From positions 1-57,502 of IMG/VR virus record IMGVR_UViG_3300028410_000013: 57,502 nucleotides of DNA. One strand, written 5' to 3'. Source of the DNA: a virus. Position numbers and translations under genes: made by a program. The notes under the pieces are model-generated. The model had not been told where the DNA came from. It searched no databases and was given only the letters and a program-made list of their open reading frames with translations. Below are positions 1 through 57,502 of this stretch, piece by piece (positions within the stretch are counted from its first letter, which is position 1; every line of letters begins with the position of its first letter).

Positions 1-333
1 AAGTGCGACTCGAAGGTACTGGAGCAAACCTCCTATTGCGTCAAGTGCAAAAAGAAGGTCAAGAAATCCTCTGGTAGTGACCTAGCGGACATGGTTATGC
101 CTAGCGCCGACGTCATGGATGCGGCTTACAAACTGGACGAGGGGAACCGGCAACTGCTTATGGACGTCTACGATGAGCTTCGGGAGCGTATCAGTGTTGA
201 TAGAGGAACCCTAGAGGCCCTGCATCGCCTTATGAACGTTGTCGGAGGGCACACACGTCGTCCCGACGACATCCGAAACCAACTCGCGAAAGCGGCTAAT
301 CAACTCGGCCTTAAAACCCCTCTCAGCTTCTAA
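1..333 (+). CDS. Partial small protein with N-terminal zinc-ribbon-like cysteines
   Basis: The frame is open to the left edge. The residues before the first internal ATG (base 91) look coding and include Cys at visible residues 2, 13 and 16 (CVKC pair), the second half of a zinc ribbon. I therefore treat the gene as truncated by the window rather than starting at base 91. The remaining ~80 residues are charged and probably helical. No family recognised. It is followed within 40 bases by the 32-codon tag ORF on the same strand, probably in the same transcript. Confidence 0.6.
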   Translation, partial: KCDSKVLEQTSYCVKCKKKVKKSSGSDLADMVMPSADVMDAAYKLDEGNRQLLMDVYDELRERISVDRGTLEALHRLMNVVGGHTRRPDDIRNQLAKAANQLGLKTPLSF

Positions 334-372
334 GGAAGATCGATCAATGTCTAAAGACCTAAGGAAAAAATC

Positions 373-471
373 ATGTCAGACCGGAAACTAAGAGCCAGCC
401 TCATCAAACTCGCCTACGAAAATCCCGAGCTTCGGGCTGATCTGCTCCCTCTTTTTATGGGGTGGGATTAA
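373..471 (+). CDS. 32-residue ORF made almost entirely of a recurring Leu/Arg tag motif
   Basis: The short ORF contains LIKLAYENPELRADLLPLF, almost the same as a segment inside the 360-residue protein near 43.05 kb (VIRLAYEQPSLRKDLLPLV) and related to the N-terminus of the gene at 1666 (LIRLGSVRKDLRPHIRPLL). Recurrence in separate genes argues that it is real coding sequence. It ends in a TAA that is in frame with the HTH-actin gene. Only that stop and one GCC codon separate the two, so stop readthrough would fuse the tag to the next protein. Upstream AAGGAAAAAATC gives a reasonable Shine-Dalgarno. Function unknown; amphipathic helix-hairpin-like, possibly a docking or packaging tag (inference). 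Confidence 0.55.
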   Translation: MSDRKLRASLIKLAYENPELRADLLPLFMGWD

Positions 472-474
472 GCC

Positions 475-1650
475 TTGCCGAAACGAATCGACATAGACCC
501 CGGCGATCTGGCAGATGCTCTTTCGACCGGGGCCACCTATGACGAGATTGCAGAGACCTACGGGTGCTCTGCTTCAACGATTGCAAAACGAGTCAAAGAG
601 TATGGACTGGAAGCCGAGGCTTCTGACAGTGAGGGAAGTAAAATGAGTGAAGACAAGAAAGCAGCATTAGGAGTGGGCCTCGACATCGGCACGATGAACA
701 TCGTCGCTGCCCGGAAGGTAGATTCTAGCGTAGAGACGAAGCGCATCCGTGATGCGTTCCTCGACTTAGAAGCAGAGGCAAAGAAGATGCTCAATATGAG
801 TGGTGTGTCTTACATCGAGTACGAGGACAAAATCCTCATTCTGGGAGACCCCGCTATTGAGACTGCAAACCTCTTCAAGCGAGAGGCGCGCCGCCCCTTG
901 TCACAGGGTCTTATCTCAGCTTCTGAGATTGACGCCCTTGAGGTGCTTTCTATCTTGATTGAGAATGTGGTGGGTGAGCCTCAGGAAGACAATGAAGTCT
1001 GCTATTACTCTATCCCAGCCGCCCCACTCGATATGCCGGGCCAAGATGTTCTCTACCATGAGGCGGTCTTCGCCAAGATTCTAGAAGAGCTTGGGTACGA
1101 CGCTATCTCAGGTAATGAGGCGATGGCTATTGTTTACTCAGAGTGTGCCGCAGATCAATTCAGCGGCATCGGTATCTCATTCGGTAGCGGCATGGTCAAC
1201 TGTGCCCTCTCGTACATGACGATGCCTATCATGGAGTTCTCACTTGCCCGTGGCGGTGACTGGATTGACCGTAACGCTGCGAATGCAGTGGGTTCAACTG
1301 CCAGCCGCCTTTGCTCCATCAAAGAGAAAGGGCTAGACCTGACGCAGCCAAATAGTCGGGAAGAGGAAGCACTGGTCGTATACTACAAGAGCCTCATCAA
1401 GTATGCACTAGACAACATCTCCAAGAAGTTCAAAGAGACTCAGAATGACACGGAATTGCAGAAATCGATTCCCATTGTCGTCAGCGGGGGTACCTCCCTA
1501 GCAGGAGGCTTCCTCGATCTGTTCAAGGAAGTATTTGAGAAGCAGCGGAATCGTTTCCCAATCGAAATTAGTGAAATCCGGCAAGCCGAAGACCCTATGA
1601 CCTCTGTGGCTCAGGGCCTTTTAGTGCAGGCCATGCAAGAGTACATCTAA
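475..1650 (+). CDS. HTH domain fused to an actin-like (ASKHA) ATPase
   Basis: A 391-residue protein. Residues ~8-45 form a helix-turn-helix (TYDEIAETYGCSASTIAKRV), then an acidic linker. From ~65 on there is an actin/Hsp70-fold ATPase: phosphate-1 loop GVGLDIGT (66-73), phosphate-2 loop GISFGSG (233-239), adenosine loop SGGTSLAGG (337-345). These are the hallmark motifs of ParM/MreB/FtsA-type filament ATPases. The long form starts at TTG 475, immediately after an in-frame TAA. An internal ATG at 643 (residue 57) has its own Shine-Dalgarno (GAGGGAAG), so an ATPase-only form may also be made. Phage actin homologues move or segregate DNA. A DNA-binding domain in the same chain would combine adaptor and filament roles that are separate in ParR/ParM; that role is inferred. 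Confidence 0.8.
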   Translation: MPKRIDIDPGDLADALSTGATYDEIAETYGCSASTIAKRVKEYGLEAEASDSEGSKMSEDKKAALGVGLDIGTMNIVAARKVDSSVETKRIRDAFLDLEAEAKKMLNMSGVSYIEYEDKILILGDPAIETANLFKREARRPLSQGLISASEIDALEVLSILIENVVGEPQEDNEVCYYSIPAAPLDMPGQDVLYHEAVFAKILEELGYDAISGNEAMAIVYSECAADQFSGIGISFGSGMVNCALSYMTMPIMEFSLARGGDWIDRNAANAVGSTASRLCSIKEKGLDLTQPNSREEEALVVYYKSLIKYALDNISKKFKETQNDTELQKSIPIVVSGGTSLAGGFLDLFKEVFEKQRNRFPIEISEIRQAEDPMTSVAQGLLVQAMQEYI

Positions 1651-1665
1651 CAAAAGGCCCATATC

Positions 1666-2310
1666 ATGTCTGATCTAAAACAAGAACTTATCCGGCTCGG
1701 CTCAGTCCGCAAAGACTTACGCCCCCATATCCGCCCCTTACTGGAGAAGATGCAGACCCGCACAGCTGGTCTTAAGCATTGGGACCAGTGGGAGCAGGTA
1801 CGGGACATGCTCGGACCAGAGGAAGCCCTGATCAACGTCATGGGCTATGCTGGGGACAATAAGGTACGCGACCAGTTTGAGTACATGGCTCGCATGTGGG
1901 ACATTCCGGTGGAAGTTACCCGCCGTTCCCGCCCCGGCGACCTGATTGATGACTTCGAGCCGTATTTCCGAAACATGGAAAAGCTCGCAGACGAATTTGT
2001 CCAAGGCATGGAAGACCGCCTTATTGGTGGGGCAATCAAAGATATTGCCCGCCATTACGACATTCGGGTATCCAGCCGCACCGCCTACATCGAAGATGCG
2101 CGTGACGCCAATGAAGTGTTGGCACTGGTGGGTAAGAAGTGTGACGCTGCTATTAAAGACTTCAAGCGCATGGGCGATCGGTCCACTGCACGAGAAATTG
2201 AGCGGGCGTGGGACCAGTGGAAAGTAACGAAGTTAGCCGATATGGGAATTATTGGACGGCGACTTCGGGACCTTGCGGATGAGGCTCTTGCTTATCTCGA
2301 TAACCTCTGA
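1666..2310 (+). CDS. Unknown 214-residue helical protein with N-terminal tag motif
   Basis: Begins MSDLKQE and immediately contains LIRLGSVRKDLRPHIRPLL, a variant of the tag seen in the ORF at 373 and in the 360-residue protein at 42.5 kb. The rest is predicted all-helical and charged, without a recognised family. It lies 15 bases after the HTH-actin gene and is followed by a frame-broken gene that opens with a similar MSDVKEQLIKL start, so the two downstream genes may be diverged duplicates at their N-termini. Small ORFs overlapping it in other frames are shadows. Confidence 0.7.
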   Translation: MSDLKQELIRLGSVRKDLRPHIRPLLEKMQTRTAGLKHWDQWEQVRDMLGPEEALINVMGYAGDNKVRDQFEYMARMWDIPVEVTRRSRPGDLIDDFEPYFRNMEKLADEFVQGMEDRLIGGAIKDIARHYDIRVSSRTAYIEDARDANEVLALVGKKCDAAIKDFKRMGDRSTAREIERAWDQWKVTKLADMGIIGRRLRDLADEALAYLDNL

Positions 2311-2321
2311 GGGTAAAAAGC

Positions 2322-2859
2322 ATGTCCGACGTGAAAGAACAACTCATTAAGCTCCGATTGCAGCAAGGATAGGGCGGATATGCTTTTGCAAGCCACGTTG
2401 GGGCGGGGCAGTAAAGATGCTTTGCAAATCTTCTCAATGGGAGGTTGTGCAGGTCACCATCACAGCAGAGGGCAAGACCGTAAAGAAATGGACGGTTATG
2501 GACCGGACTCATTAACGGTTTCGTTCCTACCCGCAGGTGACCGATTTGATGCCTCTGCGAAAAGAAAAGATGTAGCACAGCAAGTCTACAAAGAGATGAA
2601 ACAACGCCTCTCTTCTACCCGACACGCAGCCGCACCTACGCTTCAAGCCTATCAAGCGCAGTCTTCTGAGGTTACGGATAGTCTGGGTAATGCCTTTAAT
2701 AGGGCCGCAACTTTGAAACAGATGTTCGACAATTGGGACGGTGAACTCCCTGCGGACCTTCAAAAGGTTTACCGTAACCTCTCCTCCGCTATGAACCAGA
2801 TTGCTGAGGCCAAGCAGACAGCCTACAACGTAGAAATGAAGCTCCGCCGCTACCGTTAA
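2322..2859 (+). pseudogene. Frame-broken tag-bearing gene (coding signal in three frames)
   Basis: The start MSDVKEQLIKL (2322) copies the start of the preceding gene but hits TAG at 2370. From 2356 the next frame reads DCSKDRADMLLQ, which continues the tag pattern. From about 2417 a third frame reads a beta-strand-like segment (SSQWEVVQVTITAEGK, stop at 2513). The first alternate frame then resumes with LTVSFLPAGDRFDA and runs to 2859. The last part, open from an ATG at 2488 (123 residues: short beta N-terminus, then long helices), could be translated alone. Several single-base shifts therefore interrupt what looks like one gene. This could be true decay, assembly error, or two short overlapping genes; I favour a broken gene. 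Confidence 0.5.
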
Positions 2860-2875
2860 CCTTGAATGATCATGT

Positions 2876-4657
2876 ATGTACAAATACCTAACCAGAGCAG
2901 TCAAGAAGCGGATCATGGAGACTCTACGATTCTGCTTCGACGCCAATCCTCAGCACAGGGATGTGGTTGACCATATTCGTGAGAAGTACAGCTTCGACGA
3001 AAGGCCGCAGAAGGGTATTGTCATTCAAGGTGCTTCGGCCTCCCCACAGTCTCTGTCCTCCGACAACTATATCGGGTCACTTTACTCCTATTTGATGCTA
3101 GCCAAGGTAGACGACTACCGGGGGACAGCACTTGAGTGGGTACGGGAGGATGATACTGCTATACGGGCCAACGGTAACGTGTTTCCCTCGGAGCCGGGCG
3201 TCTATTACGTCCAAGTAGAAGAGGTGGAGCTAGCCGGTGAGGTGAATGAGTTTCAGTTCTATGTTGACCCCCTGCTCACTATCCGGCAAGAGCCAATCAT
3301 TCAATTCCAGACGGGCACCGAACAGAATGCTATTCTGACTCACGCCCCGGTGCTGGAAAACAGTGTAAGGCTCTACGAGTACCCCAACCAGCCTTTATTC
3401 ACGGGGACCGCTATCACATTAACAGCCGATGAGTCTTTGGAACTAGGCGGCTCTGGTACGCATGTGGCACTTGGTCTTCCTACGGGGCAGATACCTGTAA
3501 CCGTCACAGGGTCGAATACTCAGCCCTTCACGGTGACCAGCGGGACAGATGATGTTCTATCTTTTGAGCTTAACGGCACGGCAGTGTCCGTGACCTTCAC
3601 GGCAGGGACAGGGATTCTGGCAGACGACATCGCTTTGGAAATTGAAGCCGCGATTATCGCTGCCGGAGTGGATGGGCTGACCTATTCGGTAGGTGTGTCC
3701 AGTGGTGCTGTGTCGATAGATGCCGATGTTTCTTTGTCTTTTGACGCTGACCTAACCTCGACGGCCAACCCACTGCTAGGCTTTACGGAAGGCTTTGTGC
3801 CGGTGTCCGTGACGGGCCTTATGGTAGAGCCGACTGTCCCCTCTAGCGCAACCTTTAAGGCTGTGGTGGACGGGGTAGACCGGGAAATAGCTCTTTTAGA
3901 AGGCAATCAGGCGGTCACAGAAATTGCTAACCAGATATTGACTGGCTTTTCCACTACTTCTCTGGGCGTATCGACCGGCGACGCAGGCGATTACTCCTTT
4001 GACCCGCAGACTGGAGAGATAACGTGGCTTCGGACATTTGTTCCGGGCACGCAAGTTCTTGCAGACTACCGTTATCCCGTAGCTACCCGTGGACCTTATC
4101 CTATCGGAGTAGGGGAGGTCGCTAACAATGAAGCCATCCCCGGCGCTGTCCTCGCTTTCGGAAAGGAACTGGAAGACCAAGACGTTATGGCGGTGGTAGT
4201 AGAGGGTACCCGTTCGGAGGTAGCAGATGCCTATGGAGGCAAGTTCAACGTTTCCTTAGACATTGACATCATTGCACGGGATTCGATGACTCGTAGCGAG
4301 ATGGCGGACCTCATTGTGATGTACCTCTGGCAGTGGCGTAGAGAGAGACTGGCAGAAGAGGGTATCATCATCGAGGACGCATCCTTCGGCGGCGAGTCCG
4401 AGGAACCATACGACGAGACTGGAGACGACTATTACTATATGGGCAACGTGTCGCTGACGCTTCTAACTGATTGGGAGATATTGATTGCCCGGCCTCTCTA
4501 TATCACAAGGGTAACGCCGTACAGCTTCGACCAAGATGCACAGGTGGCCGCAGCGCAGGATGGCATCCTTTTGGATAGCCCAGACGGGTTTGAGTTTAGT
4601 GACGCAGCTACCATCTACCGGGTTGACCCGTTAGGTGGTTTTGAGAAGCTGAGATAA
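2876..4657 (+). CDS. Virion structural protein, probably tail/neck associated, with inserted beta domain
   Basis: A 593-residue protein. The N-terminal ~150 residues and C-terminal ~200 residues look like one conserved phage structural fold (ends with VSLTLLTDWEILIARPLYI, a beta-rich core). Between about residues 200 and 310 sits an inserted domain (FTVTSGTDDVLSFELNG and following), strongly like the repeated inserts in the sheath protein two genes downstream. Position between small proteins and the sheath suggests a neck, tail-terminator or tail-completion role (inference). The start is ATG 2876; residue 14 (Met) is an alternative. The upstream Shine-Dalgarno is poor. Confidence 0.65.
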   Translation: MYKYLTRAVKKRIMETLRFCFDANPQHRDVVDHIREKYSFDERPQKGIVIQGASASPQSLSSDNYIGSLYSYLMLAKVDDYRGTALEWVREDDTAIRANGNVFPSEPGVYYVQVEEVELAGEVNEFQFYVDPLLTIRQEPIIQFQTGTEQNAILTHAPVLENSVRLYEYPNQPLFTGTAITLTADESLELGGSGTHVALGLPTGQIPVTVTGSNTQPFTVTSGTDDVLSFELNGTAVSVTFTAGTGILADDIALEIEAAIIAAGVDGLTYSVGVSSGAVSIDADVSLSFDADLTSTANPLLGFTEGFVPVSVTGLMVEPTVPSSATFKAVVDGVDREIALLEGNQAVTEIANQILTGFSTTSLGVSTGDAGDYSFDPQTGEITWLRTFVPGTQVLADYRYPVATRGPYPIGVGEVANNEAIPGAVLAFGKELEDQDVMAVVVEGTRSEVADAYGGKFNVSLDIDIIARDSMTRSEMADLIVMYLWQWRRERLAEEGIIIEDASFGGESEEPYDETGDDYYYMGNVSLTLLTDWEILIARPLYITRVTPYSFDQDAQVAAAQDGILLDSPDGFEFSDAATIYRVDPLGGFEKLR

Positions 4658-4708
4658 TTTGGCATCTCGGTTAAGTGTTTATATCGAATTGGAAGTAGAG
4701 GTTTAGGC

Positions 4709-5131
4709 ATGGCAGTACACGTATATGGCTGTAGTGCATGTGGTCTTCAAGAGGAGAAGCTGTACCGCAAAGAAGCCCCGCCATCTATTTCGTGCCCCGC
4801 ATGTGGTAAGGAAGCCCCGAAGATGATTTCAGATTTCGGCTTCGTATTTGCGGACGGAAAGGTACCGGGAAACACAGGTGTAGACTCACTTGATAAGGAT
4901 CATGATAAACGAATCGGTCGTGACGCTCAGAGTCGCTGGGAGTACATCAAAGACCGAAACAGTCGTAAGAGACAAGTTCAGCAAGATCATGGGGACGTCG
5001 GCAAGGTGCCGTTGCGTCTCAACAAAGAAGGCGAATATGAACCAATGCCAAAAGAAGATGTGCAGAGGTTCCGCAGGCTCCATCAGCAAAACGCTGAGGC
5101 GATTGCGCAAACAGAAGCATCCGAAGATTGA
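4709..5131 (+). CDS. FmdB-type zinc-ribbon protein
   Basis: The 140-residue protein starts with a four-cysteine zinc ribbon: CSAC at residues 8-11 and CPAC near 29-32, spaced as in the FmdB regulatory-protein family, which recurs in phage structural operons. The rest is charged and helical and ends in Glu/Asp. It sits directly before the sheath gene; small zinc-ribbon proteins in this position are common in myoviruses but their role is not established. Start ATG 4709, preceded by AGAGG. A weak promoter-like TTGGCA, 17-bp spacer, TATCGA precedes it near 4664. Confidence 0.7.
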   Translation: MAVHVYGCSACGLQEEKLYRKEAPPSISCPACGKEAPKMISDFGFVFADGKVPGNTGVDSLDKDHDKRIGRDAQSRWEYIKDRNSRKRQVQQDHGDVGKVPLRLNKEGEYEPMPKEDVQRFRRLHQQNAEAIAQTEASED

Positions 5132-5203
5132 TTCGGTAATTCATTGATATTCGTCTTCATTGACTGATCGCATTCATAGCAGCGATAAAACGCGAGGTTC
5201 GTC
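5132..5203 (+). promoter_or_regulatory. Leader of sheath gene with repeated TTCATTGA
   Basis: Seventy-two bases without a gene before a predicted highly expressed structural gene. The octamer TTCATTGA occurs at 5140-5147 and 5156-5163, and a related GCATTCAT follows. Several TTGA/TTGAC elements could serve as -35, but none has a convincing -10 at 17-18 bp. Possibly a promoter using a different sigma factor or an activator site; weak evidence. Confidence 0.25.
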
Positions 5204-8200
5204 GTGGCATTTGGACCATTTGATAGTTACGCTCCCCCCGGAGCATACACAAAAACTAAAGTCCGTCAGGACACTTCTGGACCTCCTACTGGAAACCGTA
5301 TCCCGGTTCTGGTTGGAGTAGGTCGGGAGACTCTTGCACAAGAGGACTCTGAACTAGTCCGGGGATCTTCATCCTCAGTGGATCAACGAATTGTTAATGA
5401 GGACATGAACGATAGGTTCATCCTCGACAACTCGAACCCTGATAACCCTATTCTGGGTACAAAGACCGGTGCGGAAGCTCGGTTCCGTGTTCAGAACTTC
5501 CCCATCGTCGCAGGTGACGGTCGTGGTCAGACGACTACCGACCTGAATGATGTGACGGTAACTGTTGATGGCGATCTGGTATCTCCCGCCGCTGTTGATG
5601 GTGCACGGGGTGTTATCACGTTGCAAGTTGCTCCTGAGGAAGGTGCGGACGTTCGCATCACCTATTTCTTCAATCGCACGGACACGTCTTTCACCGATGA
5701 CGTTTCGGATCAGGTCACTGATGAGCAGGCTATCCTGCTTTCGACGCAGGTGGAGACCTACGAGATTGTCTCAGGGGCGAATGTTCTTTCGCTCAATGTG
5801 GACGGTTCCGACGTGAGCATTACCCTTAATACGGGCGCTGCTCGGACAGCCAATAACGTGGCCAACGATATCAACGCTGCCGCTGTGGTGGGACTTACCG
5901 CCTCTGTGGACGCTGATAATCAAGGACAGAATCGCATTCAGTTGGCTTCGGACGGGTCGCTTACGGTCCTTTCCGGTACTGCCAACGCTGCGCTTGGCTT
6001 TGCAGCGGGTCAGACCTTAAATAGAAGACGACGGTTCTTCACTTACCAAGCTCCTATTGTAACGGGAGACAACGGCGGTATCACCACGACGAACCCCGCC
6101 GATGTGACGGTAACTGTTGATGGTACCGAAGCCACCGTTGAAGAAGTGGATGGTACCAACGGATCGGTTCTCCTCGCACAGGCTCCTCTCGTAGGATCGG
6201 AAGTTGTTGTTACTTACTTCCACAACACATGGCAAAATACGTTCGACTACCTGCCTAATACCGGTATCGAAAGCGTCCAGCGTGTGGGAATTAGCCCCGG
6301 TCGAACTGACTACATCGAGGGCAACGATTACGTTGTTGACTCGAATGGTCGTATTATCTGGGGCAACGCTGTCACTGTAGAGTCGGCCCAGCATACCGCT
6401 GGTACCGAATTCTTCGATGACACACAGATCACTGCTTCGCTTCGTGATGACCGCATCTTCTTTGAGGCGGTTGAAAAGCTCGTCGAACGGTCGGTGTCTC
6501 CAGCACAAGAATCGGATACCACTGTCGTTCTCGGTAACGTGCCGACAGTAGGAAACGGAAGCAACACGCCTCTGGATTCGGCTCTGTTCGCATCTCTATC
6601 AAATGATAGAGTGAGTCTGGGGACTCACCGCGCGGATCTGGTACTCGTCTATCACGGCTCCAATCTTTCTGAGGCTATGGCTGAGGGTCCGGTTGAAGTT
6701 GTAGACGTGAACCCGGTTAACCGTCAGGTTACGGTTGCAGACGCAATCCCGCCTGACCATAACGTATGGGCCACTTACTGGTACAACCGCCTCGCAGACG
6801 ACGAACTCACTTTTGAAGTGCTCTCGCAGTCTATACCGGGCGTAGCAGGCCAGTACAGCATTCTGTCTTCCCGCTTGGGTGAGCAGATGCTCGGCGTAAG
6901 CTTCGGCACTACAGGCGTATCTGAGACTATCCAGTGGCCTTCTGGAGTAGAGTCCAACCCTGATGCTTTCCTTACGGGAGCTTCGGGGGTTAATGAAGTG
7001 GTGACCATCACGTTCACCTCTGAGGGTGCTACCCCAGCCGTGTATACGAACTTCGAGACCGACCCGTACTCCTTGTACGCTAATGCCTCGGACACTCTCT
7101 ATGTGAACGTCAGCAGTAACGACCTTACTGTGGACCTCAATCAGAGCGCCTTTGCTGTCATTGTCTCGGATTCCGATGCAGACGGCCTTTACACTGTAGC
7201 TACGGGCACAAACGACAGCTTTGAGTTTGAAGTAGACGGCACTGCTTACACCACGACCTTCACGGCTGGTGCAGGCATTGCAGGTGCTACACTTGCAGAA
7301 GAAATCTGGAGAACGGTACCGACCACGGCTGTGGTTGATGGTACGGCTCAGGATACTGCTAACGGCGGCGCAGACTTTGTGATTGCAGGCTCTACAACAT
7401 ACAGTGTTGAACTTAACGGCACGACGTACACAGAAGCTGATACAGCACTGGTCGGTGGCACATACGACGCAGCCGCAGCCGCAAGCGCCATTGAAACGGC
7501 TCTCGCTACTGCCTCTGGCCTGACCGCCGGTGATCTGAGCGTAGTAGGTAACGACTTTAATGTCGTCGCCAATGCCGATGGTACTGTGAGCATACAGGCT
7601 ACGGACTCGGTGACGGTAAACACGACGGTCAATGGTGGGGATGAGCTTGATACGATCATCGGGTTTTCACCTCTTGATACACAACAGGTCAACACCAAAG
7701 TCGCACTGTACTCCAACAACCGATTCCTGCTTCGTTCCAAGGTGGAACCTGCCGGACCGGGAGATGTTAGTGAGGTACGCACGCTTGACGGGTCGGCTAA
7801 CGACCTCATCGGGTTCGCAAACTTCCAGACAGCAACGGGTACAGAAGCCGCAGTCAACAAGCCTGCAACACTTCTCAGCGGTGCAATTAGCTCCGCCGAC
7901 ATCGCCTCTCTTGACGCTTCCTCAGATTCGTTTGTGGTCGCAGTTGATGGCGTAGAGTACACCGTACCTTACGATGGTGTGTCTGTTTCTTCGGTTGCCG
8001 ACATTGCCACAGAGATTGACGGTATTATTTCAGGGACCGCAGTAGTGGAGGACACGGATAAGATTCGTATCACATCCAGTGTTTCCACCACCGCTTCTCG
8101 GATTGAAGTCCGCAACGGTTCTGCGAACCAGTACGTTGGCTTTGATAACGGGGATGCCGCTTCTCAGCGTCAGGTTACAGTTGAAGAGGTGGTCGCTGTT

Positions 8201-9784
8201 CTTAACAGCGAAGCTGCTTCGGACTGGTATGCTCCGGCCTCAGGCACAGACTTCATCGCTTCGGCCTTCGCTGAAGCTTACGAAGTTACAGGTGAGGGTA
8301 CCTACCTCCGCCTCACGACCTTCGGCACTGGCGCTACAGAATCCTTCACGTTCTCGACGGGAGCGGATTCGGCCCTTAATGATACAGGCATCGGCATCGA
8401 GGCAGGTGATACTGCCGCAGGAACCGCTGTCATGGACGGCTTCACAGTAAGCTCAGACCGAGGAGCCGAAGGTTCCGCAGGTACGGGTATTGTAGGCCAG
8501 ACATACACCGATGACACTACAGGGCTTCGTTTCACGATCCTCGAAGCCTCTGGTGGTGACTACACCGATACACAGAGTTTCACGCTCTTGGTATCGGACA
8601 CGTTCGAGACTGGCGTATCTAACGTCGTTCGGGCGGTTCCGGGAGCCGAGATCAGTGTCTCGAATACTACTGACATCGGTGTCGGGGACACGGCACTCGT
8701 CCAGACGTACAATCAGTCTGGTTCGGAGCCGGGGATTGGTGATTTCTACTATATCACCTACGAGTATGAGAAGACAGACTTCACCGCTTCTCTATTCACT
8801 CGCTTCCGTGATATTCAGTCCAACTTCGGTACACTGTCGGCTGAGAATCCTCTGACACTGGCATCGTTCCTGACATTCCTTAACGGCGCTGCCGTTGTAG
8901 GTATCAAGCAGGTGGAGAAGCAGACTGGCTTCGGTCAGGCGTCTTCTCAGGCGTACTTAGATGCTCTCCAAGAGCTTGCCCGCCCTCTGGCTGGTGGAGC
9001 TACACCGGACCTTCTGGTACCGCTTACAACAGATCCCTCAGTGTTGGGGGCTTATGTCCGCCATGCTGAGATTCAGTCGTCACAACGCTTCCGACAGGAA
9101 AGACGCTGCATCTTCGGTGTAGCATCGGGCACACGCCCAGATGACGCGGCAGCAATCGCTCAGGGTCTTAACTCTAAGCGTGCTATCGTAGTCTACCCCG
9201 ACAGTGCGATTGTCACGCTCTCCAACGAGCTTGGTGATGAAGAGAACTTCATTGTCGACGGAACCTACATCGCCGCAGCACTTTCCGGTGTATTGGTAAG
9301 TCCTCAGTTTGACGTGGCAACACCTCTGACTCGACGACGCATTACAGGTTTCCGCCGCCTTAACCGCAGCCTTGACGAGGTGGAGAAAAACCGTCTCGCT
9401 GTTGCGGGTGTCACGGTCCTTGAAGATCGTGGAACCTTCTTGCAGGTGCGTGATGGTCTGACAACAAATGTCAGCAACCGTTTCACGTCCACGCCTTCCA
9501 TTGTTGCAATCGAAGATTTCGTACAGCAACAGACACGAGCAACATTGGACCGGTTTATCGGTCTTAAGTTCCTCACGTCAAGGTCGCAGGATGTCGAGGC
9601 AGCACTGAGTGGTCTTCTCAACGCCCTTGTGGAGCAGCAAATCATTGTGGACTTCCAAGGTGTTCGAGCAGAGCCGGATCAGACTGACCCGACTACACTT
9701 CGGGTGAGTGCTTTCTACGCACCGGTATTCCCGCTCAAGTACATCCCGGTCACCTACACGATTGGGGTCAGCGGTTCGCTTTGA
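5204..9784 (+). CDS. Giant contractile tail sheath protein (1526 residues)
   Basis: The N-terminus (MAFGPFDSYAPPGAYTKTK) and the last ~350 residues (RRITGFRRLNRSLDE, then DRFIGLKFLTSRSQDVEAAL, ending KYIPVTYTIGVSGSL) match the organisation of myovirus sheath subunits, whose C-terminal domain forms the inter-subunit mesh. Typical sheaths are 400-700 residues. Here ~800 extra residues sit between the conserved ends. They contain two copies of a DVTVTVDG module (about residues 100-165 and 283-345) and several copies of a flagellin/Ig-like insert (about 185-275, 655-705, 725-820, 890-1000), also found once in the 593-residue protein upstream. Start codon is GTG 5204. A strong terminator follows, so it ends a transcription unit. 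Very high expression is expected. Confidence 0.9.
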   Translation: MAFGPFDSYAPPGAYTKTKVRQDTSGPPTGNRIPVLVGVGRETLAQEDSELVRGSSSSVDQRIVNEDMNDRFILDNSNPDNPILGTKTGAEARFRVQNFPIVAGDGRGQTTTDLNDVTVTVDGDLVSPAAVDGARGVITLQVAPEEGADVRITYFFNRTDTSFTDDVSDQVTDEQAILLSTQVETYEIVSGANVLSLNVDGSDVSITLNTGAARTANNVANDINAAAVVGLTASVDADNQGQNRIQLASDGSLTVLSGTANAALGFAAGQTLNRRRRFFTYQAPIVTGDNGGITTTNPADVTVTVDGTEATVEEVDGTNGSVLLAQAPLVGSEVVVTYFHNTWQNTFDYLPNTGIESVQRVGISPGRTDYIEGNDYVVDSNGRIIWGNAVTVESAQHTAGTEFFDDTQITASLRDDRIFFEAVEKLVERSVSPAQESDTTVVLGNVPTVGNGSNTPLDSALFASLSNDRVSLGTHRADLVLVYHGSNLSEAMAEGPVEVVDVNPVNRQVTVADAIPPDHNVWATYWYNRLADDELTFEVLSQSIPGVAGQYSILSSRLGEQMLGVSFGTTGVSETIQWPSGVESNPDAFLTGASGVNEVVTITFTSEGATPAVYTNFETDPYSLYANASDTLYVNVSSNDLTVDLNQSAFAVIVSDSDADGLYTVATGTNDSFEFEVDGTAYTTTFTAGAGIAGATLAEEIWRTVPTTAVVDGTAQDTANGGADFVIAGSTTYSVELNGTTYTEADTALVGGTYDAAAAASAIETALATASGLTAGDLSVVGNDFNVVANADGTVSIQATDSVTVNTTVNGGDELDTIIGFSPLDTQQVNTKVALYSNNRFLLRSKVEPAGPGDVSEVRTLDGSANDLIGFANFQTATGTEAAVNKPATLLSGAISSADIASLDASSDSFVVAVDGVEYTVPYDGVSVSSVADIATEIDGIISGTAVVEDTDKIRITSSVSTTASRIEVRNGSANQYVGFDNGDAASQRQVTVEEVVAVLNSEAASDWYAPASGTDFIASAFAEAYEVTGEGTYLRLTTFGTGATESFTFSTGADSALNDTGIGIEAGDTAAGTAVMDGFTVSSDRGAEGSAGTGIVGQTYTDDTTGLRFTILEASGGDYTDTQSFTLLVSDTFETGVSNVVRAVPGAEISVSNTTDIGVGDTALVQTYNQSGSEPGIGDFYYITYEYEKTDFTASLFTRFRDIQSNFGTLSAENPLTLASFLTFLNGAAVVGIKQVEKQTGFGQASSQAYLDALQELARPLAGGATPDLLVPLTTDPSVLGAYVRHAEIQSSQRFRQERRCIFGVASGTRPDDAAAIAQGLNSKRAIVVYPDSAIVTLSNELGDEENFIVDGTYIAAALSGVLVSPQFDVATPLTRRRITGFRRLNRSLDEVEKNRLAVAGVTVLEDRGTFLQVRDGLTTNVSNRFTSTPSIVAIEDFVQQQTRATLDRFIGLKFLTSRSQDVEAALSGLLNALVEQQIIVDFQGVRAEPDQTDPTTLRVSAFYAPVFPLKYIPVTYTIGVSGSL

Positions 9785-9818
9785 ATGGATAGGAAACACT
9801 AAAGCCTTGAATGGATAG
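9781..9818 (+). repeat. Direct repeat TTGAATGGATAG flanking the sheath stop codon
   Basis: The 12-mer occurs at 9781-9792, containing the sheath stop TGA, and again at 9807-9818, just before the terminator. A short local duplication; no evident function. Confidence 0.6.
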
Positions 9819-9823
9819 TGGGT

Positions 9824-9862
9824 AAAGCCCCCGGAGCCTGTTTGCTCCGGGGGCTTTCTTTT
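9824..9862 (+). terminator. Rho-independent terminator after sheath gene
   Basis: A 14-bp GC-rich perfect stem (AAAGCCCCCGGAGC pairing with GCTCCGGGGGCTTT), loop CTGTTT, followed by a T-rich tail. One of the strongest hairpins in the window; it separates the structural unit from the groEL unit. Confidence 0.9.
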
Positions 9863-9864
9863 GG

Positions 9865-9893
9865 TTGACCCGTAGCGAGGGGTTGGTTACTAT
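9865..9893 (+). promoter_or_regulatory. sigma70-like promoter
   Basis: TTGACC (9865-9870), exactly 17 bp, TACTAT (9888-9893), right after the terminator. Start of transcription is expected about 9900, so the GTG at 9901 would be leaderless. Confidence 0.65.
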
Positions 9894-9900
9894 CACCTCT

Positions 9901-10017
9901 GTGGAAACCTTTATCCTTATACTGCTTTTGGTACCCTACATCGTCATTATAGGTCTACTGGTGTACCCGCCTTTCCGCCGCCTTCTACCGCAATGGCCCT
10001 CCCCCCTGTGCTATTAG
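9901..10017 (+). CDS. Short single-pass membrane protein
   Basis: GTG-started ORF of 38 codons whose first ~22 residues are almost wholly hydrophobic (FILILLLVPYIVIIGLLVY), followed by a basic, Pro-rich tail (RRLLPQWPS). No Shine-Dalgarno is visible because the predicted -10 lies 8 bases upstream; if real, translation would be leaderless. It overlaps the next (frame-broken) ORF by 25 bases. Small membrane proteins of this type are common in phages; function unknown. Confidence 0.4.
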   Translation: METFILILLLVPYIVIIGLLVYPPFRRLLPQWPSPLCY

Positions 10018-10303
10018 AAACAGATGAGCGTGAGCTAGAGGCTCGGCTTACGGAAGACGAAGAGGCTCTGGCCTTATTCGACCAGATGCTACAGTCTCAT
10101 TCTGTTGACGTATCCAGCCAAGTACGAACAGTTGAAAAAATTAGCTCTACCAGCTTCAACCGGACTCGTGGTATATCTATGGCACGGTAGAAGGTAATAG
10201 AGAACTCAAAGACGAGATATTTAGCCACTTCAAATTACAAGCAGTTCAGGGTGCGTCTGTGCACCGGATGCAACAAGTCGAGAACCAACTACTAGGAGAC
10301 TAA
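9993..10303 (+). pseudogene. Frame-broken small acidic/helical gene
   Basis: The first frame reads 65 residues of charged helix (ERELEARLTEDEEALALFDQ) and stops at 10190. At about 10110 a second frame gives YPAKYEQLKKLAL, across an A6 run. From about 10146 a third frame gives QLQPDSWYIYGTVEGNRELK and stays open to TAA at 10303, five bases before the next gene. Joined, they make one plausible ~100-residue protein; as sequenced, two +1 shifts break it. Decay, sequence error or programmed shifting at GAAAAAATT are all possible. Confidence 0.5.
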
Positions 10304-10307
10304 CCCT

Positions 10308-10640
10308 ATGATTGACCTGAAAACGAAAGACCTCTACACCACCAACCTCCCTTCGATGGAGGTTGGGAAGGACCATGAAGGGCGCATCTGGGTACGCTTT
10401 CAGACAGAGGAAGGTGTTTACCTAACTGCGGGCGCTTCGACCTCTTGCTATGATGAACTGGTAAACAAGCGCATGACGCTCGGCGCTTTTTTTGCCGAAC
10501 CGGAATCTGGATATGCTTACGTGATCCGATTCCGTGATGAAGATAGGCTCGGGGCACACCTCGAATCTCTAGACGCTAAGACATCAAGGGAGCGCATTCT
10601 CTCCTATGTAGGGGAATACGCTTCCCATTATCTCAACTAG
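10308..10640 (+). CDS. Unknown 110-residue protein upstream of groEL
   Basis: ATG 10308 with an upstream GGAGAC Shine-Dalgarno. A mixed alpha/beta acidic protein (MIDLKTKDLYTTNLPSMEVG start). It ends 74 bases before the chosen groEL start. Its size and position invite a GroES guess, but I see no mobile-loop (GGIVL-like) or roof-hairpin motif, so I do not call it a co-chaperonin. Function unknown. Confidence 0.6.
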   Translation: MIDLKTKDLYTTNLPSMEVGKDHEGRIWVRFQTEEGVYLTAGASTSCYDELVNKRMTLGAFFAEPESGYAYVIRFRDEDRLGAHLESLDAKTSRERILSYVGEYASHYLN

Positions 10641-10646
10641 ACACTC

Positions 10647-10673
10647 TTGACAGACAGGTCAGTTGTCTGCAAT
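10647..10673. promoter_or_regulatory. Palindromic operator overlapping a -35 element before groEL
   Basis: TTGACA (10647-10652) is a perfect -35 and runs into an inverted repeat: CAGACA (10651-10656), GGTCAGT, TGTCTG (10664-10669). The expected -10 region (CAATAT/AATATG) is poor, so expression may need an activator or be repressed through the palindrome. Confidence 0.5.
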
Positions 10674-10713
10674 ATGGCGACCTACCGGTGATATTACCCT
10701 TACGGAGAGCAAA

Positions 10714-12360
10714 GTGGCTCAGAAAAAGACGATTCTATTTGATGACAAAGCCTTGAACCGATTAGGCGCAGGCGTGAATACCTTGGCCGATGCGGTCAAA
10801 GTCACACTCGGCCCACGTGGTCGGAATGTGGCTTTGGACAAGAACTTCGGGTCTCCCAACGTAACCAAAGATGGTGTGTCGGTCGCACGGGACATTGATC
10901 TTGAGGACCATTTTGAGAACATGGGCGCTCAGGTCATTAAGGAAGCTGCCATCCGAACAGCGGAAGAGGCTGGAGACGGCACCACCACTGCCACGGTTAT
11001 TGCCCAAGCTCTCTTCAACAACACACGCAAGCTTGTAACCGCAGGTTTGTCTCCTATCCCCTTGAAGCGAGGCATGGATAAAGCTGTGTTGGAGGGTGTC
11101 AATTACCTCCACCATCTTGCCAAGCCTATCTCCAAGGCAGAGGAAATCAAATGGGTTGCCTCTATTTCATCAAACGGCGATGATGCGCTGGGCGAACTCA
11201 TCGCAGAGGCGATGGAAAAGGTAGGCAAGGGCGGCGTCATTTCTGTTGAAGAGGGCCGCTCCACTGAAACCACCTTGGAGTTCACTGAGGGGATGCAACT
11301 AGATCGTGGCTACATCCACCCAGACTTTGTGCGTGGCGAGGAGAGTGGTACTCTCTCTTACGAGAACCCTCTTTTGCTCATTGCAGATGAGCGAGTGTCG
11401 AGTGCACAAGACCTTCTCCCGGTGATGGAGTACGCCGCTTCTCAGCGTCGCCCTCTTGTTGTTATCGCCCACGATGTAGAAGGCGAAGCAATGATGATGC
11501 TTCTGTCTAACCACGCCCAAGGGACACTCAAGAGCCTTGCAATCAAGGCCCCACGCATCGGGGACAAGCGGACAGCCTTGCTTGAAGACCTTGCTATCCT
11601 AAGCGGCGCAACTCTCGTCTCTAAAGAGCGCGGCAATACGCTGCAAAGCCTCCACCCGCAGCAGCTTCTTGGAGGGTGCGATTCGGTATCTTGTGACAAG
11701 AATCGCACCACTCTTCTGGGTGGTGACGCTGATTTGGAAATCATTGAAGACCGCATCAAGACATTGCGGTCGCAAGCTAAAAGTGCCGGTTCCCCTCATG
11801 ACCAAGAACACCTCCAGAAGCGCCTGTCACAGCTTGGTGGAGGTATGGCCGTGATTCGTGTTGGGGCCAACTCGGAAGTGGAACTCAAAGAGTACAAGGC
11901 TCGTGTAGAAGATGCCCTGTCAGCTACCAAAGCAGCCGTAGCTGGCGGAGTTGTGCCCGGTGGCGGTTGCACCCTACTGGAGGTCAGCGCCCTGCTTAAG
12001 GATATTGCTTCCGACCCCAACACTGTCTTTGCCTCTATTGAAGAGCGAGAGGGGTGGTTGTTGGTAGCTTCTGCGGTTGAAGCTCCGTTCCGCCAGATTG
12101 TCAAAAATGCGGGACTGTCCGCAGACGTACTCTTGCATCAGTATCGCACAGCCTCCGAAGAACGAGGCCAGAACGACTTGGTGTACGATGTCAATGCGGA
12201 AGAAATCCGACCTTGCTTTGAGGCCGGTATTGTTGACCCGGTATTGGTAGTGGAGCAGAGCTTTACAAACTCTGTTTCGGTTGCATCTACGCTACTGACT
12301 ACATCATGTGCTATCGGGTTCTCGTCTGATTCCAACAAGGATGACGAAGACGAGAACTAA
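10714..12360 (+). CDS. groEL: GroEL-type chaperonin (group I, phage-encoded)
   Basis: ATP-driven protein-folding chamber subunit. The chosen start GTG 10714 (GTG GCT CAG AAA) has GGAGAGC upstream and places the N-terminus where GroEL starts; an in-frame TTG at 10663 would add 17 unlikely residues. That gives 548 residues. Signatures: VTLGPRGRNVALDK, TKDGVSVA, the nucleotide loop GDGTTTATV, the substrate-binding apical domain with EGMQLDRGY, and VVPGGG near the C-terminus. Compared with host GroEL the middle is divergent (GGCDSVSCDKNRTTLLGG) and the C-terminal Gly-Gly-Met tail is replaced by an acidic DSNKDDEDEN. No GroES is seen in the window, so it must use a host or distant co-chaperonin or work alone, as reported for some jumbo phages. 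A terminator follows. Confidence 0.95.
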   Translation: MAQKKTILFDDKALNRLGAGVNTLADAVKVTLGPRGRNVALDKNFGSPNVTKDGVSVARDIDLEDHFENMGAQVIKEAAIRTAEEAGDGTTTATVIAQALFNNTRKLVTAGLSPIPLKRGMDKAVLEGVNYLHHLAKPISKAEEIKWVASISSNGDDALGELIAEAMEKVGKGGVISVEEGRSTETTLEFTEGMQLDRGYIHPDFVRGEESGTLSYENPLLLIADERVSSAQDLLPVMEYAASQRRPLVVIAHDVEGEAMMMLLSNHAQGTLKSLAIKAPRIGDKRTALLEDLAILSGATLVSKERGNTLQSLHPQQLLGGCDSVSCDKNRTTLLGGDADLEIIEDRIKTLRSQAKSAGSPHDQEHLQKRLSQLGGGMAVIRVGANSEVELKEYKARVEDALSATKAAVAGGVVPGGGCTLLEVSALLKDIASDPNTVFASIEEREGWLLVASAVEAPFRQIVKNAGLSADVLLHQYRTASEERGQNDLVYDVNAEEIRPCFEAGIVDPVLVVEQSFTNSVSVASTLLTTSCAIGFSSDSNKDDEDEN

Positions 12361-12382
12361 TCCTCGGGGCTTGAGGATGACC

Positions 12383-12414
12383 ACCGCCTATCTCCTTGAG
12401 GTAGGCGGTTTTTC
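12383..12414 (+). terminator. Rho-independent terminator after groEL
   Basis: ACCGCCTATCTC / GAGGTAGGCGGT stem (12 bp with one wobble), three-base loop, then TTTTTCGTT. A smaller hairpin TCCTC...GAGGA precedes it at 12361-12377. Confidence 0.85.
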
Positions 12415-12456
12415 GTTCTTGTCGTGCGGTACGGGACGTGCCTTCGCTTGATTTTT

Positions 12457-12485
12457 TTGATAACTCTGTTGACTAGGGGTATATA
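12457..12485 (+). promoter_or_regulatory. sigma70-like promoter of lipoprotein gene
   Basis: TTGATA (12457-12462), 17 bp, TATATA (12480-12485), within an AT-rich patch between a terminator and the lipoprotein gene. A second TTGACTA lies inside the spacer (12469-12475). Confidence 0.6.
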
Positions 12486-12532
12486 GTATTGTAGGGGCCG
12501 CAATCGGTGGCCCCAAAGACGGGACTATACCC

Positions 12533-14770
12533 ATGAAGAAGATCATTATACTCGCTGCTGTCATGACCCTTTCCGCTTGTGTGGAGGAACCCCCTTCCAC
12601 AGGGTACTCCCCACCTCCCAAAGAAGACATAGGGATAGACGTAGATGCGGGGGTACCCGAGCCATCGCGCCCTGATGCGGATAACAGTACAGATGCGCTT
12701 AACAGCACAAACGGCGGCGACTCCGGCATTGATGTTGGGACTGACTCTGGGACTGACTCTGGCCCCGATGCTACCGAGGATATGGCTTTTCCTGACCCCG
12801 ACTTGGGAGCAGACGCAGAAACTTGTGAAGAGACCTACTACCCTGATAATGACGGGGACGGTTATGGTACTACCTTGTATCCAAGGGACGCTTGTACCCA
12901 GCCCGAGGGTTATGTGGTAGTCGGAGGGGACTGTGATGATACCAACTCCGATGTCAACCCTTCTGAGGAAGAAACTTGTGACGGTGTTGATAACACATGT
13001 TCGGGGTCGGAAGACGACGCAATAGACCTACAGACGTTCTACAGGGATTTAGACGGGGACGGATATGGGGACGCCTCTTCACCCCTAGTTGCTTGTTTTC
13101 AGCCGGAAGGTTACGTCGCTACGACAGGGGACTGTGCTGATGACCCCAACGAAGACCCATCAGCGATTGGGAAAAATGAAGGCATACCCGTTTCTTGTGG
13201 TTCTGTGGGCGATTGGGACTGCAACGGTATTGATGATCGGGTTGAAAACCCGGCAACACGGCACTACTGCGACAGGGACGGGGACGGTTACGGGACGGCA
13301 ACACAGAGCGCCCTCATTTGCCCTGCGACGCCACCGACCCGGTGTTCGGGCACTTGGGTAACTTCTCAAGGTGACCTTGATGAGACGGACGCCACGGTAT
13401 ACCCCGGCGCTCCTGAAGCCTGTGATGGGGTCGATAACAACCAAGACGGGACTGTGGATGAGAACTGTTCGTGTGTTGCGGGGGCATCGGAATCTTGCGG
13501 GTCTGATATAGGTGCGTGCGTCTCCGGCATTCGTACATGTGACTTGAGTGGGACTTGGGGTACGTGCTCTCAGGGTTACATCCCACCCACTACTGAGGTT
13601 TGCGACGGTGCTGACAATGACTGCGACGGCCAAACGGATGAAGGTCTTGGTGTGGGGTTGTCTTGCAGCACAGGTCAAGATGGGCTGTGTTCTGTCGGAG
13701 TCCAAGAGTGCTTAGGGGGCCAAGTCATTTGCGCACCCTTGAACACTAGCCAGCCAGAGACTTGCGACGGGTTGGATAACGATTGTGACGGCCAAACGGA
13801 TGAAGGTCTGCTTCAAACTTTTTACAGGGATGAGGATGGTGACCTTATCGGAGTAGAGGACCCTGCACTGAATGTAGAGTCGTGTTCTGTACCACAGGGC
13901 TATGCTGCGGGATATGGCGACAACTGCCCAGCGGTGTCCAACCCTTCTCAGTTGGACTCTAATCAAAATGGGTTCGGTGATGCGTGTGAACCCTGCGGTG
14001 ATGGTGCGGTAGCCGTAGGGGAAGCCTGCGACGACGGTAATGCCGTTTCAGGCGATGGATGCTCTTCCACTTGTCAGTTGGAGAGCGGTTATGTGTGTGA
14101 CCCTGAGGTTGGGTGTACAACGCCCTGCAAAGAGTACGTGGGTCGTGTACTCATCTATGTTGATGAGCCAACTCCTGTTCCCAACATCCCGGACAACAGT
14201 GTTCAGACCGGAGTTCAAATCTTGGATACGCATTGCTCCATTGACGGTCAACTGGACATTAGAACAAGCCGGTCGGGTGACCTTACCCCTATTATCAATG
14301 GTCTTTCGTCCACGCCTCTAAAGGTTAAGAGCATTCGGACCATCTTCATTCAGGCCGATGCTGTGCGTACCGTAGACGGCCTAGAAAACCTGCTCTACAT
14401 CCCTAATGGTATACGTATCCGGTGGGATGGGTCCAACAACTACCTCAACGATACCTCCCATTTTCACAACGTCAAAGAGGTGGGTTATATCACTCTGGAC
14501 TCTAACACAACCAATCTGTACAATGCCGATGGTCTCCAGACGTCAGGCCACGCTCCTTGGGAGTCTTTGGAGACTGTGAATGCCAAGATGCGCATCTTTC
14601 GAGTAGGCTCAGGTGGTACGCAACCTTATGGTTTTTTTGCAGACTTCCCGGCGCTAACATACGTCAACACCTTGGAGATTGGGAATTCGTCCCTGACCCC
14701 AACCCAAGTCTGCGACTTGGTAGCTTTATCTTCAGTGGTCTTTGCGAGCAATGGCGTGACGTGCCCTTAA
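12533..14770 (+). CDS. Cys-rich lipoprotein with MopE/DUF4215-type repeats and LRR-like C-terminus
   Basis: The N-terminus MKKIIILAAVMTLSAC is a lipoprotein signal peptide with lipobox (LSAC, Cys16). Next comes a ~90-residue Asp/Thr/Gly-rich stalk. Then ~400 residues of calcium-binding-like repeats: YPDNDGDGYG, FYRDLDGDGYGD and several ETCDG(V/L)DN(D)CDGQTDEG units (the MopE/putative metal-binding motif), followed by a DUF4215/Myxococcus Cys-rich unit (CDDGNAVSGDGC). The last ~200 residues resemble an extracellular receptor-L/leucine-rich repeat solenoid. These architectures are typical of Myxococcota and related deltaproteobacteria, so the gene looks host-derived. It has its own promoter between terminated units, like a moron. 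A surface-exposed protein altering the infected cell, or less likely a virion part, is inferred. Confidence 0.85.
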   Translation: MKKIIILAAVMTLSACVEEPPSTGYSPPPKEDIGIDVDAGVPEPSRPDADNSTDALNSTNGGDSGIDVGTDSGTDSGPDATEDMAFPDPDLGADAETCEETYYPDNDGDGYGTTLYPRDACTQPEGYVVVGGDCDDTNSDVNPSEEETCDGVDNTCSGSEDDAIDLQTFYRDLDGDGYGDASSPLVACFQPEGYVATTGDCADDPNEDPSAIGKNEGIPVSCGSVGDWDCNGIDDRVENPATRHYCDRDGDGYGTATQSALICPATPPTRCSGTWVTSQGDLDETDATVYPGAPEACDGVDNNQDGTVDENCSCVAGASESCGSDIGACVSGIRTCDLSGTWGTCSQGYIPPTTEVCDGADNDCDGQTDEGLGVGLSCSTGQDGLCSVGVQECLGGQVICAPLNTSQPETCDGLDNDCDGQTDEGLLQTFYRDEDGDLIGVEDPALNVESCSVPQGYAAGYGDNCPAVSNPSQLDSNQNGFGDACEPCGDGAVAVGEACDDGNAVSGDGCSSTCQLESGYVCDPEVGCTTPCKEYVGRVLIYVDEPTPVPNIPDNSVQTGVQILDTHCSIDGQLDIRTSRSGDLTPIINGLSSTPLKVKSIRTIFIQADAVRTVDGLENLLYIPNGIRIRWDGSNNYLNDTSHFHNVKEVGYITLDSNTTNLYNADGLQTSGHAPWESLETVNAKMRIFRVGSGGTQPYGFFADFPALTYVNTLEIGNSSLTPTQVCDLVALSSVVFASNGVTCP

Positions 14771-14803
14771 TCCACTTGTAGGCTCCGGCAGTAGGAGGCT
14801 TGT

Positions 14804-15106
14804 ATGATTGAGTTTGACGCAAGCGAGGCTTGCTACTATATCCGTTTAGAGACTAGGGCGGAATATCTGAATCTCCTCTTCCTGCCCGGAAGAGGCGAGA
14901 GTGCGAATGAGGCACTGACGAACTTGTTTGGACAGTTCGGAAAGTCCTGTGGTACGATAACGTACTTCGATGTACTGGAAGAGTGCCTTGTGACGCTCCG
15001 GTCGAAGTCCTTTAAGGGCTTGAAGGTTTTTTTGTATGACAATGAAGCACCGTATCAGGGCCTGTATATGGGCACGCAATTCTCGGAGCTATTGGAGACT
15101 GAATGA
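14804..15106 (+). CDS. Unknown 100-residue protein
   Basis: Strong Shine-Dalgarno (TAGGAGG, 7 bases before ATG). Acidic alpha/beta protein with no recognised motif. Its stop overlaps the start of the next gene (ATGA), so the pair is translationally coupled. It begins a four-gene overlapping run ending in the DHH phosphoesterase. Confidence 0.6.
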   Translation: MIEFDASEACYYIRLETRAEYLNLLFLPGRGESANEALTNLFGQFGKSCGTITYFDVLEECLVTLRSKSFKGLKVFLYDNEAPYQGLYMGTQFSELLETE

Positions 15107-15525
15107 GTGTTCTAAAGTGGACAGCGCCCCATCGGTCACAACCTGCCACCGTTCGTGAGTTGGTGACTCTCTTTAAGTTTGAGCCAACGGACGAGGGTTT
15201 TCTGGTCCGAAAAATCGAGGCCGGGACGCATTGGCGGGAGGTCAAGATCAAGGTCAAATCTAAAGAGGTCATCTTCTACGTGCATAAGGAAGAGGAGTCT
15301 ACTACTGAGATTTACTTTGAGTACCTGTTCGAGTCAGGCTTCATTTTTGGGCAGATAGCTAACGCTCTACAGAACCTCCCCCAGCGTGGCGTCGACGAAG
15401 ATGATGACGAAGATGATGACGAAGATGATGACGAAGATGATGACGAAGATGATGACGAAGATGATGACGAAGATGATGACGAAGATGATGACGAAGAAGA
15501 CTCAATGGAGTTAGAGGGAGACTGA
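15103..15525 (+). CDS. Unknown protein with hyperacidic (DDDE)n tail
   Basis: A 140-residue protein: ~98 residues of ordinary alpha/beta sequence, then a ~35-residue tail of only Asp and Glu encoded by a 12-bp tandem repeat, ending DSMELEGD. Such tails mimic nucleic acid or bind basic proteins or divalent cations; the role here is unknown. Start overlaps the upstream stop and its own stop overlaps the next start (TGATG), so it is coupled on both sides. Confidence 0.65.
   Translation: MSVLKWTAPHRSQPATVRELVTLFKFEPTDEGFLVRKIEAGTHWREVKIKVKSKEVIFYVHKEEESTTEIYFEYLFESGFIFGQIANALQNLPQRGVDEDDDEDDDEDDDEDDDEDDDEDDDEDDDEDDDEEDSMELEGD
15394..15501 (+). repeat. 12-bp tandem repeat GACGAAGATGAT (8 perfect copies plus 1 imperfect)
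   Basis: Eight perfect units at 15394-15489 and one degenerate unit to 15501, in frame inside the acidic-tail gene. Perfect conservation at synonymous positions implies recent expansion by slippage, so copy number is likely variable between isolates. Confidence 0.95.
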
Positions 15526-15761
15526 TGTCAGAAGAAATGGACCAGTACAGAGAAGAAATAGCAGCGAAGCCGCTGGGTGAGCTTGTGGATGAACTCCTAC
15601 AGCTACGACTGTATGAGCCGGACGGCGCTAAGGCTCAGATCACAAACATGCAAAAAATTCGTGAAGTAGTGTACCAGCTTAACCAACGAGAGGTAGTGGA
15701 CGATGGAAAAGAACCCAAGCCCCGCCGAAACAATATCGGAAGTCTCAAAACCATCCTATGA
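15525..15761 (+). CDS. Unknown 78-residue helical protein
   Basis: Start overlaps the upstream stop (TGATG). Helical and charged (MSEEMDQYREEIAAKPLGEL start), with a basic C-terminus. It overlaps the annotated DHH gene start by 59 bases unless that gene begins at its second ATG. No family recognised. Confidence 0.55.
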   Translation: MSEEMDQYREEIAAKPLGELVDELLQLRLYEPDGAKAQITNMQKIREVVYQLNQREVVDDGKEPKPRRNNIGSLKTIL

Positions 15762-16818
15762 ACAAGGGCCGGATATGCCTTCGACCAAGCGCCGCCCGAA
15801 CGATGTGTTTGAGCGCTTCAAAGATTTTTTCAAAGACAGACCCACAGACAAGAAGGTCTGTATCGTACTGCAACACACCCCAGACCCTGACGCTATCGGA
15901 TCTGCTCTGGGATTGGAGTGGATTCTAGAGGCTGAATATGGCCTCCAGTGTGATATCTTCTACTCGGGCCAGATTTCACACCCGCAGAACCAGACCGAAG
16001 TGAACGTCCTCGATGTTCGCCTCAAGCACAAAGACGATTTTGAGGCGGAGAACTACTCGACGTTTGTTACAGTAGATTCTGTGCCTCAGAATACAGGCTT
16101 CGATGAGATTGAAGAGTGGCACTGTGTTTTCGACCACCACCAGTTCGACATGGATTTGCCCGTCACAGACATACGCACCTGTGGCTCGTGCTCGGCCATT
16201 ATATGGGACTACATCTGCCACTTTGATTTAGATTTTGAGACGGAGCGGGGTATACTGGTTGCGACCGCCTTACTGTTTGGGGTAGTCAACGACACGCACA
16301 ACCTTCTCGACGAGAATGTCTCGAAGCTGGACTTGGACGCACATTCCCACTTGATAGCCTACATCGACCGTAAGAAGTTCCACAGCATTGTCCACCACCC
16401 CCTCCCTCCTTACCTGTTTGAGTTGCGAGCACTAGCAGCATCCAACATGGTCAATGAGGCTTCTATCCTCATCTCTTATCTCGGAATCCTCTCTAGCAAG
16501 AGGCGGGATGCTCTGCCTATTATCGCAGACGAGTTCCTTCGGATGGAGGGTGTTGAGACTGTGGTAGTCTTTTGCCTCATTGACGGGTTCATTCACGCCT
16601 CTGTGCGCTCCCGCAACTCATCTGTTAATGTTCACAATTTCTGCCAGAAGGTCTTTGGTCCTGAGTCCTCTGGAGGCAAGTCGGGTAGTGGTGGGGCTAA
16701 GGTTCCTCTTGGCTTTCTTTACTCCCCGGAGGATGATGGGGAAGACCAACAGAAGCTATCTGAGTTCGCCAAGGCTACGATTACCAAACGAATCATCCGT
16801 CATCTTTCCGGTGCTTAA
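15703..16818 (+). CDS. DHH/DHHA1-family phosphoesterase
   Basis: Manganese-dependent phosphodiesterase of the RecJ/NrnA superfamily. DHH-domain motifs: I HTPDPDAIGSALG (~58-70), II TVDS (~93), III FDHHQ (~138), IV VNDTHN (~197). The C-terminal DHHA1 domain should carry GGGHxxAAG. Here it reads GGKSGSGGAKVPLG, lacking the usual His, so substrate handling may differ from NrnA (oligoribonucleotides/pAp). Length (371) matches NrnA-like enzymes plus ~25 N-terminal residues. ATG 15703 has GAGG upstream; ATG 15775 is a good alternative that avoids the overlap. Possible roles: nanoRNA recycling or cleaving cyclic or linear dinucleotide signals. Confidence 0.85.
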   Translation: MEKNPSPAETISEVSKPSYEQGPDMPSTKRRPNDVFERFKDFFKDRPTDKKVCIVLQHTPDPDAIGSALGLEWILEAEYGLQCDIFYSGQISHPQNQTEVNVLDVRLKHKDDFEAENYSTFVTVDSVPQNTGFDEIEEWHCVFDHHQFDMDLPVTDIRTCGSCSAIIWDYICHFDLDFETERGILVATALLFGVVNDTHNLLDENVSKLDLDAHSHLIAYIDRKKFHSIVHHPLPPYLFELRALAASNMVNEASILISYLGILSSKRRDALPIIADEFLRMEGVETVVVFCLIDGFIHASVRSRNSSVNVHNFCQKVFGPESSGGKSGSGGAKVPLGFLYSPEDDGEDQQKLSEFAKATITKRIIRHLSGA

Positions 16819-16831
16819 CACTATCCTTTAC

Positions 16832-16861
16832 GACCCTGTTCACGACGACCCTGTTCACGAC
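16832..16861 (+). repeat. 15-bp tandem duplication in intergenic spacer
   Basis: ACGACCCTGTTC is repeated in tandem (unit about 15 bp, two copies) in the 48-bp gap before the next start codon. No evident function. Confidence 0.6.
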
Positions 16862-16866
16862 CACTT

Positions 16867-17610
16867 ATGATTATTAACCGATTCCAAGATGCCCTTTTCT
16901 ACAAGGCAGCTTCCGACGCTCTAGGATTGAGTCTGTACTCCTATGAGGACATCACAGACACGACTTTCCACGCAGACGTAGCGGTAGGGGATTTCTTCTT
17001 ACAGTACCGTAGACCCTCTTTTAGGGGTTGTACGAGATACGTGTCCCCTTCCCCGTACACGATAGATGAGACACTAACGTTACCTGCTATGCTTCGGTAT
17101 GAGAACCTAGCAAGGCCCAAGGTCGGCTTCGTGAATCCCACTACGGAAGTGGCTTTTCCTGCTTTCAGAATCATGCGAGTTTTCAATGTGGCATCTTCAA
17201 ATGACCACTGTACTTCTTTTTCTGCTCATTCTGTCTACAGTGGCCATTGGGGGTTCCGCCAACTCCACCCCCAAGCAATATCTTCAAGAAAATCAGATAA
17301 GTGGTGGGACTCTTACCTCACCACTTCTGTCTACCATCGTGATCTCATACTCCGAAAAGGTCCGCCAGAGGAGTCTCGGGGTAGGACCGGGATAATTGGC
17401 AAATTTACGGACCCGGACAAGCTTCTTGAACACTTCTCAAAACATACCATCATTCCTGCGATTGGTAAGTATCACACTCAGGGTGTAACTGTGTACTCAC
17501 CTCAAAGATCCTTCTACCCCCTTTGGAGGGCTTTGATTTCGGATGAGCCGGAACGCCCCTCTGTTGTAGCGACCGTCAAAGAATACCTCAGTCGAGAGAG
17601 TTTAGTATGA
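16867..17610 (+). CDS. Unknown 247-residue protein
   Basis: ATG 16867. No recognised family. Tyr/Phe/Ser-rich alpha-beta sequence with a notable ISSRKSDKWWDSY segment; the central stretch (17190-17300) is of lower quality and an overlapping +1 ORF there looks like a signal peptide. Its stop overlaps the start of the MBL-fold gene (ATGA), implying coupled expression and perhaps related function. Confidence 0.6.
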   Translation: MIINRFQDALFYKAASDALGLSLYSYEDITDTTFHADVAVGDFFLQYRRPSFRGCTRYVSPSPYTIDETLTLPAMLRYENLARPKVGFVNPTTEVAFPAFRIMRVFNVASSNDHCTSFSAHSVYSGHWGFRQLHPQAISSRKSDKWWDSYLTTSVYHRDLILRKGPPEESRGRTGIIGKFTDPDKLLEHFSKHTIIPAIGKYHTQGVTVYSPQRSFYPLWRALISDEPERPSVVATVKEYLSRESLV

Positions 17611-18386
17611 AGATGACATTTTTAGGTACAGGTGGGGCATTCAGCCGCCGCCGTCAGAACTACCACAACAACGTTCTACTTGAGTCTGAGGGGAAGAAGT
17701 ACCTCATTGACTGCGGGACGACAGCCTTGGAGAGCCTTGGAGAGCTTGGGCACGATATTATGAGCTTGGATGGCGTCGTTATCACACACCATCACGCCGA
17801 CCACATTGGTGGCCTTGAAGAGCTAGGCTACCAAGGCTACTTTGTAGGGGACAAACGCTTTGAGCTATATGCTCCGGCACTTCTTGTACCTTCTGAGGTT
17901 GGGAGCGAAGGCATCGACCTGTGGGACAACTCGCTGCGGGCTGGTATGGAGCACTTACAGGATAGGGAAGGTAACCCCCTTAAGGCCACGCTAGCGACCT
18001 ACTTTGACGTGCACCCGGTGCCTCACCCAGAGGCTGTTGTCCAACTAGGTGGTGTGAAGATAGCCTTTTTCAAGACAGACCACGTGCCGGACATGCATTC
18101 TTTTGGATTGATGCTGGAATCAGAGACAGGTACTCGTGTGTTCTACTCAGCGGACACGACATCAACTTCATTCCGTCACTTGCCGGAGTTTGATATTGTG
18201 TTCCATGACTGCTCTTTCAGGGACCATTACCCGGCTACCGTTCACACTCACTTTGAGGAATTGATTTCTCTGCCTCCCGTGGTAAGGTCGAAAACATACC
18301 TTATGCACTACGGGGACATTGAGACAGCCCCGAAAGACCTACACGGGATGCAAGTGGTGCGGAGGCATCAAGCCTTTGAGTTGTAA
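17607..18386 (+). CDS. Metallo-beta-lactamase-fold hydrolase (tRNase Z/Apyc1-like)
   Basis: A 259-residue metal hydrolase. The N-terminus MKMTFLGTGGAFSRRRQNYH resembles RNase Z-type MBL proteins. The zinc motif THHHADHIGG (~60-69) supplies HxHxDH, and downstream metal ligands are likely in FKTDHVPDMHSFG, YSADTT and LMHYGD. Size and layout fit both tRNA 3'-processing enzymes and the phage Apyc1 family that hydrolyses cyclic nucleotide defence signals. No long exosite arm typical of bacterial RNase Z is evident. It overlaps the upstream gene by 4 bases. Fold certain; substrate unknown. Confidence 0.85.
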   Translation: MKMTFLGTGGAFSRRRQNYHNNVLLESEGKKYLIDCGTTALESLGELGHDIMSLDGVVITHHHADHIGGLEELGYQGYFVGDKRFELYAPALLVPSEVGSEGIDLWDNSLRAGMEHLQDREGNPLKATLATYFDVHPVPHPEAVVQLGGVKIAFFKTDHVPDMHSFGLMLESETGTRVFYSADTTSTSFRHLPEFDIVFHDCSFRDHYPATVHTHFEELISLPPVVRSKTYLMHYGDIETAPKDLHGMQVVRRHQAFEL

Positions 18387-18434
18387 GTAATCTGCTTGTA
18401 TCCCGTCTCTTAAAAGGGCAGATCGTTAACCAAA

Positions 18435-18451
18435 CCTCACAGAGCGTGAGG
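18435..18451 (+). other. Small hairpin in the leader of the HNH gene
   Basis: CCTCAC-AGAGC-GTGAGG, 17 bases before the start codon; the 3' arm holds the best Shine-Dalgarno-like GAGG, so the hairpin could limit translation. Confidence 0.35.
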
Positions 18452-18467
18452 CAGAACCGGACGAGAC

Positions 18468-19007
18468 ATGGATACGTTGCTTCTCAATGCTGACTACAAG
18501 CCCAAGGCTGTTCTTTCGTGGCAGAAAGCTATCGAGATGGTTCTTCGTGACGTTGTGTTCACAGTAGTGGAGTATGAGGAATGGGAGGTGCACAGCCCTT
18601 CCGTCACTCTGGTAGTTCCAGCGGTATTGGCGCTTCAAAAGTATGTCCACCGCAGGAAGGCCGTCTCTTTCAGCAGGACCAACATCTACATAAGAGACGA
18701 CTTTACGTGCCAGTACTGTGGCCTATCCGCAGGGGATGGTGGCTTGAATGTGAGGGACCTCACCTTTGACCATGTGGTTCCTCATAGCAGAGGCGGAGGT
18801 ACGACGTGGGAGAACATCACTACGTCGTGTTCGGATTGCAACAGGCGGAAGGGCGACCAGACACCTAAAGAAGCAAGGATGGCGCTGTTATCTAAGCCGC
18901 ATGAGCCGCGCCATCTGAACAACGTAGAGTACAGCCTCATTGGTAAGTCTGTGCCGGAGGAGTGGCACGCTTACCTCCCCGATGGTCAATATGCACTGAC
19001 CGGTTGA
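18468..19007 (+). CDS. HNH endonuclease
   Basis: A 179-residue protein. The ~70-residue N-terminal domain (MDTLLLNADYKPKAVLSWQK) is the one commonly fused to HNH nucleases of the McrA/HNH_5 type. The nuclease core has CQYC (zinc pair), LTFDHVVPHSRGG (HNH: D-H-V-V-P), WENITTSCSDCNRRKGD. All catalytic and zinc residues are present. A stand-alone nuclease in a phage is likely a homing-type or DNA-processing enzyme. It is followed at once by a terminator. Confidence 0.9.
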   Translation: MDTLLLNADYKPKAVLSWQKAIEMVLRDVVFTVVEYEEWEVHSPSVTLVVPAVLALQKYVHRRKAVSFSRTNIYIRDDFTCQYCGLSAGDGGLNVRDLTFDHVVPHSRGGGTTWENITTSCSDCNRRKGDQTPKEARMALLSKPHEPRHLNNVEYSLIGKSVPEEWHAYLPDGQYALTG

Positions 19008-19010
19008 ATC

Positions 19011-19042
19011 AACGCCCCCGGCTTATCGTCGGGGGCGTTTTT
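19011..19042 (+). terminator. Rho-independent terminator after HNH gene
   Basis: Perfect 10-bp stem AACGCCCCCG / CGGGGGCGTT with a 9-base loop, running into TTTTTCT. Confidence 0.9.
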
Positions 19043-19085
19043 CTATTTGTACCTGAGGCTAGTGTAATCACACGGGTTTCGTCTT

Positions 19086-20360
19086 ATGTTCCTCACGGGC
19101 AATATCACATTCCTCTATTTCCTCATCATCGACGGGGAAATAGAACTGCTTACCACCTCCGAAAGTCGGGTGGAGGATGCCGCCGCCCTCTATCTGGAAA
19201 AGCTCCAGTCCGATTACGGTACGGCACCTAATTGGGAGGCGGTAGGCGCTCAGTGCGTCATCGTCCAGAGAGACGACCTCTACGATATTCAGATTTCAGT
19301 CCCGTTCTCGCCCCTGTATGACATCAAAGTCAAGCTCACTGATGCGTGCCGGTCCAAGTCCATTGAAATGTTTGGGCGGACGATGTTTAACGAGTTTGAA
19401 CTTCTGGATTGGAAGTATCCTGAGGTCGTGGCAACACACACATTTGGACGGGACGACATGGCTAGGTGGGTTAGAAAAGACGATGCTCCCGTAGACAGGG
19501 CTGTTAATGCCCGCAGAATGCCTCTAGGACTTCCCGGAGGCCCCTGCCACGTTATCCGCAACATTGAGGAACACAAGCTACCTGATACAGTCAAAGAAGA
19601 CCTTATCGAGGACATAGAGAAGGGGAAAGATCTTTCCAACTCGGATGCGGACCTTCTCTATGACAGGGTATCTATACCGAGTAAGATTGACCTGTTCAAG
19701 ACCTTGGAGCTTACGGCACACGCTCAGTATCGGATGGACCAAAGAGGCGTCACGGTTGTGGATGTCCAGAAAGGCTTGGACGAGTTTGAGCGGTGGTATG
19801 AGGCCAGACGGAATAGCAATAAGCGCCTTCGACCCGAACAGCAAAAGATTCTAACCAACCTCGGATACGGTGATCCCGTTCGTTTTGAAGCCTCAAGAAG
19901 CGGGGTCACGATTATTTTCGTGGTTGAAAATCGAAAAGGGAGACTTGTATCCACATGGTGGACCAACACGCCTAACCCTAAGACCCCAAGACCGGGGGAG
20001 TGTGAAGTCATCCCCTACATTGACCGAGATCAGGAGCGGGACAGACCCCGAATCCTTGGAGGACGTATGAGCAAGTTAAGACTGGCAAAGATGGTGGCCC
20101 GTATGTATCAAGCCAACTGCGGCGGAGACTGCGGTGGAGACTGCGGCTGTGGTGGTAATTGCGGCGGAGACTGCGGCTGTAAGTCGGCTGGCGATGAGAT
20201 GTACCTCCAAAGCCCTGTGTGGGATGAAGGGAGAGATGATGACTTCCTTTATGCGGAGGACTCGGCCCTTACCGACCCTGAGAGTTGGTATGAAGATTCG
20301 GTAGAGGACGAAGAGATGGAGAATACCGTCCTTACCGATTTCTGGAAGGAAAGTTATTGA
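19086..20360 (+). CDS. DUF4258-like protein with Cys/Gly metal-binding segment
   Basis: A 424-residue protein of unknown function in three parts. The N-terminal ~215 residues are unassigned. Residues ~216-320 contain HAQYRMDQRGVTVVDVQKGL then a beta sheet with VTIIFVVENRKGRLVSTWW, the layout of DUF4258 (HAxxRMxxRxI), related to BrnT/RelE-type toxin folds. At ~345 there is a run of CGGDCGG-type units giving eight cysteines in about 23 residues, a likely metal-binding knot, then an acidic C-terminus. The stop lies within the -35 region of the next gene promoter. ATG 19086 has no strong Shine-Dalgarno; the start is uncertain. Confidence 0.6.
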   Translation: MFLTGNITFLYFLIIDGEIELLTTSESRVEDAAALYLEKLQSDYGTAPNWEAVGAQCVIVQRDDLYDIQISVPFSPLYDIKVKLTDACRSKSIEMFGRTMFNEFELLDWKYPEVVATHTFGRDDMARWVRKDDAPVDRAVNARRMPLGLPGGPCHVIRNIEEHKLPDTVKEDLIEDIEKGKDLSNSDADLLYDRVSIPSKIDLFKTLELTAHAQYRMDQRGVTVVDVQKGLDEFERWYEARRNSNKRLRPEQQKILTNLGYGDPVRFEASRSGVTIIFVVENRKGRLVSTWWTNTPNPKTPRPGECEVIPYIDRDQERDRPRILGGRMSKLRLAKMVARMYQANCGGDCGGDCGCGGNCGGDCGCKSAGDEMYLQSPVWDEGRDDDFLYAEDSALTDPESWYEDSVEDEEMENTVLTDFWKESY

Positions 20361-20385
20361 CCGATGCAACGGGCTAGGGTATCGT
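20357..20385 (+). promoter_or_regulatory. sigma70-like promoter of DUF1848 gene
   Basis: TTGACC (20357-20362) overlapping the previous stop, 17 bp, TATCGT (20380-20385); start codon follows at 20411 after a GGAGG Shine-Dalgarno. Confidence 0.6.
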
Positions 20386-20410
20386 CTCCGCTACTACTAC
20401 TGGAGGAACG

Positions 20411-21292
20411 ATGCCTATCCCTTTGAAAAGCTCACTAGAGCGTGGTCTACCTATCTCACTGAGCCGGTGGACCGATGTGGCACACTGGTACATGCCATGG
20501 CTACAGGACATGATGACCATCAAGGGAATCATTCCGGCAACCGACCCTAAGATGTTGTCCCTTTCCTTCTGGAAAGCAGACCCCGACAACATACATTCTC
20601 TGTTTTTCTGGACCAAGTACCCCCCAAAACTTACCTCTGCGTTGCAAACGTGGCTGTCACCCTACCGGGTTTTCACCGCAGTGACTATTACTGGCTGGGA
20701 AGAGGTAGAGACTCGTGTACCCCCTTTAGTAGAGCAGCTTGACGCCTTTAAAGCCCATGTGCATCTGGTTGGCCCTGAATTGGTACAGTGGCGGTATTCC
20801 CCTGTTCCCAATGACTTTGGCTACCTCAATGAAGAGGGTCAAGCTCGCCGTGAGCAGTTCGGCACTATCTGCCAGACGATGGCGTCGATTGGTATGTCCA
20901 CGGTGGATGTGAGCTTTCTCCAGCCCTCCCCGCATTGGGACAAAGGCTACGAGCATAGCTCTACTACTAATGACGAGCGGGAGGCGCGTAAAGAGGCAAT
21001 GCTACGCCTAGTAGGGATAGCCTCTGCTCACGGAATCAAGGTGGGCGTATGCGCAGATGACCTGAGGCTCCTAAACGAACTTGGAACCGAGTACGCTGGG
21101 GACGCCTTTGAGACCCGTTGCTTGGATAGGGGGAAGCTTGACGACGTGTTCGGCCTAGCGACACCGAAACTTGACGAAAACGGATGTGGTTGTCAGTTGT
21201 CTCTAGACCCCTGTCAGGGCAAGATGTTCGGGTGCGCCTCTGGGTGTAAGTACTGCTACGTTCCTTTTACGAACATTCCAAAAGACCCTTGA
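20411..21292 (+). CDS. DUF1848-family protein with C-terminal radical-SAM-like cysteines
   Basis: A 293-residue protein. Family marks: ISLSRWTDVAHWYMPW at the start, then SLFFWTKYP, a TITGWEEVETRVPP strand-loop, VQWRYSPVPNDF, and a Cys-rich end. Cysteines are at 259, 261, 268, 275, 279 and 282. The last three form CASGCKYC, a CxxxCxxC arrangement as in radical-SAM [4Fe-4S] binding, but at the C-terminus. DUF1848 proteins are widespread in bacteria but have no assigned reaction that I know of; a cluster-dependent enzyme is inferred. It has its own promoter and Shine-Dalgarno, and stands between a DUF4258-like gene and an AAA ATPase gene. Confidence 0.8.
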   Translation: MPIPLKSSLERGLPISLSRWTDVAHWYMPWLQDMMTIKGIIPATDPKMLSLSFWKADPDNIHSLFFWTKYPPKLTSALQTWLSPYRVFTAVTITGWEEVETRVPPLVEQLDAFKAHVHLVGPELVQWRYSPVPNDFGYLNEEGQARREQFGTICQTMASIGMSTVDVSFLQPSPHWDKGYEHSSTTNDEREARKEAMLRLVGIASAHGIKVGVCADDLRLLNELGTEYAGDAFETRCLDRGKLDDVFGLATPKLDENGCGCQLSLDPCQGKMFGCASGCKYCYVPFTNIPKDP

Positions 21293-21318
21293 ACTTATCA
21301 CTACCTTTGGGCTATAGT
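21289..21318 (+). promoter_or_regulatory. sigma70-like promoter of AAA ATPase operon
   Basis: TTGAAC (21289-21294), 18 bp, TATAGT (21313-21318). The -35 overlaps the stop of the DUF1848 gene; the start codon with GAGGA follows at 21350. Confidence 0.6.
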
Positions 21319-21349
21319 CGTAAAACCTATCGCGATACCTGAGGAATTG

Positions 21350-22744
21350 ATGAGTGATAATCCTTTTGAAGATATTGGCCCTGACGTAGCGGACAAGAGG
21401 CCGGAAAAGCCCTTCGAGAAGCGCATCAATGAATTCCGAGCTTTCTACAACCAGCCCAAAGTTAAGGACGCGGTGAAGAAAGCGGAGCGCCTTTTCAACG
21501 TGGCGAAGGATGTGAAGCCGTCTAATCCATTCTCACTGGCCCATGCGGTGGCTAAGACTGCGGACGTACTGTACGAATTCGATAAGATCACGACACCGCT
21601 CGCTCTTCGCAAGTTTCGGGAGTTACAGAAACAGGCGCACGTACTCACACCGGATGAGGTTTCTCACGTATTTTTGAACCTCATAGACTCTTCTGAGGTT
21701 GAAGAGGTCCAGACGGGCACCTCTAGTACACTCGGTCGACCCGGCCTTTCTCACGCCTTGAACACCTTTCTACTGGAAGATGACGAAGGGGGTATACCTA
21801 TCTTCTGGTACCAAGATGGGATGGATGTCTCTGAGATAATCTGTGCACAAGAGTTCGACCCCGACCGGGCGAAGAAGGCTCTGGGCAGACTACTGTGGGC
21901 CAAGTACGGCTCTCAGGTAGAGATGAGGTGGAGCCAAAACAGAGAGTTTGAGTTCCACACGAAGGCAGAGCACCCTTGGCATTATGAGGGTGATTTCGGG
22001 AACATGCTCATAGACCGATGGAAGTCTGCCTTTGAGAAGGGAATCCGTCGATTCATCATCCTTCATGGTCCGCCCGGCACAGGCAAATCTACCCTCGCCC
22101 GCCAGTTAGGTCTCGATATCGGTGCGAATGTTCTCTTTGTGCCTGTAGAGACTATCCTAGACGCTGCGTCGGTCAAATACTTCGTCGATGTCATGCAGGC
22201 TATCATGCCCGAAGTGACTATCATTGACGACTTTGACCGCATGAAGAATAACGACCTAGAGCGCCTACTGTCTTCCTTTGAAGAGACTGAGAACAAGGTG
22301 CCTTTGCTTCTGGCAACGACGAACCACCTTAACCGGTTACCTGACGCTATCAAAAGGCCGGGCCGCTTCGACGAGATATGGAAGATTGCGTCCCCGCCCC
22401 CAGAGGTTTTGGGTAGGGTTATTTCTTATCTGGCCGAACTGGAAGGTATGTCCTTGTCCGATAACGAAGTTACCCTTATCTCTAAGTTAGCAGAGGAGCG
22501 GAAATTATCAGGTGCTCATATCCGTGAGATCATCCGGCGCATGGTGCTGGGGGACTTTAAGGAAGGCTGGTCCACGGGTGGGGGCTTGCAGTTTGATGAC
22601 CGTGACCTCACTTTCTCTACCGATTGGCGACCTTCTGATTACGAACAAGAGGGCGTGAGCGTCGCAATAGGTGAGGACGAGGACGCGGACGAGGACGCGT
22701 ACGACTTTGACGACGGGGAATATCCCCTTGAAGAGGATTACTGA
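21350..22744 (+). CDS. AAA+ ATPase (464 residues)
   Basis: Single AAA+ module: Walker A GPPGTGKSTLARQLG (~240-254), Walker B TIIDDFDRMK (~292), sensor-1 LLATTNHLNRLP, arginine-containing KRPGRFDEIW, then a small helical lid domain. The N-terminal ~235 residues are helical and probably substrate-specific; the C-terminus is an acidic run (EDEDADEDAYDFDDGEY). Sequence near the P-loop is closest in style to Bcs1/FtsH/proteasome-type AAA proteins. ATG 21350 is preferred over TTG 21347 because of spacing to GAGGA. Stop overlaps the next start (TGATGG). A remodelling role in replication or protein turnover is possible; target unknown. Confidence 0.85.
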   Translation: MSDNPFEDIGPDVADKRPEKPFEKRINEFRAFYNQPKVKDAVKKAERLFNVAKDVKPSNPFSLAHAVAKTADVLYEFDKITTPLALRKFRELQKQAHVLTPDEVSHVFLNLIDSSEVEEVQTGTSSTLGRPGLSHALNTFLLEDDEGGIPIFWYQDGMDVSEIICAQEFDPDRAKKALGRLLWAKYGSQVEMRWSQNREFEFHTKAEHPWHYEGDFGNMLIDRWKSAFEKGIRRFIILHGPPGTGKSTLARQLGLDIGANVLFVPVETILDAASVKYFVDVMQAIMPEVTIIDDFDRMKNNDLERLLSSFEETENKVPLLLATTNHLNRLPDAIKRPGRFDEIWKIASPPPEVLGRVISYLAELEGMSLSDNEVTLISKLAEERKLSGAHIREIIRRMVLGDFKEGWSTGGGLQFDDRDLTFSTDWRPSDYEQEGVSVAIGEDEDADEDAYDFDDGEYPLEEDY

Positions 22745-23043
22745 TGGCTAAGAAATGTTACTGGTTCACGCAAGGTAAGTGTCAAATAGCGGGATTCGAG
22801 TCTTCAATGGTTTACGGTATTCTCGCTAGAGTTCCCGAAGCTAGAGAGACCCTAGTAGACTGTACCTCCACGTGTGACGTGGCGCAGGAGTATTTGGACT
22901 TTGCAAGCAATCCAAGGACTCTCGTAGAACCCGCTGATGTGACCAATGCGAGGTTTCAAGGGCAGATCAACACCTACGAGGATAACAGTAGGCTGCGTGC
23001 CTCCAACCCTACGACACCGAAATCCCACAAAGAAGAGGACTGA
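22744..23043 (+). CDS. Unknown 99-residue Cys-containing protein
   Basis: Starts on the stop of the AAA gene (TGATGG), so it is coupled to it. Four cysteines in two groups (Cys5/Cys13 in KKCYWFTQGKCQI; Cys40/Cys44 in DCTSTCD) could bind a metal. No family recognised; it may be a partner of the AAA ATPase. Confidence 0.55.
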   Translation: MAKKCYWFTQGKCQIAGFESSMVYGILARVPEARETLVDCTSTCDVAQEYLDFASNPRTLVEPADVTNARFQGQINTYEDNSRLRASNPTTPKSHKEED

Positions 23044-23045
23044 CT

Positions 23046-23402
23046 GTGAAGAAGATTCGCCGTAAAAGCAGCTATGAGAACCCGGTCAACACACAGGTAG
23101 CCAAGACCCTCACTGAAATTCAAGGGGTGGCTGAGATTTTAAAGGGTGGTGTGGGTAGCATCCAAGATGCGATGATGGAGTTGCAGCATGACATCTTCGT
23201 GGTCCAAGAGGCACTGGAGATGAATTTCTGGGTCAATCTAAGGATGCAGATGATGGGGTACTTTGGTCCTGATTCTGAGTTGAGGGATGACCCCGAAGGC
23301 ATGATGGAGGTGGCACAAGACCTTCAACAAGAGTACTTAGCCACGATAGCTATCGCGGGATTCTTAGCGTCTCTGGCCCTTGAGGACGACGGGGAACCTT
23401 AG
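23046..23402 (+). CDS. Unknown 118-residue helical protein
   Basis: GTG start two bases after the previous stop. Long amphipathic helices (TQVAKTLTEIQGVAEILKGG), Met-rich middle and a hydrophobic C-terminal helix (TIAIAGFLASLAL). Likely coiled-coil or membrane-associated; no family recognised. Last gene before a promoter. Confidence 0.55.
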   Translation: MKKIRRKSSYENPVNTQVAKTLTEIQGVAEILKGGVGSIQDAMMELQHDIFVVQEALEMNFWVNLRMQMMGYFGPDSELRDDPEGMMEVAQDLQQEYLATIAIAGFLASLALEDDGEP

Positions 23403-23408
23403 AGCTTG

Positions 23409-23438
23409 TTGACAAAGCTTCTCAGACTCGGGTATTCT
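23409..23438 (+). promoter_or_regulatory. sigma70-like promoter
   Basis: Consensus TTGACA (23409-23414), 18 bp, TATTCT (23433-23438), then a leader with GAGGAG and ATG 23464. Confidence 0.65.
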
Positions 23439-23463
23439 AGCCTCGAATCTAGAGGAGCGCCCT

Positions 23464-23598
23464 ATGCAGATTGTCATATTTGAAGAGAAGTACGGCCCTG
23501 AAGTTTTTGAGGCCACCACGGAAGAACAATGGGAGAGGGTGTGCCTAAAGGTGTGCCTAGACCGGATTGACGCTGGTTGGTATCGGCCCCGGCACTAA
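23464..23598 (+). CDS. Unknown 44-residue protein
   Basis: First ORF after a good promoter and a GAGGAG Shine-Dalgarno nine bases before the ATG, so I consider it real despite its length. Acidic, with Trp and Cys near the C-terminus (EEQWERVCLKVCLDRI). No family recognised. Confidence 0.5.
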   Translation: MQIVIFEEKYGPEVFEATTEEQWERVCLKVCLDRIDAGWYRPRH

Positions 23599-23602
23599 GC
23601 CC

Positions 23603-23695
23603 ATGCGTCCAACAGGGTTACAAGAAGACTCTCAGGACTGGTTAAGGGCCGCTTGGAAGGATGAAGTTTTGCTCTTCAAAAAAGAAGTACAATGA
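23603..23695 (+). CDS. Unknown 30-residue ORF
   Basis: ATG 23603 four bases after the previous stop. It overlaps the following ORF by 35 bases in another frame. Sequence (GLQEDSQDWLRAAWKDEVLL) looks protein-like, but support is only position and composition. It could be an upstream extension of the next gene displaced by a frameshift. Confidence 0.3.
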   Translation: MRPTGLQEDSQDWLRAAWKDEVLLFKKEVQ

Positions 23696-23966
23696 GTGGG
23701 CCTTCGACAGGGACATCTGGCAGGCTGTTGAGGCAGTTAAAGAGACCCGAGACTTTGCTTCCGCCCGAAAAGTCATAGAGATGCGTTGTGATGCCGGGTA
23801 TCAGTATGAGAAGTACGAGAGGCTTCAGATAGAGCCTGTGGGGGATTCTATCCCGAGGTGGGCACACTCTGCCGTAGAGCAGACAAAGAAATTCATGGAG
23901 GTGCTGGCTCTGGTTGAAGAGGGCAGCACGGACGACGAGCTTCTACAAGAGGCTAAGCTACTCTAG
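23661..23966 (+). CDS. Unknown 101-residue protein
   Basis: Helical, charged protein (EWAFDRDIWQAVEAVKETRD). The ATG at 23661 is preceded by TTGGAAGG. No recognised family. One of a run of short genes behind the promoter at 23409, typical of phage early regions. Confidence 0.5.
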   Translation: MKFCSSKKKYNEWAFDRDIWQAVEAVKETRDFASARKVIEMRCDAGYQYEKYERLQIEPVGDSIPRWAHSAVEQTKKFMEVLALVEEGSTDDELLQEAKLL

Positions 23967-24117
23967 TGCCCAACCACAGAAGCGCATCTCCCCCCGCTTT
24001 CTAGGCCGCATTGCGATGGGCAACTTGAATCATTATTTCAGTCGGGGGGAGATAGACCGGGCTAAAGATACGGCGAGCCGGGTGCTGGCACGCATTAAGA
24101 ACAAGGTCAACCTGTGA
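23967..24117 (+). pseudogene. Short basic gene, probably frame-broken at a C6 run
   Basis: The C-terminal part (RFLGRIAMGNLNHYFSRGEI, then helices to NKVNL) looks coding. Its frame has no good start after the upstream gene stops; the only ATG in clear sequence (24016) would give 33 residues. A GTG at 23967, right after the upstream stop, begins a different frame that meets TAG just past CCCCCC; slipping one base in that run would join both parts into one ~49-residue protein. A small intact protein from 24016 is the alternative. Confidence 0.35.
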
Positions 24118-24314
24118 GTTCTGATGAAGAATTGGTCCTTTCAGCCCTCAGGGTGAGCGAAGCGCCTCTCTCCCCGACTGAACTGAGGCATATCTGTGTG
24201 TCCAAAGGGCTTAGTCCTGAGGTACATATCAACACTCCGGTTTGGCGGCTCGTGGATGAAGGTAAAGCGGAGTTCACCCCAGACTGGCTGTTGCGTCGTA
24301 AAGCACCGCCTTGA
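24114..24314 (+). CDS. Small winged-helix-like protein
   Basis: GTG start overlapping the previous stop (GTGA). The 66 residues read like a minimal winged helix: ELVLSALRVSEAPLSPTELR (helices 1-2), a recognition-helix-like VHINTPVWRLVDEGKAEF and a final strand DWLLRRKAPP. This resembles DNA-binding domains of restriction/HARE-type proteins. Possibly a transcription regulator of the local operon (inference). Confidence 0.5.
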   Translation: MSSDEELVLSALRVSEAPLSPTELRHICVSKGLSPEVHINTPVWRLVDEGKAEFTPDWLLRRKAPP

Positions 24315-24381
24315 TAATGTATTTGTTTTCCGCTCTCACTGCTAATGCTAAGTGGCATGAAACCTCGGTGAGACGTAAGAA

Positions 24382-24816
24382 GTGAATGAATTAAAGCGCG
24401 GTAAAGTCAAGTTTTTCAACTTCATGAAGGGATACGGGTTCATCTGTCACGAGGACGTGGATTACTTTGTCCACGTCACTGACATCCAAAACGGTGATCT
24501 CCTCCTAGAGGATGAAGAGGTGGAGTTCAAAGGCGTTCAAGGTCAGAAGGGTTGGCAGGCCATCGAGGTTAATCGGATTGGCCCTCCCGACATGTTAGAA
24601 GAGGCCGGGAAAGTCAAATTCTACAACGAGGAAAGGGGCTACGGCTTTGTGGAGCGTGAAGGTAAGGCCGATGTTTTTGCCCACTTCACTGATATCGTTG
24701 AAGAGCAACGTTCCCGTGGCCTTGTTGAAGGTGATATGGTACAATTCCAAGTACGGCGTGGTCGGGATGGACGTGACCGGGCGTACAAGATCCAAATTCT
24801 GAGTGAAGAGAGTTAA
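24382..24816 (+). CDS. Tandem cold-shock-domain protein
   Basis: Two cold-shock (CSD) OB-folds in 144 residues: KVKFFNFMKGYGFI with DYFVHVTDI (1-65), and KVKFYNEERGYGFVER with DVFAHFTDI (72-140). Both keep the RNP1 (KGYGFI/RGYGFV) and RNP2 (YFVHV/VFAHF) nucleic-acid-binding motifs. Bacterial CspA proteins have one domain; a double-domain form is less common. Likely a single-stranded DNA/RNA chaperone. Start GTG 24382 follows GTGAGACGTAAGAA. Ends three bases before the next gene. Confidence 0.9.
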   Translation: MNELKRGKVKFFNFMKGYGFICHEDVDYFVHVTDIQNGDLLLEDEEVEFKGVQGQKGWQAIEVNRIGPPDMLEEAGKVKFYNEERGYGFVEREGKADVFAHFTDIVEEQRSRGLVEGDMVQFQVRRGRDGRDRAYKIQILSEES

Positions 24817-24819
24817 GGC

Positions 24820-25254
24820 ATGAATTACACACCGCTGTTACATGACGAGCAAGAAGTCTTGCTTCGGATGATTGAGGACCAAGCTGCTTACGTCGAAATC
24901 GAAGGTTGGGGCTACCACAGTAACCCTAAGATCACAGCGGGCGATAAACGAGTGCAAGTCCGATTCCCGATGGAATTCAGCAAGCCGGTCGGCATCAGCG
25001 TTCCGGTCCACTCATTCAAACTCATTCTGCGACTCCGAGACGGTCGCAAAGTCTTTGAAGACACCAAGTCGGTGGCCTACAACAATAATGCCCTCTGGGT
25101 ACAGGCCGGGCTATGTATTGACCTCATCTGGGACATCGCGCTGGACAAAATCAGTGACGAGTTCCAGCGCATTTTCTTGCCCGGCACAAAGGGCAAGAAG
25201 GTGATGTCTATCAAGAATGGTCAGGTTGTGAGGGAGTCCAATGGCAAAGCGTAA
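24820..25254 (+). CDS. Unknown 144-residue protein
   Basis: ATG 24820 directly behind the cold-shock gene. Alpha/beta protein with IEGWGYHSNPKITAGDKRVQ and a beta-rich middle; no family recognised. Its 3' end overlaps the next gene by 14 bases. Probably co-transcribed with the cold-shock protein. Confidence 0.6.
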   Translation: MNYTPLLHDEQEVLLRMIEDQAAYVEIEGWGYHSNPKITAGDKRVQVRFPMEFSKPVGISVPVHSFKLILRLRDGRKVFEDTKSVAYNNNALWVQAGLCIDLIWDIALDKISDEFQRIFLPGTKGKKVMSIKNGQVVRESNGKA

Positions 25255-25465
25255 GATGAAACGGTTTCTTCGCCGCCCGCAGAAACAGAAAAACAAGGGC
25301 TTGCAGAAGTGGAAAAGGCTTTACGACCTCGCCTTGGAGCGAGCAGAGGCCGTCTCCGACCCCCGAGTCCAAGACCTTCGTCACTATGCCTCAGATCCCG
25401 AGAAGGCTCTCAGAAGCCTGTCTATCATATCTGAGACTGATATTGACAGGGAGTTCGTGGCCTAA
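25241..25465 (+). CDS. Small basic protein
   Basis: The 74-residue protein has a strongly basic N-terminus (MAKRKMKRFLRRPQKQKNKG) likely to bind nucleic acid or membranes, then a helical acidic part. Starts inside the previous gene with a GAGGGAG-like Shine-Dalgarno. No family recognised. Confidence 0.55.
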   Translation: MAKRKMKRFLRRPQKQKNKGLQKWKRLYDLALERAEAVSDPRVQDLRHYASDPEKALRSLSIISETDIDREFVA

Positions 25466-25467
25466 AG

Positions 25468-25728
25468 ATGTCTCCCGCCCCTTCCCGACGAGTTAAGGAC
25501 ACCATCATGAGGGAGTACCCCGGTGTGTGGGATGTGTCCTTTTCGGGAGATGAGTTAGGAGATGTTGTGACGATAACGGCCCAGCCGTCAGCCACACTGT
25601 GCTTGATAGCACTCAGCCGCCTGATAGCCTCGCAGTACATCCCCTCCTACTACACGATTGATGTTCGCTTCGAGTGGAAGCCGGGACGCTTCGAGCTACT
25701 GTTTGGCCCAATTACAAAGGGGGTATGA
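25468..25728 (+). CDS. Unknown 86-residue protein
   Basis: Begins two bases after the previous stop. Beta-strand-rich (GDVVTITAQPSATLCLIALS) alpha/beta protein; its stop overlaps the next start. No family recognised. Confidence 0.5.
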   Translation: MSPAPSRRVKDTIMREYPGVWDVSFSGDELGDVVTITAQPSATLCLIALSRLIASQYIPSYYTIDVRFEWKPGRFELLFGPITKGV

Positions 25729-26063
25729 TGCGTACATCTGAGTTTATCTATGTCTTGATGGCTTCTGTAGAGAGCCGCCGCATCCCTGTGGCGGTATACG
25801 ACAACCGGAGCCGTTGCGAGAATGCAATAGAAGAAGAGCTAGAAGAAGAGCTAAAAGCATATGGGCTTCGCCTGCTGGACTGTGATCATTTCACGGTAGA
25901 GCAGTGGCAGGTTAACCAGTTCCTTTCTGGGGAATCGGTCAAGACTCTCACATCTTACGACCGGTATGGTGCCTTAGCCAAGAGGCTGGTGCCTTTAGGC
26001 CGGGAAGGGCAGACCAACCTAGATGAGCAAGGTAACCGGTTTAAGAAGCTCTTAGACACCTGA
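25725..26063 (+). CDS. Unknown 112-residue protein
   Basis: The frame is open further upstream, but ATG 25725 (or 25728), overlapping the previous stop and preceded by AAAGGGGG, is the natural start. Contains a duplicated GAAGAAGAGCTA (25830-25853) coding EEELEEELK. Starts like an ordinary cytosolic protein (EFIYVLMASVESRRIPVAVY). No family recognised. Confidence 0.55.
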   Translation: MMRTSEFIYVLMASVESRRIPVAVYDNRSRCENAIEEELEEELKAYGLRLLDCDHFTVEQWQVNQFLSGESVKTLTSYDRYGALAKRLVPLGREGQTNLDEQGNRFKKLLDT

Positions 26064-26071
26064 GGGTCATC

Positions 26072-26404
26072 ATGAAGAGGGAACCTAGAGAGATTCTGGT
26101 CGTTCACAGTGATACCACAAGTAGGGTGGCACGCTACGTTATGGCCTTACTGATGGGCAAGGGTCGGCCTATTTCCCGCCGAAATATCCGTTATTCCTTT
26201 GCCGCTAAGATGTACCACATGGTACTTGTGGTAGGGGTCAAAGACGTACCTCTGTCTGCCAATACGCTATTCTTCGATTACACACCTTACCGAGTTTACG
26301 ATAAGGTGGCCTCCGGTGAAGGTAAGATGTCATTGGCTGAGTACCAGCGCATGGAAGCTCACCGGATTGCTACCGAAATTCGACAAAGCGTCACTTTCTT
26401 TTGA
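26072..26404 (+). CDS. Unknown 110-residue protein
   Basis: Alpha/beta protein starting MKREPREILVVHSDTTSRVA. The pattern hydrophobic strand, HSDTTS, helix recalls nucleotide-binding or HAD/Rossmann-like starts, but no motif is decisive. Its stop codon lies in the -35 box of the next promoter. Unknown function. Confidence 0.5.
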   Translation: MKREPREILVVHSDTTSRVARYVMALLMGKGRPISRRNIRYSFAAKMYHMVLVVGVKDVPLSANTLFFDYTPYRVYDKVASGEGKMSLAEYQRMEAHRIATEIRQSVTFF

Positions 26405-26429
26405 GAGCACTCCGCCGCTAGGGTATACA
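26401..26429 (+). promoter_or_regulatory. sigma70-like promoter of nucleotidyltransferase gene
   Basis: TTGAGA (26401-26406), 17 bp, TATACA (26424-26429). Predicted start about 26436 leaves a usable leader only for the ATG at 26468, supporting that start. Confidence 0.6.
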
Positions 26430-26467
26430 CCTTTGAAGACAGCATGAACCCTAGCCGGAGAGAAGAC

Positions 26468-27703
26468 ATGAACTCGAAACTACACAACATTCAAAAGGGC
26501 GCTCGCCGCGCCGAAGCTGTCCGACAGGGCGCATACGATGGCCGTTTCGGTCATAGGGTCATCACAGATCCGAAAAAGGAAGCTGACCGCCTCCGGTGCC
26601 GGGAGCAAGAAATGGGCTTGGAAGAAGTTGCCGAAGCGACCATTGAACCTTCCCCGTGGCGCACCATTTCCGAAAGGACCACCCACATGAATCTCAACAA
26701 GCAGAAACAAGATAATGGGCTGTTTAGCGTTACCGTACGGCATGAGGGCCATCAAGACATCGAAGTGCCTAACGTACTTTTCGTCTCTAAGTTCGGCTCG
26801 CACTTACACGGTACGACGACTCCCACATCTGACGTTGACCTTAAGGGGGTCTTTATGGCGTCACTATCCGATATTGTCTTGGGGGTGGACAGCAAAACCT
26901 TCAACCTCACGACCGGCGCTGACGCTAGTAGGAATGGAGCCGACGACTTTGATGTGGAATTCATCGAGCTTCGGAAGTTCCTCAGGGATGCCATGCGGGG
27001 ACAGACCTACGCAGTGGAACTTCTCCACGTCAATGGGGAAAACATGGTGTTCTCTACTGGCCTTTGGGACGACGTGTTGACGAATAAGGGGGAGCTTTTG
27101 ACCTCAAACGTCAAGCCTTTCATCGGGTACTGCGTCGCTCAGGCTAAGAAATATGGGATGAAGGGAACACGCCTGCGCCACACAGAAGAAGCCCTCGACT
27201 ACTTACGGTCCCTGCCGGATAAGATTACGGTAGAAGAAGCCCTTGAGGGGATGAGCTTCAATGAGCACGTGTATCTAGAAGAAAAGATGCTCAAAGGGCA
27301 AGAGGAACCTCGTACGCTACTTGAAGTGAATAGCAAGCAGTTTGACATGGCCCTACCGCTAAAGGACGTGGTACCTGTCTTAGAGAACCTTGTGAGCAAG
27401 TATGGAGCGAGGGCGCGCCGTGCCACTGACGGAATAGATTGGAAATCAGTGTCTCACGCCTATCGCTGCATCTACGAAATCAAAGAGTTACTGACGACGG
27501 GTCAGATTCAATTCCCTCTAGCAGAGCGTGACTTTCTACGGGCCGTGAAGCTGGGCGAAATTGAATATGACACCATCCAAGATGAATTGCCGCTGCTCAT
27601 TGAAGAGATAGATGGGTTGGAGAGTGAGTTACCCTCCAACCCGAACCGGAAGTTCTGGGATGAGTGGATGCTTACCACGTACCGGGAAATGGGCAGCTTC
27701 TAG
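26468..27703 (+). CDS. RlaP-like (DNA polymerase beta superfamily) nucleotidyltransferase
   Basis: The catalytic core reads FVSKFGSHLHGTTTPTSDVDLKGVF: the G-S-x(n)-S-D-x-D-x-K pattern of minimal nucleotidyltransferases, with the third acidic residue probably in DVEFIELRKF. It is most like the RNA-ligase-associated predicted nucleotidyltransferase family (RlaP), common in T4-like and jumbo phages, thought to modify RNA ends. I chose ATG 26468 (GGAGAGAA Shine-Dalgarno) over 26444, giving 411 residues with a ~75-residue N-terminal extension of unknown role. The helical C-terminal half (residues ~200-400) may bind RNA. It ends tail to tail with dut, overlapping it by 4 bases. Confidence 0.8.
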   Translation: MNSKLHNIQKGARRAEAVRQGAYDGRFGHRVITDPKKEADRLRCREQEMGLEEVAEATIEPSPWRTISERTTHMNLNKQKQDNGLFSVTVRHEGHQDIEVPNVLFVSKFGSHLHGTTTPTSDVDLKGVFMASLSDIVLGVDSKTFNLTTGADASRNGADDFDVEFIELRKFLRDAMRGQTYAVELLHVNGENMVFSTGLWDDVLTNKGELLTSNVKPFIGYCVAQAKKYGMKGTRLRHTEEALDYLRSLPDKITVEEALEGMSFNEHVYLEEKMLKGQEEPRTLLEVNSKQFDMALPLKDVVPVLENLVSKYGARARRATDGIDWKSVSHAYRCIYEIKELLTTGQIQFPLAERDFLRAVKLGEIEYDTIQDELPLLIEEIDGLESELPSNPNRKFWDEWMLTTYREMGSF

Positions 27704-28329
27704 CTCGTGCCCGTAGAGCCGAAACCCCCACGGGCGTCTAGGTCAAAGTCTTCAATTGCAGCCTCTAACAGATCAGGGCGTGCGTAGGGGATGAAGAGAA
27801 TCTGTACGAACCGAGTGCCCGCCTCGAAACAAAGCGTGTCAGAAGGCTTCTCAGAGAACGTGAAAATGTCGTAGGTGTGATCTGCTACCTCGACAATATC
27901 CGTCTCGTCCGGTGTCATCGCAATACCAAATCGCTTGTTGGCTTGAGCCAATATCGTGGAGTTCGTCGGACTTGGCTTCCACTCTACCGTTCCGACGTAC
28001 TCTTTCTTGCGGTCTTCCCGCTCCAACATGACTTTGATAACGTCATCTTGGCCTTGATAGGAAGGGTCGATGATGCCAAGAGTGTTTGCAATCCGAACTG
28101 ACTTGCCCCGCTTCGTCCCTGTGCTGGAACGGGGGACCATCAATAAGAAGAGCTTGATTGGGGTTTGAACGATGACGCCTGTATCCACCATGCGCCTACT
28201 GTTGTAAGGCATGTGAATGTCATGGCCATCTGGGACATACAGGTCATATCCCGCAGAGCCGGGTTCGGCCTGCTTGGGAGTAAGACCAAATTTGCCGTGA
28301 ACTTTTACCTCGAAACCTTCTAGGTCCAT
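27700..28329 (-). CDS. dut: dUTPase
   Basis: Trimeric dUTP pyrophosphatase; removes dUTP and yields dUMP for thymidylate. All five motifs are present: 1 AGYDLY (26-31), 2 PRSSTG (66-71), 3 GIIDPSYQG (85-93), 4 FEAGTRFVQILF (168-179), 5 RGGFGSTG (200-207). Length 209 is longer than the usual 145-150. The extra residues lie between motifs 3 and 4 (~105-160), an inserted arm also known from some phage dUTPases that interact with host regulators. First of the minus-strand genes to be read from its own promoter at 28384-28356. Confidence 0.92.
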   Translation of the reverse strand: MDLEGFEVKVHGKFGLTPKQAEPGSAGYDLYVPDGHDIHMPYNSRRMVDTGVIVQTPIKLFLLMVPRSSTGTKRGKSVRIANTLGIIDPSYQGQDDVIKVMLEREDRKKEYVGTVEWKPSPTNSTILAQANKRFGIAMTPDETDIVEVADHTYDIFTFSEKPSDTLCFEAGTRFVQILFIPYARPDLLEAAIEDFDLDARGGFGSTGTS

Positions 28330-28355
28330 CTCTACCTCTCATTGATTGGGCGAAC

Positions 28356-28384
28356 ACTGTAGTATGTCCGAGGCAATCACACAA
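28356..28384 (-). promoter_or_regulatory. Putative promoter of dut
   Basis: On the minus strand: TTGTGT, 17 bp, TACAGT, about 30 bases upstream of the dut start and between dut and the sigma-linked gene. -35 is weak. Confidence 0.4.
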
Positions 28385-28388
28385 GAGG

Positions 28389-28814
28389 CTACCCCAAAAG
28401 TTTAACCAAGGCTTCAAAGCACTCTTTTGGCATACTTTTAAGGTAGGACTTAAGGACCGCCCTGTCTTGTCCTACGAAAATTGTAGTCAACAGACCTACC
28501 TCATTGTCGGAAAGACCGTCTACAAAAGCTCCCACAGGGTTCTCCACCTCGCTGCTGCTATAGGGAAGCTCGTCGACGTAAGACTGAGCCGTTTCTAAAA
28601 GCTCTTCCACATCAGACTCCGACACGTCTTCCGCACCAAGCTCCTGCCAGAATTCCAATACCTCACTATCCGGCTTGTCGATTCGGGCCGTCATGTACCC
28701 ATCCAAAAGATCGCAGGCGTGTGGGTAACTCATTGAGGGAGGAACCGTGACATTCACGATATCGCAAAAAAGGGTTCGACCACCGGAATTGGCAGTCGAA
28801 CCCTGTGAGTTCAT
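28389..28814 (-). CDS. Unknown protein coupled to the ECF sigma gene (possible anti-sigma/regulator)
   Basis: A 141-residue acidic helical protein whose ATG overlaps the stop of the sigma gene (ATGA), so the two are co-translated. ECF sigma genes are often followed by their anti-sigma factor, which makes that role attractive. However, the usual zinc anti-sigma HxxxCxxC motif is absent (only PHACDLLDGY near residue 31) and there is no membrane segment. The C-terminal part (DRAVLKSYLKSMPKECFEAL) is a compact helical bundle. Regulatory role is inference from gene order only. Confidence 0.6.
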   Translation of the reverse strand: MNSQGSTANSGGRTLFCDIVNVTVPPSMSYPHACDLLDGYMTARIDKPDSEVLEFWQELGAEDVSESDVEELLETAQSYVDELPYSSSEVENPVGAFVDGLSDNEVGLLTTIFVGQDRAVLKSYLKSMPKECFEALVKLLG

Positions 28815-29380
28815 GCGGCTACTTCTTTGTTCCAGACCTCTTCAAGCTTCATCTCACGGATGAACTCTACGAGGAATTCGCGGTCGTAGTTCTTGAGTAA
28901 GAACTTCCGGGAGTTTCTGCGTGCCCGGAAGAGGCGGGACATGACAGTACCTACAGGCACATCGAGTATTTCAGCCGCCTCTTTGTACGACTTGTCTTTA
29001 AGGTCGCACAGTACGAGCGTATCGAAGAAAGGCTTTGACAGCGCATCTTCAAGGGCAACCAGTAAGGCTTCAAACACGCTCTGGCTGATTATCGTCTCAT
29101 CCGTGAACACCTCATCTTGGCTCTGGAGGAAGTGCTTCTCACTTTCCAGAATCTCACTTTTCCGCTTGTTCCTGCGGTAGGTGTTGATGAAGGTGTTGTG
29201 CATGATGGTGTACAGCCATGCCCGAAGATTCGTGCCGGGCTTGAACTGGTGCTTATACCTCAATGCACGGACATACGTGTTCTGCAACAGATCAAGGGCG
29301 TCTGCTTCGTTCTTGCAGTACTTCAATGCCTTTGTGTACAACCCCTTAGAGTAGACAGTTAGCTCTTTCTCAAATTCCAT
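28811..29380 (-). CDS. ECF-type sigma factor
   Basis: RNA polymerase sigma factor with only regions 2 and 4. Region 2: DALDLLQNTYVRALRYKHQF, then NLRAWLYTIMHNTFINTYRR (core-binding and -10 recognition). Region 4: SYKEAAEILDVPVGTVMSRL with RARR (the -35 helix-turn-helix). About 189 residues, normal for the ECF class. Start chosen at ATG 29380 with AGGTGG six bases upstream; GTG 29389 is also in frame. It is divergent from the Nfu gene with only 28 bases between, so their promoters lie inside each other. Phage ECF factors are rare compared with gp55-type late sigmas. Promoters seen nearby look sigma70-like, not ECF-like, so its targets are probably elsewhere. Confidence 0.9.
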   Translation of the reverse strand: MEFEKELTVYSKGLYTKALKYCKNEADALDLLQNTYVRALRYKHQFKPGTNLRAWLYTIMHNTFINTYRRNKRKSEILESEKHFLQSQDEVFTDETIISQSVFEALLVALEDALSKPFFDTLVLCDLKDKSYKEAAEILDVPVGTVMSRLFRARRNSRKFLLKNYDREFLVEFIREMKLEEVWNKEVAA

Positions 29381-29408
29381 TTCGACCACCTGTAGGTTCG
29401 ATGCGACG

Positions 29409-29948
29409 ATGAAAATTCACGACCTGATTGATACGCCTAACCCCGATGCCCGCAGGTTTGTTCTCGACGCAAATGTGGTACCTGTCTTCGCAAACGTTAG
29501 TGCTCGTAAAGGTACCACACCAGACCATGCGCTGGCAAAGGACTTACTCGACATCGACGGAGTGGTGGAAATATTCCTCCAAGGCAGTTGGGTGACCATC
29601 ACCCGTGAACCTAACGTGCCGTGGGACACGCTCTCACGTCGGGTTGCCGTAACCCTTCGTCAGTACCAACCTCAAAATGAGGCTGGATTTGAGCGGGGTA
29701 CAGACGGCCTCCCTGACGAAGATCCCCGGTCAGACCGGATTCGGCAGGTGATACAACAGGCTGTCGCGCCCTACTTAAACAGTCACGGGGGGTCGCTCCG
29801 ACTGGTCGCTCTAGAGGGCAGTACCCTGTTCGTGCAATACCAAGGGGCTTGCTCGGGATGCCCAGCTTCAATGACAGGTACCCTAATGGGGGTTGAAAGC
29901 CTGTTACAGAAAGAGGTTGACCCGGCGTTAACCGTGACAGCAATCTAA
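29409..29948 (+). CDS. nfuA: Nfu-type Fe-S cluster carrier (Nfu_N plus NifU C-terminal domain)
   Basis: A 179-residue protein with two domains known from Nfu proteins. The N-terminal Nfu_N domain (~1-90): FVLDANVVP, ALAKDLLDIDGVVEIFLQGS and WVTITREPNVPWDTL. The C-terminal NifU-like domain (~108-179): IRQVIQQAVAPYLNSHGGSL and the cluster motif CSGCPAS (Cys148, Cys151). This CxxC binds a bridging [4Fe-4S] cluster across a dimer for delivery to target enzymes. Both domains look complete, with an extended linker (~90-107). Rarely noted in phages. Likely clients in the window include the DUF1848 protein. A structured hairpin follows the stop. Confidence 0.9.
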   Translation: MKIHDLIDTPNPDARRFVLDANVVPVFANVSARKGTTPDHALAKDLLDIDGVVEIFLQGSWVTITREPNVPWDTLSRRVAVTLRQYQPQNEAGFERGTDGLPDEDPRSDRIRQVIQQAVAPYLNSHGGSLRLVALEGSTLFVQYQGACSGCPASMTGTLMGVESLLQKEVDPALTVTAI

Positions 29949-29953
29949 TTTTA

Positions 29954-29992
29954 GGTGGAAACCCGGAGCTTGCGCCTCCGGTGACTTCCACC
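29954..29992 (+). other. Two-tier hairpin downstream of the Nfu gene
   Basis: Outer stem GGTGGAA (29954-29960) with TTCCACC (29986-29992); inner stem CCGGAG (29963-29968) with CTCCGG (29976-29981), joined by an internal loop. No T tract follows, so it is not a classic terminator; it may stabilise the 3' end or be a structured RNA. Confidence 0.6.
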
Positions 29993-30033
29993 GGGAGCGT
30001 TACTCAAGGTTAGAAGGAAGTCAGCAGAGACGT

Positions 30034-30255
30034 GTGGCGGAAATGGTCGCCGGTACTGCGAGTTCGATATTTTGGCCTTTTGAGCCGCCGTTCGAGCGAA
30101 GGCCACACATATCGAGACCCGAATCCAAAGCATACCCGTACGCAACCACAAACGATGTACTCGTCAGGGGCCAACTGGTATGGTTTTGGGTGTGTCTTAA
30201 CAAGGGTCCATCTCCGTGTGTCTTCGCACGAGGTTCTAATTGTGAGACAATATAA
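30034..30255 (+). CDS. Possible 73-residue protein in the nfu-gyrB gap
   Basis: The 379-base gap between nfu and gyrB holds a hairpin, this GTG-started ORF and a promoter. The ORF reads as a Pro/Trp/Phe-rich protein (SIFWPFEPPFERRPHISRPE) with two Cys near the end. Weak Shine-Dalgarno (GGAAG at a distance). No homology recognised and ORFs exist in other frames, so it remains tentative. Confidence 0.3.
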   Translation: MAEMVAGTASSIFWPFEPPFERRPHISRPESKAYPYATTNDVLVRGQLVWFWVCLNKGPSPCVFARGSNCETI

Positions 30256-30281
30256 ACGAATCACCGGATAAAACAAGTCCC

Positions 30282-30311
30282 TTGCTAATTTTCTTGAGGA
30301 TGTGCTAGTCT
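30282..30311 (+). promoter_or_regulatory. Putative promoter of gyrB-like gene
   Basis: TTGCTA (30282-30287), 18 bp, TAGTCT (30306-30311); start codon GTG 30340 follows with GGAG six bases upstream. Confidence 0.45.
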
Positions 30312-30339
30312 TCGGGGCAGAACTACAGTGGAGAATTGC

Positions 30340-32262
30340 GTGGCTTACGAAGCAGAATCAATCAAGGTGTTGGAGAATCGAGATGCTGTCCGGCAGCGCC
30401 CCGGCATGTATATCGGGGGTACAGGCAAAGCGGGATACCACCACTTGATCTGGGAGGTTGTGGACAACTCAGTTGACGAGGCCATGAACGGACACGCTTC
30501 TGTTATTGATGTGACGCTAGCCGAGGATGGGAAGACTATCACCGTCACCGATAATGGGCGTGGCATTCCTACGGCGAAGCATCCTGAGAAGAAAGTCAGT
30601 ACGGTACAGGTGGTTTTTACAGTGCTTCACGCCGGGGGCAAATTCACACCGGGGTCTTATGGGGCTTCGGGAGGGTTGCACGGCGTCGGTGCCAGCGTCG
30701 TCAACTTCCTTAGCTCTCGCCTCTATGTCAAAGTATGGAGGGCTGGGGAGGTGCACGAGCAAGAGTACTCACAGGGTACCCCGAATTCTAAGCTCAAAAA
30801 AACAGGCTCTTGTTCTAGTAGGAAGACGGGTACCGAAGTGACTTTCACACCGGACCCCGAGATATTTGGGAACCAGTCTTTTGACACCGACATGATCGCG
30901 GAGCGGTTGGAGATCAAGACGTACCTCAATAAGGGGCTTCGTATTCGGTTTAAGGATGAACAGGCCGGGACCGAGGTCACCTATCAGCATGATGGCGGCG
31001 TGGCAGAGTTTCTAGGAGATGTGGTCAAGATTGCGAAGGTACCTCCTATCCACCTCGAACCCATCGTTATGGAGCAAGAGTCTAAAGGCGTGCGGCTCGA
31101 TATTGCTTTCCAGTGGACTGAGGACACCAAAGAGGATACCCGCTCTTTCGTGAACACGATACCTACTAAGAGTGGGGGTACACACGAGAATGGGTTCCGA
31201 AGTGGTCTTATGAAAGCCCTACGGACCTATTTCGAGGTGAATGGCTCTATTCCCAAGAGCCTTGACGTTGGTGCGGAGGATATACGGGAAGGCTTAAAGG
31301 CGGCAGTATCCATCTTCTTTGAAGGGGACATGGAGATTGAGGGGCAGACTAAGGAGCGGCTGAATAACACTGAGATTCAGCCTATCGTCACAACGGCGGT
31401 CAAGAATTTCCTCGAACACTACCTGCTCAACAATAGTTCGGTTGCCGAAGCCATTACAAACCGAATCATTCAAGCTGCTAAGGCACGGGCCGCTAGCCGC
31501 TCTGCTTCTCAGCATGTTCGCCGCAAGAAGCCTATCTCCAAGAAGCTCACTCTCCCCGGCAAGCTGGCCGACTGTACGTCCACCGATGCTGCTGAGTGTG
31601 AACTGTTTATTGTGGAGGGGGACTCGGCTGGGGGCAATGCTAAACAGGGGCGTGATCGGCGCACGCAAGCTATTCTCCCCTTGCGCGGTAAGGTCTTGAA
31701 CACCGAGTCTGCACCCCTCAAGAGCGTCCTGAAAAACAAGGAAATCGGGGACATCGTAGAAGCACTTGGCTGTGGGATGGACGATAAGTACGACGGGTCC
31801 AAGTTGCGTTACCACAAAATTATCTTGCTGATGGATGCGGACAGTGATGGTCACCACATTACGACCCTGATGCTCACGTTCTTCTATCGCTACATGCCTC
31901 AGTTGATTCTCGACGGGCACCTCTACATCGCTCAACCACCATTGTACCGCATAATCTCAGGCTCTGAGGTACATTGGGCTATTGACGACGGGGAGAAAGA
32001 CGCCGTGCTAGCACAGCTAGGCATGAGAAAAGCTGCGAAGGCGGACATCTCACGGTTCAAGGGCCTCGGGGAGATGATGAAAGACACGTTACGGGACACC
32101 ACTCTTGATCCTGCTACCCGAGTCTTGTTACCTGTAGAGGTACCGGCATCTTTGGCGGACGAGACGGACGAAACCATTACGTCTCTGTTAGGCCGTAATG
32201 CGAGTGCCCGGTACGACTTTATTATCGCAAATCTGGAATCTGTGGAAGAGTTGGACATTTGA
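30340..32262 (+). CDS. gyrB: Type II topoisomerase B subunit (GyrB/ParE-like)
   Basis: ATPase subunit of a DNA gyrase/topoisomerase IV. GHKL ATP-binding motifs: EVVDNSVDEAMNG, TVTDNGRGIP, GGLHGVGASVVN. Transducer domain in the middle; TOPRIM metal site EGDSAGGNAKQGRD and MDADSDGHHI near residues 430-510; C-terminal ISRFKGLGEM. About 640 residues, the short ParE/non-enterobacterial GyrB length. GTG 30340 is preferred (GGAG upstream; protein begins MAYEAESIKVLENRDAVRQR) over GTG 30328. A bacterial-type subunit rather than T4 gp39-like. The matching A subunit is not in the window; it may be elsewhere on the phage or supplied by the host. Role: relieving supercoils during replication and transcription. 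Confidence 0.93.
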   Translation: MAYEAESIKVLENRDAVRQRPGMYIGGTGKAGYHHLIWEVVDNSVDEAMNGHASVIDVTLAEDGKTITVTDNGRGIPTAKHPEKKVSTVQVVFTVLHAGGKFTPGSYGASGGLHGVGASVVNFLSSRLYVKVWRAGEVHEQEYSQGTPNSKLKKTGSCSSRKTGTEVTFTPDPEIFGNQSFDTDMIAERLEIKTYLNKGLRIRFKDEQAGTEVTYQHDGGVAEFLGDVVKIAKVPPIHLEPIVMEQESKGVRLDIAFQWTEDTKEDTRSFVNTIPTKSGGTHENGFRSGLMKALRTYFEVNGSIPKSLDVGAEDIREGLKAAVSIFFEGDMEIEGQTKERLNNTEIQPIVTTAVKNFLEHYLLNNSSVAEAITNRIIQAAKARAASRSASQHVRRKKPISKKLTLPGKLADCTSTDAAECELFIVEGDSAGGNAKQGRDRRTQAILPLRGKVLNTESAPLKSVLKNKEIGDIVEALGCGMDDKYDGSKLRYHKIILLMDADSDGHHITTLMLTFFYRYMPQLILDGHLYIAQPPLYRIISGSEVHWAIDDGEKDAVLAQLGMRKAAKADISRFKGLGEMMKDTLRDTTLDPATRVLLPVEVPASLADETDETITSLLGRNASARYDFIIANLESVEELDI

Positions 32263-32310
32263 CTAAAATGCCCACCTTGACTACGCATTCAAGCGTGGTC
32301 GTTTAGTCAA
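32259..32310. repeat. Three TTGACTA heptamers forming an operator-like array
   Basis: TTGACTA at 32259-32265 and 32277-32283 (direct) and its complement TAGTCAA at 32304-32310. The inverted pair brackets a smaller ACGC/GCGT stem. The same heptamer lies in the lipoprotein promoter (12469). Looks like a regulator-binding or stem-loop site after gyrB. Confidence 0.5.
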
Positions 32311-32321
32311 CGGGAGTGGTC

Positions 32322-32465
32322 ATGTTGCGGAATTTCTGTGATGCGCAAGCCCTATTCTTAGAGGATACTAACCCTCAGGTTTCGGCAACCTATCATGCTC
32401 TCGCCAACGCGATGGAAAAAATCGAAGCGGCTTCTCTGCGCTACTTCCTCCAGCCTAATGAGTGA
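32322..32465 (+). CDS. Unknown 47-residue protein
   Basis: ATG 32322 behind CGGGAGTGGTC (weak Shine-Dalgarno). Helical (NPQVSATYHALANAMEKIEA). It is the only gene in the 356-base gap between gyrB and lon. Ends just before the lon promoter. No family recognised. Confidence 0.45.
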   Translation: MLRNFCDAQALFLEDTNPQVSATYHALANAMEKIEAASLRYFLQPNE

Positions 32466-32468
32466 GGG

Positions 32469-32497
32469 TTGACCTACTTCCTAAAGAGGAGTACGAT
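32469..32497 (+). promoter_or_regulatory. sigma70-like promoter of lon
   Basis: TTGACC (32469-32474), 17 bp, TACGAT (32492-32497): same hexamer and spacing as the promoter at 9865. Predicted start about 32504, giving a ~115-base leader before lon. Confidence 0.6.
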
Positions 32498-32618
32498 GGC
32501 CCGTGGTCCACAAGAACGGCCCCGAATTAGAACACCTTTACGGCTTGCAAAATAGGACAGTGTGTCATACGCTCCCTGTGCGAGTCATTCTACAAAGGCA
32601 CCTTCAGGATAGTAAAAT

Positions 32619-34964
32619 ATGGCAACCAAGGAATACCCGGTTCTCCCCCTTCGGAACACCGTTCTCTTCCCCACGACAGTGGTCCCTATCAACATTGGCA
32701 GACCCAAGAGCGTCGCCCTACTGGAAGCTGTGGTCGAAGCGGATAAGATGCCCTTCGTGCTTATCTCCCAGAGGCAACTTGACACCATTGAACCCGGCAT
32801 TGAAGACCTATACGATGTCGGCACGGTGGCCGAAGTCAAGAAGGTCATGACGCAGGGAGACGCTTATACCGCCATTGTTCAAGGCCAGCAGCGGGTACGA
32901 ATGCTCTCTATGTCCTTTGATGAGGATAAAGGCTACTTCGTAGGTACCTTTGAGCCAGTTGAAGAGATCCGCTCTCATGACGAGGAAGAGGACGCCCTCA
33001 TTCAGACCCTCAAAGAAACGGCGATTGAGGTTATCGAGAACAGCAAAGAGATACCCTCTGAGTCTGTTCAGATGGTCCAATCTAAGATGGACCCTTCGGA
33101 GATTACAGATTTCATCATCTCTTCTACCGAGTTGGATGTACCCTCCAAGCAAGAGTTCTTGTCGGAGTCGGACATTAATGTCCGACTTGAGAAGTGTATC
33201 GCTGTGATGTCTCAGCAAATTCAAGCCTCTAGGGTACAAGCAGAGGTCCAGCAACAGGTACGGGCCGAAGCGGATAAGACGCAGAAAGAATACTATCTGC
33301 GCCAGCAACTCAAAGCTATCAAAGAGCAGTTGGGAACCTACGATGATGAGGTTGAAGAGTTGGAGGTCCGCATTGCGGAAGCGGGTATGCCGGTGGAGGC
33401 TTACGAAGCTGCAATGAAGCAGTTCAACCGACTGGCAGGTATGCAGCCAAGCTCTTCGGAGTACAGCGTCATCCTCAATTACCTTGAAACACTCATTGAC
33501 GTGCCGTGGAAGACCCGCTCCGAGGACAACCTGAATCTCGAACGGGCGCAAGAAATCCTTGATGATGACCATTACGGCCTCGATAAGGTCAAGAAACGTA
33601 TCATCGAATACCTTGCCGTCCGTGGCCTCAAAGATGACATGAAGGGGCCTATCCTGTGTCTTCACGGACCTCCGGGAGTTGGCAAAACCTCACTTGGCCG
33701 CTCGATTGCCCGAACACTTGGCCGAAAGTTTCAACGTATCTCTCTGGGTGGCGTCCATGACGAGTCTGAGATTCGCGGTCACCGTCGCACCTATGTCGGT
33801 GCCTTGCCGGGTCGCTTGGTCCAAGCCCTGACCAAAGCAGGCACGAACAATCCGGTCATTCTTCTCGATGAGATTGATAAGGTCAGCCGAGACTTTAGAG
33901 GCGACCCAAGTGCGGCTCTCCTAGAGGTTCTGGACCCAGAGCAGAATCATGCGTTCAATGACCACTATCTTGAAGTGGACCTTGACTTGTCGAAGGTGCT
34001 TTTCATTGCGACGGCGAATCAACTTGACACGGTTTCGCCGCCCCTCCGTGACCGGATGGAAATCATCGACGTGCCGAGCTATACGCTCTACGAGAAGCAG
34101 CAAATTGCCCAGAAGTATTTGGTACCTAAGCAAGTCGAAGCACACGGTATTTCGGACAGCAACGTCGAGTTCCCTGTCGAATCAGTCAAGTACGTCATAG
34201 ACAAGTATACCCGTGAGGCGGGCGTTCGTAACCTAGAGCGCCGGATGGCCGACCTGTGCCGTAACGTAGCGGTAGAGGTTGCCAAGACGGACCCTGAGGA
34301 TAGAGCCGACATTCACGTGGTGGTTGATGAACCGTTCGTACAAGATGCCCTTGGACCAGAGCGGTACATCTCAGAAATGGCTCAGAGGGTGAATATGGTA
34401 GGGGTCGCAACGGGCCTTGCTTGGACTCAGGCCGGGGGAGACATTCTCTTCATTGAGGCGCAACAGATGCCGGGCAAGGGCGAACTCAAGCTGACAGGCC
34501 AGCTTGGAGACGTCATGAAAGAGTCTGTCCACGCCGCTCTGTCTTACATCCGTGCACACTCCAAGCAGCTTAAAGTCGATGCTGATTTGGGGGAGCGGAA
34601 ACAAGACCTCCATATTCATGTCCCAGCGGGCGCTATCCCCAAGGATGGACCTTCGGCAGGCATTACGATGTTCACAGCACTGCTTAGTCGTCTAAGCGAC
34701 AGGAAGGTCCGTAAGGACGTTGCCATGACCGGGGAAATCACTCTCAGCGGTAATGTCCTCCCTGTAGGAGGCATCAAAGAGAAGGTCATCGCGGCACACC
34801 GTGCGGGGATTAAGACCATCATCATGCCTGCCATCTGTGAGAAGGATCTTGTGGACGTTGAAGCCGACGTACGCAATGACCTATCCTTCCACTTTGTTGA
34901 CGATGTAGAGGAACTGTTGCCTCTGGTATTTGAGTCGGAAGCGGAAGAGGAACCGGTTGGTTGA
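32619..34964 (+). CDS. lon: Full-length ATP-dependent protease Lon
   Basis: A complete 781-residue LonA: N-terminal substrate domain starting [18 protein letters not shown], coiled-coil, AAA+ module (Walker A GPPGVGKT ~350-357, Walker [10 protein letters not shown] ~413-421, sensor ATANQLDTV), and protease domain with PKDGPSAG (catalytic Ser679) and [14 protein letters not shown] (Lys722). These numbers coincide with E. coli Lon, so no domain is missing. Degrades unfolded and specific regulatory proteins. Entire Lon on a phage is uncommon; a phage copy could remove host regulators or defence proteins, or police virion assembly. Followed after one base by a DnaJ-like zinc-finger gene. Confidence 0.96.
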
Positions 34965-34965
34965 G

Positions 34966-35235
34966 ATGATGGTCATATGCCCCTCATGCTCCGGGGAGAA
35001 GGTGGATTTTACGACCTTCGTAACCGACGGGTGTGAGGAATGTGAAGGAACAGGTGAGCTTAATGGAGCCTGCTTGGACTGTGGTGGGGCAGGGTGTGGA
35101 ACCTGCGCCGGAACAGGCGAACTTCACGGTCTCCCATGTCCTGTATGTGACGGCATGGGAGACATTGAGCATCACCCTAAATGTTTGGAATGCAGAGGCA
35201 CTGGATGGCGACCAAACCCGCTCTTCGGGAGCTAA
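34966..35235 (+). CDS. DnaJ-type Cys-rich zinc-finger protein
   Basis: 89 residues, nearly all of it CxxCxGxG-type units: [46 protein letters not shown]. In DnaJ four such units form two zinc sites that bind unfolded protein; here there are five to six and no J domain. The reading frame is open into lon, but ATG 34966 just after the lon stop is the sensible start ([10 protein letters not shown]). Coupling to lon suggests it helps hand substrates to the protease or chaperone (inference). Confidence 0.85.
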
Positions 35236-35277
35236 AGTTAGGAACAAAACGATGCTCGCAATAGTTTGAACACACAT

Positions 35278-35350
35278 GCACCCGTAGCTCAGTGGACAGA
35301 GCAGGAGCCTTCTAAGCTCTTGGCCGCAGGTTCAAATCCTGCCGGGTGTG
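35278..35350 (+). tRNA. trnR-UCU: tRNA-Arg (anticodon UCU)
   Basis: Acceptor GCACCCG/CGGGTGT, D arm GCTC..GAGC, anticodon stem GGAGC/GCTCT with loop CTTCTAA (anticodon TCT), T arm GCAGG-TTCAAAT-CCTGC. CCA is not encoded. Reads AGA. Confidence 0.93.
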
Positions 35351-35371
35351 CTAGACAACTGCGGAGGATAA

Positions 35372-35578
35372 GTGGACGAAAAACTGAAATGTCCTAAATG
35401 CGATGGCGAGTTAACGCGCCCCTACCGTCATCCTTTTTCCAGCTTTTTTGCTGGCGCAGTTTATTGTGCCTCCTGCGAATTCTCCGAAGGTCTCATCCCC
35501 TTCTTAGGGAAGAGCCTTTTTCCGGTAGAACCTATGCCTGAACCTTATCTCGGATTCGGAGAGGAGTCAGATGAGTGA
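35372..35578 (+). CDS. Small zinc-ribbon protein
   Basis: GTG start with GGAGGATAA upstream. 68 residues with CPKCDGEL at the N-terminus and CASCEF about 23 residues later: a four-cysteine zinc ribbon, then a short hydrophobic/acidic tail. Overlaps the next gene by 8 bases. Function unknown; possibly nucleic-acid or protein binding. Confidence 0.65.
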   Translation: MDEKLKCPKCDGELTRPYRHPFSSFFAGAVYCASCEFSEGLIPFLGKSLFPVEPMPEPYLGFGEESDE

Positions 35579-36113
35579 GTCTAACGCCGTAATGAAGGCA
35601 ATCAAGGACGCCCTAAGCGATTCCTTGATTGGCCCCTTCTATGTGGCCTTAGAGGAACTGTTATCGGAACTCGATGCCCGTGAAGCTGCCTTAGACGCCC
35701 GTGAAGCTGCCTTAGACGCCCGCGCCCTAGACTTAGAGCGGGTTAAACAGGATAAGGTGGCCACGGATATCTCTCAGAAGAGGTATACTCCCCCGTCAAC
35801 TTACGACAAGAACGGAACCTCGTATGTTGAGGTCGAAGCCTTGCCTGACAGGGAGCGCCACGTCTTAGCCACCATACAGGTCTTAGCGTCTAGTGGCGAG
35901 CTTTTGATCTCGAATGCTGACTTGCTCCAACACGTTAGGACGGAATTTGATCCCGTATCACTGAGCGGCCTGACGGCTTGCTTGACTCGCCTCACCCATA
36001 AAGGACTTATATCTACTAGGAATATGAGTGGTCAGGGGTATCCTCGCATCATTGTGGTGGAGGAAGAGCTAGAAGACCCTGAGTCTTTGACCCATGTGGA
36101 GTATTCCAAATGA
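35571..36113 (+). CDS. Coiled-coil plus winged-helix protein
   Basis: 180 residues. Near residues 33-55 a perfect duplication DAREAALDAREAALDARALD, encoded by a 21-bp repeat (35683-35724), makes a charged coiled coil. Residues ~95-165 look like a MarR/wHTH domain (RERHVLATIQVLASSGELLI ... LTRLTHKGLISTRN). A DNA-binding regulator that dimerises through the coil is the simplest reading. Its stop overlaps the next start (ATGA). Confidence 0.6.
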   Translation: MSESNAVMKAIKDALSDSLIGPFYVALEELLSELDAREAALDAREAALDARALDLERVKQDKVATDISQKRYTPPSTYDKNGTSYVEVEALPDRERHVLATIQVLASSGELLISNADLLQHVRTEFDPVSLSGLTACLTRLTHKGLISTRNMSGQGYPRIIVVEEELEDPESLTHVEYSK

Positions 36114-36432
36114 CAGATTTCGGCCAGAGTAGCAGCGGCGACTTCAACACATCATCTTCGGCCCTCAGGGTTCTCTATGAGGGGACGCGCCAGACCTACG
36201 GCACCAACCTGACGCCCGATTCGTTCACACAAACCAATCCACCTGTGATCCTCTGGACTGGCAGGTAGGTGATTTCCTCTATGCCAGCCGTAATGGGTAT
36301 CTCACGAACCTTGGGGATGCTGACAACACCCTAGAACTTGCGCTCGGATACTCCGAAGCAACCGTCATGGGTCTTGTCCGAATTGTTGCGGACAACTCTC
36401 ACCCAGACATCGTGTTTGATCCTCCTGTTTAA
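36110..36432 (+). pseudogene. Frame-broken virion-like gene
   Basis: ATG 36110 overlaps the previous stop. The first frame reads 52 residues (FNTSSSALRVLYEGTRQTYG ... TQTNPPVIL) to TAG at 36266. The next frame reads DPLDWQVGDFLYASRNGYL and stays open to TAA at 36432. The two parts fit end to end as a ~107-residue protein, with the switch around 36240-36250 (NPPVI then DPLDW). No homopolymer or obvious slippery site is present. The style (short Gly/Asp/Ser-rich beta protein) suggests a decoration or fibre-related protein. True decay versus sequence error cannot be settled here. Confidence 0.55.
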
Positions 36433-36483
36433 AAGGACACTTTGTCACTTTTCATCTCTATGATCCTCCGGTTTAAAGGACAC
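36417..36483 (+). repeat. Imperfect direct repeat at the end of the broken gene
   Basis: TGATCCTCCTGTTTAAAAGG (36417 on) and TGATCCTCCGGTTTAAAGGA (36461 on), each followed by CAC, 44 bases apart. The first contains the gene stop, so the second looks like a remnant of a duplicated gene end, next to a tRNA cluster. Confidence 0.7.
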
Positions 36484-36528
36484 AGTTTTCAGAAATGAAA
36501 TGAGGCTGTTCGTGGTTCTACCCTTGAC

Positions 36529-36600
36529 GCCACCATAGCTCAGGGGTAGAGTCCTTGCATGGTAAGCAAGTGGTCGTGAGTTCGAATCTCACTGGTGGCT
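36529..36600 (+). tRNA. trnT-GGU: tRNA-Thr (anticodon GGU)
   Basis: Acceptor GCCACCA/TGGTGGC, anticodon stem CTTGC/GCAAG with loop ATGGTAA (anticodon GGT), T arm GTGAG-TTCGAAT-CTCAC. No encoded CCA. Confidence 0.93.
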
Positions 36601-36607
36601 TGAGTCT

Positions 36608-36682
36608 GGTACCTGAGGCGAAACTGGTTTACGCGCCGCACTGTGACTGCGGTTCTAGTGGGTTCGAGTCCCATCAGGTACC
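36608..36682 (+). tRNA. trnH-GUG: tRNA-His (anticodon GUG)
   Basis: Anticodon stem CCGCA/TGCGG with loop CTGTGAC (anticodon GTG). Acceptor GGTACCTG/CAGGTACC is eight base pairs, the G-1:C73 feature unique to tRNA-His. T loop TTCGAGT. The D arm is less regular. Confidence 0.88.
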
Positions 36683-36771
36683 CTAGCTTTGGATTAGCCG
36701 ATGTACATTACCTTCAGGCAAGAGGTTAATGAATCCGGCGACTTGGGTCGTAAGGCTCGCAATAGTTTCGG

Positions 36772-37101
36772 TTGATCTCGTGCCTTCCCCCGGTACCATT
36801 CTCCGATGCTAGGCTGCATTTCTTAGAGACCGTTAGACGAGACCTTGCTATGTACCTGCCGGAAGAGGACTTTTTGGAGTTCGCAAAGGAATATGTCACG
36901 GCGGCGGGCAGTTCCTTAGATGAAGTGACCTTCCAGAAAGGAAGTTCGGCCCTTGGGCTTGTGGACATCTCAGGGATGGTTTGCGTACAATGCAGGCAAG
37001 ACCCGCTTGGGTATGAGATATTCGAGTTTGAAGATGAAAGCGGGGAGAAGGTTCTTTTGATGAACTGTCGGATGACCTCTAGGTGGGTGTCCGTCCAGTA
37101 A
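36772..37101 (+). CDS. Unknown protein between tRNAs
   Basis: Coding-looking from about SDARLHFLETVRRDLAMYLP to the stop (CRMTSRWVSVQ). The start is unclear: TTG 36772 is the first possible and ATG 36850 a conservative choice. A 24-codon ORF at 36701 (MYITFRQEVNESGDLGRKAR) ends in TGA overlapping the TTG, and may be the true N-terminus in another frame. Ends two bases before a tRNA gene. No family recognised. Confidence 0.45.
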   Translation: MISCLPPVPFSDARLHFLETVRRDLAMYLPEEDFLEFAKEYVTAAGSSLDEVTFQKGSSALGLVDISGMVCVQCRQDPLGYEIFEFEDESGEKVLLMNCRMTSRWVSVQ

Positions 37102-37103
37102 GT

Positions 37104-37176
37104 GCCACTGTAGCTCAATTGGAAGAGCAGCCGCCTTGTAAGCGGCAGGTTATCGGTTCGAGTCCGATTAGTGGCT
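37104..37176 (+). tRNA. trnT-UGU: tRNA-Thr (anticodon UGU)
   Basis: Acceptor GCCACTG/TAGTGGC, D arm GCTC..GAGC, anticodon stem GCCGC/GCGGC with loop CTTGTAA (anticodon TGT), T arm ATCGG-TTCGAGT-CCGAT. Second Thr tRNA of the cluster. Confidence 0.94.
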
Positions 37177-37178
37177 TT

Positions 37179-37544
37179 TCACTCTACAGGCGAAGCGTGC
37201 CCTGCTTCGAGCAGCACTTGGTTGAGGGAGAGGTAGCGTTCCCCTTCTTCGGGTTCGGTGGGCGTTATCTCTACTAACCACCGCCCATATTTACCTGTAC
37301 CCTTGTGGGATACGACCCGTACCACTTCCCCTTGCTTTTCAAACCACTTTTCGGTGAAGGCCGATGCCAGCTTCCCTTGTGCGTACTCCTCACTAGAGTG
37401 TTTGACCCCATAGACCTCTGGGGTGTCTACCCCGAGAAGTCTCGCCCTTATCTGTATGTAGGTTCGGAAGCCGAGGTCAATGCGCAGGTCCACAGTGTCC
37501 CCATCAACGACTCGTACTAAAGTAGCTTGGTATTCCCAGATCAC
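37179..37544 (-). CDS. Staphylococcal-nuclease-like (thermonuclease) protein
   Basis: A minimal 121-residue SNase OB-fold. Motifs: TLVRVVDGDTVDLRIDLGF (calcium-site Asp), RARLLGVDTPEVYG (Arg and Glu of the active site), GKYGRWLVEI (second catalytic Arg), ending LNQVLLEAGHA. GTG start with AGGAG seven bases upstream on the minus strand. It is inserted between tRNA genes and is the only minus-strand gene in this half of the window. Cleaves DNA/RNA with calcium; possible role in host DNA breakdown. No signal peptide. Confidence 0.9.
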   Translation of the reverse strand: MIWEYQATLVRVVDGDTVDLRIDLGFRTYIQIRARLLGVDTPEVYGVKHSSEEYAQGKLASAFTEKWFEKQGEVVRVVSHKGTGKYGRWLVEITPTEPEEGERYLSLNQVLLEAGHASPVE

Positions 37545-37601
37545 GTAATTCTCCTGTTGGAAGTTACCTTACCCTGTGGTATAAGGGGATAACCACATCA
37601 C

Positions 37602-37682
37602 GCCGGAGTGGTGGAATGGCAGACACGCCGGATTCAAAATCCGGTGCCTTCGGGCGTGCGGGTTCGAGTCCCGCCTCCGGTA
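37602..37682 (+). tRNA. trnL-CAA: tRNA-Leu (anticodon CAA)
   Basis: Class II tRNA: acceptor GCCGGAG/CTCCGGT, anticodon stem CCGGA/TCCGG with loop TTCAAAA (anticodon CAA), variable arm TGCCTTCGGGCGT, T arm GCGGG-TTCGAGT-CCCGC. Confidence 0.94.
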
Positions 37683-37691
37683 CTTATGACT

Positions 37692-37774
37692 GCGGGTGTG
37701 GTGGAATGGTATACACATGGGACTTAAAATCCCACGGCTTAACGGCCTTGAGGGTTCGAATCCCTCCACCCGCA
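37692..37774 (+). tRNA. trnL-UAA: tRNA-Leu (anticodon UAA)
   Basis: Class II tRNA: acceptor GCGGGTG/CACCCGC, anticodon stem TGGGA/TCCCA with loop CTTAAAA (anticodon TAA), long variable arm, T arm GAGGG-TTCGAAT-CCCTC. Confidence 0.94.
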
Positions 37775-37802
37775 CTAGTGTTTTAATCAAGAGAGAAGAC
37801 CA

Positions 37803-38345
37803 ATGCAAAAAGTTTTACTAGAGTCCCCTTTCGCCGGTACGTCGAGTGACCCGGTAGAGAAGAAAGCGCAGGAAGATGAGAATGTACGGTATGCCCGAGC
37901 TTGTATGAGGGACAGCCTTCTCAAGGGGGAGGCCCCGTACGCTTCTCACCTCCTGTATACGCAGGAAGGCATCTTGGATGATGACATTCTTGAGGAGCGG
38001 ACACAAGGTATTGACGCCGGTCTAATCTGGGGCGCAGAGGCGGACAAGACTGTGATCTACGTGGACCGTGGCTTTTCGCGAGGTATGAGGTATGGTGTGG
38101 CAAATGCTCTCGCAGCAGACCGCCCGCTGGAATTCCGAGTCCTACCTGATTACTTCCAAGAATTCGGCACCACGAGCGTTGTCGACCGCCGCATTCTCTC
38201 TGAGTTCCCTGTCAAAGACGTAGACTCACTCCTGAAAGGCTTTATCGCAGACCTACAGAAGGTCGGAAAGTTGCCCGGAGAAGACTTCGCAGAAGACGTA
38301 TTCGCCCTTTTCAACACCACCCCAACACAGGACACCGCAGCATGA
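37803..38345 (+). CDS. Nucleoside-deoxyribosyltransferase-like protein (DUF7768/DUF4406 type)
   Basis: 180 residues starting KVLLESPFAG, then NVRYARACMRDSLLKGEAPY with ASHLLYTQ, then ERTQGIDAGLIWGAEADKTV. This is the pattern of a phage/bacterial family with a deoxyribosyltransferase-like Rossmann fold (start strand, conserved YAR..RDSL helix, ASH, GI.AG..W). A nucleotide-metabolism or nucleotide-signal role is suggested by fold only. The C-terminal ~50 residues are helical. Its stop overlaps the next start (ATGA). Confidence 0.65.
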   Translation: MQKVLLESPFAGTSSDPVEKKAQEDENVRYARACMRDSLLKGEAPYASHLLYTQEGILDDDILEERTQGIDAGLIWGAEADKTVIYVDRGFSRGMRYGVANALAADRPLEFRVLPDYFQEFGTTSVVDRRILSEFPVKDVDSLLKGFIADLQKVGKLPGEDFAEDVFALFNTTPTQDTAA

Positions 38346-39757
38346 CTCCCCAATATCACCAAGATTTCATCGAAGCTTATGGTCAAGAGATTTTCGACTC
38401 CATTTCGGCGGCTGTAGAGGCCAATGATCTGCCACGAGTTGCGGCCAGCCTCGTCTACCTCGTCGAAATGTGTGAGGAGGTGCTGTTCCACAATACCAAG
38501 TTCGACCTGATCGGGACAAGGCTATACGGTTTTACTCATAACCGTGAGCAGAACTCTCTGGATATGAACTACCTTCTCTACCATGAAGTGGCAGGGCAGT
38601 TGGATTACCGGACGATGGCGAGTGCTCTTTCCCGGTTCATGGCGCATGATTTCAACTCCAGCACGTTCCGTGACCTTCATATTCAACCACTTCAGTCGGT
38701 TATACCCGTCCTGTTCAACGTATTTTTTGAAGAGGTTCGGGTATTAGAAGTGCCTCATCGGGACTCCCGCGGCCCATTGACTGTAGCAGAAGAGGTTGAA
38801 TTACTGGACCAGCACAATAAGATGGTTCAAGCGCACCTTAATTACCGTGTGAGTCACCCTGACATTCCCATTACCTCCTACCCGTCAATGGAAGATGCGT
38901 TGGAGTCCAAGCGTATCCTAACCTACCAGAGTCTTAATGAAGACGTACAGGCGGTATACGCAGCTTTTGTCTATCTCAACGCACAAGGTGATAAGTACAC
39001 CCATGCGGACATTGAACGTCTCACTGGCCTAAACCGGGGCACCGTTCGGAGTACGACTCAGTACCTCACCGACCGTAGGTTCATTGTACGCAACCCGAGC
39101 CAGCGGTACCACACCACCGACATTACGTTTGACTACCTCACCGTGGAAGAGGCATCAAACGTACTGAATACCTACCTTTACCGTAACGGTGATTACGAGA
39201 ACCTGTCGTGGATGGAGGCAGCGATCCTCTCGACACTCGTGACTATGGAAGAGGTCGGGACGCCTATTCAAACCAACCTATCGGTCCTTACTCGCCGTGC
39301 GACGAACGGTAATTGGGCTAAGAGCAACGGAGACGTCAGTTCGGCAGTCTCGTCCCTCGTTATGCGGGGGGTTATCGAGAAAGACATTTCCTCGAAGCCT
39401 TACACGTATACTGTACTTGTCAGTGACCTGTCGGAAGACACGGTGCTTCGGAATGTCAAAGAGGAAGACCGCTCTGAGTTAGAGTCGCTTGGCTACCGTC
39501 TTCCAGAGGCTGTGTCTCAGGATGCCCCTGTGTCTCAGACGGTGGATGCAGGAAAAGTGACGCTCAAGCCTGTGTCCCAGCTTACGGAGGACATGGCAGC
39601 AGACACCGGGTCCAAAGAAGTAACCCTCCTTTCCGTGTTGAGAGACACCATTCAGGGCTTGTTTTCAGGTCAGAGGTCGGTTACTATCCCGGAGTGCACC
39701 ATGACTCTTGATGCTGAGGAGGGCGTGACGATCCGCTTCACACCTTCCAAAGACTAA
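38342..39757 (+). CDS. Unknown 471-residue protein with internal winged-helix-like regions
   Basis: N-terminal ~190 residues helical (MTPQYHQDFIEAYGQEIFDS). Then two segments resembling winged helices: VYAAFVYLNAQGDKYTHADI with RLTGLNRGTVRSTTQYLTDR (~205-250), and a second near 285-350 (ILSTLVTMEEVGTPIQTNLS ... SSLVMRGVIEKDI). C-terminal ~100 residues beta-rich. A large DNA-binding phage protein, perhaps replication- or packaging-linked; no family recognised. Coupled by a 4-base overlap to the preceding gene. Confidence 0.6.
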   Translation: MTPQYHQDFIEAYGQEIFDSISAAVEANDLPRVAASLVYLVEMCEEVLFHNTKFDLIGTRLYGFTHNREQNSLDMNYLLYHEVAGQLDYRTMASALSRFMAHDFNSSTFRDLHIQPLQSVIPVLFNVFFEEVRVLEVPHRDSRGPLTVAEEVELLDQHNKMVQAHLNYRVSHPDIPITSYPSMEDALESKRILTYQSLNEDVQAVYAAFVYLNAQGDKYTHADIERLTGLNRGTVRSTTQYLTDRRFIVRNPSQRYHTTDITFDYLTVEEASNVLNTYLYRNGDYENLSWMEAAILSTLVTMEEVGTPIQTNLSVLTRRATNGNWAKSNGDVSSAVSSLVMRGVIEKDISSKPYTYTVLVSDLSEDTVLRNVKEEDRSELESLGYRLPEAVSQDAPVSQTVDAGKVTLKPVSQLTEDMAADTGSKEVTLLSVLRDTIQGLFSGQRSVTIPECTMTLDAEEGVTIRFTPSKD

Positions 39758-39769
39758 CGGGAAACTGCT

Positions 39770-39874
39770 ATGGAACATTTAGCCTTCTGCTACTGGACAT
39801 TCTGTTACGGGATGATGGCTATCGGCGCATTGATTAGTGCTGTTCGGCTGGGTAAGTTCGGTCGGTTCCTTTAG
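39770..39874 (+). CDS. Small membrane peptide
   Basis: 34 residues with a central hydrophobic segment (YGMMAIGALISAVRLG) between an aromatic N-terminus and a basic C-terminus. CGGGAAACTGCT upstream gives a weak Shine-Dalgarno. Function unknown. Confidence 0.4.
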   Translation: MEHLAFCYWTFCYGMMAIGALISAVRLGKFGRFL

Positions 39875-39895
39875 GCAGTCCTCTTTAAATTAACG

Positions 39896-40114
39896 ATGGA
39901 CAGGATGAAAGAAGGAGATGCCCGCCTTGTGTGGGAAGTGTTTTCGGGCGACTTTGTGTTCCGGCAGTTCTCTTACGACGACATCAAAGAGGCCATTGAG
40001 TACGCTCAGGGAAAGCATCCTGAAGCTCCAAGGTACGAGGGGGATGGGGTCGCCGGCGCAACCGTCCGGTCGAAAGTTATACCCGCAGGCCAAGACCTGT
40101 ACAGCTACCGATGA
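39896..40114 (+). CDS. Unknown 72-residue protein
   Basis: Alpha/beta protein (VWEVFSGDFVFRQFSYDDIK). Met1 (39896) or Met4 (39905, behind ACAGG) may be the start. Its stop overlaps the ATG of the HNH gene. No family recognised. Confidence 0.55.
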   Translation: MDRMKEGDARLVWEVFSGDFVFRQFSYDDIKEAIEYAQGKHPEAPRYEGDGVAGATVRSKVIPAGQDLYSYR

Positions 40115-40431
40115 CCTCTAAGTCTGACATACGAGCCGAGTTCCGAAAGGCTGTCTTTAGCCGAGACAATTACACCTGTGTGACGTGTGGTGTATCGGAG
40201 AGCGATATAGCCAAACTAGACGCCCACCACATTACCGACCGGAATGAGATGCCTAATGGTGGGTACGTGGTTGAAAATGGCATCTCCCTGTGCCCCGATT
40301 GTCACCTCAAGGCTGAGGTTTACCACCAGAGTGGTGGTTGGGATTGGGAAAAAGGCTTCCACCCTAACTCACTCTACTACCTGATCGGGTCAACGCCCGA
40401 AGAAGCGGCTGTGGCCAGCGAGAAATTATGA
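40111..40431 (+). CDS. Small HNH endonuclease
   Basis: 106 residues: FSRDNYTCVTCGV (zinc CxxC), LDAHHITDRNEMPNGG (first His pair), NGISLCPDCHLKAEVYH (Asn, CxxC, catalytic His). A complete stand-alone HNH domain without targeting domain. Overlaps both neighbours by 4 bases, so it is integrated in the operon rather than a recent homing insertion. Confidence 0.88.
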   Translation: MTSKSDIRAEFRKAVFSRDNYTCVTCGVSESDIAKLDAHHITDRNEMPNGGYVVENGISLCPDCHLKAEVYHQSGGWDWEKGFHPNSLYYLIGSTPEEAAVASEKL

Positions 40432-40952
40432 AGATCGAGACTCTATTCAAGACCAAATGGCTGGCCTTGCGTCGTGTGTTTCTAGATGACCCCGAAGTCC
40501 AGTATGACTTCGTACACGCCACCCATTCTAATGGGGAGGCAGTGGCTATCCTACCTTACCGCCTTGAAGAGGGGCGAGTAGAGTACCTTCTTCGGAAAGA
40601 ACTGGTACCGCCGTGGTCGTTAGAGCTTTCCCCCTGTGGCGTCACAGGCAGCATGGAGAGCGGCTACACGCCTCTACAGATGGCAGTAGTGGAACTTAAG
40701 GAAGAAACCGGGTACACTGTCGGTGAGGAGTTGATGGAGTACCGAGGAATGGTCCGCAACTCCAAAGCGTCAACAACACAGATTTACCTGTTCACTGTTG
40801 ACCTCACAGGGCTTGAAGCGGGAGAATCCTCGGGAGACGGCTCGGCCTTAGAGGAAATCAGTAGTTCGTATTGGACTACGGATGTGTTTGAGTGTGAGGA
40901 TGCTATTATCCATGCCGCCTACGCCAAGCTACTGGTATCCTCTCCCCTTTAG
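40428..40952 (+). CDS. Nudix-like hydrolase with degenerate Nudix box
   Basis: 174 residues. The segment CGVTGSMESGYTPLQMAVVE then LKEETGY matches the end of the Nudix signature (REUXEEXGU), but the Arg is Val and the Gx5E part is not canonical. The surrounding fold (EGRVEYLLRKELVPPWSLEL, later TTQIYLFTVDL) fits ADP-ribose/NDP-sugar-type Nudix proteins. Metal ligands Glu-Glu remain. Either an active enzyme with altered substrate or a binding protein. Overlaps the HNH gene by 4 bases. Confidence 0.75.
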   Translation: MKIETLFKTKWLALRRVFLDDPEVQYDFVHATHSNGEAVAILPYRLEEGRVEYLLRKELVPPWSLELSPCGVTGSMESGYTPLQMAVVELKEETGYTVGEELMEYRGMVRNSKASTTQIYLFTVDLTGLEAGESSGDGSALEEISSSYWTTDVFECEDAIIHAAYAKLLVSSPL

Positions 40953-40961
40953 GAGGGAGAT

Positions 40962-41420
40962 ATGTCGTTGACCATTGCAGTCGATTTTGACCACACCTAC
41001 GCAGCAGACCCCGACACCTTTTCAAAGGTCGTAGAGACGTTCTTAGAAGCAGGTCATACGGTTCTGTTAGTAACTAAGCGGCACGATGATGAGGGCAAGT
41101 TTGCCCAAGAGGTTCAGGACATCGTGCAGAATGACATCCCTATCATCTTCGTTGGTGGAACCCACACCATTTACAAAGACGAACTGGTCCGGGACGAATA
41201 CGAGATGACGGTAGACATCTGGATTGATGACAAGCCCGAGTTCATACGGTCCCCAGCCCGCATCAAAGAGGAGCTTGACCAGATGATTTTGTCGAAATTT
41301 TTGCTGGAAGACGAAATGGCATTTCTGCGTGAGTATGTTTTTCACCTTGAAGATGTCGTGAAGGCAGAGGCCAAGCACCTTTGGGATGATCTCAAATCGA
41401 AGTTCAAGGGTGACCGGTGA
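40962..41420 (+). CDS. HAD-superfamily hydrolase
   Basis: 152 residues. Motif I TIAVDFDHTYA (nucleophile Asp and acid/base Asp), motif II-like LLVTKRHDDEG, motif IV-like DIWIDDKPEF. These fit a small HAD phosphatase such as a 5'(3')-nucleotidase or polynucleotide-end phosphatase. No cap domain is apparent; a helical C-terminal tail follows. AGGAGGGAG Shine-Dalgarno upstream. Stop overlaps the next start (GTGA). Confidence 0.8.
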   Translation: MSLTIAVDFDHTYAADPDTFSKVVETFLEAGHTVLLVTKRHDDEGKFAQEVQDIVQNDIPIIFVGGTHTIYKDELVRDEYEMTVDIWIDDKPEFIRSPARIKEELDQMILSKFLLEDEMAFLREYVFHLEDVVKAEAKHLWDDLKSKFKGDR

Positions 41421-41677
41421 CTGCTTTACTTATGCTAGCCATTATAGGATGGGTACTTTTGGTGCTAGGTACTATAGCACACCTGTCAACATACGGACCT
41501 GCCTCAATCCACAAGCTAGGGATAACCCGACCTCTCTTACTCGCTGGGGTGTTTGTCCCTTTCCCTGTAGGTATCTACGTCTTGTGGAGAGTGCACAAGA
41601 GAGAGCTTAGGCAGGTAAACAAACTGCGCCATGATGAGCTAGACAAAGAAATGAAACGACTTGAGGCGGAACTATGA
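41417..41677 (+). CDS. Two-helix membrane protein
   Basis: 86 residues, GTG start overlapping the HAD stop. Hydrophobic segments ~2-22 (LLMLAIIGWVLLVLGTIA) and ~38-58 (LLLAGVFVPFPVGIYVLW), then a basic/charged cytoplasmic helix (KRELRQVNKLRHDELDKEMK). Topology fits a small inner-membrane protein; holin-like in size, but without lysis neighbours this is speculative. Confidence 0.6.
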   Translation: MTALLMLAIIGWVLLVLGTIAHLSTYGPASIHKLGITRPLLLAGVFVPFPVGIYVLWRVHKRELRQVNKLRHDELDKEMKRLEAEL

Positions 41678-41940
41678 GCGTCTTTGACGAGATAAAAGCA
41701 GAGCGGCAGCGGCAGAAAGACAAGTGGGGAGGAGCCGCACATGATGATCACCATTCCACATGGGACTGGATAGTTTTCATTACTAAGCACAACGGGCTGG
41801 CAATGGAACCCGGTTCTCAGGAACGGCTAGACATCCCCTCCTACCGGTATCAGATGGTACGGGTCGCCGCCCTTGCGGTCGCCGCCATCGAATGGTGTGA
41901 CCGGAACTACCCTGTCCAAAATGACCCCAATGAGGAATAA
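41674..41940 (+). CDS. MazG-like small phage protein (conserved ERxRQxxKWG type)
   Basis: 88 residues beginning FDEIKAERQRQKDKWGGAAH and ending YQMVRVAALAVAAIEWCDR. This N-terminal ERxRQ..KWG..HDD and C-terminal helix pattern is a widespread phage family, related in appearance to MazG-type nucleotide pyrophosphohydrolases. The EExxE metal motif is not evident. ATGA overlap with the previous gene. Function not proven. Confidence 0.6.
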   Translation: MSVFDEIKAERQRQKDKWGGAAHDDHHSTWDWIVFITKHNGLAMEPGSQERLDIPSYRYQMVRVAALAVAAIEWCDRNYPVQNDPNEE

Positions 41941-41967
41941 TAGAAGCGGTAGCGAAGTTAAGACCTC

Positions 41968-42058
41968 GGAGCGATGGACATGTGGCACGTCAGCCGGTCT
42001 TGAAAACCGTGTGTTCGGTGTGATAATCGAATTGAGGGTTCAACTCCCTCTCGCTCTT
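41968..42058 (+). tRNA. trnS-UGA: tRNA-Ser (anticodon UGA)
   Basis: Class II tRNA: acceptor GGAGCGA/TCGCTCT, anticodon loop CTTGAAA (anticodon TGA), variable arm with TTCG/CGAA stem, T arm GAGGG-TTCAACT-CCCTC. The outermost anticodon-stem pair is mismatched. Confidence 0.9.
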
Positions 42059-42075
42059 CTTTATGAGGGTTTAAA

Positions 42076-42381
42076 GTGCTGACCATAGGACCATATTGGT
42101 CGTGGCTGGATGAGCAGCCTGATGACGGCGATTGTGATGAAATGCCTGTGTGGTCATGGTACAACGGTGACCTTGTTCCCGCAGAGGGTCTTTCTTTGCA
42201 TGTTCGGGCAAAGAACCATGAGGTTTTGGCTCCTACAAAAACCAAGGGCTTATTAGTGATGCAGAGGTCGTTGCTGACCGACTATGTTTTGTTTTGGTAC
42301 GACCATACGAGACGTGAAATCACAGAAGTTCAGGAGTTAATCCTAAAAGAAAAACACGACCTTCCGGTCGTTAAACTTTGA
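42076..42381 (+). CDS. Unknown 101-residue protein between Ser tRNAs
   Basis: GTG start with TGAGGG upstream. N-terminus Trp/Asp/Glu-rich (PYWSWLDEQPDDGDCDEMPV), C-terminus beta then helix (LLTDYVLFWYDHTRREITEV). No recognised family; lies in 18- and 5-base gaps between two tRNA genes. Confidence 0.55.
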   Translation: MLTIGPYWSWLDEQPDDGDCDEMPVWSWYNGDLVPAEGLSLHVRAKNHEVLAPTKTKGLLVMQRSLLTDYVLFWYDHTRREITEVQELILKEKHDLPVVKL

Positions 42382-42386
42382 ATCAT

Positions 42387-42476
42387 GGAGTAGTTGAGCA
42401 CTGGCAAGCTCCCTCGCTTGGAAAGCGAGCAGTCGGTGTAATAATCGGCTTGCGGGTTCGACTCCCGCCTACTCCT
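42387..42476 (+). tRNA. trnS-GGA: tRNA-Ser (anticodon GGA)
   Basis: Class II tRNA: acceptor GGAGTAG/CTACTCC, D arm GAGC..GCTC, anticodon stem CTCGC/GCGAG with loop TTGGAAA (anticodon GGA), T arm GCGGG-TTCGACT-CCCGC. Last tRNA of the cluster. Confidence 0.94.
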
Positions 42477-42538
42477 TTTCCTCCAACGATAATCCGTTTG
42501 TAGCCCTTGTTTGTGTAACCTTTAACAGGAGAATGCAA

Positions 42539-43615
42539 ATGCCTTCAAACGTCGTCAAAACCAAAAAAGATGAAGAAAAGTGGGAAAAGGCCAAAGAGCT
42601 TGCTGCCGATCAGGGGCACAAAGAGGAGTACGATTACATCATGGGGATCTACAAAAAGATGAAGCCGGACTATTTCAAGGACAAGAAAGGGGCATCAGAC
42701 CCTATGCGGCATATCAGAGACATCAGTGATCTGCCGAAGCGTGTGGCCGACAAAGCTTTAGCTCTCCCTGTTGCGCATCAACTGGCAGGAGGCAAAGGCT
42801 ACTTTAAAGGTGTTGGGGTGTCTCTGGACATCAATTCAGCTTCAAAAATTGGCAAGCGAATCCGCCTCTTCAACAACACGAATGTTTTAGGCGTCGTACA
42901 GGGGCAGGTTCGCTGGGGCAGGGCTTTCGTGCTACATTCTACGAGCTTCGCCGCTAAGTACATGGCACTAGATCCGGGCCTAACGGCCCGCCGCATTGAT
43001 GATGAGCGCAGTGTATGGCTCGTGTATTCCTTGCGTGAAGATGGTAAGAGGTCTTCCTTGAGGGAAGATGTTATCCGCCTTGCTTACGAACAGCCGTCTC
43101 TGCGAAAAGACCTCCTACCTTTGGTTACAGCGGCCTTTGACCCTATGGAATTTCTAGAGGGACCCCAAGGCGATTCGGGCATCTTGTGGGATGCAGTGAC
43201 CGAGCAGGCTAAGAAAGCGATGCACGGAGAACTGTCCCGCGCTATGAAAGAGTGCACCGGCACGTCTCGTCGGAGTGAGACGTTCAAGAACAAGCGTTTG
43301 AGAATTTCATCTAGCAAGCTTCGGGTGTCCGTGCAGGACCGGGATTTTCAAGCACTAGTAGGCCGTGCTGCCGAAGGCGCAGAATTCTTGGGATTCACGC
43401 AGGCTAGTGTGTCATCTCTTGGTTTCAATGCGTATGTGCAGGTCCGGGTCCCTATGATTGACGCTGATATGGGTAGAGACCCCCAGAGAGTTCTCTCACA
43501 GGATGCAGATAAGGTAGCCAAAGCCCTTGGGAAGATATTCAAGGACGTACGTCTCTCAAAGTTTGAGGACGATGATGGTTATGCTATGGTGGTCCAGTAC
43601 GAAATAACAGGCTAA
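42539..43615 (+). CDS. Unknown 358-residue protein carrying the tag motif
   Basis: ATG 42539 sits seven bases after AGGAG and is preferred to ATG 42533. Three parts: an N-terminal helical module (VKTKKDEEKWEKAKELAADQ ... YDYIMGIYKKMKPDYF) that reads like a small separate domain; a beta-rich middle (~80-165); then, at ~173-200, the tag VIRLAYEQPSLRKDLLPLV; and a C-terminal ~150-residue domain with many Lys/Arg. The tag links this protein to the genes at 373-2859. It opens the tail-morphogenesis half of the window; a virion or DNA-bound protein is possible. Confidence 0.65.
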   Translation: MPSNVVKTKKDEEKWEKAKELAADQGHKEEYDYIMGIYKKMKPDYFKDKKGASDPMRHIRDISDLPKRVADKALALPVAHQLAGGKGYFKGVGVSLDINSASKIGKRIRLFNNTNVLGVVQGQVRWGRAFVLHSTSFAAKYMALDPGLTARRIDDERSVWLVYSLREDGKRSSLREDVIRLAYEQPSLRKDLLPLVTAAFDPMEFLEGPQGDSGILWDAVTEQAKKAMHGELSRAMKECTGTSRRSETFKNKRLRISSSKLRVSVQDRDFQALVGRAAEGAEFLGFTQASVSSLGFNAYVQVRVPMIDADMGRDPQRVLSQDADKVAKALGKIFKDVRLSKFEDDDGYAMVVQYEITG

Positions 43616-43624
43616 AGTAAACAC

Positions 43625-43861
43625 ATGCAAAAACTCGCCAATGAAATCGCTCGTATCCACCTGTCAAACCTCGACTTTGATGTCATCCTCCTAGACGGGG
43701 GTATTCGCATCTGGAAAGGGGAGGCTCAAGAGTTACTAAGGGACAACGACTTTGAGAGGGAACTTGAAGAAGCTCTATTCGCTCTCGCTAACAAGCGTCG
43801 TGGGTCTGAGGTGAGCGTTGGGGGCGGCGCAGCGGGGGAATGGATTATCCGGCGAACCTGA
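43625..43861 (+). CDS. Unknown 78-residue protein
   Basis: Acidic helix-rich protein (MQKLANEIARIHLSNLDFDV) with a Gly-rich stretch (SVGGGAAGEW) near the end. Begins nine bases after the previous stop and its stop touches the next ATG. No family recognised. Confidence 0.55.
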   Translation: MQKLANEIARIHLSNLDFDVILLDGGIRIWKGEAQELLRDNDFERELEEALFALANKRRGSEVSVGGGAAGEWIIRRT

Positions 43862-43862
43862 T

Positions 43863-44591
43863 ATGCAATACATCCACTTTACAGACCTTAAAGGTGCTCG
43901 TGGTATCAAAAGCACAAGCACCATCCTCGGCTCCTCTTATGGGGCCGCTGGTGTTTTTGCGGTTGAAGAAGGCAGTCTTTATGTCCCCGGCGTGATTCCC
44001 GGACAAGGCCGGGGTAGAGCCGAAAACCGTGAAGTGGCTGTTGTTTTCACCACAAAGCAGAGGCCCGATTACCGACACACAGAAGAGGTGGCTTGGCGGG
44101 AAGAAGAATTACCGGTTACGGTCAAGGCTGTGCTTCCGGCAAAGAAGGCGATAGACAAGTATTTCATCCGGGGCGTTAGCTCGCAGCAAGTGGCGGACTC
44201 TCTCTACCTATTAGACTGGCAGGATACCGATTCGGCTTGGCGAAGAAAGGTGGAAGGGCAGGCAGGCTTACGTGAGAACGGTATGGCGTATATTAAGGAC
44301 TCTCGTATACGCCTAGACGGAATTTTCTTCACGGTCGAGTTCATAGGTGCTACTGAGAAACCCGAGGAGCACCTGTTAGAGGGATTCTATAAGGCCCTCC
44401 CCGCACTCCACGACCTCCCGATAACCGGTACTGAGCTTGTGGGGTGGGAAGAGGGGCGCTGGAGATCTTGGATGGAAGAGGGTTCGGACTACCAAGAAAC
44501 GCTCCAAGCAGAGATGAAGCTGGTGCTGGATAAGGCCAAAATAGCCTTGGCCCTTCGAGTGGCCTCCGCGCATCTGCGTCGGTTCACCTAA
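43863..44591 (+). CDS. ADP-ribosyltransferase-fold-like protein
   Basis: ATG 43863 just after the preceding stop is preferred over the longer open frame. 242 residues. The start YIHFTDLKGARGI, then GAAGVFAVEEGSLYVPG, REVAVVFTTKQRPDYRH and EEELPVTVKAVLPAKKAI recall ART/KptA-type folds: first-strand His (YIH.T), GVFA turn, late Glu before the final strand. I cannot confirm the NAD-binding triad, so this is a fold-level guess. If right, it could modify host proteins or nucleic acids early in infection. The C-terminal helix ends LRVASAHLRRFT. Confidence 0.5.
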   Translation: MQYIHFTDLKGARGIKSTSTILGSSYGAAGVFAVEEGSLYVPGVIPGQGRGRAENREVAVVFTTKQRPDYRHTEEVAWREEELPVTVKAVLPAKKAIDKYFIRGVSSQQVADSLYLLDWQDTDSAWRRKVEGQAGLRENGMAYIKDSRIRLDGIFFTVEFIGATEKPEEHLLEGFYKALPALHDLPITGTELVGWEEGRWRSWMEEGSDYQETLQAEMKLVLDKAKIALALRVASAHLRRFT

Positions 44592-44612
44592 CACCTTTCA
44601 GATGAGGAAATC

Positions 44613-45266
44613 ATGAACGAGCTAATCCAACCCGAACAGTACGATGTGCCTGACGAGTCTTCCCAGCGGACCAAATTCGCTATGGGGGCCGTGTGGGTAG
44701 GCATCCCTATGCTTTTGATCACGCTATCAGCAACCCTGTATTTGGCATTCACCGGAGTTGAAACCGGTGGCCTTCTGGCAATGGTGGGTCTGGACCTTAC
44801 TGTAGCCGGGGTATTGTCATGGGCGCTGTATTCTTACTACACGCGGGCCAATTTCAGCTACGAAGTTCTAGGCATCGACGTCACCTTTGACGGGGACGAT
44901 TATTACGTGCCTACGGAAGAGATGCTGAAACTTGTCCGGGCCGTCATGAACACATGGAGCGGTCACCTTGACGTTGACCCAAAAGAGGTTTACGATGGGG
45001 TGAGTTTGACGGTACTCACCCGCCAGCCAGATCACCCCTACGAACGAGGTCAGAAAGCGGTCGGCCTCACCTACCACCAGACACGACGAAGCCTTATATG
45101 GGGGCCGTACGCCTTGAACACAGGCGGGGCGGGGTATGAACTCATGCTACATGCGGCGCAGTACAAGTGGCCGGATGCAGATGAGGGTGAGAAAATAGAG
45201 CGCATGGGAGAGCTTGGGATTTTCGAGGCCCTTCGTCATGCGTATCGTAATGAGTTAGGCGAATAA
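44613..45266 (+). CDS. Membrane-anchored unknown protein
   Basis: 217 residues. Two transmembrane helices: ~25-47 (MGAVWVGIPMLLITLSATLY) and ~52-75 (GLLAMVGLDLTVAGVLSWAL). The ~140-residue soluble domain after them contains GAGYELMLHAAQYKWPDADE, an HExxH-like look but without the second His. It lies directly before the tail-chaperone-like gene. Function unknown; an envelope protein made in the late region. Confidence 0.6.
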   Translation: MNELIQPEQYDVPDESSQRTKFAMGAVWVGIPMLLITLSATLYLAFTGVETGGLLAMVGLDLTVAGVLSWALYSYYTRANFSYEVLGIDVTFDGDDYYVPTEEMLKLVRAVMNTWSGHLDVDPKEVYDGVSLTVLTRQPDHPYERGQKAVGLTYHQTRRSLIWGPYALNTGGAGYELMLHAAQYKWPDADEGEKIERMGELGIFEALRHAYRNELGE

Positions 45267-45280
45267 CAGAGGTGCGAAAC

Positions 45281-46465
45281 ATGACAAATGTTCTTTCATT
45301 CAACAAGGTCAAAGCGGGCCTAGACAAGATAGCCAGCCTCGGTACCATCGAGGAAGAGTTTGAGGTCTACGGCATGACGGTCCGAATCCGAACGCTCACG
45401 GCAGATGAGCAGCAAGCCGTTATCCATTACATCGGAGACTACATGCGTCGTTACGATGATGACGAAGATGCGAGCATGGAGGCTTTGCAGAGTTTCGTCG
45501 CAGTGCGTAAGAAGGAAGCCCTGTCTTACGCCATCATGCAGGTAGGTGACATCGACCTCAGGGGTGTCTCTTTCGTGGAAACCGGTGAACAGACTGAGGA
45601 AGGTGTGAGTGTTAAGGTTCCCAAGCATGTGTTCGTGCGGGAACTCATCGGCCAGCTAGATTACGCTGCCGTTGATACTATTCACCGTAAGTACTCTGAC
45701 CTCCTGAGCTTTTCAGAAGATAAGGCGGCGGAGAAGGTCCGTTTCCGGGACCCCGAAGAAGAGCTTGAAAAAGTCGAAGCCCGACGCCGGGAACTTCTAG
45801 AAGAGCTTGGCCGAGAAGACGAACTCACACCTCCAGATACCAGCGAACCCGCGCCTCAACAGTCAGAGGACGTGAACTTAGCTGAGAACATCCGTGATAG
45901 GGCCTTCGCTAGGGTCGAAGCAGATCAAGAGGAGACGCTATTGGAAGAAAGGCGCTCTGAGGTCCCTCCAACCCCCTCTAACAGCCAAGAGGATGATGGT
46001 GAGACAGACGAAGAAGAACCTTATCCAGATTCCATTGACGTGGCGGGCACCAAGTTTGTCCGCTTAGATGACCCGGATACACCTTACACTGACGAGGAAC
46101 AATCTCTCCTAGAAGAGCAGGAACGCCTCTACAAGCAGAAGTATGGGGGAGAGGAACCACCTGAAGCTAAGGATGCGCGGGAAGCTAAGGAACGCCTCCA
46201 GAAGCGCAGGGGGCCACGTCAGCCTTTGAATCAGACGGATGCACAGGTCACTCAGGGCACGTTGCCCTCTGAAAGAGAGGCAAGCCGTCCAACCAAGGTT
46301 CGGAAGCAGGAGATTGACCCGGACTCTATCCCTCTAGCAGAGGGTTATAGTCGAGACAATGCCGAGCCACTTAGCAGACGCCACACGCAGCCCAACCCCG
46401 GCATTGATGAAGGTGCTCTCAACCCACCAGCTAAGGGCGGAGACAACCTTAATTTCAAGGGATGA
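45281..46465 (+). CDS. Putative tail assembly chaperone
   Basis: ATG 45281 has GAGG eight bases upstream and is preferred to GTG 45272. The ~150-residue N-terminal domain (GTIEEEFEVYGMTVRIRTLT, then DEQQAVIHYIGDYM) looks like the short domain of tail assembly chaperones that sit two genes before the tape measure. The remaining ~240 residues are Glu/Pro/Arg-rich and disordered with coiled-coil parts, unusually long for this class. No slippery sequence joining it to the next gene was found. Assigned by position plus N-terminal style. Confidence 0.55.
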   Translation: MTNVLSFNKVKAGLDKIASLGTIEEEFEVYGMTVRIRTLTADEQQAVIHYIGDYMRRYDDDEDASMEALQSFVAVRKKEALSYAIMQVGDIDLRGVSFVETGEQTEEGVSVKVPKHVFVRELIGQLDYAAVDTIHRKYSDLLSFSEDKAAEKVRFRDPEEELEKVEARRRELLEELGREDELTPPDTSEPAPQQSEDVNLAENIRDRAFARVEADQEETLLEERRSEVPPTPSNSQEDDGETDEEEPYPDSIDVAGTKFVRLDDPDTPYTDEEQSLLEEQERLYKQKYGGEEPPEAKDAREAKERLQKRRGPRQPLNQTDAQVTQGTLPSEREASRPTKVRKQEIDPDSIPLAEGYSRDNAEPLSRRHTQPNPGIDEGALNPPAKGGDNLNFKG

Positions 46466-46477
46466 TTCAGACATGTT

Positions 46478-47671
46478 ATGCGTGACTACACTGAGCTAGA
46501 AACCCTCTTATACCGGGGTTTCTTGACATCGGAGGTAGTGGTTGGCGACGTTCCCATCGTGCTCAAGTCGATGAACCATGTCGAGTATGAGTTACTAGAC
46601 CTGCAATCCTTCGGGACCGGGCCGGGTTGGGAAGAAGAGGCAGGCTACACGCTTGCCTATTCTACGGTTTTCTTCAACCACATCAACATCCTCCCGCAGC
46701 GCCACGAGATGGTGCCGACCCTAGCAGAGGCATTTGCGAAGATGCCTCGGTCTGTGCTGGTCTCCCTTTTAATTGTTACGCAGGGCTTAAACCGCAAGAC
46801 GGCAAAGCTCATGGAGTGGGTCCAGCCTTATTCTTACGGACCTGAGTCCCGACAGAATTGGGTCATGCGCCGGGGCCAAAACCTCTGTGACACAAAGACT
46901 ACAGGGTTCTCTGGTACCAGTGATCTGGGTGTCAATATGCACCAAAAGCTCTGGACGTATTTCAACAGCATGGAAGACGAGGAATCGGCCTTCTTAGCGG
47001 ACTACAACCTCGCCAAGTTTATGATAAGCCCGCACAGTAAGGACGTTCAAAAGATGGACCAGAAGGATTCCAAGAAGATGCGTACTCGTGACCAGCGCCG
47101 CAAGGCTATCTATCAGGGTACAGATCCTTCGGTGTTCACAGAGAACGGGCAAATCAAGGTCACAAACGAGACTGCCGAGGAGCTACTGGACCAGATGGAG
47201 CGGTCTGTCAAAGGTGAGAAGGATTACCACGACTTGGTTATTGAAGAGCACCAACGCCGTGTGCGTCAGGGCTACCAGAAGCAACGAGAAGATGAAGAGA
47301 GACGTAAAGAAGAGGCACGCCAGCGCCAGCGTGAAGATTACCGCCGAGAGCTAGAGCAAGAGCTAGAAGGCTATACGCCGGAAGAGATAGAGCACTACTT
47401 AAAGGTAGCAGACAACCGGAGCTTTGAGCGCCGCCAAGACATGGTTCAAAAACCAACGGTATCGGTGGAAGAACAAGAGCGCAATCTGCTCCGGTGGGGC
47501 TTCTTGGAGGAACAAGATTTGCCCGCCGAACGACGCCACTACTACAAGGAAGCTGCTCAAAAGTCGTCGGACAATGAGAATCCATTGATAAAAGAACATT
47601 ATGAGAGGGTGAGCAATGACCTCAACACCATGAAACCGCCACGGCGGGGTGTTGAAGACGACACAGAGTGA
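46478..47671 (+). CDS. Putative second tail assembly protein upstream of tape measure
   Basis: 397 residues: an N-terminal alpha/beta domain (~1-130), then a long charged coiled coil (RRVRQGYQKQREDEERRKEE, residues ~265-300). It sits immediately before the tape measure gene, where the second chaperone-type protein of myoviruses is encoded. Possibly a scaffold or chaperone for the tape measure. No family motif to prove it. Confidence 0.5.
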   Translation: MRDYTELETLLYRGFLTSEVVVGDVPIVLKSMNHVEYELLDLQSFGTGPGWEEEAGYTLAYSTVFFNHINILPQRHEMVPTLAEAFAKMPRSVLVSLLIVTQGLNRKTAKLMEWVQPYSYGPESRQNWVMRRGQNLCDTKTTGFSGTSDLGVNMHQKLWTYFNSMEDEESAFLADYNLAKFMISPHSKDVQKMDQKDSKKMRTRDQRRKAIYQGTDPSVFTENGQIKVTNETAEELLDQMERSVKGEKDYHDLVIEEHQRRVRQGYQKQREDEERRKEEARQRQREDYRRELEQELEGYTPEEIEHYLKVADNRSFERRQDMVQKPTVSVEEQERNLLRWGFLEEQDLPAERRHYYKEAAQKSSDNENPLIKEHYERVSNDLNTMKPPRRGVEDDTE

Positions 47672-47676
47672 CCTAG

Positions 47677-50600
47677 ATGGCTGATGATCTGACAAAACTG
47701 GTCTTTGAGATTGAGCAGCGTGGTGCTGCCGATGTTGAATCACGCTTTCGCAATATCGAAGGCTCGCTGGCGGGGGCACTTAAGCAGTACCAGAAAATGT
47801 CTTCCGAGGCCGACGGGTCTACGAAGAAGATGTTTACCAATGCGGGTGCTATTAAAGAGCAGTTGACTACTCTGGAAAAAGGTATTGTGTCCGCAGGGAA
47901 AGCTTACGGGGGCATGTTCTCCGGTGGGAAGATTAGGAAGCAGGAGCAACGGCTTAGGGGTCTTCAGAAAGAGTACGACAAGATCAACCAGACAATGACT
48001 GCGGGTGACGAGCAGCAAAAGAAAGCTGCGCAGTCACGTATGACAGACCTTAAAAAAGCTATCGACTTTGAGGCCGCGCAGACCACGAAGGTCTTCCAGA
48101 AGCACAAGCAAGAGTTCGATAAAATTGTTGCTTCTGAAAAGAAGACCATCGGTGACCTGACCAAAGAAGGGCTGGGCGGTGTTCGGGGTCTCGTTGGTGA
48201 TGTTGCAGGGGGAGATTTCAAGAGTGTTGGTCAGCGGTTGGGTGGGGGGGTAAGCGAGTTAGGCCAACAGGTAGGCAAGCGCGGCTCCGATATGGAGATG
48301 GCGGGCGGCAATGCTAAGATGGCTAAGTTGCTCAAGACATTTGCTAAAGTGGCTATCCCAATAGCCGCTATCGTAGGACCTTTGGGAGCCTTGGTAGCGG
48401 CCTTTGTAGCTCTCGACGGCAAAGTCACTGAAACGAACAAGTCGATGCTGGCCAATATCTCACTGGTGGAGATGGCGGGAACCCAATACACAAATACGAA
48501 AGATCAGATAGCAGATGCTGAGGAGGCTATGGCCCAATTCAGGGACACCGCTATGACGGACATGAATCTCCGTATGTTGGGCCTTGATGAGAAAGAGATG
48601 GGCCAGATTCTAGCTACAATGAATGAGCAGGGAATGCTCTTGGGGGATCTCAGAGAGCAGGGGGTAGGTTACTCTGAGGCATTAGAGGTAGCGCAGGTAG
48701 CAGCCCTGAACCTTGGCGTTGATGCCAGCGAAACCGCAGGACTTATTGGAACACTGGCAGACGTAACGTCGCAGTCTTTTGACGAAGCAGCCGCATCCCT
48801 CTCCCAGATTGTTTCCTTTGCACAGGAGGCGGGAATCAACACTAAGAAGTTCTTCTCGGTAGTTCAAAATGTGGTCGGAGAGATGGGCCTCTACAACTAC
48901 AGGGTCACGGAAACAGCGGCTCTTTTTAGCAAGCTGTCGAACATCATGGACGCCAAGAGTGCCGAAGAGTTTACCACGCAGCTAGGGAGTGCTGTTAAAG
49001 ATATGAGCGCCTTGGAGCGAACGTCCTTGGTTGTGGTAAACGGTCTGGGCATGGTCGCAGAGATGGCGGACAAGACGCAGCGTAGAATGGAACAGAGCCT
49101 TGACCCAGAGAAGATGATGTCGGCCTTTGAGAAGGTTGGAATGGCCGAACTGTTTGAGAAAGGGGATATCAACGAGGCTATGAAAAGCATGACTCGGACC
49201 CAGCGAAATGCCTTACAGTCCGCCATATCTGATGTAGATCAAGCCACGGGAGAAGAGTTCCGAAAGTACCGCAATGTCCTAGAGGCGAATCGGAATGATG
49301 TTATGGCGATGTCGGGCGTATTAGCTGATTTCGCTCTAGGGGACCAGATCAAGCTACAGGTAGGCGACCTTGAGAAAAAGCTGGGAATGCCTCTAGAGAA
49401 CATGAACTCGGTTTTAGCAGAGAGTCAAGGTGTGTCCGAATCCCAGCTTAGGATGCTTAAAGCCATGAAGTCGGACCTGTCGGGTGACCTAGAGCGCCTT
49501 AGGATGGTCGATGAGGAAAAGTTTGACGAGTTGGCCGAGCAAATGGGCTACAACGTCGACCGGGCAGACGTTATGAATGGTAAGATGGATGCGTTTGACT
49601 TGATGAGTACGATGACAGAAAAGAAGCAAAGCGAACTCATCGATGAGCAGAAAGACCAGAAGACACTGGCGGAAAAGTCCGCGGAAATGCAGCGGTCGAT
49701 GCTAGACACAATGAAGTACAAACTGATGGATCTCGTGTCTGGCATTTACAAAGCTATTCTCGACATCCACTCTGCTATCATGAAGTGGGGTTTCGAGGAG
49801 GAAGACGTTGGAGGCGAACTTAGGCGAGAGGCCCTTAATAGGGAATTTGACCTGAGAAGAGAAAGCCGGAAGGTTGCACAGATGCAACCCGGTGATGCCA
49901 AAGTAAGGGCCGAAGCAGAACTTGAAAGAAAGAGGAATGATATAGCAGCGCAACAAAAGAGAATCCAAGCTACTGAGGGGATGGATGCGGTAACTATTGG
50001 AGGCCGAAATCGGGACCGTAGAAAGACGGTTGAAATGATGGGACAGTACGGGGTTACTTCCATCACTGATTTGGAACGATTGGTTCAGGCTAGGAATAAG
50101 AGGCGGGGCACTCTTCGTGATACGGTAGGCAAGGACTTGGCAAGCAGAGGTGCTAAACCTTATGTTGTTAATGGCAAAGCGACCGTTTTGACTCCCGAGC
50201 AAGCGGCAGAAAGGCGGAAGACTGCTGCGAGCGTGTATGAGCCTACGGGTCCGAGTGGTCACCGTACAATGCAGCAGTATATCGCGTCAAAGGCCGAACG
50301 GCTTATGGGGGCAGAGGAGGCGGGTTCGGCGCAGGCCAGTAAGGATATAGAGTCGGCACTAAAGGACGGCTCTGTCACAGACAAAGAGATAAAAAAGCTG
50401 CAACAGGATCAGATTAACTTATTCGAGTCTAAAGGGATTAAGCTGGCCCCTGATGTGGCGGGTAGCTTGGCCAAAGCCATTGTTGATGAACAGCTTAAAG
50501 CCCAGATTCGTAAAGACGTATTGAAGGCCGGTTTCAGTAGGGGACAAGCGGCCCAGCTTACGGACCTCCTTATGTCGGGCGATTCTGCGGGCCTTGAGGA

Positions 50601-50940
50601 ATTTGGTGCAGGTCTAGGAAAAGGACAAAAGGGCCAAGCCAAAAACCTGATGAGTAAGTACGTTCCTACAGTAGCAAAAGATGCCAAGATTATGACAAGT
50701 GGTGTCCCCATGCTGGACCTCCAAGCTGGTGATATTATTGTTGACCAAGAGTCTCTGGCCTCTACCTTGGCTGGGGGTAAGGGAGACTATGTACCGGAGT
50801 TGGTGCGCAAAGCGGGGGGTCGGGGTGGCGGCGGCGGTCTAAATGCCACCTTCAACATCTACGGGGGGAACACGTCTGAGATACGACAGACCATCCTAAA
50901 AGTGCTACAGGAATGGGAGCGCAAGAGGAGTATGAGCTAA
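47677..50940 (+). CDS. Tail tape measure protein
   Basis: 1087 residues. Starts LVFEIEQRGAADVESRFRNI with long helices and coiled coil, a hydrophobic segment at ~220-245 (VAIPIAAIVGPLGALVAAFV), a helical repeat-rich middle, and a C-terminal FNIYGGNTSEIRQTILKVLQ signature common in tape measure proteins. Length would correspond to a tail of roughly 160 nm if about 0.15 nm per residue applies. It fixes tail length and is expelled with the DNA. Followed one base later by baseplate genes. Confidence 0.9.
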   Translation: MADDLTKLVFEIEQRGAADVESRFRNIEGSLAGALKQYQKMSSEADGSTKKMFTNAGAIKEQLTTLEKGIVSAGKAYGGMFSGGKIRKQEQRLRGLQKEYDKINQTMTAGDEQQKKAAQSRMTDLKKAIDFEAAQTTKVFQKHKQEFDKIVASEKKTIGDLTKEGLGGVRGLVGDVAGGDFKSVGQRLGGGVSELGQQVGKRGSDMEMAGGNAKMAKLLKTFAKVAIPIAAIVGPLGALVAAFVALDGKVTETNKSMLANISLVEMAGTQYTNTKDQIADAEEAMAQFRDTAMTDMNLRMLGLDEKEMGQILATMNEQGMLLGDLREQGVGYSEALEVAQVAALNLGVDASETAGLIGTLADVTSQSFDEAAASLSQIVSFAQEAGINTKKFFSVVQNVVGEMGLYNYRVTETAALFSKLSNIMDAKSAEEFTTQLGSAVKDMSALERTSLVVVNGLGMVAEMADKTQRRMEQSLDPEKMMSAFEKVGMAELFEKGDINEAMKSMTRTQRNALQSAISDVDQATGEEFRKYRNVLEANRNDVMAMSGVLADFALGDQIKLQVGDLEKKLGMPLENMNSVLAESQGVSESQLRMLKAMKSDLSGDLERLRMVDEEKFDELAEQMGYNVDRADVMNGKMDAFDLMSTMTEKKQSELIDEQKDQKTLAEKSAEMQRSMLDTMKYKLMDLVSGIYKAILDIHSAIMKWGFEEEDVGGELRREALNREFDLRRESRKVAQMQPGDAKVRAEAELERKRNDIAAQQKRIQATEGMDAVTIGGRNRDRRKTVEMMGQYGVTSITDLERLVQARNKRRGTLRDTVGKDLASRGAKPYVVNGKATVLTPEQAAERRKTAASVYEPTGPSGHRTMQQYIASKAERLMGAEEAGSAQASKDIESALKDGSVTDKEIKKLQQDQINLFESKGIKLAPDVAGSLAKAIVDEQLKAQIRKDVLKAGFSRGQAAQLTDLLMSGDSAGLEEFGAGLGKGQKGQAKNLMSKYVPTVAKDAKIMTSGVPMLDLQAGDIIVDQESLASTLAGGKGDYVPELVRKAGGRGGGGGLNATFNIYGGNTSEIRQTILKVLQEWERKRSMS

Positions 50941-50941
50941 G

Positions 50942-51493
50942 ATGCCTACCGGATTTCCAGTTGCGTCCATACCAAGTGCTTTTTCGGGACCAAATGATGT
51001 CCGGGGCAAAATCCCTGTGCTCTTTCAGGTGCTCTCTTTGAACCACGAGGAGACTCTTTTACCAGAGGCCATGTTCCTCCATGTCAACCCCACTTCCTTG
51101 AGCCTTAATTACTCCAAGCTGGTTGAGAGGTTCCAGACTCGTGGGGGATGGCAAGAGCAACACTTCGGGGATGCGCTCACTACAATCTCCGCTGACGTGA
51201 CATCGGGAGCCTTCATTAATGTGGACACCGGGCTGGCTGTTACGACCCGCAGAGACACCATCGCCTATGAGAAATTCTTGCACCTGCAAGAGATTTTCCA
51301 CAACAACGGTTCGATCTACGACCGTAATGGGAATGTACAGTACCGGGGCCGTATCCGAATAACGTTTGAGGGCGGCATCTACGACGGCTCTTTTCGCAGC
51401 TTGAACATCAACGAATCTGCTTCAAGCCCCTTTCAGTTCACGGCTGACTTTGACTTTACGGTCGAAAAAGAAGTCACGTCATTGCTCATCTGA
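50942..51493 (+). CDS. Baseplate/tail-tip protein, paralogue 1
   Basis: 183 residues of one beta-rich domain: MFLHVNPTSLSLNYSKLVE, GGWQEQHFGDAL, YEKFLHLQEIFHNNGSIYDR, and a final FTADFDFTVEKE. Each block has a counterpart in the C-terminal half of the next gene (MYVNPTTF, EHWGEQLP, FLSLFQVYRSNGYIYN, FDYNFSFTVRFE). So the two are tandem paralogues, this one being the domain alone. Position between tape measure and hub indicates a baseplate hub or initiator component. Confidence 0.7.
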   Translation: MPTGFPVASIPSAFSGPNDVRGKIPVLFQVLSLNHEETLLPEAMFLHVNPTSLSLNYSKLVERFQTRGGWQEQHFGDALTTISADVTSGAFINVDTGLAVTTRRDTIAYEKFLHLQEIFHNNGSIYDRNGNVQYRGRIRITFEGGIYDGSFRSLNINESASSPFQFTADFDFTVEKEVTSLLI

Positions 51494-51503
51494 GGTATAG
51501 TCT

Positions 51504-52742
51504 GTGGCTGATGACGAATTCCAAGAAGTGCTTGGTACGTTCCTAGACGATGATACGGTACGACCCGACCTAACTCCAAGGCTCAACAAAACGTTCCGTA
51601 AGGCCCGTTCCGTGGTAGGGGAGTATGCTACCCTAGTTAACGGGCGGGGATACGAATTTCGGGCCTTCCCGTCACCGGTACAGGCAGTTAGCGGGGCTAA
51701 GAGGCCGCTTATTCCTATGCTCATTTCGGTCATACCCCCAGACAGGTACCCGACCGGAGAGACTGTCCGCCGTAAAATATCCGCCCCCCCACAGAATGAT
51801 ATTGCCTTGACCGCTGTGACCGAACGTTTCAGCCCACAGGCAGGTGGCTCTCGCAACATCAACCGGATACTACCTACCAGCCCCGAGGCGGCTGCTCGAA
51901 TCGAGGAGCTACAGGGGTTACTAGCGTCCGGCAACCTTGACAGTCAGGCCACCACGAACGCCCAGAATGAGATAGACCGCCTCTTAGCCGAATCTCGCTT
52001 CATTGAAGTGGAGGTACCGGTAGGCACTCCCGCTGGCGAGGCACAACAGGTGCGTCGTACAGACAACTACCTAGACCAGTTACAGGATCGCTACCGCCAG
52101 TTCCAGCAAAACTCCCGAGAAGCGAAAGAGAGCATTGATCTCCAGAACACGCGCATCACGGGACCAAACAAGACCGAAGTTAACGACCCCTACTCCCGGT
52201 TACAGAGCATTAAGCGTCAGCGGGAACGGACAGTGAAAGATGACCTTGAATTCTTGCGCCTACAGGCGGAGAATATGTCCTCGCTACCCCCGCTCTTCAT
52301 GTACGTCAACCCGACGACTTTCGCCAAGGGATACGCACATATTGTCTCAGACGGTAACAAGACTAGGGACGGTTACACGGTAGAGCATTGGGGCGAGCAG
52401 TTGCCTACGATAACTGCCACAGGGCAGGTAGGAGCCTTCTATGTCAACAGCGAGGACAGGCTCGGGCGCTCCGCAGGTGGACTGGCGGTGTCTGCCCGTA
52501 AAGGTTCCTTTGCTTACCAGCAATTCTTGTCCCTTTTCCAAGTATACCGCTCTAACGGCTACATCTACAATGCGGGCGGTCGTATTTCGCTGGTAGGATC
52601 TGTGACCATCCTCTACGATAATGTCCTCTACACAGGCTCTTTCAGTTCGATGTCGCTCACCCACTCCGAAGAGAAGCCCTTTACGTTTGACTACAATTTC
52701 AGCTTCACGGTGCGTTTCGAGCAGACCATCAAAGACCTCTGA
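51504..52742 (+). CDS. Baseplate/tail-tip protein, paralogue 2 with N-terminal extension
   Basis: GTG start behind GAGG. 412 residues: ~250-residue N-terminal part with a helical coiled region (NAQNEIDRLLAESRF, LDQLQDRYRQFQQNSREAKE), then the ~150-residue domain shared with the preceding gene. The shared domain plus different extensions suggest a hetero-oligomeric ring arising by gene duplication. Likely virion baseplate component. Stop overlaps the next ATG (TGATG). Confidence 0.7.
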   Translation: MADDEFQEVLGTFLDDDTVRPDLTPRLNKTFRKARSVVGEYATLVNGRGYEFRAFPSPVQAVSGAKRPLIPMLISVIPPDRYPTGETVRRKISAPPQNDIALTAVTERFSPQAGGSRNINRILPTSPEAAARIEELQGLLASGNLDSQATTNAQNEIDRLLAESRFIEVEVPVGTPAGEAQQVRRTDNYLDQLQDRYRQFQQNSREAKESIDLQNTRITGPNKTEVNDPYSRLQSIKRQRERTVKDDLEFLRLQAENMSSLPPLFMYVNPTTFAKGYAHIVSDGNKTRDGYTVEHWGEQLPTITATGQVGAFYVNSEDRLGRSAGGLAVSARKGSFAYQQFLSLFQVYRSNGYIYNAGGRISLVGSVTILYDNVLYTGSFSSMSLTHSEEKPFTFDYNFSFTVRFEQTIKDL

Positions 52743-53179
52743 TGCCTCTTATCCTCCGAAATGCGAAACCAGTAGTAGGCGACTATGTGGTGTACTACGA
52801 GATTGATTACTTCGAGGATGGGGATGGCTGGGAGGTGTACCCCTGCTTTGAGGTATTTCTAGCCGAGTTTCGGGGTTTGAATAATCCCCGTATGAATTTC
52901 CTGTGGGGTGGTAAGAAAGATGAAGTCATGTGGGCCGTCATTGAAACGGGAGCATTCTTTTTCTCAGCCATCGAAAAATACAGCCGGATAAGCAGCTACA
53001 AGTATATCGACACTATTCCTCAGGATAGGTTTTTAGGCGTCGTTTGTGGTAAGATAGAGGCCGATGATCCGGGAGTGGTTAAGGACTACCTCAAAAGGGT
53101 GGTACAACACTACCGCCCCTTGTTTGAAGAGGAAATGAAGGACTTGGTATACGACCTTGCGACTGAGGAATTGTTTTGA
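52742..53179 (+). CDS. Unknown 145-residue protein
   Basis: Starts on the previous stop. Acidic, aromatic alpha/beta protein (YVVYYEIDYFEDGDGWEVYP). No family recognised. Inserted with the next gene among baseplate genes, so not necessarily structural. Confidence 0.55.
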   Translation: MPLILRNAKPVVGDYVVYYEIDYFEDGDGWEVYPCFEVFLAEFRGLNNPRMNFLWGGKKDEVMWAVIETGAFFFSAIEKYSRISSYKYIDTIPQDRFLGVVCGKIEADDPGVVKDYLKRVVQHYRPLFEEEMKDLVYDLATEELF

Positions 53180-53631
53180 AATACGCCTTGTACTTAGATG
53201 ATGAGCGCAGTCCCTCGGTGGAAGACCGCCCTTGGGTGATTGTTCGCACATCGGATGCTTTCAAGCAGGTGATCTTGGAGAAGGGTCTACCCTCTTACAT
53301 TTCATTTGACCACGACTTGGGAGAAGGTTCTGAGAATGGGTATGAGTGCCTGAAATGGTTCGGTGATTGGTGCATGGACCACGGGGTTGATATGCGAGGC
53401 ATTGAGATGAATGCGCACACGGCGAATCCTGTGGGACGTGATAATATGGTGGGGTACATCGCCAGCTATGCTCGCTTCCGTACCGACTTCGTAGAAGAGC
53501 TAGTGCCGGAGTACGCCAAGTGTGTCGGAGGCACGCACGGCCCTATGGTGTATTCAGTGGAAAGCACCAACCTATATCGCAAGCCGATGTTCATGTGCAC
53601 GACCTGCGGCTTTGGGTGCTCGGCACGCTAA
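53176..53631 (+). CDS. Cyclic-phosphate-processing receiver-like (cREC) protein
   Basis: TTG start overlapping the previous stop (TTGA). Residues 1-105 match the receiver-like fold LYLDDERSPS, then WVIVRTSDAFKQVI, and ISFDHDLGEGSENGYECLKW, which is characteristic of the cyclic-phosphate-processing receiver family found in phages and linked to RNA-end repair. The C-terminal ~40 residues add a Cys pair set (CVGG ... CTTCGFGC), probably a zinc ribbon. With eight tRNAs and a nucleotidyltransferase nearby, a tRNA repair role is plausible. Confidence 0.75.
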   Translation: MKYALYLDDERSPSVEDRPWVIVRTSDAFKQVILEKGLPSYISFDHDLGEGSENGYECLKWFGDWCMDHGVDMRGIEMNAHTANPVGRDNMVGYIASYARFRTDFVEELVPEYAKCVGGTHGPMVYSVESTNLYRKPMFMCTTCGFGCSAR

Positions 53632-53667
53632 TGCGTCTATATCTAGCGGCAGTAACACTGGAGAGTT

Positions 53668-56600
53668 ATGTTTGAAGGGACTTACAAGGCGAACCGACGA
53701 CCCGTAGAAACGACGGCACCGGATTGCCTTGTCTACATCCAAGGCGAACTAAGCCTCCCCTCAGGGGCAAACCCATACCGCCGCATCAACATTCAGCCAC
53801 TCATCAACTCTGTTTCGGTAAACGTAGGACTTGATGGTGGTTCGGCTTCTGCTTCCATTGACCTCCACATACCCCGCCACTACCTAGACGACATTTTTGT
53901 GGGGGGCCAACTCTCTATCACGACCATGATGGAGGTCCAGATATACATGAAGGGCCAGTTCACGGTCGGCGGCGCTGGTCAGTTCTACCCGGTATTCTGG
54001 GGGATCACGACATCTGTGAGCGAGAACTACAGTGCCGGTGAGCACACGGTTTCTATCTCATGCTCGGACATCCTTTACTGGTGGGAGAACCAACAGATAA
54101 ACATCAACCCATCTTGGCTAGGGGCGAGGAAAGACCAAACACAACAGTTCAACCTAGAGGGCAATTACTTCACGAAGAAAAATCCTTACTCCATCATGTA
54201 TACGCTGGCGCGCCGTGTTTACGGTGATTCCATGAACGTGCGAAACATGGGCGTTCCCGGCACCGGGTTCCGTTCAGAGGCTCCAGAGTCTCAAAGACGC
54301 AGGCTCATGGCGTATTGGTCCAGACGGTGGGGTCGTATCGGCCAGTCCCTTCGGATGTTTGGCCCTACGGGACAGGTTCTACAGGGGGATTTGCTACAGT
54401 TTGCAATCGACCCCCGAAAGTTCCGACGTAGTAAAGCAGGCAGTGCCGCTAAGATAGATGGCCGCTTCTACGATGCGTTTCAGCAGGGGGACATTGACTT
54501 CTCACAGGTGTCGCCGTTCGCTCTCGTGTTCTCACAACTCCAGAGCCTTGAACTCTATAACTCTGAGTTCGAGACTCGTCTGGGCATCGCCAACCAAGTC
54601 AAAGAGGCTATCGGTTACGAATTCTTCATGGACGTGACTGGTGAACTCATCTTCAAGCCACCCTTCTACAATCTAGACGTACGACCGAACTTTCCTGTGT
54701 CGTGGATACGGGATATTGATGTCATCTCGTGGGGTTTCGCTGAGAACCCCCCAGACGCCACTTTCATCGAAGCCACCGGCTTTCAGTTTGGGGACCAGCG
54801 GGTAGGACTTGCAGACGAGATTCAGCCTAAGGCTACTTACGTCGATTACCGGCTCGTCCAGAAGTACGGGTGGAAGCCCGGATCGTTCTCCTCAGAGTAC
54901 ATTGGGTCACGGGATTTCGGCGGTTCAAAAGCTCTCTTCTATCACCTTGTGGACATCCTTGATAAGCAGAACGCACGAGTCAACAATGGCACGGCCACGA
55001 TCCCGCTCCGTCCAGAGCTTCGGCTAGGCTACCCTGTGTATGTAGAGGGTAAGGACGCCTATTACTACCTCGAATCCCTCAGTCACACCTTCTCGTACGG
55101 CTCAAGGTGTACCACGCAGGCCACCCTTATGGCCCGCCGCCAGAAGTTCTATGCAGACTTCGGTAGCTGGAACAAAGAGAATCTGGAACCAAAGCCGGGA
55201 GACACCGCAGACCCCGGCCTTATCCCCCAGAACATGTACAAGAGGCCCATTGACCCCACATCAGGCACCCCCGTAGGCGACCGCAATGTTATCCTTGCCT
55301 ATCAGCCTTCCAAAGATTTAGAAGCAGATCACGGGGAGGTGAAAACATTTGATGAGCAAGGGGATAACGATGCGGCGGGTGCTCTCAGGCGGGACCTCGT
55401 AGACTTGCGCTCACAGTTTGGTACCTCCGGCCCTAACAAGTACGTCTTTAAGATTGACCCTAACCGAGACAAACCTTACCGGTCCAATGACACGAACGAA
55501 CGGTCGTCAGGCCCGGTCACCCACATCGAGGACGACCGGCAGAAGGACATCGAGGACGACCGGCCTATTACCGTCAATGCCGTGATCTTGCCTGTCTCAG
55601 ACGAGAGGGGGTATGAGGTTATCGGAGGATATGAGTATGGACGGAGGGTGACGCTTGGGACAGAGGGATTTGTCTACGATAAGGACGAGACAGACATCCG
55701 AGTAGACGGCTTACTTACCATGCAGCCTCAGAATCAGCGGGGAGGTACGACTACTCAGAATCTTAATCCCGACCTGTCTAACCGCGCCGCCACCGCCCAG
55801 AAAGCCAACGTCCAGAAGGATAAGACCTTCTTGATAGACCCCAATAACTATGGGCGACTCTTGACCGAGGTACGTCCCCCGGAAATCACCAGCCACGACT
55901 TGGTGGGCCTTGCCCGTCTGGAAGCTACCGAGTTGGTAAGTAAGCTGCAAAAGCAGCGGCTAGAGGGTGCGACACCCTCGACACCTTCGAGGCCGGATAC
56001 GCCCCCAAGTGAGCAGGGCATCTCCCGCACCTCGACATCCGCACAGTCTATCCGAGGCCGAACCTTCCGTTACAACTCAAACGTAGCGGCGTGGCGTACT
56101 ACGATACGCTCTGTACGCTCAGAGTTTGGCTACTCTGAGGAAACTTACAGTGACGAGACCCTTTTAGCGATTATCCATACAGAGAGTGCTGGCAACGCCA
56201 ACGCCCGTAGAACCAATAAGGATGGGAAACTGTCTCAGTTTGTAGGTCTTTTTCAGATAGGAAAGGACAATGCTTCTGACGAAGGTCGCAAAAACACGGA
56301 CTTCGCCGGGAACGGTGCCCTGTCTATTCAGCACTTCTTGGAGTATCAAGATGCCTACAAAGACAGACATCAAGGTGACCCCCGCAAGCAAGCCATTCTG
56401 TGGAAGGCAGGTCCCGGTGCCCTTGATGCATACAACAGGCAAGAGGCCGCTGGCGCTTCTACACAAGCACTTGAAAACTGGCTGGCCAACTACCCCCCCA
56501 GCAAAGAGAAGAAGTGGGGCGTAGACGAATACGCTTCGAGAGTAAAGGCCGCTGCGCAGGTTTGGACGGACGCCATTACGGGTGATCCAAGCCCTTCCGA

Positions 56601-57225
56601 GGACGAGGCCAAAGCTATTGAGGATGCCGCGAGCAATTCGACGGCGGCACCCCCTGTACCTGAGGATAACGGTATCAAGGGGTCGGCTACAATTGCCGAT
56701 GAAGCTGATGACCCTGTTGCTTCTCAGGTGGTCAACACGGTCGGCTTGCCTGTAGTCGAATCTGACATTGAGCAGCAGGTCGAACTGTTTGAAAACCGCT
56801 TAGAAGAAAACCTTGCCGCTGGCATCAACGCCCTGCCCGCAGACCTAAAGCCCCCTCGTGACCCTAGTGTCGTACCGATTATTACGAATTTCTTGCGCTC
56901 AATTTACGCCGATGCTTTCCAAGTCGGTAAGAGCAGAGAGGCCGAGCTTCGCGGGGAGACTAGGCGCATTCCTAGAGTGCCCGATGCCGCCTCTATACCA
57001 ACAGAGACACCGCCCCGTAAAACCTTTGTGGATACACCTTTAAGTCGGTCGGAGATTGCAGAGGCATTGGAGGAAGGCCAGACCTACCAAGACCTGTTTC
57101 AAGAGGGCGGAGCAGTTAGGAACCTCCGGGAGTCTTTTGAGGACGTCGAGACGGCTTCTTCTAACCTGTTGGATGCAGCAGATGCTCTGAGCCAGTTAGG
57201 TTCTGACGATGACGAGGAAGGATAA
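53668..57225 (+). CDS. Tail hub/baseplate protein with lytic transglycosylase domain
   Basis: 1185 residues. The N-terminal ~500 residues look like a gp27-type hub (INSVSVNVGLDGGSASASID, HTVSISCSDILYWWENQQIN). A disordered linker follows, with a duplicated IEDDR segment near 620. Residues ~810-960 form an SLT-type transglycosylase: ETLLAIIHTESAGNANARRT with catalytic Glu ~839, then VGLFQIG and KQAILWKAGPGALDAYN. The acidic C-terminus (GSDDDEEG) is helical. It cuts peptidoglycan during injection. ATG 53668 after GGAGAG. Stop overlaps the next ATG (TAATG). Confidence 0.88.
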   Translation: MFEGTYKANRRPVETTAPDCLVYIQGELSLPSGANPYRRINIQPLINSVSVNVGLDGGSASASIDLHIPRHYLDDIFVGGQLSITTMMEVQIYMKGQFTVGGAGQFYPVFWGITTSVSENYSAGEHTVSISCSDILYWWENQQININPSWLGARKDQTQQFNLEGNYFTKKNPYSIMYTLARRVYGDSMNVRNMGVPGTGFRSEAPESQRRRLMAYWSRRWGRIGQSLRMFGPTGQVLQGDLLQFAIDPRKFRRSKAGSAAKIDGRFYDAFQQGDIDFSQVSPFALVFSQLQSLELYNSEFETRLGIANQVKEAIGYEFFMDVTGELIFKPPFYNLDVRPNFPVSWIRDIDVISWGFAENPPDATFIEATGFQFGDQRVGLADEIQPKATYVDYRLVQKYGWKPGSFSSEYIGSRDFGGSKALFYHLVDILDKQNARVNNGTATIPLRPELRLGYPVYVEGKDAYYYLESLSHTFSYGSRCTTQATLMARRQKFYADFGSWNKENLEPKPGDTADPGLIPQNMYKRPIDPTSGTPVGDRNVILAYQPSKDLEADHGEVKTFDEQGDNDAAGALRRDLVDLRSQFGTSGPNKYVFKIDPNRDKPYRSNDTNERSSGPVTHIEDDRQKDIEDDRPITVNAVILPVSDERGYEVIGGYEYGRRVTLGTEGFVYDKDETDIRVDGLLTMQPQNQRGGTTTQNLNPDLSNRAATAQKANVQKDKTFLIDPNNYGRLLTEVRPPEITSHDLVGLARLEATELVSKLQKQRLEGATPSTPSRPDTPPSEQGISRTSTSAQSIRGRTFRYNSNVAAWRTTIRSVRSEFGYSEETYSDETLLAIIHTESAGNANARRTNKDGKLSQFVGLFQIGKDNASDEGRKNTDFAGNGALSIQHFLEYQDAYKDRHQGDPRKQAILWKAGPGALDAYNRQEAAGASTQALENWLANYPPSKEKKWGVDEYASRVKAAAQVWTDAITGDPSPSEDEAKAIEDAASNSTAAPPVPEDNGIKGSATIADEADDPVASQVVNTVGLPVVESDIEQQVELFENRLEENLAAGINALPADLKPPRDPSVVPIITNFLRSIYADAFQVGKSREAELRGETRRIPRVPDAASIPTETPPRKTFVDTPLSRSEIAEALEEGQTYQDLFQEGGAVRNLRESFEDVETASSNLLDAADALSQLGSDDDEEG

Positions 57226-57502
57226 TGGCTGATCGATATGGACCACCAGCACCTATTAGTGAGAGGCCCTTACGTGCGAAGATGCAGGGGCACAAGGGAC
57301 CGCTGCGCTTTGCCCTCCGGGTAGGTCAAATCACTCGCATCGACTATGAAAATTTCGTGTGTGACATTCAGTGGCGTCAAGGTGCAACACCACCGGCCCG
57401 TGAAGTTCAAATCAGCGGTTCGTATTGGTCAAAGCGAGGCTTTCTGGGCGCGATGCCTGAGGTAGGGTCTGTGGTGATATGTGGATTTTCCGCTGCTCAT
57501 GA
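57225..57502 (+). CDS. Baseplate spike-like OB-fold protein (partial at right edge)
   Basis: Starts on the hub stop. The first ~92 residues include RFALRVGQITRIDYENFVCD, then SGSYWSKRGFLGAMPEVGSV and VICGF: a beta-barrel opening like gp5/VgrG-type OB domains that follow the hub gene in myoviruses. The window ends before the rest. A central spike or hub protein is likely. Confidence 0.6.
   Translation, partial: MADRYGPPAPISERPLRAKMQGHKGPLRFALRVGQITRIDYENFVCDIQWRQGATPPAREVQISGSYWSKRGFLGAMPEVGSVVICGFSAAH

Follow-up and report, generated by a model that had tools for sequence, protein, structure and literature searches.

Our analysis supports the view that a gene near the start of a 57.5-kb IMG/VR virus record (hereafter the window, i.e. 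the whole stretch of DNA analysed, apparently a fragment) belongs to a huge tailed phage and encodes an actin of the volactin family, joined in the same chain to an N-terminal helix-turn-helix (HTH). By sequence or structural model, the core has an actin fold, the HTH fusion is conserved in frame within one clade, and the gene lies near a tail sheath gene. In the model that we tentatively favor, at a little under an even chance, this protein would form a phage actin filament late in infection, to which a DNA-tethering domain has been added in the HTH clade, and it would be made both with and without the HTH. The records compared are all metagenomic, and many of them are fragmentary.

The fusion gene (475..1650, plus strand) starts with TTG and encodes 391 amino acids; a 100% identical copy is present in L002, and fused homologues occur in L005, L012, and L017. 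Its product is a single chain with a trihelical HTH (residues 1-45, 475..609), a disordered and little conserved linker (residues 46-56, 610..642), and an actin-fold core (residues 57-391, 643..1650, all on the plus strand). TTG 475 is the sole ATG, GTG, or TTG in frame between a stop codon at 469-471 and ATG 643, and the fact that this only candidate start for the HTH aligns with an ATG in L005, L007, and L017 argues that the fusion is real. A Shine-Dalgarno (SD)-like sequence, GGGGTGGG (459..466, plus strand), lies upstream of TTG 475 with a duplex energy of -9.2 kcal/mol with the anti-SD, whereas the HTH starts of fused relatives lack an SD (-2.9 to -3.6 kcal/mol); the long, HTH-bearing form could therefore be rare. 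A mini-ORF of 32 amino acids (373..471, plus strand; stop TAA at 469-471) is in frame with the fusion gene, ends 3 nt before it, and consists of a recurrent tag (MSDRKLRASLIKLAYENPELRADLLPLFMGWD). This tag of ~28 residues, MSDLKxxLIRLGxxNPELRPHLxPIL, is found at the N-terminus, and sometimes more internally, in many proteins from this phage group that are unrelated in the rest of their sequence (window 373-471 and 1666-1752; L005 from 4623; L007 from 3047 and from 7120; L196, L197, L199, and L200).

The core matches the Volactin profile (PF25216, E 3e-80) from position 3 to 321 of 321 with 269.9 bits against a cut-off of 35, and it is 41% identical to the megaplasmid volactins of Haloarcula and Natrinema, which score 447-466 bits on the same profile. 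In the AlphaFold2 model of the 391-residue chain (66-row alignment, pLDDT 92, pTM 0.81), the actin-fold core begins at approximately residue 62, and the nearest solved structures by fold search are MamK, MreB, BeeR, crenactin, and actin. The filament form of MamK (5ljv) is the best match among solved structures (TM 0.62 by query, 0.74 by target); the sequence match to this magnetosome actin is weak (~17% identity), and MamK differs in having no HTH and in possessing the phosphate-2 Asp. The nucleotide-site motifs phosphate-1 (D70), connect-1 (E215), and adenosine (GGT) vary little or not at all across 66 aligned sequences, the phosphate-1 Asp and connect-1 Glu being invariant. In each of these 66 members, Ser replaces the canonical phosphate-2 Asp, as it does in the aligned haloarchaeal volactins, making this substitution a trait of the family rather than a defect of the window gene. 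The window protein has the same phosphate-1 motif and phosphate-2 Ser as volactin, the family of Haloferax volcanii VolA (HVO_2015), while its gene differs from the haloarchaeal genes in being phage-encoded, in lying near a tail sheath gene, and in having an N-terminal HTH and linker and an internal start. In H. volcanii, volactin assembles into dynamic filaments in vivo and has an effect on cell shape (PMC10869688). Searches with the actin core gave no significant match in PHROGs, and the BFVD fold search returned remote viral models, some of them Hsp70-like and some unnamed, but no named volactin. A reading made earlier from the sequence alone had set the protein beside ParM-type systems; kinship with ParM is ruled out by Pfam, which assigns the core to Volactin, and by Foldseek, which points to MamK and MreB and names no ParM among the 50 matches listed.

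The N-terminal domain has a trihelical fold (helices 9-17, 22-29, and 33-42 in the AlphaFold2 model), and an alignment of five homologues reveals a conserved, basic recognition helix (KRVKEY). Against single Pfam HTH models, the window HTH stays below the curated cut-offs (HTH_23, E 4e-4), whereas its relative in L017 passes that of HTH_23; the window HTH is 57-61% identical to those of L012 and L005 and 36% identical to that of L017. Among the nearer lineages, the fused HTH has a pN of ~0.3 against a pS of ~0.7-0.8, i.e. purifying selection with synonymous sites near saturation, while the linker has a pN of 0.55 and a pS of 0.60 and a pLDDT <50 at residues 49-59. In-frame fusions of this HTH to actin occur in four divergent lineages (the window, with L002 and L011 identical; L004-L006; L012/L013; and L017), and no volactin loci examined beyond these four carry such a fusion. 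All four sit in one seven-member clade (support 94/95; the window sequence is row L011 of the tree) together with the HTH-less actins L003, L007, and L015. Row L011 did not bear an HTH label in this tree, and the label statistics, covering three of the four fused lineages, were set aside. A chance HTH-like stretch is ruled out by the AlphaFold2 model and by the fact that four lineages conserve the HTH in frame. The sequence-only reading of HTH and actin-type ATPase as one chain is thus borne out by the structure prediction, the Volactin match, and the fusion in four lineages.

The same reading had pointed to ATG 643, with an SD of its own, as a start for actin alone, and this start is credible. 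The internal SD, GAGGGAAG (631..638, plus strand), pairs with the anti-SD at -7.0 kcal/mol, approximately within the best 5% of the in-frame ATGs of the window, and a GGAG-like sequence lies 7-8 nt before the internal ATG in 4/4 fused genes (-7.0, -6.7, -6.9, and -6.8 kcal/mol), with GGAG precisely 7 nt before it in L005, L012, and L017 (-6.7 to -6.9 kcal/mol). Only ~5-10% of in-frame ATGs in the window have duplex energies as good as those of the internal ATGs of the fused genes. Residue 57, encoded by ATG 643 and the first residue of the predicted HTH-less product, is the counterpart of the start of HTH-less relatives, in which actin begins near this position (MSEDKK; MSENEK, MSDDTV, MSDDNS). 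Because ATG 643 matches this start, and because the SD spacing is nearly fixed in all four fused lineages, the gene likely gives rise to two products, HTH-actin from TTG 475 and actin alone from ATG 643, as judged from sequence. The persistence of the SD despite near-saturated synonymous sites and a diverged linker points to a retained internal ribosome site; alternatively, the Gly/Arg-Ser pair encoded at this place may be constrained at the protein level.

Volactin genes are widespread in IMG/VR, where our viral scan recovered at least 289 relatives on contigs of up to 618 kb, while just two of 50,697 phage-collection records, both of them huge metagenomic phages (485 and 595 kb), have one. 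In a set of 79 non-redundant loci, mostly from phages and approximately ten from cellular metagenome-assembled genomes (MAGs), the neighborhood is conserved. A large protein encoded downstream of volactin (2876..4657 in the window, plus strand) has a homologue in 56/79 loci, a Zn-ribbon protein accompanies volactin in 53/79, and two conserved upstream proteins are present in 58/79 and 50/79. The tail sheath gene (5204..9784, plus strand; phrog_2839, E 4e-31) lies near volactin in 53/79 loci, at a median distance of 2.4 kb downstream. The window sheath protein is unusually large (1526 amino acids), and the known sheath family matches its C-terminal part only. Twenty-one of the 22 large volactin-bearing records have one copy and one has two, namely the 297-kb contig of L024 and L042, with two volactin genes in a single phage record; the two rows of G021 represent one volactin gene interrupted by an intein. 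Matches in cellular assemblies are from Planctomycetota and Magnetococcales MAGs and from two archaeal MAGs.

Volactin genes are also a focus of homing elements. One family of nuclease ORFs lies directly 5' of actin in L003, L007, L061, L082, L108, L141, L191, and L192, and its homing-endonuclease-like members (L003:3933-4889, L007:4046-4960, L061:3135-3917, L082:5199-6005, L108:1181-2047, L141:5100-5978, and L192:2548-3351) combine an HTH or C2H2 finger with NUMOD3 and a Vsr-like nuclease. By Pfam, the L003 and L007 proteins have HTH, NUMOD3-like, and Vsr/DUF559 parts, while the N-terminus in L061, L082, and L192 reads as a C2H2-type zinc finger and not as an HTH; the copies in L058 and L161 are broken or partial. 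When the endonuclease itself served as query in a separate scan, seven relatives were found at ≥46% identity, 7/7 of them directly 5' of a volactin gene, whereas three distant relatives (27-31% identity) had no volactin in the stretch examined. The insertion inside the L005 actin gene is an intein with a LAGLIDADG domain, located at codons R259/G260, just before the conserved GGDWID motif (L005:5784-6878; L007:5628-6722); the position is occupied in L005, L006, and L007 and empty in the window (1249..1254, plus strand), and in L191 the actin is interrupted at the same place by a stretch of similar size (L191:3516-5636). Flanking endonucleases and inteins thus concentrate on a single cytoskeletal gene.

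These elements bear on the origin of the fused HTH. It resembles the HTH of the Vsr-like endonucleases, although the window gene has neither NUMOD3 nor a nuclease domain: a profile of the fused HTH gives the endonuclease HTHs higher scores than 2000 shuffled controls (best E 7e-9; hhalign 96%), and the second endonuclease HTH of L003 is 37% identical to the fused HTH of L012. In IMG/VR, a scan with the HTH alone gave matches solely at volactin loci, and a search of the 50,697 phage-collection records gave none. In L007, HTH and linker form a separate ORF that is split from actin by an insertion including such an endonuclease. At L007:3541-3981, HTH, linker, and MDEEK start are followed by a different C-terminal part resembling the N-terminus of the neighboring nucleotidyltransferase (polyA polymerase head type). 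Judged from sequence, an origin of the HTH in such an element is plausible but unproven, since good profile scores are also possible between homeodomain-like HTHs that are unrelated. A stronger version, in which a homing endonuclease inserted directly 5' of the volactin gene lost its nuclease part while its DNA-binding module, captured or left over, remained fused to actin and now has a minor role or represses its own operon instead of tethering filaments, is a serious contender that we consider somewhat doubtful. The location of all seven scan relatives, the further complete or broken copies at volactin loci, the profile and identity values, the restriction of this HTH type to volactin loci, and the split in L007 speak for it. 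Purifying selection across a near-saturated synonymous distance argues that the fused HTH is not a decaying leftover, the ambiguity of HTH profile scores applies here as well, and repression of the own operon is at odds with the lack of a free operator region, the mini-ORF stopping 3 nt before the start.

In the tethered-filament model, volactin would be made late, together with virion parts, and would polymerize with ATP. Initiation at TTG 475 would yield HTH-actin and initiation at ATG 643 actin alone, such that some subunits of mixed filaments might expose flexibly tethered HTH heads and, assuming that these bind DNA, hold the filament to it, most likely to phage DNA at packaging or assembly sites. 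In phages lacking the HTH, and hence a DNA anchor within the protein, the same filament might carry out its basic job, intracellular transport or positioning in virion assembly. Counting for this model are the Volactin match, the MamK/MreB-type fold, and the dynamic filaments in H. volcanii (PMC10869688); the confident HTH with its conserved recognition helix, purifying selection, and in-frame fusion in four lineages; and the internal SD at nearly fixed spacing and the conserved neighbors including tail sheath. Counting against it are the lack of a DNA-binding site or centromere array among the sequences searched, the SD-less HTH start in fused relatives, the phosphate-2 Ser (though also haloarchaeal), and the presence of HTH and actin as two genes in L007.

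The sequence-only reading had instead proposed a one-gene DNA positioning or segregation device, a compressed ParMRC or AlpAC in which actin pushes or pulls phage DNA whose centromere is bound by the HTH. The domain make-up fits this proposal, and the AlpC/AlpA/alpS system of prophage CGP3 provides a precedent for movement of phage DNA by a phage actin through an adaptor, the actin AlpC and the DNA adaptor AlpA being separate genes there (PMC4446434, PMC5539076). The window protein and these systems have in common an actin-like protein and a DNA-binding part, and with AlpC also the phage setting; AlpAC and ParMRC have a separate adaptor gene, repeated DNA sites, and an actin of another family, whereas the window has one chain and no sites were found in it. 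Regarding the separate DNA-binding adaptor gene of type II segregation systems, the HTH is fused in the window, L005, L012, and L017 and separate only in L007. A search of the 57.5-kb window and of 100 kb of the L005 contig, both incomplete genomes, detected no iteron or centromere-like array; among tandem and dispersed repeats in the window nothing was convincing, the 12-nt GACGAAGATGAT array (15394-15497) lying inside an ORF and ACGACCCTGTTCACG (16830-16861) being only a two-copy intergenic repeat. Given also that most relatives lack the HTH, that the gene is located in the tail module, and that the core is volactin and not ParM, we consider such a device improbable. DNA positioning or segregation as the function of the window gene is unproven, and segregation is unlikely to be the core job of the family, because in most huge phages the gene has no HTH and lies near the tail sheath gene.

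Two further explanations appear remoter still. The HTH might bind protein rather than DNA, as the HTH of RodZ does with MreB, and regulate the filament in cis or recruit a partner; the complex of MreB with RodZ (2wus) sets a precedent and is also among the fold matches of the actin part, but the RodZ HTH is larger and of Cro/CI-type, whereas the window HTH is short, trihelical, and homeodomain-like with the basic, conserved KRVKEY helix and a disordered tether, leaving this option very improbable. Hardly credible is a monomeric ASKHA enzyme or regulator, either similar to ROK repressors, which include chains of HTH and ASKHA, or Hsp70-like. The sequence-only reading had named a monomeric Hsp70- or ROK-like enzyme as one outcome that would speak against it, and no ROK or Hsp70 match in Pfam and no ROK family in PHROGs was found; the fold is of the actin type, with MamK, MreB, and actin ranked first.

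Plasmids, bacteria, archaea, and a Corynebacterium prophage are known to encode actins. In the jumbo-phage reviews that we searched, tubulins are the only cytoskeleton described for such phages, and a literature search with partial coverage (few subscription journals and preprints) found no paper on a phage volactin or an HTH-actin fusion. If our model is correct, the haloarchaeal-type actin that many huge phages encode near their tail sheath gene would constitute a second viral cytoskeleton, and the clade with a fused DNA-binding head would offer a natural experiment on the acquisition of a cargo-binding adaptor by a filament. The PhuZ tubulin of jumbo phages, also a phage-encoded cytoskeletal filament in large phages, is a possible functional analogue with a tubulin/FtsZ fold instead of an actin fold. 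None of the 22 volactin-bearing records has a match to the Pfam tubulin model (PF00091), a model that may miss PhuZ-type tubulins. We speculate, as a scenario that is unlikely in its entirety, that huge phages without detectable tubulin use a volactin cytoskeleton in virion assembly and that one clade captured an endonuclease HTH, generating a self-tethering, DNA-bound filament with the number of anchors per filament tuned by two starts.

Finally, we note that the window also encodes a phage GroEL-type chaperonin (10663-12360; phrog_5725, E 6e-149) and an anti-Pycsar Apyc1-like protein of the metallo-beta-lactamase fold (17607-18386; Pfam PF23023, E 4e-34), and that it contains, at 37602-37732, two similar stretches of 41 nt, 90 bp apart, that resemble putative tRNA 5' halves.
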